From Spirochaetia bacterium (GTDB lineage: Bacteria; Spirochaetota; Spirochaetia; JABMQR01), in contig JAIPFR010000007.1 of NCBI GenBank assembly GCA_021736525.1, forward strand, positions 1 through 34,269: 34,269 nt of DNA, read 5' to 3'. The position numbers and the translations under genes were made by a program. The notes beneath the pieces are model-generated. The model was not told where the DNA came from. It did no database searches and saw nothing but the letters and a program-made list of their open reading frames with translations. Numbering within the stretch: the stretch's first letter is position 1; every line of letters starts with the position of its first letter. Below, piece after piece: positions 1-34,269 of the stretch.

Positions 1-165
1 GTAATAACAAGTACATTTATGCAGAGCTGATAAAGTAAGACCTTTGAAAATAAGAAATACCTCCGTATGCCGTCGTTATGGTCCTCACAGGCTTGACCAT
101 CGGGCGGGAATGCGATAATTTCACACTAGAAAACAGATTATGGATTATATTACAAGAGGTATTTT

Positions 166-1158
166 ATGACATCCTACAAAGAACTGGGTCTAGTTAACAC
201 AACTGATATGTTTAAAAAAGCTATTGACGGCGGTTATGCAATACCTGCCTACAATTTTAACAACATGGAACAGCTGCAGGCTATTATACAAGCCTGCGTA
301 GAAACCAGATCCCCTGTAATTCTTCAGGTTTCCAAAGGAGCCCGGGATTACGCAAATATCAACCTGCTGAGAAATATGGCACGGGGAGCCGTAGAATATG
401 CCAAGGAATTGGGCTGCGAGATCCCCATCACTCTGCACCTTGACCATGGCGACAGTTTTGAGACCTGCAAAGAATGCATTGACAACGGCTTTTCTTCAGT
501 CATGATAGACGGATCCCATTTCCCGTACGATGAAAATGTCGCCCTTACCCGTAAGGTTGTGGAATACGCCCATGCCAGAAACGTTACTGTTGAGGGAGAA
601 CTCGGAGTACTTGCCGGCATCGAGGATGATGTAGTTGCTGAAAAATCTACCTATACCAAACCTGAGGAAGTAGAGGATTTTGTCGGGAAAACCGGTGTTG
701 ATTCATTAGCTATTTCAATAGGCACCAGTCATGGAGCCAATAAATTCAAGCCGGAGCAGTGCACAAGAAATGCTGACGGCGTGCTCATTCCGCCGCCTCT
801 CAGGTTTGACATCCTCGAAGAGATAGAAAAGCGGCTCCCCGGTTTTCCTATTGTACTACACGGTTCTTCGTCAGTTCCTGTTGAATATGTTACGAAAATC
901 CAGCAATACGGCGGATCGCTCAAAGACTCTGTCGGTATTCCGGAAGAGCAGCTTCGTAAAGCGGCCAAACTGGCTGTCTGCAAAATCAACATCGATTCTG
1001 ACGGACGTCTTGCCATGACAGCATCTATCAGGGAAACCATGGCAAACAAGCCGGGAGAATTCGATCCGAGAAAATATTTGGGACCGGCTCGCGAAACCCT
1101 TAAAGAAATGTATAAAAAGAAGAATATTGATGTTCTCGGTTCTTCCGGCAAGGCTTAA
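166..1158 (+). CDS. fba: Class II fructose-bisphosphate aldolase
   Basis: 330-aa ORF; class II aldolase motifs (AIPAYNFNN, PITLHLDHGDSFE, SVMIDGSHFPYDENV, VLHGSSSVP, KINIDSDGRLA); GAGGT SD upstream of ATG. Confidence 0.95.
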   Translation: MTSYKELGLVNTTDMFKKAIDGGYAIPAYNFNNMEQLQAIIQACVETRSPVILQVSKGARDYANINLLRNMARGAVEYAKELGCEIPITLHLDHGDSFETCKECIDNGFSSVMIDGSHFPYDENVALTRKVVEYAHARNVTVEGELGVLAGIEDDVVAEKSTYTKPEEVEDFVGKTGVDSLAISIGTSHGANKFKPEQCTRNADGVLIPPPLRFDILEEIEKRLPGFPIVLHGSSSVPVEYVTKIQQYGGSLKDSVGIPEEQLRKAAKLAVCKINIDSDGRLAMTASIRETMANKPGEFDPRKYLGPARETLKEMYKKKNIDVLGSSGKA

Positions 1159-1170
1159 ATTGATTTTTTC

Positions 1171-1193
1171 GGGGCTGTCACCGCAGCCCCTTT
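1171..1193 (+). terminator. Possible weak intrinsic terminator after fba
   Basis: GGGGCTG-TCACCG-CAGCCCC (7-bp perfect stem) followed by only three T. Confidence 0.4.
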
Positions 1194-1220
1194 GACTCAT
1201 TGCATTCTTCGTGATATATT
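1192..1220 (+). promoter_or_regulatory. Sigma70-type promoter for the infC operon
   Basis: TTGACT (1192-1197), 17-nt spacer, TATATT (1215-1220). Confidence 0.6.
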
Positions 1221-1307
1221 TTGCTGGTATGAAAATGCAGGGAACTAATTTCTGTATACCCAGTTTATAGTGGCGATGTTTTGGTAAAGGAAACAGTAGG
1301 AGGAAGA

Positions 1308-1841
1308 TTGGCTGCGAAAAAACAGAGAATCAACAATCAGATCAGAATACCTGAAGTACGTCTGATTGATGAGCTTGGTGAACAACGGGGGGTGGTACCT
1401 ACCCAGGAGGCATTGCGTATTGCCATGGAAGCTGGTCTTGACTTGGTGGAAGTTGCACCGAATGCAAATCCTCCTGTTTGCAAGATCCTTGATTTCGGCA
1501 AGTTTAAATATGAACAGGAAAAAAAACTGCGGGAAGCCCGCAAGAACCAGACGCAGATAAAGCTTAAAGAAATTCGCATGCAGCCGAAAATTGAAAAGCA
1601 CGATCTTGAATTCAAGACAAAACATATTACGGACTTCCTGGCTGAAGGAAACAAAGTTAAAGTAACAATACGGTTTCGCGGTCGAGAGCTTGCTCATACG
1701 GAACTCGGTCGAGCGGTGCTCGAAAGGGTGCTGGAAATGCTCACTGCCAATGAAGTCGGATATAATCTGGACCGAAGCCCGCTTATGGAAGGAAGGTTCA
1801 TGTCAATGATTATAAGTCCGGCAAAAAGTTCCAAAAAATAA
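1308..1841 (+). CDS. infC: Translation initiation factor IF-3
   Basis: IF3 sequence ([35 protein letters not shown]...). AGGAGG at 1298-1303 favours the TTG at 1308 over the upstream TTG at 1281. Confidence 0.93.
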
Positions 1842-1899
1842 CCGGGTTTTACTTTTATTCAGAGCAAATCAACTGAAGAGAATCCTTTCATGGAGAGAT

Positions 1900-1979
1900 A
1901 CTCTATGGGGAAGTTATAGAGTCCGCAGTCTGCGGATATATTTAATGCAGTTCCAGGGGTAAATCTTGTTCCCTGAGAA
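1900..1979 (+). promoter_or_regulatory. Structured leader upstream of rpmI (candidate ribosomal-protein autoregulatory element)
   Basis: Three consecutive stems in the infC-rpmI gap: ACTCTAT/ATAGAGT (1900-1906/1916-1922), TCCGC/GCGGA (1922-1926/1932-1936), TTCCAGGG/CCCTG-A-GAA (1951-1958/1971-1979). Confidence 0.5.
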
Positions 1980-1997
1980 CGCAAAGGAAAGGTATTT

Positions 1998-2198
1998 ATG
2001 CCAAAAATGAAAACAAGAAAAGCTGCCGCAAAGAGGTACAAGGTAACCAGTTCCGGGAAAGTCCTGTACAAAAAGCAAGGCACACGGCACATTCTCACCA
2101 AGAAGAGCTCGAAAAGGAAGCGGAGTCTTCGTCACTCGGATGTTTTAAGTGATCCTGAAACAAAAAAAGTGAAGAAACTGCTTCCATACAAGTTCTAA
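1998..2198 (+). CDS. rpmI: 50S ribosomal protein L35 (bL35)
   Basis: 66 aa, [22 protein letters not shown]...; follows infC. Confidence 0.95.
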
Positions 2199-2216
2199 GA
2201 GGAGAGGAGATCAACC

Positions 2217-2576
2217 ATGCCAAGAGCAGTAGATGGTACTAGAAGAAAAGATAGACGAAAGAAAATCCTTCAGGATGCTAAAGGATTTTATGGAAGACGA
2301 AGCACCAATTTCAGAACGGCAAAAGATGCTGTAACAAAAGCCGGTCAATATGCCTACCGGGACAGGAAGAGAAAGAAAAGAGACTTTCGCAGATTATGGA
2401 TAACAAGAATCTCTGCTGCAGTGCAGTCAGAGGGTCTGAACTATTCTCAATTTATGCATGGTTTAAAACTAGCCAATATTGAAGTCAACAGAAAAGCACT
2501 CTCTAATATGGCGATAGAAGACAAGCAGTCTTTCTCTGTTCTTGTTGCTCAGGCAAAAAAAGTATTAGAGGTATAA
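2217..2576 (+). CDS. rplT: 50S ribosomal protein L20 (bL20)
   Basis: 119 aa, [39 protein letters not shown]...; follows rpmI. Confidence 0.95.
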
Positions 2577-2577
2577 T

Positions 2578-2976
2578 ATGCTGACTTTAGATAAGGTTCA
2601 GCTCCTTGAAGAACGAATAAAAAAAGCTGTAACTCTTATCCACAAGCTTCGCGAAGAAAATGCCGCTCTGCGGGATGAGTTGGAAATGCTGAAAATGCAC
2701 AACGACGAGCTTAAAGATTTTGCCAAGAGCCTTGGCAACGACACTCAGCTTATCGAAAAAACTATTTCAACCGCCCTCACCAGTCTTGAAGAAGTTGGTG
2801 AGGGTTTTCAGGCAGCTATAGAACCTGCTGATTCAGCCGAAATGGATTATGCTGAAGCTGATGTCTTCGCATCCCAGGATGGTGCAGTAATCGAGGATCT
2901 GGAATTACCGAAAGATGACCCTAATGATGATATTATCATCAATCTGGGCTTGGACGAGGATATCCCCCTCTATTAG
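2578..2976 (+). CDS. Coiled-coil protein, ZapB-like cell-division factor
   Basis: 132 aa, N-terminal heptad-like coiled coil (LEERIKKAVTLIHKLREENAALRDELEMLK) and acidic tail; directly between rplT and zapA. Confidence 0.6.
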   Translation: MLTLDKVQLLEERIKKAVTLIHKLREENAALRDELEMLKMHNDELKDFAKSLGNDTQLIEKTISTALTSLEEVGEGFQAAIEPADSAEMDYAEADVFASQDGAVIEDLELPKDDPNDDIIINLGLDEDIPLY

Positions 2977-2999
2977 CCGCAGTTATGGGAGAAACATGC

Positions 3000-3305
3000 A
3001 TGGATAGTCATGTAGTCAGGGTAACCGTTTTAGGGAACAAGCTGTCAGTTCGTACTGATGCACCCCCTGAACAACTTTCCGCTACAATATCGTTTATAGA
3101 GGAGAAGGCTGAATTACTGAAAACTGCTTCCATTGCAGCAGATCCGTTAAAACTCAGCATTCTCCTGAATATCATCCTAGCAGATGAACTTATTAAAGCC
3201 AACAAAGAATTGGTTAAGATCAAGCAGACTGAATTTTCTGAGCTGGAAAAAGCTGACAAGCTGGCATCCGATTTGATCGAATTGATATCACATGAAATCG
3301 AATAG
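3000..3305 (+). CDS. zapA: Cell division protein ZapA-like
   Basis: ZapA-like layout (VRVTVLGNKLSVRTDAPPEQLSATISFIEEKAELL... then helical tail); ATG at 3000 has GGGAG upstream; the 6S RNA candidate lies immediately downstream. Confidence 0.7.
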   Translation: MDSHVVRVTVLGNKLSVRTDAPPEQLSATISFIEEKAELLKTASIAADPLKLSILLNIILADELIKANKELVKIKQTEFSELEKADKLASDLIELISHEIE

Positions 3306-3339
3306 CCGCATTCTGATTGATCACTGAAGATTACAAGTT

Positions 3340-3513
3340 CCTGCGGTGTGCGGGCGAAACACAAATCTCTTGGGTCAACTATTATAAAAGGGACTTCAAC
3401 GTTTTCCTGTTGAATTGATCCATGTACTTGGAACAGGATGCAGGTTACAGAAGACCCACTTGAACCTATGAAGTTCAAGAGATTACGTTTCAATCGGCAT
3501 CGCGGGTTTTTTT
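3340..3513 (+). ncRNA. ssrS: 6S RNA
   Basis: 5' CCTGCGGTGT pairs with 3' GGCATCGCGGG; GAAAC/GTTTC; AATCTCTTG (3364-3372) / CAAGAGATT (3476-3484); TGGGTC (3371-3376) / GACCCA (3453-3458); A/U-rich central region; CTTGAAC...GTTCAAG hairpin and GATTAC...CGGCATC segment resemble the E. coli 6S 3' half; ends in T7; adjacent to zapA as in enterobacteria. Confidence 0.85.
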
Positions 3514-3589
3514 CCTATATTGAGAAAACTTAATGAATGCTTACATTTTTTAAAGTTGCCTCAATATTCTTCGGTTTCCAAGTTGCCCG

Positions 3590-3599
3590 CCCCCCCCCC
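3590..3599 (+). repeat. Homopolymeric C10 tract upstream of the TPR gene
   Basis: Uninterrupted ten C, 19 bp before the likely ATG at 3618. Confidence 0.9.
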
Positions 3600-3617
3600 G
3601 ACGAGAGAGGTAATGCA

Positions 3618-4742
3618 ATGAACATTAAAGACAACCCTGAAATTCCTGAGCAGCTGAAAAACATTCTGTATATTTCCCTTCCTGAAGGAACTGGACGAAA
3701 AATTGATGATTTTATTATTGATGAAAATCATCTGATACCAGTTGAAATACCGAAAGGAGAGTCAGAACTCGATTTGACTAATCTCTCCTGGGAAATGATT
3801 GTATCAGCCATGCTCAGGATTTTTGCCTATAAACCGGACCATAGTGATATCGAATACTACCGAAAATTTATTCATGCTGTGCAGCCCGACATTATTCCGG
3901 AATTGACAAAAACTGGAGTTATTAAAGCAGAAAACAAAGATTTTCTATTAGCAGAAGAAATATTTCTCGCTTTGAATCATTTTGCCCCTGAAGAACCTTT
4001 CACATTTCTCAACCTTGCATTTCTCTACGAAGAGATGGCGGAAATCGCGAGGAAAACTGGCAGCAAGCTAAAAGAAAACTATTTAAGCAAGGCCTTTGAA
4101 ACCTACACTGCAGGTTTAGAGGTTCATCCTGATCATCCGGATATGCACTTTTATTCAGGGTATTTTTATCTTAAAAACCAGAATCCTTCAAAAACCCGCG
4201 AACATTTTGAGTTTTTCCTGGGTTTGGCCCCAGAAGATGAAAGAAGCAGTGAAATCCGGGAAATTACTGAGCGGATCAGCATGCAGAGTCAGGATGACCA
4301 GCTGTTTACTGAAGCTTTCGATCTCATAATGCTCGAAAATGAGCCAGAAGCTATAACTCGCATAGATCAGTTCCTTCAAAGGAATCCCCATGTCTGGAAT
4401 GCCTGGTTTCTCAAGGGATGGGCGCACAGGAGACTGGGAGAGTATTCAAAAGGAAAATATGCTCTGGAAAAAAGTCTTGAGCTGGAGAAGTATACTACCG
4501 ATATTTTTAATGAACTGGCTATTTGCTGTATGGAAACTGGATTCTTGACTCAAGCGTATAATCATTTAAAGGAAGCACTGGCAATAGAACCGGAAAACAC
4601 GAAAATCATATCAAACTTTGGGGTACTTGAGCTGAAAAAAGGCAATCCTGATGAGGCTCTCCGCTTTTTTCTGATAGTTCAGGAACTTGATCCTGATGAT
4701 GCAATAGCTGCGGACTATATTTCCAAGCTTTCAGAGGCCTGA
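3618..4742 (+). CDS. Tetratricopeptide-repeat protein
   Basis: TPR-like helical repeats (AWFLKGWAHRRLGEYSKGKYALEKSLELE, AYNHLKEALAIEPENTKIISNFGVLELKKGNPDEALRFF). ATG 3618 with GAGAGAGG SD preferred over ORF start 3537. Confidence 0.8.
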   Translation: MNIKDNPEIPEQLKNILYISLPEGTGRKIDDFIIDENHLIPVEIPKGESELDLTNLSWEMIVSAMLRIFAYKPDHSDIEYYRKFIHAVQPDIIPELTKTGVIKAENKDFLLAEEIFLALNHFAPEEPFTFLNLAFLYEEMAEIARKTGSKLKENYLSKAFETYTAGLEVHPDHPDMHFYSGYFYLKNQNPSKTREHFEFFLGLAPEDERSSEIREITERISMQSQDDQLFTEAFDLIMLENEPEAITRIDQFLQRNPHVWNAWFLKGWAHRRLGEYSKGKYALEKSLELEKYTTDIFNELAICCMETGFLTQAYNHLKEALAIEPENTKIISNFGVLELKKGNPDEALRFFLIVQELDPDDAIAADYISKLSEA

Positions 4743-4745
4743 CTC

Positions 4746-5180
4746 ATGTCCACCGATTTGCTGAGCTTGATTTCACATAGTGAGCAGCAGACCCTCGAGG
4801 TTGGGAAGAGAATTGGAGAACTCTGTCAGAAAGGAACCATAATTTCGATGAGGGGTCCGTTGGGATCGGGTAAAACGATACTTGCTAAGGGCATAGCTCT
4901 TTCCCTGGGAATAACGGAACCAGTCACCAGCCCGACTTTTACTATAATTCAGGAGTACAACGGAAATTATCCTCTGTTTCATATAGACTTATACCGTCTC
5001 GATAATCCGGAGGAATTTGAGCTGCTCGGTGGTGAAGAACTGCTTTATAATCAGGCAGTTACGATTATTGAATGGAGTGAAATTATTGACAGCCTGCTTC
5101 CTGATTCAACCATATCAATCGATATTTCAATAGAAAAAAATCAGGATCGTATCATAGAAATTCGGGGAGCCTCACTATGA
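4746..5180 (+). CDS. tsaE: tRNA threonylcarbamoyladenosine biosynthesis ATPase TsaE
   Basis: Walker A GPLGSGKT, TSPTFTIIQEY, FHIDLYRL, IIEWSE motifs. Confidence 0.93.
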   Translation: MSTDLLSLISHSEQQTLEVGKRIGELCQKGTIISMRGPLGSGKTILAKGIALSLGITEPVTSPTFTIIQEYNGNYPLFHIDLYRLDNPEEFELLGGEELLYNQAVTIIEWSEIIDSLLPDSTISIDISIEKNQDRIIEIRGASL

Positions 5181-5854
5181 ACATTCTTGCTTTAGACACT
5201 TCCGGTACTATGCTGGATATCGCATTAGAGGCTCGAGGGAAACTCTATTCCCGTTATCGCCAGATCGGGCTGCAGCACTCTGAGCATATCATGCCCGCTG
5301 TCATTGAACTCTGCACCGAAGCATCAATTACTATTAAGCAGCTTGAACTGTTGGTAGTTACCCGTGGTCCTGGTTCATTTACCGGCCTGCGGATAGGAAT
5401 GGCAGCCGCAAAGGGGTTGGCTTTTGGTTTGCAGATACCGCTCGTCTCGGTTCCAACTCTCGATGCTCTTGCTGCAGCCGCGGGCCTTGCCTATGGTAAT
5501 CATAATGAAGAACAAAGAGTTACTGTTCCGGTAATTGATGCCAGAAAACAGCGTTATTACGCAGCTTTATATAAATCCGGCAATCGAGTAAGTGAATATC
5601 TTGATATATCTCCGGAAGATTTACTTAACAACTATCTGATTCACTGCAACGATATACTTCTTGCAGGACCAGACAGCGAACGGTTTCTTATGCTCCTTCA
5701 GGAAACGGGGCTTCCGACTGATTCCCCAGTTATTTCAGCTGCAGGTTCTATACCTGCAGCTCCATTTCTCATAGAAGCTGGTTTACGGCAGTTTGAAACT
5801 AACGGGAGTGACAGTGCTGATCAGGGCCCACTCTATATCAGAAACAGCACATAG
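5177..5854 (+). CDS. tsaB: tRNA threonylcarbamoyladenosine biosynthesis protein TsaB
   Basis: MNILALDTSG...; LQHSEHIMP; RGPGSFTGLRIGMAAAKGLA; 4-nt overlap with tsaE. Confidence 0.93.
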   Translation: MNILALDTSGTMLDIALEARGKLYSRYRQIGLQHSEHIMPAVIELCTEASITIKQLELLVVTRGPGSFTGLRIGMAAAKGLAFGLQIPLVSVPTLDALAAAAGLAYGNHNEEQRVTVPVIDARKQRYYAALYKSGNRVSEYLDISPEDLLNNYLIHCNDILLAGPDSERFLMLLQETGLPTDSPVISAAGSIPAAPFLIEAGLRQFETNGSDSADQGPLYIRNST

Positions 5855-6034
5855 CTCCACCCCTTTTCTATACATTACCATTTTTGTAAGTTTTCGGGCT
5901 TTTCCTGTTGTTTTCACTTTACTTTTTACCTGTTTTTTACGATATATATAGGTATACAAATGAGAAAAAATTGCTGAAAATCTTTGATTATTACAATTAC
6001 CTCAATTTTTCTGAATTATCATGGAGGATGGACT

Positions 6035-6982
6035 ATGAGCTTGGAAACACTTGATGCTGAAATTATCGTGGTTGGCGGTGGCGCAGCGGGCTTGACCGCT
6101 GCTCAATATGGTGCGCGAGCTAATCTGAAAACACTACTCATAGAGGAAATGGCCCCCGGTGGACAAGCCCTTATCATAGATGACCTGGAAAACTACCCTG
6201 GTTTTCCGGAAAAAATATCAGGTTTTGACTTCACTCAGCGCTTTACCCAGCAAGCTTTGAATTTCGGGGCAGAAATAACCAATGCAACGGTAAATTCCAT
6301 AAAAAAGGAAGGGAATGTATTTGTGCTCGACACAACCAAAGGTGAAAAAAAAGCTTTTGCCGTCATTCTTGCTACCGGTGCAAAACACAGGAAGCTTGGC
6401 GTTCCAGGGGAAGAAACCTATTCCGGTAAAGGGGTCTCTTATTGTGCTACGTGTGACGGTCCTTTTTTTCGCGGAAAGAAAATGCTTGTCGTAGGCGGCG
6501 GTGATGCAGCTTGTGATGAAGCGCTTTTTCTTTCTAAACTAAGTGACAACATAGTAATGGTTCATCGACGAGACCGCTTCCGAGCTCAAAAGGCTTTAGC
6601 CGGACGCGTTCTGGATAATAAGCGAATTGATGTGCGGTTTAACCATGAAGTAGTGGAAATTGGCGGAGACGGAAAAAAAGTAACCAGTGTCAAACTGCTT
6701 AATAATGCAGATAATTCGCAATATGAAGAAGATTTTGCTGCGGTTTTTATTTTTGTCGGCTCATTACCCCAAACAGCTTTAGCCGAAAATCTGGAAAAGG
6801 ATGAAGCCGGCTATTTGATTACCGATCAGGAAATGAGAACCTCGCTGCCAGGATTTTATGTAGTTGGGGATGTGCGGGCTACTCCCTTCCGCCAGCTGAT
6901 TGTAGCTGCTGGAGAAGGAGCCGTTGCCAGTCATAGTGCAGCCCAGTACATCGATGCACTTGAAGGCAACTCCTACGATTAA
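6035..6982 (+). CDS. trxB: Thioredoxin-disulfide reductase
   Basis: FAD motif GGGAAGLTAAQYGAR, redox motif CATC (SYCATCDGPFF), GGGDAACDEA; GGAGG SD before ATG 6035. Confidence 0.93.
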   Translation: MSLETLDAEIIVVGGGAAGLTAAQYGARANLKTLLIEEMAPGGQALIIDDLENYPGFPEKISGFDFTQRFTQQALNFGAEITNATVNSIKKEGNVFVLDTTKGEKKAFAVILATGAKHRKLGVPGEETYSGKGVSYCATCDGPFFRGKKMLVVGGGDAACDEALFLSKLSDNIVMVHRRDRFRAQKALAGRVLDNKRIDVRFNHEVVEIGGDGKKVTSVKLLNNADNSQYEEDFAAVFIFVGSLPQTALAENLEKDEAGYLITDQEMRTSLPGFYVVGDVRATPFRQLIVAAGEGAVASHSAAQYIDALEGNSYD

Positions 6983-6994
6983 CATACTCCTCAA

Positions 6995-7038
6995 TCCGGC
7001 ATCAAAGATATGGTATATAATCTGTTTTTGATGCCGGA
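6995..7038. repeat. Inverted repeat / terminator-like hairpin after trxB
   Basis: TCCGGCATCAAA (6995-7006) and TTTGATGCCGGA (7027-7038), 12-bp perfect arms, 20-nt spacer; no T-tract after the + strand arm. Confidence 0.7.
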
Positions 7039-7125
7039 ATACTATCCTGCCTGAATAACAACCAACTGGCAATTTCGTTTCTTGTCTTTATCTGTCAAAT
7101 ACTCTTAATTAGATTCTATAATTGA

Positions 7126-7154
7126 TTGACGGATTATTGTTTACATGGTCTAAT
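7126..7154 (+). promoter_or_regulatory. Sigma70-type promoter for glgA
   Basis: TTGACG (7126-7131), 17-nt spacer, TCTAAT (7149-7154); glgA ATG 7 nt after the -10. Confidence 0.6.
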
Positions 7155-7160
7155 TTAGAT

Positions 7161-8654
7161 ATGAAAATAATGATGATAACCAGTGAAGCAGTTCCTTTTG
7201 CAAAAACCGGAGGTCTGGCTGACGTTGTAACAGCGCTATCCCAGGAACTGGCCCTTGCAGGAAATGATGTTAAAATAATTATTCCCTACTACGGTTTTAT
7301 TCCGGCGGAAGGATTTGAAAACTTACCTTGGAACATAAATCTCACAACAGATTCCATTAATACAACTTTCAGAATAGCCGTTATTACAATAGAAGCTGTT
7401 GAATTCATTTTTTTCCAGCATCCAGTATTTACTGACCGATCAGGAATTTACGGCAATTCCGGACCATTGACATATTCAGACAATATGTTTCGATTTACCC
7501 TGTTCAGCTATGCAGTTTTCGAAATCTGTCGAAGAATTAACTGGTATCCGGACATTTTCCACTGCCATGACTGGCCGACAGGTATGGTTCCACCATTATT
7601 GAAAAAATATAGCAGTAATTTAAGCTATGCACCCTTTAGGCATTCAGCAAGTGTTATGACTATTCATAATCTCGGCTATCAGGGCAAATTTTCAAAACAC
7701 GATATTCATCTTTCTGGTCTGGACAGTGACTCGATCATTTTTCCTGCTGATAATGATTCTGCAGCGGTGAAAGAAATCAACTTTCTGGCAGCTGGAATTC
7801 GTTTCAGCAATAAAATAACAACCGTCTCAGAGACCTATGCTGCTGAAATTCAATCAGAAGAATTTGGAGAAGGCCTCCATGAACTGTTGGCCTCAAGAAG
7901 TGATGACCTCCTGGGGATTTTAAACGGTGTTGACTATTCAGAATGGAATCCGGAAAACGACTCTCTGCTTCCAGTAAATTACTCATCTCATGATCAGAAA
8001 AATAAAAATCAGCTCAAACTGCTCCTGCAGCAGGAAATGAAGTTGAAAGAAGATCCTTCTGTCCCACTTATTGGAATGGTATCGCGTCTTGCAGATCAGA
8101 AAGGATTTCGAGAACTCTGCGGAGGAAAGCCCTCTGCTCTTGAACGAATCATCAGTGATTATCCGATTCAGATGGTAATTGTGGGTACAGGAGAAATGGC
8201 TATAGAGCAGGCTCTGACAGAATTATCGCGAAAATACCCGAACCTGTCTGTTAAAATCACCTTCAGTAATTATCTTGCTCACTTGATTGAGGCGGGATCA
8301 GATTTTTTTCTCATGCCCAGCAGATACGAGCCTTGCGGTTTGAATCAGATATACTCACTGCGATATGGTACTATACCAATTGTACGCAGGACAGGAGGTC
8401 TTGCCGACACGGTTAAGCAGTTTTCAGATGATTATTCTGAGGGTACCGGCCTTGTTTTTGATTTAATGTCCGGTGAGGCTGTTTACCAGAGTATGCAGGA
8501 AATTATGAAGCTCTGGAAACAGCCTGAAAAAATACTTCGGGATATTCGCAGCAGGGCAATGGAAGAGCGCTTTCTGTGGAAATCATCAGCTCATAGCTAT
8601 GTGCAGGTTTATGAAACCGCACTGCAAACGCATAAAGGAGTACAACATGACTAG
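7161..8654 (+). CDS. glgA: Glycogen synthase (ADP-glucose type)
   Basis: MKIMMITSEAVPFAKTGGLADVVTALSQELA; FHCHDWPTGMVP; TVSETYAAEI; SRYEPCGLNQIYSLRYGTIPIVRRTGGLADTV. Confidence 0.93.
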   Translation: MKIMMITSEAVPFAKTGGLADVVTALSQELALAGNDVKIIIPYYGFIPAEGFENLPWNINLTTDSINTTFRIAVITIEAVEFIFFQHPVFTDRSGIYGNSGPLTYSDNMFRFTLFSYAVFEICRRINWYPDIFHCHDWPTGMVPPLLKKYSSNLSYAPFRHSASVMTIHNLGYQGKFSKHDIHLSGLDSDSIIFPADNDSAAVKEINFLAAGIRFSNKITTVSETYAAEIQSEEFGEGLHELLASRSDDLLGILNGVDYSEWNPENDSLLPVNYSSHDQKNKNQLKLLLQQEMKLKEDPSVPLIGMVSRLADQKGFRELCGGKPSALERIISDYPIQMVIVGTGEMAIEQALTELSRKYPNLSVKITFSNYLAHLIEAGSDFFLMPSRYEPCGLNQIYSLRYGTIPIVRRTGGLADTVKQFSDDYSEGTGLVFDLMSGEAVYQSMQEIMKLWKQPEKILRDIRSRAMEERFLWKSSAHSYVQVYETALQTHKGVQHD

Positions 8655-9939
8655 ATCTATTCTTGCAATAGTACTTGGCGGCGGAAAAGGAACCAGGCTC
8701 CAACCGCTTACGAAAGACCGGGCAAAACCGGCTGTTCCCTTTGGCGGAAAATACCGGTTAGTGGATATACCGATATCAAACTGCATAAACAGTGACATTC
8801 GGAAAATTTTCATCCTGACCCAATTCAACTCCGCTTCCCTTCATAACCATATCTCAAATACGTATATTTTTGACACATTTTCTCAGGGCTTTGTCGAAGT
8901 ACTGGCAGCAGAACAAACTCCTCAGAGCGAGGATTGGTATCAGGGCACAGCCGATGCAGTGAGAAAAAACTTCCGCCATTTCAGGGACCAGAAACCATCT
9001 CATTATATTATTCTCTCCGGTGACCAGCTCTACCGGATGGACTATAGAGAAATGCTTAAAATTCATATGGATAATAATGCGGATCTCACTATTGCCGCAA
9101 AGCCCATTTCCCGTGAAGAAGCAACGGGTTTTGGCATTGTTGGAGCTGATAAATCGGGAAGAGTTACCTCCTTTCTTGAAAAACCGCCGATAGAAAAAAA
9201 TATTGAAGAGTACAAAGCCTCCCCTGAACTTCTAGCTGCTAACCGGATTAACCCGGCTAATGCTTTCGGAAAGGATTATCTGGCTTCAATGGGTATTTAC
9301 ATTTTCAATGCTGATGCCATGGAGAAAGCACTTGACAATGATCAAACGGATTTCGGCAAGGAAATATTCCCTAATACACTGAACAAATTCCATGTTCATA
9401 CGTATGTATTTGATGATTTCTGGGAGGATATCGGAACCATTAAATCGTTTTACGATACAAACCTAAATTTGGCATCCCTGACTCCGGATTTTAATTTTTA
9501 CAATGAGCAAATGCCGATTTATACACACAGAAGGCATTTACCGGCCACGAAAGTAAACTTCTGCACAATCAGTCAGTCACTTACCAGTGAGGGCAGTATT
9601 ATCACCAATGCATCCATTGTCAATTCAGTTATTGGTGTACGCACCCTGATAGAATCAGGAGCTAACCTTGACGGAGTTTACTGCATGGGAGCAAATCACT
9701 ATGAATCGGATGCACAGAAAGCTGAAAACAGACGTCAGGGAATACCGGATATCGGTATTGGCAGGGGTACAATAATTCGTCGGGCAATATTGGATATGAA
9801 TGTTCACATAGGAGACGGATGCCGTATTGGAATTGATTCATTCGATCGACAGGACGGAGTTTACAAAACCCACACAATCAGGGACGGGATAATTGTAATT
9901 CCAAAAAATGCTGTCATTCCAGACGGAACGGTTATTTAA
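8647..9939 (+). CDS. glgC: Glucose-1-phosphate adenylyltransferase
   Basis: AIVLGGGKGTRLQPLTKDRAKPAVPFGGKYRLVDIPISNCINS; DDFWEDIGTI; C-terminal beta-helix; AAAGGAG SD before ATG 8647; overlaps glgA. Confidence 0.95.
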   Translation: MTRSILAIVLGGGKGTRLQPLTKDRAKPAVPFGGKYRLVDIPISNCINSDIRKIFILTQFNSASLHNHISNTYIFDTFSQGFVEVLAAEQTPQSEDWYQGTADAVRKNFRHFRDQKPSHYIILSGDQLYRMDYREMLKIHMDNNADLTIAAKPISREEATGFGIVGADKSGRVTSFLEKPPIEKNIEEYKASPELLAANRINPANAFGKDYLASMGIYIFNADAMEKALDNDQTDFGKEIFPNTLNKFHVHTYVFDDFWEDIGTIKSFYDTNLNLASLTPDFNFYNEQMPIYTHRRHLPATKVNFCTISQSLTSEGSIITNASIVNSVIGVRTLIESGANLDGVYCMGANHYESDAQKAENRRQGIPDIGIGRGTIIRRAILDMNVHIGDGCRIGIDSFDRQDGVYKTHTIRDGIIVIPKNAVIPDGTVI

Positions 9940-9964
9940 AAAAGCAGCCTCTTTTGAAATGAAA

Positions 9965-10390
9965 TCATATTGAGGTTTTCTCAAATGATAATAAAGCCTG
10001 CAGGATCTGACGGTCAGACTCCGCCATCTTGCAGGCTTTCAGCTCTTCAATTGTTTTCCAGGCAGTGCACTGATGCTCAGTTAAAACCAGATGATCATCA
10101 GCAGTGAGAATTTTAATTTCCCAAGCCTGAAGCGTATAATCGATATGCTTGTTTGTAAAGTATCCTTGGAAAAATTTTGATTTGACAATTATATCAGCCT
10201 TGAATTCTTCCTGAAATTCTCGTACAAGCGTCTGCTCTGCTGATTCCCCTATCCGGTTTTTTCCACCAGGGAATTCCCAGCTTTCTCCGATTGATGTACC
10301 GGGCTTTCGTAATGCCGTAAAAAAGGTATCACCGCGTCTGGCGATACCGGCTGCCGAGATTCTGGTTTTATTTTCCTGCTGCATCGTCAC
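9965..10390 (-). CDS. NUDIX hydrolase, MutT (8-oxo-dGTP diphosphatase) type
   Basis: NUDIX box GGKNRIGESAEQTLVREFQEEF preceded by ESWEFP. Confidence 0.88.
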   Translation of the reverse strand: MTMQQENKTRISAAGIARRGDTFFTALRKPGTSIGESWEFPGGKNRIGESAEQTLVREFQEEFKADIIVKSKFFQGYFTNKHIDYTLQAWEIKILTADDHLVLTEHQCTAWKTIEELKACKMAESDRQILQALLSFEKTSI

Positions 10391-10407
10391 CTGCCTGATA
10401 GAGATTG

Positions 10408-10872
10408 TTAGAGAAGAACCGCCCCGGGAAAAAGAAAATGAAACAGAGCAACAACAAGAGTTGTATACCCCAGTATTTTCTTATTTTTATAGTAAAAGGA
10501 TTTTACTTTATTCAGAGCATCCGAGTCGGTAAACAGCTCATCCCCATCTCCGCCGCCTATAGGTTGATCCCCGTTATCTTCAGTTTGCCTGGATCTCTTT
10601 ACGTCAAATGCGAAAAAAACTGCAAGAGCCAGCAGATTAACTGCAGGTAGAAAATCCCCGATAACAACCGGTCCGGGACTTGTGGGACCTATAAGCTTCA
10701 GCAGTCCGACAACAGCGGTAAGAACGATCATAACAATAGTAAAAGTCTGATTTATAAGATGAAGTTCTTTGATTCTCAATAATATTTTAAACTTTTCACC
10801 ATACTCATCAGCCAACAAAATCGCAGCACCATAAAGCATAAAAGCAAGCGCCAGAACATAAAACTGTATCAT
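10408..10872 (-). CDS. Small multi-pass membrane protein of unknown function
   Basis: 154 aa with hydrophobic segments (FYVLALAFMLYGAAILL, FTIVMIVLTAVVGLLKLI, LLALAVFFAFDV, TTLVVALFHFLFPGAVLL). Confidence 0.7.
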   Translation of the reverse strand: MIQFYVLALAFMLYGAAILLADEYGEKFKILLRIKELHLINQTFTIVMIVLTAVVGLLKLIGPTSPGPVVIGDFLPAVNLLALAVFFAFDVKRSRQTEDNGDQPIGGGDGDELFTDSDALNKVKSFYYKNKKILGYTTLVVALFHFLFPGAVLL

Positions 10873-11018
10873 TTCGTTCTCCCGTCATTATTAATACCAG
10901 CTTAATCCAAAGAGTGCCGCTGGTCAAGTAATACCATATTTCTCAAACACATGAAAACCTGGAAAGGATACAACTCATAAAGTATTGCCAATTATGATTT
11001 ACACCGGGAAGCCCGACT

Positions 11019-12605
11019 TCAACGGGCAAGTAAAGCAATTTCCGGAATAAGCTGATCCGCGGTAAAAATACCGGCTTTTTCATAGAGCTCCTTACCTGCT
11101 TTCTGGTGTATAACTGCTCCAGTACAGGCGGCAGTATACGGATCCATACCTTGGGCTGCGAGACCTGCAATACATCCGGCCAGCACATCACCAGATCCTG
11201 CAGTACCCATTGCCGGATTCAGCCCCTCCAGTACCGCCAGTTTCCCGTCAGGAGAAGCTATATAGAGCATGTGGGCCTTATAAACTACCGTGCAATGATG
11301 CATTTCTGCAAAAACACGCACAGCTTCAGGTATTTTCTCAGGAGTCTTCTTTGTGCTTATGCCGGAAAGACGTTCAAATTCACCGGGATGAGGAGTCAGT
11401 ATCAGTGCCCCTTTTTTCTCCCCTTCCACTTCCCCTTCCACTTCCCCTTCCCCTTCCACTTCCACTTCCACTTCCACTTCCACTTCCCTTCCCCTGCTCC
11501 ATGCATCGGCACCTGATGGATGGGTTTTCAGTAATTCACTGAAAAGAGTCAGTGCGTCGGCATCCAGAACAACAGGAACAGAGCATTCAAGAAATTGCAG
11601 CAGCTGTCGGCGATTACTCTCATTCAAGCCCCACCCCGGTCCAGCTAGAACAGCATTGTAAGAGGCTGACAGCTCAGCAGCCGAAATAACATCTTCGCTC
11701 CGTTTACGGGTTATAACCGAGGGATTGGCCGCGACCGCAGCTGGATAGACTTCTTCTTCTGTGTACAGGGTTACCAATCCTGCCCGAATGTGCAGCGCCG
11801 CTGAAGCAGCAAGAACTGCCGCTCCGGGAGTTTTGGCAGACCCTGCAAACACCGCAGCAGTTCCTCTTGAATTCTTAAAATCTGATTTCAGCATAGGGCT
11901 CAGGGAAACAACATCTGGCGGCAGTAAAAAAGCTGCTTCCTTTGCCTCCAGAAGGAGATCGGGCGGGAACCCGGGATTAACAACCTCGATCTGTCCACAG
12001 AGCTGCCGGTTATGGGGAAGATAAAAAGGTGTTTTTGGAAGTCCCATGGTAACCGTCAGATCTGCGGGAATTACCAGAGTCTCAGCCCCACCAGTCGCGT
12101 ACATACCGCTTGGTATATCAACTGCTATAATAAAAGCTTTCAGCAGGCCATCTGCCCTGCCGGTGGAACAAAACTCTACAACTTCCTTTGCCGGCCCGCG
12201 AACAGCCCCGGAAATCCCTGTACCAGTAATGCCGTCAACCATTATATCTGCAGAAAGAAGGACTTTCCGTGCAGCAGGCTCACCCCATACCATAACAGGA
12301 ATCCCCAGCTTACGGCATATTTCCACCTGCATAGAGGCTATATCATTGAGTTTCTCCCTGATCAGTACTATTGATATACTACAGTAACCGGCAATAGCCG
12401 CTGCCCTGGCAGCAGTCATAGCATCCCCGCCATTATTCCCGGGACCTGCCAGAAAGACAATATTGGCGCTCTGAGAGCAATACGCCTGTACTGCATTGAA
12501 GACAGCCGTTCCAGCCTGTTCCATAAGAAGGATGCCGGGTATACCGTACTGCTCCTGTGCTTTCTTATCCACCATGCTCATGGTATCGGGAGTTACAATT
12601 TTCAC
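11019..12605 (-). CDS. nnr: Bifunctional NAD(P)H-hydrate epimerase / ADP-dependent NAD(P)H-hydrate dehydratase
   Basis: N-terminal epimerase (LMEQAGTAVF, FLAGPGNNGGDAMTAAR) and C-terminal kinase-fold dehydratase (ILTPHPGEFERLSG, GTAGSGDVLAGCIAGL). GTG at 12605 with AGGAGG upstream preferred as start. Confidence 0.9.
   Translation of the reverse strand: MKIVTPDTMSMVDKKAQEQYGIPGILLMEQAGTAVFNAVQAYCSQSANIVFLAGPGNNGGDAMTAARAAAIAGYCSISIVLIREKLNDIASMQVEICRKLGIPVMVWGEPAARKVLLSADIMVDGITGTGISGAVRGPAKEVVEFCSTGRADGLLKAFIIAVDIPSGMYATGGAETLVIPADLTVTMGLPKTPFYLPHNRQLCGQIEVVNPGFPPDLLLEAKEAAFLLPPDVVSLSPMLKSDFKNSRGTAAVFAGSAKTPGAAVLAASAALHIRAGLVTLYTEEEVYPAAVAANPSVITRKRSEDVISAAELSASYNAVLAGPGWGLNESNRRQLLQFLECSVPVVLDADALTLFSELLKTHPSGADAWSRGREVEVEVEVEVEGEGEVEGEVEGEKKGALILTPHPGEFERLSGISTKKTPEKIPEAVRVFAEMHHCTVVYKAHMLYIASPDGKLAVLEGLNPAMGTAGSGDVLAGCIAGLAAQGMDPYTAACTGAVIHQKAGKELYEKAGIFTADQLIPEIALLAR
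11421..11486 (-). repeat. Hexanucleotide microsatellite inside nnr
   Basis: Eleven consecutive 6-mers on + strand: CCCTTC (x4) and CACTTC (x7), in phase with codons, encoding Glu-Val/Glu-Gly dipeptides. Confidence 0.95.
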
Positions 12606-12738
12606 TTGAGCGGCCTCCTCTTGTCTGCTGGTAATTCTACCAGTTGATTTTGCCAGAGTCAAACATACATCAGTTCAAGTTGCATTATTGCGATTCTTTC
12701 AGTAATCTTATAGTATGTGAGCAATATAGAGGAATCAG

Positions 12739-15459
12739 ATGGCTAAAAATATCATATTAAAGAAAATATTTGGAACAAAACAGGAAGCGGACCTGAAGAA
12801 ACTCGTACCAGTTCTTCATGAGATCAATGCCAGGGAGAGTTGGGCAGCCGCCCTTTCTCCCGAGGATTTCCCACGCCAGACAATCCGCTTCAAAGAGCGT
12901 CTTTCTCAGGGTGAGCTGCTGAATGACCTCTTGCCGGAAGCTTTCGCCCTTGTAAGGGAAGCAGCACGAAGAGTTCTCGGCGAACGTCACTATGATGTCC
13001 AGCTTCTGGGCGCTATTGTACTTCATCAGGGAAAAATCATGGAAATGAAAACGGGAGAAGGAAAAACCCTCTCTTGTGTTCCGGCTGCCTATTTAAACGC
13101 ACTCACAGAAAAAGGGGTTCATATAGTTACGGTCAATGACTATCTGGCCGAACGTGATGCCGACTGGATGCGGCCGGTATACGGCTATCTTGGACTCGAA
13201 GTCGGTACTATTCTTTCCTCAATGGAAAATGAAGAACGTCGGGCTGCCTATTCCAGGGATATTACCTACGGAACAAATAACGAATTTGGATTTGATTATC
13301 TCAGAGATAATATGAAGCAGGATATCAGACAGAAAATTCAGCCTAAGCATTCCTACTGCATAATTGATGAAATTGACTCGATTCTTATCGATGAAGCCCG
13401 TACTCCGCTGATTATTTCCGGCCAGGCAGAAGATGATACCAAAAAATTCTTCGATGTTAACCGTATTGTTGCCAGTTTGACGGAGTGCAGCAAAGACCCC
13501 GAAACAAATGATTATTTCGAAGAAGCTGACGGTGATTATCAGCTTGATGAAAAAACGCGAAAGGTCACCTTTTCCAACAGAGGAATGGATTCAATAGAAC
13601 GACTGCTCAACTCACATGGAATTATTAAAGGCTCAGTTTTCTCTGATGAAAATTTTGAATATATCCATTATGCCACCCAGGCTGTTAAAGCCCTGCGATT
13701 ATACCACAAGGATGTCGAATATGTAGTAGCTGACGGACAAGTCCAGATTGTCGATGAATTTACCGGAAGAATCCTGCATGGCAGACGGTACTCCGACGGT
13801 CTTCATCAGGCGATAGAAGCTAAAGAAGGGATCAAGATTGCACGACGTAATCGGACTCTGGCTACAATAACTTTCCAGAATTTTTTCCGTATGTACGACA
13901 AAATTTCCGGTATGACAGGAACTGCCGATACGGAAGCATCAGAATTCTCAAAAATTTACAGTCTTGATGTGGTAGTTATACCTACTAACCGCCCGGTTAT
14001 ACGTGATGACCAGCACGATCTAATCTACTTCAACGAAAAATTCAAATATGAGGCAATTATCGATGAAATAGACAGGGTGCACCAGAAGGGCCAGCCAATC
14101 CTTATTGGTACGGTTTCGATTGAATCTTCTGAATTGATTTCCAGGCTTCTTACAAAACGCGGGCTCCGTCATGAAGTTCTCAATGCCAAGAACCACTCCA
14201 GAGAAGCCGCAATAATCGCTGAAGCAGGATCAAAAAGCGCTATAACTATCGCGACAAATATGGCTGGACGCGGAACAGATATTAAACTTGGCGGTAATCC
14301 TGAGTATCAGGCCCGCAAGCGGTGCGGAACAGAAGCCTCCCAGAAGGAATATGATCAAGCCTATGCCCTTGAAGTGATTAAGTGGAGAAAGGATTATCAG
14401 GAGGTAAAAGATCTCGGCGGACTCTATATCCTTGGAACGGAAAGGCACGAATCCCGACGAATCGATAATCAGCTGAGAGGCCGCTCCGGGCGACAAGGTG
14501 ACCCTGGCTTTTCCCGTTTTTACCTTTCCCTTGATGACAGCTTAATGCGTCTGTTTGCCAGGGACAATCTGAAATCCATGCTCGGCAAGGTAATGGATAC
14601 CGGTGAGCCTATCTATCATTCTATGATTTCAAAGGCTATTGAAAAAGCCCAGTCACGAGTGGAAGAGCGCAACTTCGATATAAGAAAGCATCTCCTTGAT
14701 TATGATAATGTTCTCAATGAGCAGAGGAATTTTATCTACAGCCAACGCGATGCAATCCTGGAAAACAATGACTTGATCCAACGAATTATTTCATCGGCTG
14801 AAGAAATGATTGACGACATAGTTGAAGAGTCAGCAGGTACAAAAACACTTCAGGTCTCACAGGCTCAAACTGCTGCTGAAACCGTTTTTGAGACCTTTGG
14901 TCTCTCTGTGGACGTTTCTGAATTGGACAGTGCAGTCAGTGCTGAAAAGCTTGCAAAGATTTTTTTCGATGCAGCTGCTGCCAACCTGGAGGAAAAAGCT
15001 TCAAAAATCGGACGTGATATATTTAACGGTTTCCTGAGGTATCACTATCTCAAGCAAGTCGATTCCCGCTGGCAGGATCACCTGGAAACGATGGAAGCAT
15101 TGCGTGAAGCCGTTTACCTGCGTTCGTATGCTCAAAAAAACCCGCTGCTGGAGTACAAGCTTGAGGGCTTTGATATTTTTGACTCAATGCTCGGGGAAAT
15201 CAAAAAAACCATGGCCAAGCTGGCAATACGGGTAGTTATCTCCGAGAAGCCGAAAGCATCCGCAAAAAGAACCCTGCCGTCTGGAAACATATCAGCACAG
15301 CATTCTGACATAGGACTTTTCGGCGGTGCAAGTCCGAAAGCCTCGGCTGCAGGACAGCCTCCTTCCGGACAAGTACGGAGAGTGACTGAAAAAGTTGGAA
15401 GAAATGACCCCTGCCCCTGCGGCAGCGGTAAAAAATACAAACACTGCTGCGGTTCATGA
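12739..15459 (+). CDS. secA: Preprotein translocase ATPase SecA
   Basis: 906 aa; EMKTGEGKTL, VHIVTVNDYLAERDA, IDEIDSILIDEARTPLIISG, ATNMAGRGTDIKLG; C-terminal SEC-C VGRNDPCPCGSGKKYKHCCG. Confidence 0.97.
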   Translation: MAKNIILKKIFGTKQEADLKKLVPVLHEINARESWAAALSPEDFPRQTIRFKERLSQGELLNDLLPEAFALVREAARRVLGERHYDVQLLGAIVLHQGKIMEMKTGEGKTLSCVPAAYLNALTEKGVHIVTVNDYLAERDADWMRPVYGYLGLEVGTILSSMENEERRAAYSRDITYGTNNEFGFDYLRDNMKQDIRQKIQPKHSYCIIDEIDSILIDEARTPLIISGQAEDDTKKFFDVNRIVASLTECSKDPETNDYFEEADGDYQLDEKTRKVTFSNRGMDSIERLLNSHGIIKGSVFSDENFEYIHYATQAVKALRLYHKDVEYVVADGQVQIVDEFTGRILHGRRYSDGLHQAIEAKEGIKIARRNRTLATITFQNFFRMYDKISGMTGTADTEASEFSKIYSLDVVVIPTNRPVIRDDQHDLIYFNEKFKYEAIIDEIDRVHQKGQPILIGTVSIESSELISRLLTKRGLRHEVLNAKNHSREAAIIAEAGSKSAITIATNMAGRGTDIKLGGNPEYQARKRCGTEASQKEYDQAYALEVIKWRKDYQEVKDLGGLYILGTERHESRRIDNQLRGRSGRQGDPGFSRFYLSLDDSLMRLFARDNLKSMLGKVMDTGEPIYHSMISKAIEKAQSRVEERNFDIRKHLLDYDNVLNEQRNFIYSQRDAILENNDLIQRIISSAEEMIDDIVEESAGTKTLQVSQAQTAAETVFETFGLSVDVSELDSAVSAEKLAKIFFDAAAANLEEKASKIGRDIFNGFLRYHYLKQVDSRWQDHLETMEALREAVYLRSYAQKNPLLEYKLEGFDIFDSMLGEIKKTMAKLAIRVVISEKPKASAKRTLPSGNISAQHSDIGLFGGASPKASAAGQPPSGQVRRVTEKVGRNDPCPCGSGKKYKHCCGS

Positions 15460-15537
15460 TTATTATTCAGAACCGCCGCATCTGCCTGTCCCTGTCAGCG
15501 GCGTATCCGGATACAGGGCTCGATTGAATTGCCTGAA

Positions 15538-16797
15538 TTAAAAATACTGCTCAGGGTCAACAGGGATTGAATCTTTGCGCAATTCAAAATAGAGCTGCGG
15601 TTCGATAACACTGCCTGTTCTGCCCAGAGTACCGATTGCGGCACCTTGAGGTATTCGGGAGCCTGGAGTTATTCCCTCTGAGACGGTATCAAGATGTGCA
15701 TAGAGCGTCTGGTATCCATTTTCATGTTCTATCAATACATGTTTACCGAGACCAGTGGCCAGATTTGTTATAACGGTTGTTATAACACCTTCCATAGCGG
15801 CCAGTACCGGTGTCCCGGTACTTGATATGATGCTTATCCCCTTTGAAACGAAAAGTTCACCGGTAATCAGATCTTCTTTCTCGTCGCCGTAGTGCACCTG
15901 AATCTGTCCTTCAGAAGGTTTGATAAATAACGTCTTCATTACCATTCTGTAGTCTTCCTCACTGATCAGCCGGCCGGGCACAAAAAGCTTGTCTCCGGGT
16001 CTGATCAAATCGGAAGTGAGACCATTTACTTCAGCCAGTGGTATATAGCCCATACCGAAGGAGTACGCTATTAATGAAAGTGAGTCTCCCGATTTTACAG
16101 TATATATTAACCCATCACGATCAGGAATTTTAAGCCGCATGCCTGTGGATATCTGGTTAACATCACGTATCCCATTTACACTGATCAAAGTTCTCGGTTG
16201 AATTCCAAACCGGGATGCTATCTGATTCAGGGTATCACCCTGCTTAACGGTATAGTCACGATATACAACGGTATCCGAATCTGCCTCTGCCCCATCCCTA
16301 TTCTCAGCGTCAGTACTTGACTCTGCAGACTCTACGGGAAGTGCTGGAGAATCTGCTGCCCCATTGACAGGAACTTCTGCCGGAGATGTATCTGCGGCTG
16401 CTTCCTGTTCCGGTACGTCAGTGGAGTCAGCATCCGCTGCTTCTGAGGCGATTGCCGCTGCTGCTTTCTGCTCATCACTCAGATGCCCTTCAATCACTGC
16501 TTCAGCCTCGACATCAAGCAGTACGTCAGCTTCAGGAAGTACAACTTTACCAGACATAAGACCGGTATCGAGATTGTCTGATGAAGATAATTCAGTTTTC
16601 AAGCCTGGTGCCTGCGAAGACACGCTTTTCTCGGGATCAGCCAAAAGAAAAACAATTCCTGCAATAGATGCAGCAATAAAAAGAAATATGACAATTGAAA
16701 CCAGGCGCTTCATGAAAATAAACTTTTTATCACTATAGTCCTTTCCAAAAGCTCCGGGACTCATATCATCATATGCATTTCGTTTATTTCCATCCAT
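15538..16797 (-). CDS. Membrane-anchored LysM x2 + degenerate LytM/M23 protein (EnvC/NlpD-like)
   Basis: N-terminal TM (LVSIVIFLFIAASIAGIVFLL), low-complexity Ala/Glu/Asp linker, two LysM motifs (YTVKQGDTLNQIASRFGI, YTVKSGDSLSLIAYSFGM), C-terminal M23 fold (GTPVLAAMEGVIT, HVLIEHENGYQTLYAHLD). Confidence 0.85.
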   Translation of the reverse strand: MDGNKRNAYDDMSPGAFGKDYSDKKFIFMKRLVSIVIFLFIAASIAGIVFLLADPEKSVSSQAPGLKTELSSSDNLDTGLMSGKVVLPEADVLLDVEAEAVIEGHLSDEQKAAAAIASEAADADSTDVPEQEAAADTSPAEVPVNGAADSPALPVESAESSTDAENRDGAEADSDTVVYRDYTVKQGDTLNQIASRFGIQPRTLISVNGIRDVNQISTGMRLKIPDRDGLIYTVKSGDSLSLIAYSFGMGYIPLAEVNGLTSDLIRPGDKLFVPGRLISEEDYRMVMKTLFIKPSEGQIQVHYGDEKEDLITGELFVSKGISIISSTGTPVLAAMEGVITTVITNLATGLGKHVLIEHENGYQTLYAHLDTVSEGITPGSRIPQGAAIGTLGRTGSVIEPQLYFELRKDSIPVDPEQYF

Positions 16798-16862
16798 GTA
16801 ATAAGATCCTTGCCATCTCGTTTCCGTTTGATTCAGAAAGAGCGCATTCCCCTGACTTCCTA

Positions 16863-16891
16863 TCGACAATTGTTACAGTAAATACTAATAT
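16863..16891 (+). promoter_or_regulatory. Candidate sigma70-type promoter for the PBP gene
   Basis: TCGACA (16863-16868), 17-nt spacer, TAATAT (16886-16891), 9 nt before ATG 16901. Confidence 0.4.
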
Positions 16892-16900
16892 ATTTTTCCT

Positions 16901-18613
16901 ATGGGTACCAGTGGGAAAAAACCGATTATTCCATTATTCATTCTCCTGACCATAATTCTTCTCATGACTCTTGCCTGGAGGCTGGGACAGCTCACGCTAT
17001 CCCGGGAAACAAGGGATTCACCAGTAAATGGTTACACAGCACCTCTGATAGCATCCAGAGTGGTTAGAGGCTCCATATATGACAGAAACGGAACCATTTT
17101 AGCTCTGGAGATACCTTACTATACCTGCGCCGTAATGCTCAAGTCAGTGGAATCGCTTGAAAAGACCGCTGAAACTCTTTCTCCAATTCTTTTTATGACG
17201 AAATCGGATATTCTCCGGAAAATGGAGGGTAAAACGACTTATGCAATGATAAAACAACGCATGAGCAGAGACGAGATGGAATCCCTTCAGGCTGAAATTT
17301 CAGAAGGTCTTCTTCCGGGGGTTATTATTGAAAAACGCTATGGCAGATTCTACCCTCAGGGGCATCATGCCTCACAGCTTATCGGGTTCACCGGAATTGA
17401 CAACATAGGTCTTGAAGGTCTGGAATACTATTTTAATGATACTCTGTCGCCACTTCCTCAGCCCGATGAAGAAATAACAACCGGTAATGATATCTATCTT
17501 ACCATCGATATGCGCATTCAGTTCTTTACTGACCGCCAGGTTGAACTGATAGCCGAGGAGCACGATCCGGATTCAATTTCCGCTCTGGTCATGAATTCCG
17601 ACACCGGTGAAATACTTGCATGGGCTTCCTACCCCTGGTACGACATTAACAGGTATTCTTCGACGGTTCCCGAAGAGCGCATTAATCGCCCTGCTGTATC
17701 GATGTATGAACCCGGGTCGGTATTCAAGATTTATTCTCTCGCTGCTATTCTCGATCTTGGAGAAGCTCAGACAGATGAATACTTCATCTGTGACGGGTCC
17801 TATTCCTTTACCATGCCCAACGGAAAGCAGTCAGTAATCAGCTGCGTAGCACCACATGGTACAGTTGGTCCGCGTGAAATTCTTAAATACTCCTGCAATG
17901 GGGCCATTGCTCACTATGCCCTGCAGACAGATGCAGAAAACTTCTACCGCAAACTTCTGGATTTCGGTTTTACAAGTTCTTTCAATCTTCCTGTCCCGGG
18001 AGAGACCGCTGGATATCTGGCAGCTCCGGAAAACTGGTCAGGAAGAACTCTGCCGACAATTGCCTTCGGGCAGGAAATAGGTGTTTCGGCCCTGCAGATG
18101 GCTGCAGCAGCGACACCATTTGACAATGGAGGAGTGCTTCTTCAGCCTTCAGTAATTTCCAGAATTGCATCACCAGAAGGAAAAATACTGGAGTCGTTCA
18201 GGAAAAACGAAATACGTCAGGTTATCGGTGCAGATACAGCAGAAGCTGTACTCGAAATGATGACCGCGGCGACAGAACCGGGCGGCACGGCTGTCCATGC
18301 ACAAGCTGAAGATGTCGCTACTGCTGCCAAAACCGGCACAGCCCAGATATTAGATCCGGGCACCCGCACCTATTCAGCCAGTCATGTACTTGCCAGCTGC
18401 ATTGCCCTGCTTCCAGCCTCAGATCCCGAATTTATTATTTATATCACCGTTGACAATCCAAAATCAGGTCAATTATACGGAAGCACAGTCGCAGCTCCGG
18501 CAGTCGGTCAAATTGCGGAGGATCTGGTATCAGCAGGTCTGGCTGCCAGCAGCAGAACCAATTTCCTTGTCATTCCAGGCGAGCGGCTTGATGCAGAGCT
18601 TGAGGTTCCTTAA
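16901..18613 (+). CDS. ftsI: Penicillin-binding protein 2/3 family transpeptidase (FtsI-like)
   Basis: N-terminal TM, PBP dimerisation domain, SxxK (EPGSVFK), SxN (YSCNGA), KTGTAQ. Confidence 0.85.
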   Translation: MGTSGKKPIIPLFILLTIILLMTLAWRLGQLTLSRETRDSPVNGYTAPLIASRVVRGSIYDRNGTILALEIPYYTCAVMLKSVESLEKTAETLSPILFMTKSDILRKMEGKTTYAMIKQRMSRDEMESLQAEISEGLLPGVIIEKRYGRFYPQGHHASQLIGFTGIDNIGLEGLEYYFNDTLSPLPQPDEEITTGNDIYLTIDMRIQFFTDRQVELIAEEHDPDSISALVMNSDTGEILAWASYPWYDINRYSSTVPEERINRPAVSMYEPGSVFKIYSLAAILDLGEAQTDEYFICDGSYSFTMPNGKQSVISCVAPHGTVGPREILKYSCNGAIAHYALQTDAENFYRKLLDFGFTSSFNLPVPGETAGYLAAPENWSGRTLPTIAFGQEIGVSALQMAAAATPFDNGGVLLQPSVISRIASPEGKILESFRKNEIRQVIGADTAEAVLEMMTAATEPGGTAVHAQAEDVATAAKTGTAQILDPGTRTYSASHVLASCIALLPASDPEFIIYITVDNPKSGQLYGSTVAAPAVGQIAEDLVSAGLAASSRTNFLVIPGERLDAELEVP

Positions 18614-19931
18614 AGCCGCCGAAATTCAGATGTTCCAGATCCACAGTAAAACCTTTCAGCTTTCGCATGAAAAAACCCACGGAAGCAGGTTCCAAATCCT
18701 GAGGCACTTTTTGCCCGGTTGAAAGAAAAGCTATCGGAAGCCGGCTGTCAGATGCAGCCGATAGAATATTACCCATTAGTTCCGTCTCATCCAATTTGGT
18801 TATAATCAACGATGACACTCTGAAAGGAATAAAACGGTCTACGGTTTTCAGCATGTCGGCAGTTTTCATGGAAGCCGAAAGCGTCAGGAAAAAGCGGGGC
18901 TTCACCTTCGTTCCGCCGCCCCTATAGCCGGTCCTGCTGCCGCATACTGACAAAATTCTATGCATCTCATCAAAAATATCCTGGTCACGGGGACTTTTAC
19001 CGATGGTATCGATCAGGATCAGGTCATCGTGACTGTTATCCCGCAAATACCTGTCCAACTCAAGCGGGGAATTTATCTGGGTTACGGGAACTGAAAGAAT
19101 TTCACCAAATGTTTCAATCTGGTTAACAGCACCTATCCGGTAGTTATCAATTGATACAATAGAAATAGAATTCTTTTCCCGACGGCTCCCTGCCTGTACC
19201 GGGGCAGGTTTTTTACGGACAGGTTTATAAAGGTAATGAGCAGCGATTTTTGCTATCGTGGTCGTCTTCCCTACTCCCGTCGGGCCCATGAGCACAACTA
19301 TTCGAGAAAGCTCGTCCTGAGCATCCATATCTATCTGGAAGGATTCTGCAATAAAGCCGAGAGCACGTGATTCCAACAGCAGACGATCACGCAGCTGGGT
19401 GCTTGTCAGACCCTTGAAAACAGAAGAGGTCAGGCGATCTATATAGCTTCGGGAAAAATCATTTTCAAGCAGTATATCCTTCAGGGCTGAAGCAGCATCC
19501 TCCTGCTGCTTGTTAATTTTTCGCTCACGGGCAAGTTCTCTCCTGACCTTTTTCAGTTCCTCAAGGGCCCTGCCAGCTGCTGCATCCTGGTGGACAGAAG
19601 CAATTCCAGAGGAGGGTGCTGCCGCCGTGAATGAGGCGGTCTCTACTGCCTCTTCACTGATACTCCTTAAGCCGGCATCTTCCACAGGCGCTTGAGCTGC
19701 ATGTTGTTTTTCATTCTCTCCGGGAACTGGCATTGTTGAGGTAGAGATTAAGGCTGAGGAAGAAAGATAGCCAACCACTTCAACAAAATCCGGGGAAGCG
19801 CGCCTGAACAGCCCCTTACTTTTCCCTTTTACTGTTTTCCGGCTATGAATCCGTGCTTGAGAACCATAAAGCTCTCTGATTTTTTTTACAGCCGCTTCAT
19901 AGCTTCCCGCTGTTACGGTAAAGTATTCCAT
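18570..19931 (-). CDS. flhF: FlhF-type SRP GTPase (flagellar biosynthesis)
   Basis: FlhF-like N-terminus (MEYFTVTAGSYEAAVKKIRELYGSQARIHSRKTV), G1 LMGPTGVGKTTTIAKIA, VSIDNYRIGAVNQIETFGEIL, LILIDTIGKSPRD, ITKLDETELMGNILSA. Confidence 0.85.
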   Translation of the reverse strand: MEYFTVTAGSYEAAVKKIRELYGSQARIHSRKTVKGKSKGLFRRASPDFVEVVGYLSSSALISTSTMPVPGENEKQHAAQAPVEDAGLRSISEEAVETASFTAAAPSSGIASVHQDAAAGRALEELKKVRRELARERKINKQQEDAASALKDILLENDFSRSYIDRLTSSVFKGLTSTQLRDRLLLESRALGFIAESFQIDMDAQDELSRIVVLMGPTGVGKTTTIAKIAAHYLYKPVRKKPAPVQAGSRREKNSISIVSIDNYRIGAVNQIETFGEILSVPVTQINSPLELDRYLRDNSHDDLILIDTIGKSPRDQDIFDEMHRILSVCGSRTGYRGGGTKVKPRFFLTLSASMKTADMLKTVDRFIPFRVSSLIITKLDETELMGNILSAASDSRLPIAFLSTGQKVPQDLEPASVGFFMRKLKGFTVDLEHLNFGGFKEPQALHQAARLE

Positions 19932-19942
19932 GGTTCTTCCTG

Positions 19943-21397
19943 TTAAAGAATATACCGGCTCAAATCTTGATTCATTACAATACCGGCCAGCCTCTCATCA
20001 ACATATTCACTTGTTACTGTTACTGTCTGACCGGCTAAATCCGATGCTGTAAAGGAGACTTCATCAAGCAGGAGTTCCATGATCGTCTGAAGTCTCCGGG
20101 CTCCGATATTTTCAGTCCGGGAATTTACCTCAGCAGCTATCGAACCCAGACGCTGAATTGCCCCTTCTGTGAAAATCAGCTCGACATCCTCGGTTCTCAT
20201 CAGTTCAACATACTGCCGGGTTATAGCATTCTCAGGCTCCGTTAAAATCCGGCAGAAATCAGCACTTGTCAGGTCTTCAAGCTCAACTCTGATTGGAAAT
20301 CTCCCCTGAAGTTCAGGAATCAGGTCGGACGGCTTGCTTATATGAAAGGCTCCCGCTGCAATGAATAATATATGTGACGTGTCTATTATACCATACTTTG
20401 TACTGACTTTCGATCCTTCTACAATCGGAAGGATATCACGCTGTACACCCTCCCGGGAGATATCTGGACCACTTCCCCCACCGCGGCTGCCGGAGGTCAC
20501 TTTATCAATCTCATCAATAAATATAATGCCCATCTGCTCAACTCTCTCCCGGGCTATGTCAGATGCATTATCGGTATCAATCAGCTTTTCCATTTCTTCA
20601 TCAAGGATGATTTGTCTGGCCTGTTTTACTGTCACATGCTTTTTCTTTTTTTTCGCGCCAAAGATGCTGCCCAGACTGTTAAGGGCATTCTGCATATCTT
20701 CCATATTTCCGCCGGCAAAAAGCTCTATGCCCTTTGGTCCTCGTTGAGAAATATTTACATCAATCTCTCGGCTGTCAAGTTTGCCGTCTCTAAGCATTTT
20801 ACGAAATTTATCCCGTGTAGTAGTCTCGCCTCCCGAAGCAGCATCTCCAACTGCCGACTCTCTGGCTGCCTGTCCGCGGTCATCTACCACAAAGACATTA
20901 CGGCTGTTCTCTTTACCGGCTTGTTCTTTGTTTTCCTGCTTCCCTACTCCAACCCCGACACCGACACCTGGCAGAAGAAGATCAAGGATATGCTCCTCAG
21001 TATTCCTCTCTGCTGTTTCACGGACATTTTCTGCCAATTCACTTTTTACCATCGAAACAGCTACACTCATAAGGTCACGGACCATAGATTCTACATCGCG
21101 ACCGACATATCCTACTTCGGTGAATTTAGTAGCTTCAACTTTAATGAACGGAGCACCGCTCAATTTTGAGAGTCTTCTGGCAATTTCAGTTTTACCGACC
21201 CCTGTAGGGCCGATCATTATGATATTTTTCGGCGATACTTCGTCTCTGATATCGTCAGGAAGTTTTTTACGGCGAATCCGGCTTCTCAATGCAATGGCAA
21301 CAGCCCGTTTTGCCTTGTCCTGGCTGATAATATATTTATCAAGTTCCTCAACTATTTCTGCCGGGGTCATGGTGTCAAGATCTTTTCTATTGGTCAT
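19943..21397 (-). CDS. hslU: HslU ATPase subunit of HslUV protease
   Basis: MTPAEIVEELDKYIISQDKAKRAVAIALRSRIRR; IGPTGVGKTEIARRLSKLSGAPFIKVEATKFTEVGYVGRDVESMVRDL; FIDEIDKV; adjacent to hslV. Confidence 0.96.
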   Translation of the reverse strand: MTNRKDLDTMTPAEIVEELDKYIISQDKAKRAVAIALRSRIRRKKLPDDIRDEVSPKNIIMIGPTGVGKTEIARRLSKLSGAPFIKVEATKFTEVGYVGRDVESMVRDLMSVAVSMVKSELAENVRETAERNTEEHILDLLLPGVGVGVGVGKQENKEQAGKENSRNVFVVDDRGQAARESAVGDAASGGETTTRDKFRKMLRDGKLDSREIDVNISQRGPKGIELFAGGNMEDMQNALNSLGSIFGAKKKKKHVTVKQARQIILDEEMEKLIDTDNASDIARERVEQMGIIFIDEIDKVTSGSRGGGSGPDISREGVQRDILPIVEGSKVSTKYGIIDTSHILFIAAGAFHISKPSDLIPELQGRFPIRVELEDLTSADFCRILTEPENAITRQYVELMRTEDVELIFTEGAIQRLGSIAAEVNSRTENIGARRLQTIMELLLDEVSFTASDLAGQTVTVTSEYVDERLAGIVMNQDLSRYIL

Positions 21398-21927
21398 CAG
21401 ACTTCCTCCACAATAATCTTATCGTTGGTGTAAATACAAATCTCAGAGGCAATCTGCAATGACCGCTGTGCTATCTGGCCTGCAGTAAGATCAGAACCGT
21501 CAAGATATGCCTTGGCAGCTGCATAGGCGTAATTCCCCCCAGAGCCTATGGCAATTGCACCGTACTCAGGCTCAATGACATCCCCTGTTCCTGAAATAAG
21601 GTATATTTTATCCAAATCGGCCACAAGCATCATTGCTTCCAACCGGCGAAGCGTCCTGTCAGTCCTCCACTCTTTTGCCATCTCCACTGCCGACCGGGTC
21701 AGGTCGCCGTTAAACTGATTCAACTTTTTCTCAAACAGATCAAACAAGGTAAATGCATCAGCCGTAGCCCCGGCAAAACCGGTTATGATTCTGTCATGAT
21801 ACATCCGCCGCACCTTGCGGGCATTGCCTTTCATAACAGCCTCTCCAAGAGTTACCTGTCCATCTCCTGCTATTGCTGTTTTACCGTCTTTTTTTACTGC
21901 GAGAATTGTAGTTCCCCTGAAACTCAT
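21397..21927 (-). CDS. hslV: HslV protease subunit
   Basis: [49 protein letters not shown] before ATG at 21927; overlaps hslU. Confidence 0.95.
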
Positions 21928-21982
21928 ATACGTTTGCTCCTTGTGTATTCGGGTGCATCCCCTGTCTTTGAACATCTGTTTT

Positions 21983-22888
21983 TCACCCGTGCGGATGACT
22001 TTTCCTGTAGACTTCCTTTAATCTCTTTGAACTGACATGGGAATAGATCTGTGTTGTTGATATATGCTCATGACCTAACAGTTCCTGTACCACCCGTATG
22101 CCGGCATCGTTTTCCATAATATGGGTTGCAAAGGTATGTCTGAACGTATGCGGAGTAATATGTTTAGGTATGCCAAGCTCAGCTGTATATTTATTGAATA
22201 TGTAATGCACTCCCTGAGAAGACATTCTCCTTCCCCGATTGTTGATCAATAGTGCTTGGCGATCTTCCTGGCTGACTGGTCTTGTCTCCTGTCTTCTCCC
22301 TCGAAGAGGAAGATACACATCCAGTATTTCATGGGCTGAAGGGGTAATAAATACAAATCTGTCTTTTCCTCCCTTTCCATGAACTAGAACCGAATTTTCT
22401 GACAAGTTGAGATCTTTCAGGTTCATACCCGTTAATTCCGATAATCTGCAGCCTGTTGAATAGAGCATTTCGAAAATCAGCCTGTCGCGTATGCCGGAAA
22501 AATCATTACCGGCAGCAGCAATCATGCGCTGAACTTCTTCCCGTGTCAGAACCGCCGGCAGTCGTCGTCCTCCGCTTAAATTGTTTATTCTGGAGAAAGG
22601 ATCTGCCGCACAATAGTCGAATTTCACGCAATATGAGAAAAACCCTTTTACTCCCGAAAGAATTCTATTTACACTGTTCGGTCGGTAACCCGCCTTCATA
22701 AGTTTTGCTATAAATCTGCGGGCCTGCTCATTGGACATCTTTTCAGTGTCAATCTCGTTTTCAACACAAAATTGATGAAGCTTAGCCAAATCCTGAGCAT
22801 ATGCTTCCAGCGTTTTCTCAGAAACGCCCCTCACATCATCGAGATAGTTGAGATAAAGCTCCATCATTTCATTCATGATACAATTCAA
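21983..22888 (-). CDS. xerC: Tyrosine recombinase, XerC/XerD family
   Basis: [59 protein letters not shown]. XerC versus XerD not resolved by eye. Confidence 0.85.
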
Positions 22889-23898
22889 CCTGTGCAGTGT
22901 ACTTTGTACCAGGTATTTTGAAAACGGCAGTAATTCCCGTCACACTTTCCCGATGCCAATAATTTGACTCTGCGCAGTTCCGGCCCCCAAGTAACTATTT
23001 GATTCAGTTCAGGTACACGACCCGGGTCCCAACCCCAATCACTGCACACCTCATGCATTGAAGATAGTACGGGAGCCCCTTCTTCGGCAAGTCTTTTCGT
23101 ACCGCCCGATAGCGGAGATTTCAGTCCTACACGATGGATGTAAACATCCCGCCCCTGCTCGAGAGCATAGTCTGCAGTAATAAGCGATCCTGATCGTTCT
23201 GGAGCTTCAATAATGCATACAGCTCTGCTCAAGCCGCTGATGATTCGGTTGCGAGAGGGAAAATGCCACCGCAGCGGGGGTTCCAAAGGTGGAAACTCGC
23301 TGATAATACCGCCGCCGTTGGCTAAAATACGTCGTGCCAGACCGCTCGAAGCCGCAGGATAAATCCGTCCTATACCGCTTCCAAGAACGCTCCAGGTCCC
23401 CCCGAAGGCTTCGGCTGCGGCAGCTCCGGTCTGGGCAGCAAAGTCTATTCCAGCCGCAAGACCGGAAATTACCGGTATACCCAGTCGGGCTGCTTCAAAG
23501 CCCAGTCTGAAGGCCGCCTGTTCGGACTTGTGCAATGCCTTTCGAGTTCCAACGATGCCAAAGGCAGGAACCGATACCGATGGAAGGGTGCCGAAATAAT
23601 AGAGAACATAGGGTGGATCGAAAATCTCTCTCAACATTGCCGGATAGACCAGGTTGTCGAGACATACCGCTGAAGCGTGGTGACCTTCAATCCATCGAAA
23701 TATATCCTCAGCTTCCTTGAGAATTTGAGGAGGATCATAATGCTTTATCCTGATCGGCCGGCGTAGGAGTATCTGCAGTTCATATTGACTGATCTTATTG
23801 AGTGCGTAGGCATCGGGCAGTTCTGAGGCAAGCGCAGAACGTTCGGAACTTTTAAGATTGGGAATTCTGCTGACAGTTAATTGAATTAATGAAATCAT
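22885..23898 (-). CDS. dprA: DNA-processing protein DprA/Smf
   Basis: Rossmann-like DprA core: FGIVGTRKALHKSEQ, VISGLAAGIDFAAQTGA, VLGSGIGRIYPA, SEFPPLEPPLRWHFPSRNRIISGLSRAVCIIEAPERSGSLITADYALEQGRDVY. Confidence 0.93.
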   Translation of the reverse strand: MISLIQLTVSRIPNLKSSERSALASELPDAYALNKISQYELQILLRRPIRIKHYDPPQILKEAEDIFRWIEGHHASAVCLDNLVYPAMLREIFDPPYVLYYFGTLPSVSVPAFGIVGTRKALHKSEQAAFRLGFEAARLGIPVISGLAAGIDFAAQTGAAAAEAFGGTWSVLGSGIGRIYPAASSGLARRILANGGGIISEFPPLEPPLRWHFPSRNRIISGLSRAVCIIEAPERSGSLITADYALEQGRDVYIHRVGLKSPLSGGTKRLAEEGAPVLSSMHEVCSDWGWDPGRVPELNQIVTWGPELRRVKLLASGKCDGNYCRFQNTWYKVHCTG

Positions 23899-23900
23899 GA

Positions 23901-23954
23901 TTTTCTCCTTGCAAAAAAAGTCTTATATATAAAGACTCAGAAGAAAGGAGAAAA
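23901..23954 (-). promoter_or_regulatory. Nested hairpin sequestering the dprA Shine-Dalgarno sequence
   Basis: Minus strand: TTTTCTCCTT (23954-23945) is the exact reverse complement of AAGGAGAAAA (23910-23901), which contains the dprA SD; nested AGTCTT/AAGACT hairpin (23937-23932 / 23924-23919). Confidence 0.65.
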
Positions 23955-23985
23955 AATTCAGTTTTTCAATATTTTCTTAAAATAT

Positions 23986-24909
23986 TCAGTTTGATTTTGT
24001 TTTCTCACCATTAGCACCCGGATGAAATTCATTAAACTGGCTTTGCAGATGACTTCGATCTATATGGGTGTATATTTGCGTGGTACTTATGGAAGAGTGT
24101 CCCAGCAGTTCCTGGACAATCCTCAAATCAGCTCCTCCGGAAAGAAGGTGTGTGGCATACGAATGTCGCAGAGTATGTACTTTTGCCGATAATCCTGCAT
24201 CTGCGGCATATTTCTTGAACCTGACCCAAAGACTCTTCCTGTTAAGCGGTTTTCCCAGTGCAGACAGAAATACTGCATCATTTACAGTTTTTGCATTGGC
24301 AAGATGGGGTCTGGATTCCTTGAGATATACCTTCAATTCTGCTGCCGCTCGCCTGCCCAAAGGCAGAAGCCTCTCCTTATCCCGCTTGCCAACAACCCGG
24401 ATCAGTTCTTCCTCCATAATAACATCACCCATATGCAGGCCTACCGCCTCGGAAGCGCGGAGTCCGGCAGAATAGATTAGTTCAATTAATGCCTTATCAC
24501 GGATTCCAAGAACAGTTGAGGTTGGAATCACATCCAGGATACGTTCAACTTCGACCAGCTCCAGAACATCAGGAATAATTCTGCCTGACTTCGGGGACTC
24601 AAGCTTATCCGATGGATTGTCGTTTCTAACCCTCTCTTCGATGAGAAACAAACAATACGAATGGATAATTGAGAGAAGTTTGGCAGTTGTCCGCCGGGCT
24701 GTCTTCCCACGGGTGCGTTCTGAAACATACTGTATCAGGGTAACCGAATCAAAGGAGTCCGAAGAAACATTCCTTTTATCAAGATAATTGAGGAACCTGC
24801 GAGTCTCTTGAGTATACATACGTATTGTTGAAGAGGAAAGGCGTCGCTCAAGTGTCAGGTAATCTTCATAGGCTTCAAGCAGACTGCTGCTCACCGTAAC
24901 CGACAGCAT
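23986..24909 (-). CDS. xerD: Tyrosine recombinase, XerC/XerD family
   Basis: LIYSAGLRASEAVGLHMGDV, VHTLRHSYATHLLSGGADLRIVQELLGHSSISTTQIYTHI. XerC versus XerD not resolved by eye. Confidence 0.85.
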   Translation of the reverse strand: MLSVTVSSSLLEAYEDYLTLERRLSSSTIRMYTQETRRFLNYLDKRNVSSDSFDSVTLIQYVSERTRGKTARRTTAKLLSIIHSYCLFLIEERVRNDNPSDKLESPKSGRIIPDVLELVEVERILDVIPTSTVLGIRDKALIELIYSAGLRASEAVGLHMGDVIMEEELIRVVGKRDKERLLPLGRRAAAELKVYLKESRPHLANAKTVNDAVFLSALGKPLNRKSLWVRFKKYAADAGLSAKVHTLRHSYATHLLSGGADLRIVQELLGHSSISTTQIYTHIDRSHLQSQFNEFHPGANGEKTKSN

Positions 24910-24912
24910 GCG

Positions 24913-26145
24913 CTAGGTATCCGATCCGCTGTCCTGTTTATAGCGTAATACCGCAGGGTACGAATAATCTTCCGGCAGATCTTCATTATTGCCCAATTTC
25001 CTTTGCAGATCCTCCCAGCGGTCTATGGATATTACTTCATCCCGCTGGTGCCCGGGTACTGCCGATTGTGGTGCAACCGCTTCTCGCTGACGCGGCGGCG
25101 GGGTTACACCCAACTCCTTTTTTCTGCTCTTTTCAGTCGCTGCCGTCTCTGCCAGGTCTTTCTGACGGTTGAAACCCGTCGCAACTACGGTTACTTTGAG
25201 ACGGTCACCAAGTTCGGGATTATAAGCCTGCCCGGCTATTATCAGGGCATCATCATCAGCATTCTGGGTGATGATTTCGACCACGTCCTGGTACTCCTTC
25301 AAAGTAAGATCGTCACCCCCAGCTAAATTCACCAGAATTCCCTTGGCCCCTTCGATCCGTGCATTTTCGAGCAACGGATTATTTATTGCCGAATTTGCGG
25401 CATCCACAGCACGGTTCTCCCCTTCACCAATTCCAATACCCATCAAAGCGTCACCGCGCCCCTTCATTACGGTTCGAACATCTGCAAAGTCTATATTTAT
25501 TTCACCAGGCTCTGTTATAAGCTCACTGATACCCTGCACCCCCTGCCGAAGCACATCATCTGCAATCTGAAAGGCCTGCTTAATCGGCGTATTGTTCTCC
25601 ACAATCTTGAGAAGATACTGATTGGGAATTATGATGAGCGTATCGACACTCTTTCTGAGTTTTTCAATGCCTTCAGAGGCTAGCAGCAATTTTTTCTTAC
25701 CCTCAAAAGTAAACGGAGTTGTAACAACTGCGACTGTCAGGGCATTTATCTCTTTTGCAATTTCCGCAATTATCGGAGCAGCACCGGTTCCAGTACCCCC
25801 TCCCATACCCGCAGTTATAAAAACCATATCGGTTCCTTCCAGCAATTCTTTTATCTCTTCGGCGGATTCCTTGGCAGCCTGCTCGCCTATCTCCGGAATA
25901 CCTCCCGCGCCGAGTCCATTGGTGAGCTTGGAACCTATCGGCATCCTGGTATGGGCATTTGATCGCTGCAATGCCTGCATATCGGTATTGAGAACTACAT
26001 AATGAACTTTTTTCAATCCTGCTGCTATCATACGATTTACAGCATTCCCCCCGCCGCCTCCGATACCGATCACCTTAATGTCAGTCGGGGTAGACCGATC
26101 ATTCTCCTCCGCATCTCCAATGCCTTCAAATATCTCAATATTCAT
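24913..26145 (-). CDS. ftsZ: Cell division protein FtsZ
   Basis: [29 protein letters not shown]-terminal [18 protein letters not shown]. Confidence 0.97.
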
Positions 26146-26157
26146 GATCCCTCCGAT

Positions 26158-26175
26158 AGGTTTTCATGGAAACCT
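26158..26175 (-). promoter_or_regulatory. Small hairpin immediately upstream of the ftsZ SD
   Basis: AGGTTT/AAACCT arms with 6-nt loop, 3' arm ends a few nt before CGGAGGGATCATG. Confidence 0.35.
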
Positions 26176-26261
26176 CATTATTCCCCTCAGGGTATTCCAA
26201 CTTTATGTTCTCCGCGGCGAGCCCGGGCAGCTTATTTGTGACCCGCTCCAGAAGACTTTTT

Positions 26262-27515
26262 TTAAAAAAGCACATCAAATATATCTTTCATCCGTTTTAT
26301 CAGCGGATTCTTTCTCTCCTGCGACGAGGCTCCCCGGCCGCGGGCTGTTTTCTGCGGACCAATATCACCCTTTCGCTTTGCTTCATGAAGAACCAGACCA
26401 ATTGCTGTAGCATACTGAGGATCAATATAACGGCTCTCCATTCCCTCTACGGGCTTGGGCAGACCAAGTCGTGCGGGAAGACCGAAAATTTCCGCAGCCA
26501 GCTCAACGGTCCCCGGCAGCATTGCCCCTCCGCCAGTAATTACTATCCCCCCCCCGTAGGAGCTGGATCCCGTTGTTCTATTCTTTGCCAGAATACCTTT
26601 CAATATGGAAAAAATTTCAGCCATCCGGGGTTCTACTATACGGCAAATCTCCCGCTTAGGCATTTTTATTGAAGGCCACCCGCCAATCTGAGGGATGATA
26701 ATATCTTCATGCTTGCCGATCAGTGGACCATAGCAGCATCCATGTTCACATTTCAGCTCTTCGGCCAGGCCTTTCGGCTTGTTCAGGATATAGGCCAAAT
26801 CCGCGGTGACCTGCTCTCCTCCCATATTTATGCCCCCGGCATAATAGGGCGAACCGCCGATAAACCCGATCATATTAGTCATTCCGCCGCCAATATTGAG
26901 AAGCAATGATCCCATCTCTTTTTCTTCCTGGGACAGAACTGCTTCCGAATCTGCCAGCTGATGCAAAATGAGGCGCTGTACTTGGAATCCGGCCCGTTCA
27001 ATGCACTTTCTGATATTCCGTGAAACCGAAAGGGCACCAGTTACAATCATTACCCGCGTCTCAAGTCTATGCCCGAGCATGTCAATGGGATCCTTGATTC
27101 CGCCTCTTCCGTCTACCCGAAAATCCTGTACAAGCGTGTGGAGAATTTCACGATCCAGCGGAAGATCAAAAGCACGTGCCACTTCCATTGAACGATAGAT
27201 ATCTTCTTTGCGGATTTCCTGATTCTGCCCGCTGATGCCGACAACTCCCTGGGAATTATAACCGGATATGTGCTGTCCACCTATACCGGCTACCAAATGC
27301 TGGAGCTCACGCCCTGTCCTCAGTTCTACTTCTTCTATGACTGAAGCTACAACCTTCAGGGCAGTCTCAATGTTTTCAACAGAACCAGCCCGGATTCCTT
27401 CTGAAGGTCTTTCGCTGACACTCTCGATACGAACTTCGCCCTCACGACCGACACTTCCTGCTACGGCACAAATTTTTGAGTTTCCAATGTCGAGACCTAC
27501 AATGTGATTTTCCAC
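26262..27515 (-). CDS. ftsA: Cell division protein FtsA
   Basis: VGLDIGNSKICAVAG, actin-like fold, ITGGGAMLPG, C-terminal amphipathic IKRMKDIFDVLF; upstream of ftsZ. Confidence 0.94.
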   Translation of the reverse strand: MENHIVGLDIGNSKICAVAGSVGREGEVRIESVSERPSEGIRAGSVENIETALKVVASVIEEVELRTGRELQHLVAGIGGQHISGYNSQGVVGISGQNQEIRKEDIYRSMEVARAFDLPLDREILHTLVQDFRVDGRGGIKDPIDMLGHRLETRVMIVTGALSVSRNIRKCIERAGFQVQRLILHQLADSEAVLSQEEKEMGSLLLNIGGGMTNMIGFIGGSPYYAGGINMGGEQVTADLAYILNKPKGLAEELKCEHGCCYGPLIGKHEDIIIPQIGGWPSIKMPKREICRIVEPRMAEIFSILKGILAKNRTTGSSSYGGGIVITGGGAMLPGTVELAAEIFGLPARLGLPKPVEGMESRYIDPQYATAIGLVLHEAKRKGDIGPQKTARGRGASSQERKNPLIKRMKDIFDVLF

Positions 27516-27561
27516 GCTGCCCTCATCTCCCCGTCAACAAATCAAATCACCGGACACAATT

Positions 27562-28398
27562 TCACAGCCTGCAGACCGCTGAATTACCATAAATTGACAC
27601 TACTCCGAATTCATGACCACCAACCCGGTTGTCAGCCATGCCGGCAACCGCTTGAAGATAAGCCAGCAGCGGGGCAAATTCCAAATCATGACTGAATTGA
27701 AATTCAATTTGCGCCTCAGCTATGGCAACGAATAACGAAGCTGATTCTTGATTACTATTATTATCGTATTTTACCCTTGTTATCAAGCTGAAGGTTTCTG
27801 AATCTGCTGCCTGTAATTGCCTAAGCAGTCCTGCAGTCTGCAGCAGCCCTTCAGATGCCTGCCATTCCTCGTCTGTAAAGGCATTCTGCTCTCTCAATGT
27901 TATGATCGGTACCCTGTTGATGAAATAGTGCATATAATCATCAGACGCAAAGAAGGGTCGTCCATTCCGATCGACTGGAATGCGCCGGCTGACCCCTGAA
28001 CTGTTTCCGCTCCAAGTCTCAACAATGAAATATGCCGGTCTGGGATACAGCGATACCGACAGCTTACCATTCCAGGATCGTACTACTTCCGCTGCCAGAA
28101 TCTCATCGAGGGCGCTGAAGGCAGTCTCCAATGCTCCCGGGCTGGCCTCGCTGAATGATATCCCTTTCAGGCGTTCCCCCATCTGGTATATTTCTTCTGG
28201 AAATGGTATTTGAGCCCCGCTGACGCTGATAACAACCTCTTTAATCTCCATATTCGGTTTAATTATAAATTGAAACATCAGATAAATTATTAAAGCAAGT
28301 ACCGCAGTACCAATAATAATGTTTACCAGGAGGCGAAATGGGCGCTTTTTTATTTCCTGCTGTTTTTGATTTTTTCTTAAAAAAAACAGACTACTCAT
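27562..28398 (-). CDS. ftsQ: Cell division protein FtsQ/DivIB-like
   Basis: Short cytoplasmic N-terminus, single TM (LLVNIIIGTAVLALIIYLMFQFII), extracytoplasmic domain; between ftsW and ftsA; AGGAGG SD before ATG 28398. Confidence 0.75.
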   Translation of the reverse strand: MSSLFFLRKNQKQQEIKKRPFRLLVNIIIGTAVLALIIYLMFQFIIKPNMEIKEVVISVSGAQIPFPEEIYQMGERLKGISFSEASPGALETAFSALDEILAAEVVRSWNGKLSVSLYPRPAYFIVETWSGNSSGVSRRIPVDRNGRPFFASDDYMHYFINRVPIITLREQNAFTDEEWQASEGLLQTAGLLRQLQAADSETFSLITRVKYDNNSNQESASLFVAIAEAQIEFQFSHDLEFAPLLAYLQAVAGMADNRVGGHEFGVVSIYGNSAVCRL

Positions 28399-29584
28399 AA
28401 AGCACCTCCTGAAGGTCCAAGTTGGAATCCGGAGATTTTTCAGCATTAGGATTTCGATACTTGCCTGATGCTGCAAGAACCTTACCTAGCAGTCCTCCCA
28501 TCCCAAGATTAACTATGAGACTCGTCAGTCCTTGAGAGAAAAACGGCAGCGGAATACCTGTTGGCGGAAAAACCCCGATAACAACTCCAATATTCATGTA
28601 TGCTTGGAAGACGATTAAGCTTGTCACCCCTATTCCTAGAAAATGAAGAAACCGATCGTGGTCCCTTAACCGGGCAGCTCCGTAAAAACCTGTAACGGCT
28701 ATCATCCCGAAAAGAAGAAGAACAAAAAGTCCTCCAATGAATCCTGTTTCTTCTACAAAGGATGCAAAAATAAAATCGGACTGAACTTCAGGCAGCAGTC
28801 CGTACTTGTATTCACCGTTGCCCCATCCTTTTCCCATCAGCCCACCCGATCTGACTGCCATCAGTGACGCGTTAACCTGATAGTTTATACCTGAGGGGTC
28901 AAAATCCTTAAAAAGAAAGCCTATAAGACGACGAACCCGGTACGATTCTGTAAAAAGCAGCAAAATTCCAGGAATACCGACAAGTGCAGCCAGATAGGCA
29001 AGATAGGATAATTTTGTTCCAGATGCTGCAAACAGCGAAAAACATACAATCAGAAAAATAACAGTAGTTGAAAAATCGCGCTGCATGAAAATCATGAGGG
29101 CAAAAGCTCCCACAACAGCCGCCGGATAGATGATATAGGAGAATTGTCTGAGCTGGTCCTGATGCTTATCAAAATAGTTTGCCAGAAACAGAATTGTAGA
29201 AACCTTGACCAGCTCTGAAGGTTGGAACCCGATTGAACCTATAGTGATCCACCTTCTTGCGCCCAGCTGTGTTTCTCCCAGGCTGGTAAACAAGGTCAGC
29301 AGCATCAAGATCATGCTGCCAACCAGCACCAGTGGTATTAACAGCCTGATCATCCGAACCGGAAGTGAAAATATTACGACTGCTGCGGCTGTACCGGCTA
29401 GGGAGAAAAGGAACTGTCGTCGGAAAAAGTAGTCGCCTTGAAGCCCCAGACGCATAGCCTTGTCATAAGATGCAGAATAGAGAGAAGCCAGACCGGTTGC
29501 AAGAAGCAGCAGCAGAACTGCAATCAGTAAAAAAAGCAGAGTAAAAGAGGAAAACTTGTTTTCTGCCTGCTGATTTTCCATCAT
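28391..29584 (-). CDS. ftsW: Lipid II polymerase / division protein FtsW (SEDS family)
   Basis: GARRWITIGSIGFQPSELVKVSTILFLANYF; MRSGGLMGKGWGNGEYKYGLLPEVQSDFIFASFVEETGFIGG (context); GIPLPFFSQGLTSLIVNLGMGGLL. Confidence 0.93.
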   Translation of the reverse strand: MMENQQAENKFSSFTLLFLLIAVLLLLLATGLASLYSASYDKAMRLGLQGDYFFRRQFLFSLAGTAAAVVIFSLPVRMIRLLIPLVLVGSMILMLLTLFTSLGETQLGARRWITIGSIGFQPSELVKVSTILFLANYFDKHQDQLRQFSYIIYPAAVVGAFALMIFMQRDFSTTVIFLIVCFSLFAASGTKLSYLAYLAALVGIPGILLLFTESYRVRRLIGFLFKDFDPSGINYQVNASLMAVRSGGLMGKGWGNGEYKYGLLPEVQSDFIFASFVEETGFIGGLFVLLLFGMIAVTGFYGAARLRDHDRFLHFLGIGVTSLIVFQAYMNIGVVIGVFPPTGIPLPFFSQGLTSLIVNLGMGGLLGKVLAASGKYRNPNAEKSPDSNLDLQEVLYE

Positions 29585-29607
29585 TCAACCAATCCCTTAT
29601 ATTGGAG

Positions 29608-29628
29608 GCTCTTGCAAAAAGCAAGAGC
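29608..29628. repeat. Perfect hairpin in the mraY-ftsW gap
   Basis: GCTCTTGC-AAAAA-GCAAGAGC; outer AACCAA/TTGGTT arms at 29587-29592 and 29635-29640. Confidence 0.7.
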
Positions 29629-29699
29629 GTCGTTTTGGTTAGAAGTTTGCATCTATCCAAAGACTGTCCATCCCCTCAGATCCTGATCCATTGATTCTG

Positions 29700-30746
29700 C
29701 TATCGCAGGAAAAAGGCATACATAATAAAGGCACAACAGGTGCTTACTACTCCTGCTGCCCAAAATCCGACAACAATTCTTTTTTCAGCCATACCTTTCA
29801 ATTCAAAATGATGATGCAGCGGCGCCATCCGGAAAATCCTTTTTCCGAAAATTTTAAAAGACGCCACCTGAAGAATTACCGAAAGCGTCTCTGCAAGAAA
29901 GACCGCACCGGCAGCCAGAACCAGCAGTTCGGCATGAAGCATTATCGCCGATACCGCTAAAATGCCGCCTAGACTTTGGCTGCCGACATCACCCATAAAA
30001 ACTTTTGCCGGTTTCATGTTCAACTGCAGGAAACCGAAAAGACAACCTGCCAGCCCCAGAAGCAGCACAATGAATTCTGATCGGAAATATTTATCTGCAG
30101 CATCAGCAGTGCCCATTCCCATCTGCAGCAGAATGACCAGAAAAACAATCAGCAGAATTACCAAGCCTCCAGCAAGTCCATCAAGGCCGTCTGATAAGTT
30201 TACAGAATTAACAAAGAAAAGTATGAATATTCCCGCAAGGGGATAATACCACCCTCCCAGTTCCACTGCGGCACCAGCCATCCATGGCAAATAAAGCAGC
30301 GTTGGATCTGTTACAGAAGTACTTTCGATGCTTATCAGCACTACTGCGGCAGCTAAAGCCTGCAGCAGTATTTTTCCCGCTGCAGACAATCCCCCTGAGT
30401 TTTTTCGAAGCTGCTTCTTCCTGTCATCAATAAAGCCAACCAATCCGAACAGGACCATCCCCAGCAAAAGGGGCAACATCCGAGCCTGCAGCCAATCAAC
30501 CAGAAACAACGATACTATCAAGAGTCCTGCAATGAAAACCAACCCGCCCATGGTAGGAGTACCCTTTTTGCTGTTATGGGACTCAGGTCCTTCTGCACGA
30601 ATGAATTGTCCCAGATTCTGCCTCAGGGAGAAGTGTATAAACGGGTTGGCAATCAGTCGGGTAATTATCCAGGCACCAGCAAATGCAGCCAATCCGCGCT
30701 GTATGACGAATTGGCTCATTTCTGCCCTCAATAATAGTACCATCAT
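29700..30746 (-). CDS. mraY: Phospho-N-acetylmuramoyl-pentapeptide-transferase
   Basis: SHNSKKGTPTMGGL, GLVGFIDDRKK, NLSDGLDGLAGG, FMGDVGSQSLGG, MAPLHHHFELKGMAEKRIVVGFW; GGGAGGG SD before ATG 30746. Confidence 0.96.
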   Translation of the reverse strand: MMVLLLRAEMSQFVIQRGLAAFAGAWIITRLIANPFIHFSLRQNLGQFIRAEGPESHNSKKGTPTMGGLVFIAGLLIVSLFLVDWLQARMLPLLLGMVLFGLVGFIDDRKKQLRKNSGGLSAAGKILLQALAAAVVLISIESTSVTDPTLLYLPWMAGAAVELGGWYYPLAGIFILFFVNSVNLSDGLDGLAGGLVILLIVFLVILLQMGMGTADAADKYFRSEFIVLLLGLAGCLFGFLQLNMKPAKVFMGDVGSQSLGGILAVSAIMLHAELLVLAAGAVFLAETLSVILQVASFKIFGKRIFRMAPLHHHFELKGMAEKRIVVGFWAAGVVSTCCAFIMYAFFLR

Positions 30747-30768
30747 GTTCACCCTCCCATAGCACCTC

Positions 30769-32157
30769 TCAGGAAACCAAGCCCAACGGCACAAGCAGCC
30801 GTTCCATCTGCATTGCCCGGGAGCCTTTTAAAAGCAGTAAATCTCCGTCATGCACATATGACGAAACAGCATGCTCAAGCTCATCATACGATTCCGTGAA
30901 AAAAAGCTGCTGAACAGAATGTGAGTTCTTCAGAACCCTATAGGCTGATTCCATCTCTTTGCCGTACAGAAATGCCGCAGAGGGAGACAAGTTTTTCACC
31001 TTAATCCCCAGACGGGCATGAGCAGCCTGTGATATCTTACCTAAATCCTTCATCGAGCCAAGAACAACCGCTTTGCGCCCTTTCCAATCGAGGTGCCGCA
31101 TGTAATCAAGAATTTTTCCTGATGAGTCTGTATTGGCATTGTAGCTATCCTCAATTACTGTAACCTTTCCGGACATTACCCGGCTCCTGCCGGGAAGAGG
31201 ATCGAGAGATTCAAGACCATGCGCTATATGCGATGGTTCGGCTCCTATATCCCGAGTCAGCGCAATTGCTCCTAAAGCATTGAGCAGATTGTGGAGACCG
31301 ACATGTTTGAGGTGGAATTCTCGATTTTCGTATGTAATTCGCCATCCCTGCAAACCAAGAGATTCCGCCCCCTGAAAACCTCTGGTACCCTCTCGACCGA
31401 ATTCACGAAAGTCCAGACTTCGAAGATCTCGCAGGAACCCCTTCCAAACGTTGTTTTCGTTGATATATCCACGGCGTACCTCTGTATGAAAAATTTTACT
31501 TTTTTCGCGTGCGATGGCCTCCATACTTCCAAAATTTGCAATATGAGCTGTCCCGACATTGGTCATCATACTGTATTCAGGAGAATAGACTTCCAGCATT
31601 CGATCCATTTCTCCAGCAGCACTGATTCCCATTTCAAACACACCAAACTGATGATGTGACTCAATATTGAATAGAGATAAAGGCAGTCCTATTTCAGAGT
31701 TGTAGTTCCCCGGGGTTTTCACGGTACTGCCCAGTTCAGAAAGAATGGCACTGATCATCTCTTTTGTTGTAGTTTTTCCACTGCTCCCGGTTATGGCTAT
31801 GCGCGTCAGAGAATTGTGGGTTGCTACCCATGCCGATGCGAGCTGCTGCAGAGCTTTCAAGGTATCATCTACAACAACAACAGCAGCTTTTTGCAGTGCC
31901 AGCTGTGTTCCAGGGTCCCTGGGAATATGCTGCAATTCAACCAGTAATACCCTAGCACCCGCATTTACCGCTGATTTGAGGTGTTTATGCCCGTCTGTTC
32001 TCTCACCATGAAGCGCTGCAAAGAGGGAGCCGTCTTTGACAGCTCTCGAATCAACGACAACATCAGAAACCCATTTGCTTGAAAGAGAGCTCCCAAAGAG
32101 CAGCCTGCCGCCGGTGACGGCAGCTATTTCCGCCGCAGTAAAGATTTTTCTGTTCAT
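30769..32157 (-). CDS. murF: UDP-N-acetylmuramoyl-tripeptide--D-alanyl-D-alanine ligase
   Basis: VVDSRAVKDGSLFAALHGERTDGHK; ITGSSGKTTTKEMI; NVGTAHIANFGS; EDSYNANTDS. Confidence 0.94.
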   Translation of the reverse strand: MNRKIFTAAEIAAVTGGRLLFGSSLSSKWVSDVVVDSRAVKDGSLFAALHGERTDGHKHLKSAVNAGARVLLVELQHIPRDPGTQLALQKAAVVVVDDTLKALQQLASAWVATHNSLTRIAITGSSGKTTTKEMISAILSELGSTVKTPGNYNSEIGLPLSLFNIESHHQFGVFEMGISAAGEMDRMLEVYSPEYSMMTNVGTAHIANFGSMEAIAREKSKIFHTEVRRGYINENNVWKGFLRDLRSLDFREFGREGTRGFQGAESLGLQGWRITYENREFHLKHVGLHNLLNALGAIALTRDIGAEPSHIAHGLESLDPLPGRSRVMSGKVTVIEDSYNANTDSSGKILDYMRHLDWKGRKAVVLGSMKDLGKISQAAHARLGIKVKNLSPSAAFLYGKEMESAYRVLKNSHSVQQLFFTESYDELEHAVSSYVHDGDLLLLKGSRAMQMERLLVPLGLVS

Positions 32158-32158
32158 T

Positions 32159-32476
32159 TCAGCTGCCGCTCCTCCTTTCTTTCTCATCCCTCTCAGGTAC
32201 TTGTATTATTGCAAAATTTTCTTCAGTGGCTTTTTTCATGCTGAGCACAAATTCAGCAATTCTTGCTATCCTGTCCGGGGAAGCGAGTTCTGCCCTTTCT
32301 GCCGCCAATATTCTGCTTTCCTCGTACAGCAGCTGCATTTCAATTTCCATGCTTTCAATTTCCAGCTGCAGGTGTCGGTTCACGGCAGCCTGATAAACGG
32401 GAAAAAGACTCAGAGCAGGCAGAAATACAGCAAGAATCAGTATGGATAATCTCCTTAATCGCCTATTCTTCATCAT
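32159..32476 (-). CDS. ftsL: FtsL-like small bitopic division protein
   Basis: Single TM (LSILILAVFLPALSLFPVYQAAV) plus coiled-coil; position between rsmH and murF. Confidence 0.7.
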   Translation of the reverse strand: MMKNRRLRRLSILILAVFLPALSLFPVYQAAVNRHLQLEIESMEIEMQLLYEESRILAAERAELASPDRIARIAEFVLSMKKATEENFAIIQVPERDEKERRSGS

Positions 32477-33482
32477 TACCCCCATTATCAGCTGGCAGTT
32501 TTTCAGCGCAGCGAAAACGGGCACTCCGGGAAGCAGGATTTTCCAGGACCTCATCTTCTGCAGGTCTGACAGGTTTTTTGGTTAACAGTTTTACCAGCGG
32601 GGAGCCTCCGCAAACACATCGGGGAGCATCAGGAGGACAGACGCAGCCGACAGCCAACTTTCTCAGCATCTGCTTAACCCGTCTATCTTCCAGAGAATGA
32701 AAACTTATTATCCCGATCCTTCCCCCGGGCGACAGACTATTGACAGCATTCTCGAGAACCCTGTCGATTCTGTCGAGTTCGCCATTCACTTCGATTCGCA
32801 ACGCCTGGAAGGTCCTTGTCGCCGGATGTATCCGCCCATAACGATAACTACGGGGAACAGATCCTTTTATTATGTCTGCAAGGTCAGCTGAAGTTGATAC
32901 GGCTTTCATCTTTCTTCTTTTTGCTATTGCAGCTGCGATTCTTCGTGAGTACCGCTCTTCTCCATATTGATATATCACATCTGCCAGTCGATCCTGATCG
33001 TAGGTATTCACAATATATTCAGCATTTATTGAACAGTCATGATCGAGCCGCATGTCGAGAGGTTCATCTTTACTGAAGCTGAACCCACGCCCTGATAATT
33101 CATAATGATAAGTTGATATCCCGAAATCAAAGAGAATCGCATCGGGCGATTTTGCGGCACCAAACCGGTCGATGTCGGGGTCGGTGAAGGGGTCAGAAAA
33201 AAAATCGTCAAACCAGACATTAACTGCCGTAAAGCGTGAACTGTAGGGTTCCAGACGTTTTTCTGCCCGGTTTATTATTTCGCGGTCTCTGTCAAGCCCG
33301 ATTACGTGCAGCCGGGGAAACTCTTTAAGGAAGATTTCACTATGACCGCCCTCTCCAAGAGTTCCGTCAATTAATAGAGGGGGATTATCTTTTTGATCGT
33401 TTCCTGCATTTTCCAATGCCGGACCCAAATACTCCAACACCTCACGCGGCAGTACGGAATAATGCAGTACATCGCTTTTCAT
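32463..33482 (-). CDS. rsmH: 16S rRNA (cytosine(1402)-N(4))-methyltransferase
   Basis: HYSVLPREVLEYL, IDGTLGEGGHSEIFL, FDFGISTYHYE, GFSFSKDEPLDMRLD, ISFHSLEDRRVK, CVCPPDAPRCVCG. Confidence 0.95.
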   Translation of the reverse strand: MKSDVLHYSVLPREVLEYLGPALENAGNDQKDNPPLLIDGTLGEGGHSEIFLKEFPRLHVIGLDRDREIINRAEKRLEPYSSRFTAVNVWFDDFFSDPFTDPDIDRFGAAKSPDAILFDFGISTYHYELSGRGFSFSKDEPLDMRLDHDCSINAEYIVNTYDQDRLADVIYQYGEERYSRRIAAAIAKRRKMKAVSTSADLADIIKGSVPRSYRYGRIHPATRTFQALRIEVNGELDRIDRVLENAVNSLSPGGRIGIISFHSLEDRRVKQMLRKLAVGCVCPPDAPRCVCGGSPLVKLLTKKPVRPAEDEVLENPASRSARFRCAEKLPADNGGNDEE

Positions 33483-33949
33483 TATTGTTTTCCTGATCCT
33501 GAGGCGTAAAGCATATTGCCAAGGGCTTCTGCTGCGGCTTCAAATTCGTCCTCGCTGTGTTCGAGGAACATGTTGTATTGCTCAGTGCTCCACAATTCCA
33601 GATAGCTTTCTATACCGAGGATAACGGCTTCCTCTTTAGGGTGAATATTGACTGAGTCTCTCAGCAGGGGGGGGATATTGATTCGACCTGCTTTGTCTAT
33701 TTCACAGAGCTGAGCCGGAGCAATGATCCTGCGTTGAAGAATGCGGTTCTGGGCGTTGAACATAGCCCCCGGTCCGCTCATTATCTGGTTTTTCAAGTTG
33801 TTCCACATATCGGGCAGCATCATCCAAAGACTTTTTTCTATACCGCGAGTTATTACAAGAGCATTTCCCGCTATGGAACTGCGCAGACGGGAAGGGATAA
33901 GAATGCGCCCCTTTTCGTCAATCATGTTCCTGTATTCTCCTGTAAGCAT
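33482..33949 (-). CDS. mraZ: Transcriptional regulator MraZ
   Basis: MLTGEYRNMIDEKGRILIPSRLR ... CEIDKAGRINIPPLLRD (two AbrB/MraZ-like repeats); first gene of the dcw run. Confidence 0.92.
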   Translation of the reverse strand: MLTGEYRNMIDEKGRILIPSRLRSSIAGNALVITRGIEKSLWMMLPDMWNNLKNQIMSGPGAMFNAQNRILQRRIIAPAQLCEIDKAGRINIPPLLRDSVNIHPKEEAVILGIESYLELWSTEQYNMFLEHSEDEFEAAAEALGNMLYASGSGKQ

Positions 33950-33995
33950 TGCTCCCACCTTGAAAACTTCTTTTACCACTTATCTGAAATAATCT

Positions 33996-34020
33996 ACCAC
34001 TTTTTACTACTTTCTCCCAC
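33996..34020 (-). promoter_or_regulatory. Putative MraZ operator (three 10-bp phased boxes)
   Basis: Minus strand GTGGG-AGAAA-GTAGT-AAAAA-GTGGT; boxes at 34020-34016, 34010-34006, 34000-33996; candidate -10 TATATT (34027-34022) just upstream. Confidence 0.65.
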
Positions 34021-34242
34021 TAATATACTAATCTATCCTCCGTCAAAGTCAAGGCAGGGATTTTTAAAATACCTCAGGGAAAGAAGATATTACAATCTCA
34101 CACTATACGCCTGTTAACTGGCATAGCGGATTAGGGGATTGAAAAATGGGGAAAGAAAGAGAAACAGCTGGATGGATGACAATATTACGAAGAAAATTGA
34201 GGCAGTGGTGATATCCTATCAACCCGGACTGATTGTGAGGCA

Positions 34243-34269
34243 GTTCATTTAGGGTTCATTTAGGGTTCA
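34243..34269. repeat. 11-bp tandem repeat running off the window end
   Basis: GTTCATTTAGG x2 plus GTTCA, perfect. Confidence 0.85.

Follow-up and report, generated by a model that had tools for sequence, protein, structure and literature searches.

In streptococci, the ComX/SigX regulon places comEC, dprA, recA and other DNA-processing genes under one promoter motif, the SigX combox TACGAATA, and in Haemophilus and Vibrio the CRP-S (Sxy) regulon unites dprA, comM and comEC-type genes through a dyad activator site upstream of the core promoter. Promoters of the σW-type ECF class in Bacillus subtilis read TGAAAC-N16/17-CGTA and have a pyrimidine- or T-rich spacer. At the RNA level, a hairpin in the sxy mRNA of H. 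influenzae provides an example of leader structure in a competence gene. In phage T4, the ribosome-binding sites of I-TevI, soc and e are buried in long transcripts and free in short ones, and the hairpins responsible have been tested (PMC2988022). ComEC, DprA and RecA act in transformation (PMC6299819). Our search of open-licence papers found no described competence regulon of a spirochaete.

Here we analyse the 87-nt gap between an xerD-like gene and dprA (23985-23899, minus strand) in a stretch of 34,269 nt, referred to as the window, from a spirochaete MAG belonging to an uncultured family (Table 1). The sequence of the gap matches that quoted in the first-pass annotation. Sequence comparison suggests that its 5′ half likely serves as a promoter of a predicted competence-like regulon, and the motif found there most likely switches on dprA as one of a group of competence-like genes. 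Family comparisons cover four genomes, namely, the window genome (G000) and its congener G001, together forming genus g1, and two members of the sister genus g2 (G002 and G003), which are all the genomes of the order in the sample. Two other readings of the gap were rejected on inspection: a σ70 −10 element at TATATA has no −35 to match and is not among the sites listed by the sequence scan, and the 6+7+6 repeat does not fit the 11+6+11 arrangement of a dif-like Xer recombination site. Elsewhere in the window, short repeat tracts were noted in an NAD(P)HX epimerase/dehydratase-like ORF (11019-12662, EVEVEVEVEGE) and in an hslU-like ORF (19943-21397, GVGVGVG).

Table 1. Features of the xerD-dprA region in window coordinates
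Feature	Position	Strand	Basis
xerD-like tyrosine recombinase gene, upstream of dprA	23986..24909	-	ORF; Pfam PF00589 E 7e-45, PF02899
28-bp motif TGAATTTTTTCTCCTTTCTTCTGAGTCT, proposed promoter; -35-like TGAAT 23960-23956, GT of -10-like part 23936-23935	23960-23933	-	PWM 31.5
Outer stem, 5′ arm TTTTCTCCTT (anti-SD); within pyrimidine-rich motif spacer	23954-23945	-	sequence and fold
Inner hairpin, 5′ arm AGTCTT; overlaps 3′ end of motif	23937-23932	-	sequence and fold
Predicted dprA transcription start, ~23924	23926-23922	-	inferred from 8-nt motif-to-ATG spacing of leaderless members
Inner hairpin, 3′ arm AAGACT; begins at the predicted transcription start	23924-23919	-	sequence and fold
T6 run after inner hairpin	23918-23913	-	sequence
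Outer stem, 3′ arm AAGGAGAAAA; SD AAGGAG at 23910-23905	23910-23901	-	sequence and fold
dprA	22885..23898	-	ORF; Pfam PF02481 E 1.5e-60
xerC-like gene for a second tyrosine recombinase, next after dprA	21983..22876	-	Pfam PF00589 E 2e-43

The 5′ half of the dprA leader is conserved throughout the four family genomes and aligns without gaps as TGAATWTTT...GTHW. A covariance model of the leader matched a second site in the congener, where the same 5′-half primary sequence occurs without a matching Shine-Dalgarno (SD) arm, and a subsequent pattern scan yielded additional sites. Six early sites, namely the dprA leaders of the four genomes and two sites associated with transposase-like genes, were combined into a 29-bp pattern. 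It had 18 matches in the four genomes versus 2 for the reversed control, and a looser pattern had 62 versus 24; one match, located inside an ORF (G003:C397), was dropped as chance. When the PWM was run over the 34-kb window, the dprA site scored 31.5 and the runner-up 9.2, the PWM sites having been collected with patterns partly seeded on dprA, and only the comEC sites of G000-G002 being strictly independent. The motif consists of TTGAATWTTT, a 17-nt pyrimidine-rich spacer and NNGTHW with an invariant GT, and has no dyad symmetry. TGAAT and GT are the same in all 15 ATG-proximal sites and lie about 36 and 12 nt before the ATG, respectively; typically, the motif ends exactly 8 nt before the start codon.

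The genes found behind the motif include several of DNA uptake or recombination. Each of the four genomes has a TGAAT...GT site in front of comEC (Pfam PF03772), and its end always lies exactly 8 nt from the ATG. The first of these sites emerged from the motif scan in G003 (PF03772 E 1e-33; PWM score 22.6) and is part of the PWM; the other three were found out of sample via the Pfam model and score 18.4 (G002), 16.2 (G001) and 3.4 (G000). The comEC site is the best PWM site within 3.2-3.8 kb in G001, G002 and G003, whereas in the window genome, which has the lowest of these scores, the middle of the site has drifted, with TGAAT, GT and their spacing kept. The motif also stands before yraN/UPF0102 in four of four genomes, further upstream of comM/YifB in three, and, in both g1 genomes, before recA (104-106 nt upstream) and before a gene for an ExeM/NucH-like nuclease lipoprotein; a RecQ-like helicase gene and two lipoprotein families are preceded by it as well. 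At yraN, the nuclease, the lipoproteins and the helicase, as at comEC, the distance to the start codon is usually 8 nt. One motif is shared, at promoter distance, by the DNA-uptake genes dprA, comEC, comM, yraN and recA. For an integron integrase gene (TIGR02249 E 3e-54; L205, G003:C354) the distance between motif and start is 40 nt, and its membership would link integron recombination to the regulon as well. Given that several transposase-like or Rpn/YhgA-like genes (L166, L167/L177, L206, L197, L179, L252) are also among its members, the regulon is not purely one of competence; the mobile genes may have adopted a competence promoter.

From the computed motif, its recurrence, spacing and neighbouring genes, we infer promoter activity, a start site, the sigma type and co-regulation. 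The promoter reading is preferred because the motif has two invariant blocks, a spacer of about 17 nt without a dyad, and a fixed distance to the ATG at leaderless genes. In a different reading, the motif would be bound by a regulator that activates or represses, such as one of SOS type or one of competence, and would not be a contact of an alternative sigma factor. Genes such as recA, RecQ-like helicases and integron integrases are often damage-regulated, and these targets would also fit a damage response, whereas comEC, dprA, comM and yraN, together with the secreted nuclease, favour DNA uptake. The weakness of the −10-like part, which is short and unlike TATAAT, speaks for a regulator site, but the fixed 8-nt spacing to the ATG in most members, the two invariant blocks and the 17-nt spacer without a dyad fit RNA polymerase better, and we regard a regulator site as rather improbable. 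Under the promoter reading, the conserved −35 and −10 blocks and the fixed spacing of the 15 ATG-proximal sites are consistent with an ECF-type promoter. A gene for an ECF sigma factor with a neighbouring zf-type anti-sigma factor is conserved in all four family genomes (L214, L215, L216, L217) and, in the two genomes that were read, is flanked by cysS-like and valS-like genes. This sigma factor is a candidate reader of the motif. ECF sigma genes are often autoregulated, but a motif scan of the four genomes found no site before this sigma gene, and autoregulation through the motif is accordingly unsupported.

As in the streptococcal SigX regulon, one motif, here a proposed promoter, is common to comEC, dprA, recA and other DNA-processing genes. 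The spirochaete motif differs from the combox in being TTGAAT-N17-NNGTHW, in being associated with predicted mRNAs that are mostly leaderless, and in having a candidate regulator only. In contrast to the CRP-S site, it has no dyad and is located at core-promoter distance. With the σW-type ECF promoters it shares a TGAA-containing −35, a similar spacer length and a GT-containing −10; however, it has TGAAT in place of TGAAAC, and the conserved ECF gene lacks an autoregulatory site.

The mRNAs of the regulon would mostly be leaderless, starting at or beside the ATG. For dprA, the predicted start at about 23924 falls downstream of the anti-SD arm, and the mRNA would have a 26-nt leader with an open SD, because such a start leaves out both 5′ arms of the hairpins; the predicted cost of opening the SD is 3.7 kcal/mol in this short mRNA versus 10.75 kcal/mol in the long RNA. 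The anti-SD arm itself would be the CT-rich promoter spacer, naturally complementary to AAGGAG, and only RNA that reads through from the ftsZ-xerD operon could fold into the 10-bp lock. The first-pass annotation had proposed that dprA is controlled separately from the upstream division genes by means of the hairpin. Separate control gains support from the promoter-like motif, whereas the hairpin as its means does not.

The hairpin is nevertheless real and moderately unusual, although within reach of a T/C-rich leader lying beside a purine-rich SD. Both parts of its initial description, the dprA SD and spacer held in a perfect 10-bp stem and a second hairpin inside this stem followed by six T, were borne out by sequence and fold, the inner hairpin having 6 bp. 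A 96-nt stretch of the leader has an MFE of −21.0 kcal/mol (z −2.86), a value reached by 2 of 200 shuffles, with z-scores from −2.7 to −2.9 across runs. Opening the dprA SD costs 9.8 kcal/mol; none of the 25 window genes compared has a higher value, and among 394 spirochaete genes dprA ranks fourth, the median over all genes compared being 2.9 kcal/mol (these backgrounds were drawn from fetched loci rather than from the whole genome). Shuffles that keep the composition of the T/C-rich dprA leader itself give a stem of at least 10 bp over the SD in 18 of 4000 dinucleotide shuffles (0.45%); the opening cost is at least as high in 41 of 2061 (2%).

Conservation of the arms in relatives had been named in advance as one test of the hairpin, and here the outcome is divided. 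In the congener, whose DprA is 96% identical, both outer arms are intact, and the changes within the stem turn U-A into U.G, so that pairs are kept as one-sided G.U; an inserted A adds one inner pair. Intergenic gaps of the two genomes are about 90% identical in general, however, and the conservation of the arms in the congener is therefore not informative. When random mutations of the same kind were simulated, the fold survived equally well in 14-18% of runs, and the SD opening cost did so in 48-59%. In genus g2 the 10-bp lock is absent or weak, even though the 28-bp motif is kept. Since the G.U-only changes of the congener match random mutation and the lock is missing in g2, the lock lacks support from covariation. 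In a wider comparison, 16 dprA genes located downstream of xerD-type genes have their SD more buried than 378 other genes (p 0.0007), a comparison made post hoc on related sequences, but another 57 dprA genes of the class did not repeat the result (p 0.44). In the first set, behind xerD-type genes, unrelated hairpins often cover part of the SD (L007, L024, L030, L032). In three other dprA leaders (L031, L045, L052) the SD is part of a short conserved palindrome, GGTAAAGGAGATTTTTACC, immediately in front of the ATG.

What the hairpin does, if anything, can be judged against these data. A thermosensor, as considered in the first-pass annotation, would profit from an SD and spacer that are wholly paired, but temperature folding predicts an open fraction of only 1e-7 at 37 °C and 2e-5 at 60 °C, and the structure is missing from g2, which makes an RNA thermometer on dprA extremely improbable. 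The riboswitch suggested alongside it found no support either: Rfam gave no covariance-model match to the leader at E<=1, and the structure is absent in g2. The third idea, that the inner hairpin and T6 form a weak terminator or attenuator between xerD and dprA, is weakly supported at best and in our judgement very unlikely. The T run does follow the hairpin directly on its 3′ side in minus-strand orientation, and the hairpin energy is retained in the congener (−5.9 and −6.2 kcal/mol); on the other hand, the stem (−5.4 kcal/mol) is AU-rich with only 2 G-C pairs, a terminator scan did not report it among its sites, Rfam had no match, and the inner hairpin is not kept in g2. More serious is a selected translational silencer that buries the SD in long fts-xerD transcripts and leaves it free in short ones. 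It is compatible with the promoter explanation and would have the layout of the T4 late genes and homing endonucleases (PMC2988022), where an internal promoter lies inside the hairpin region and only read-through RNA forms the lock; at dprA, however, this layout is predicted only, and conservation of the lock stops at one genus. Similarly, H. influenzae sxy is a competence gene with a leader structure that could limit translation, but the gene, structure and organism differ, and dprA shows no covariation. The predicted difference in opening cost between long and short RNA, the rarity of so good a stem among shuffles and the intact, pair-keeping arms of the congener argue for selection, whereas the weakness or absence of the lock in g2 and the ease with which simulated mutation retains structure and opening cost argue against it, as does the complementarity that a CT-rich spacer and a purine SD yield for free. 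The CTCCTT arm sits within a motif that also precedes genes without any SD. We therefore hold a selected silencer to be possible yet unlikely. Doubtful, too, is the more elaborate proposal that the family has a promoter class of its own for competence, probably under an alternative sigma factor and yielding mostly leaderless mRNAs of comEC, yraN, a secreted nuclease and others, in which the dprA spacer doubles as an anti-SD arm silencing read-through DprA, so that the protein would be translated from the competence promoter only. It is likely, by contrast, that the SD-arm complementarity arose by chance or composition and has no function of its own, while the promoter may still be real. The shuffle frequencies are those expected of leaders of such composition, and dprA genes of the class are generally not locked; the more buried SDs of the 16 dprA genes mentioned above speak on the other side. 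Any function of the lock is thus putative, and the lock is probably in the main a by-product of the promoter spacer.

Many dprA genes of Sphaerochaetales have no SD and carry TGAAGCA, GAAGCA or a similar box 35-36 nt before the ATG, overlapping or adjoining the xerD stop codon (L006, L014, L016-L019, L021, L036-L038, L040, L041). These genes look leaderless with a conserved −35-like box, which may represent the same system with a diverged −35.

At a general level, the locus illustrates how a promoter spacer rich in pyrimidines can incidentally give rise to a convincing RNA lock. For this uncultured family, a motif joining ComEC, DprA, ComM, RecA, YraN, a secreted nuclease and an integron integrase predicts natural transformation, and it supplies exact promoter sites and a handle on the regulator.
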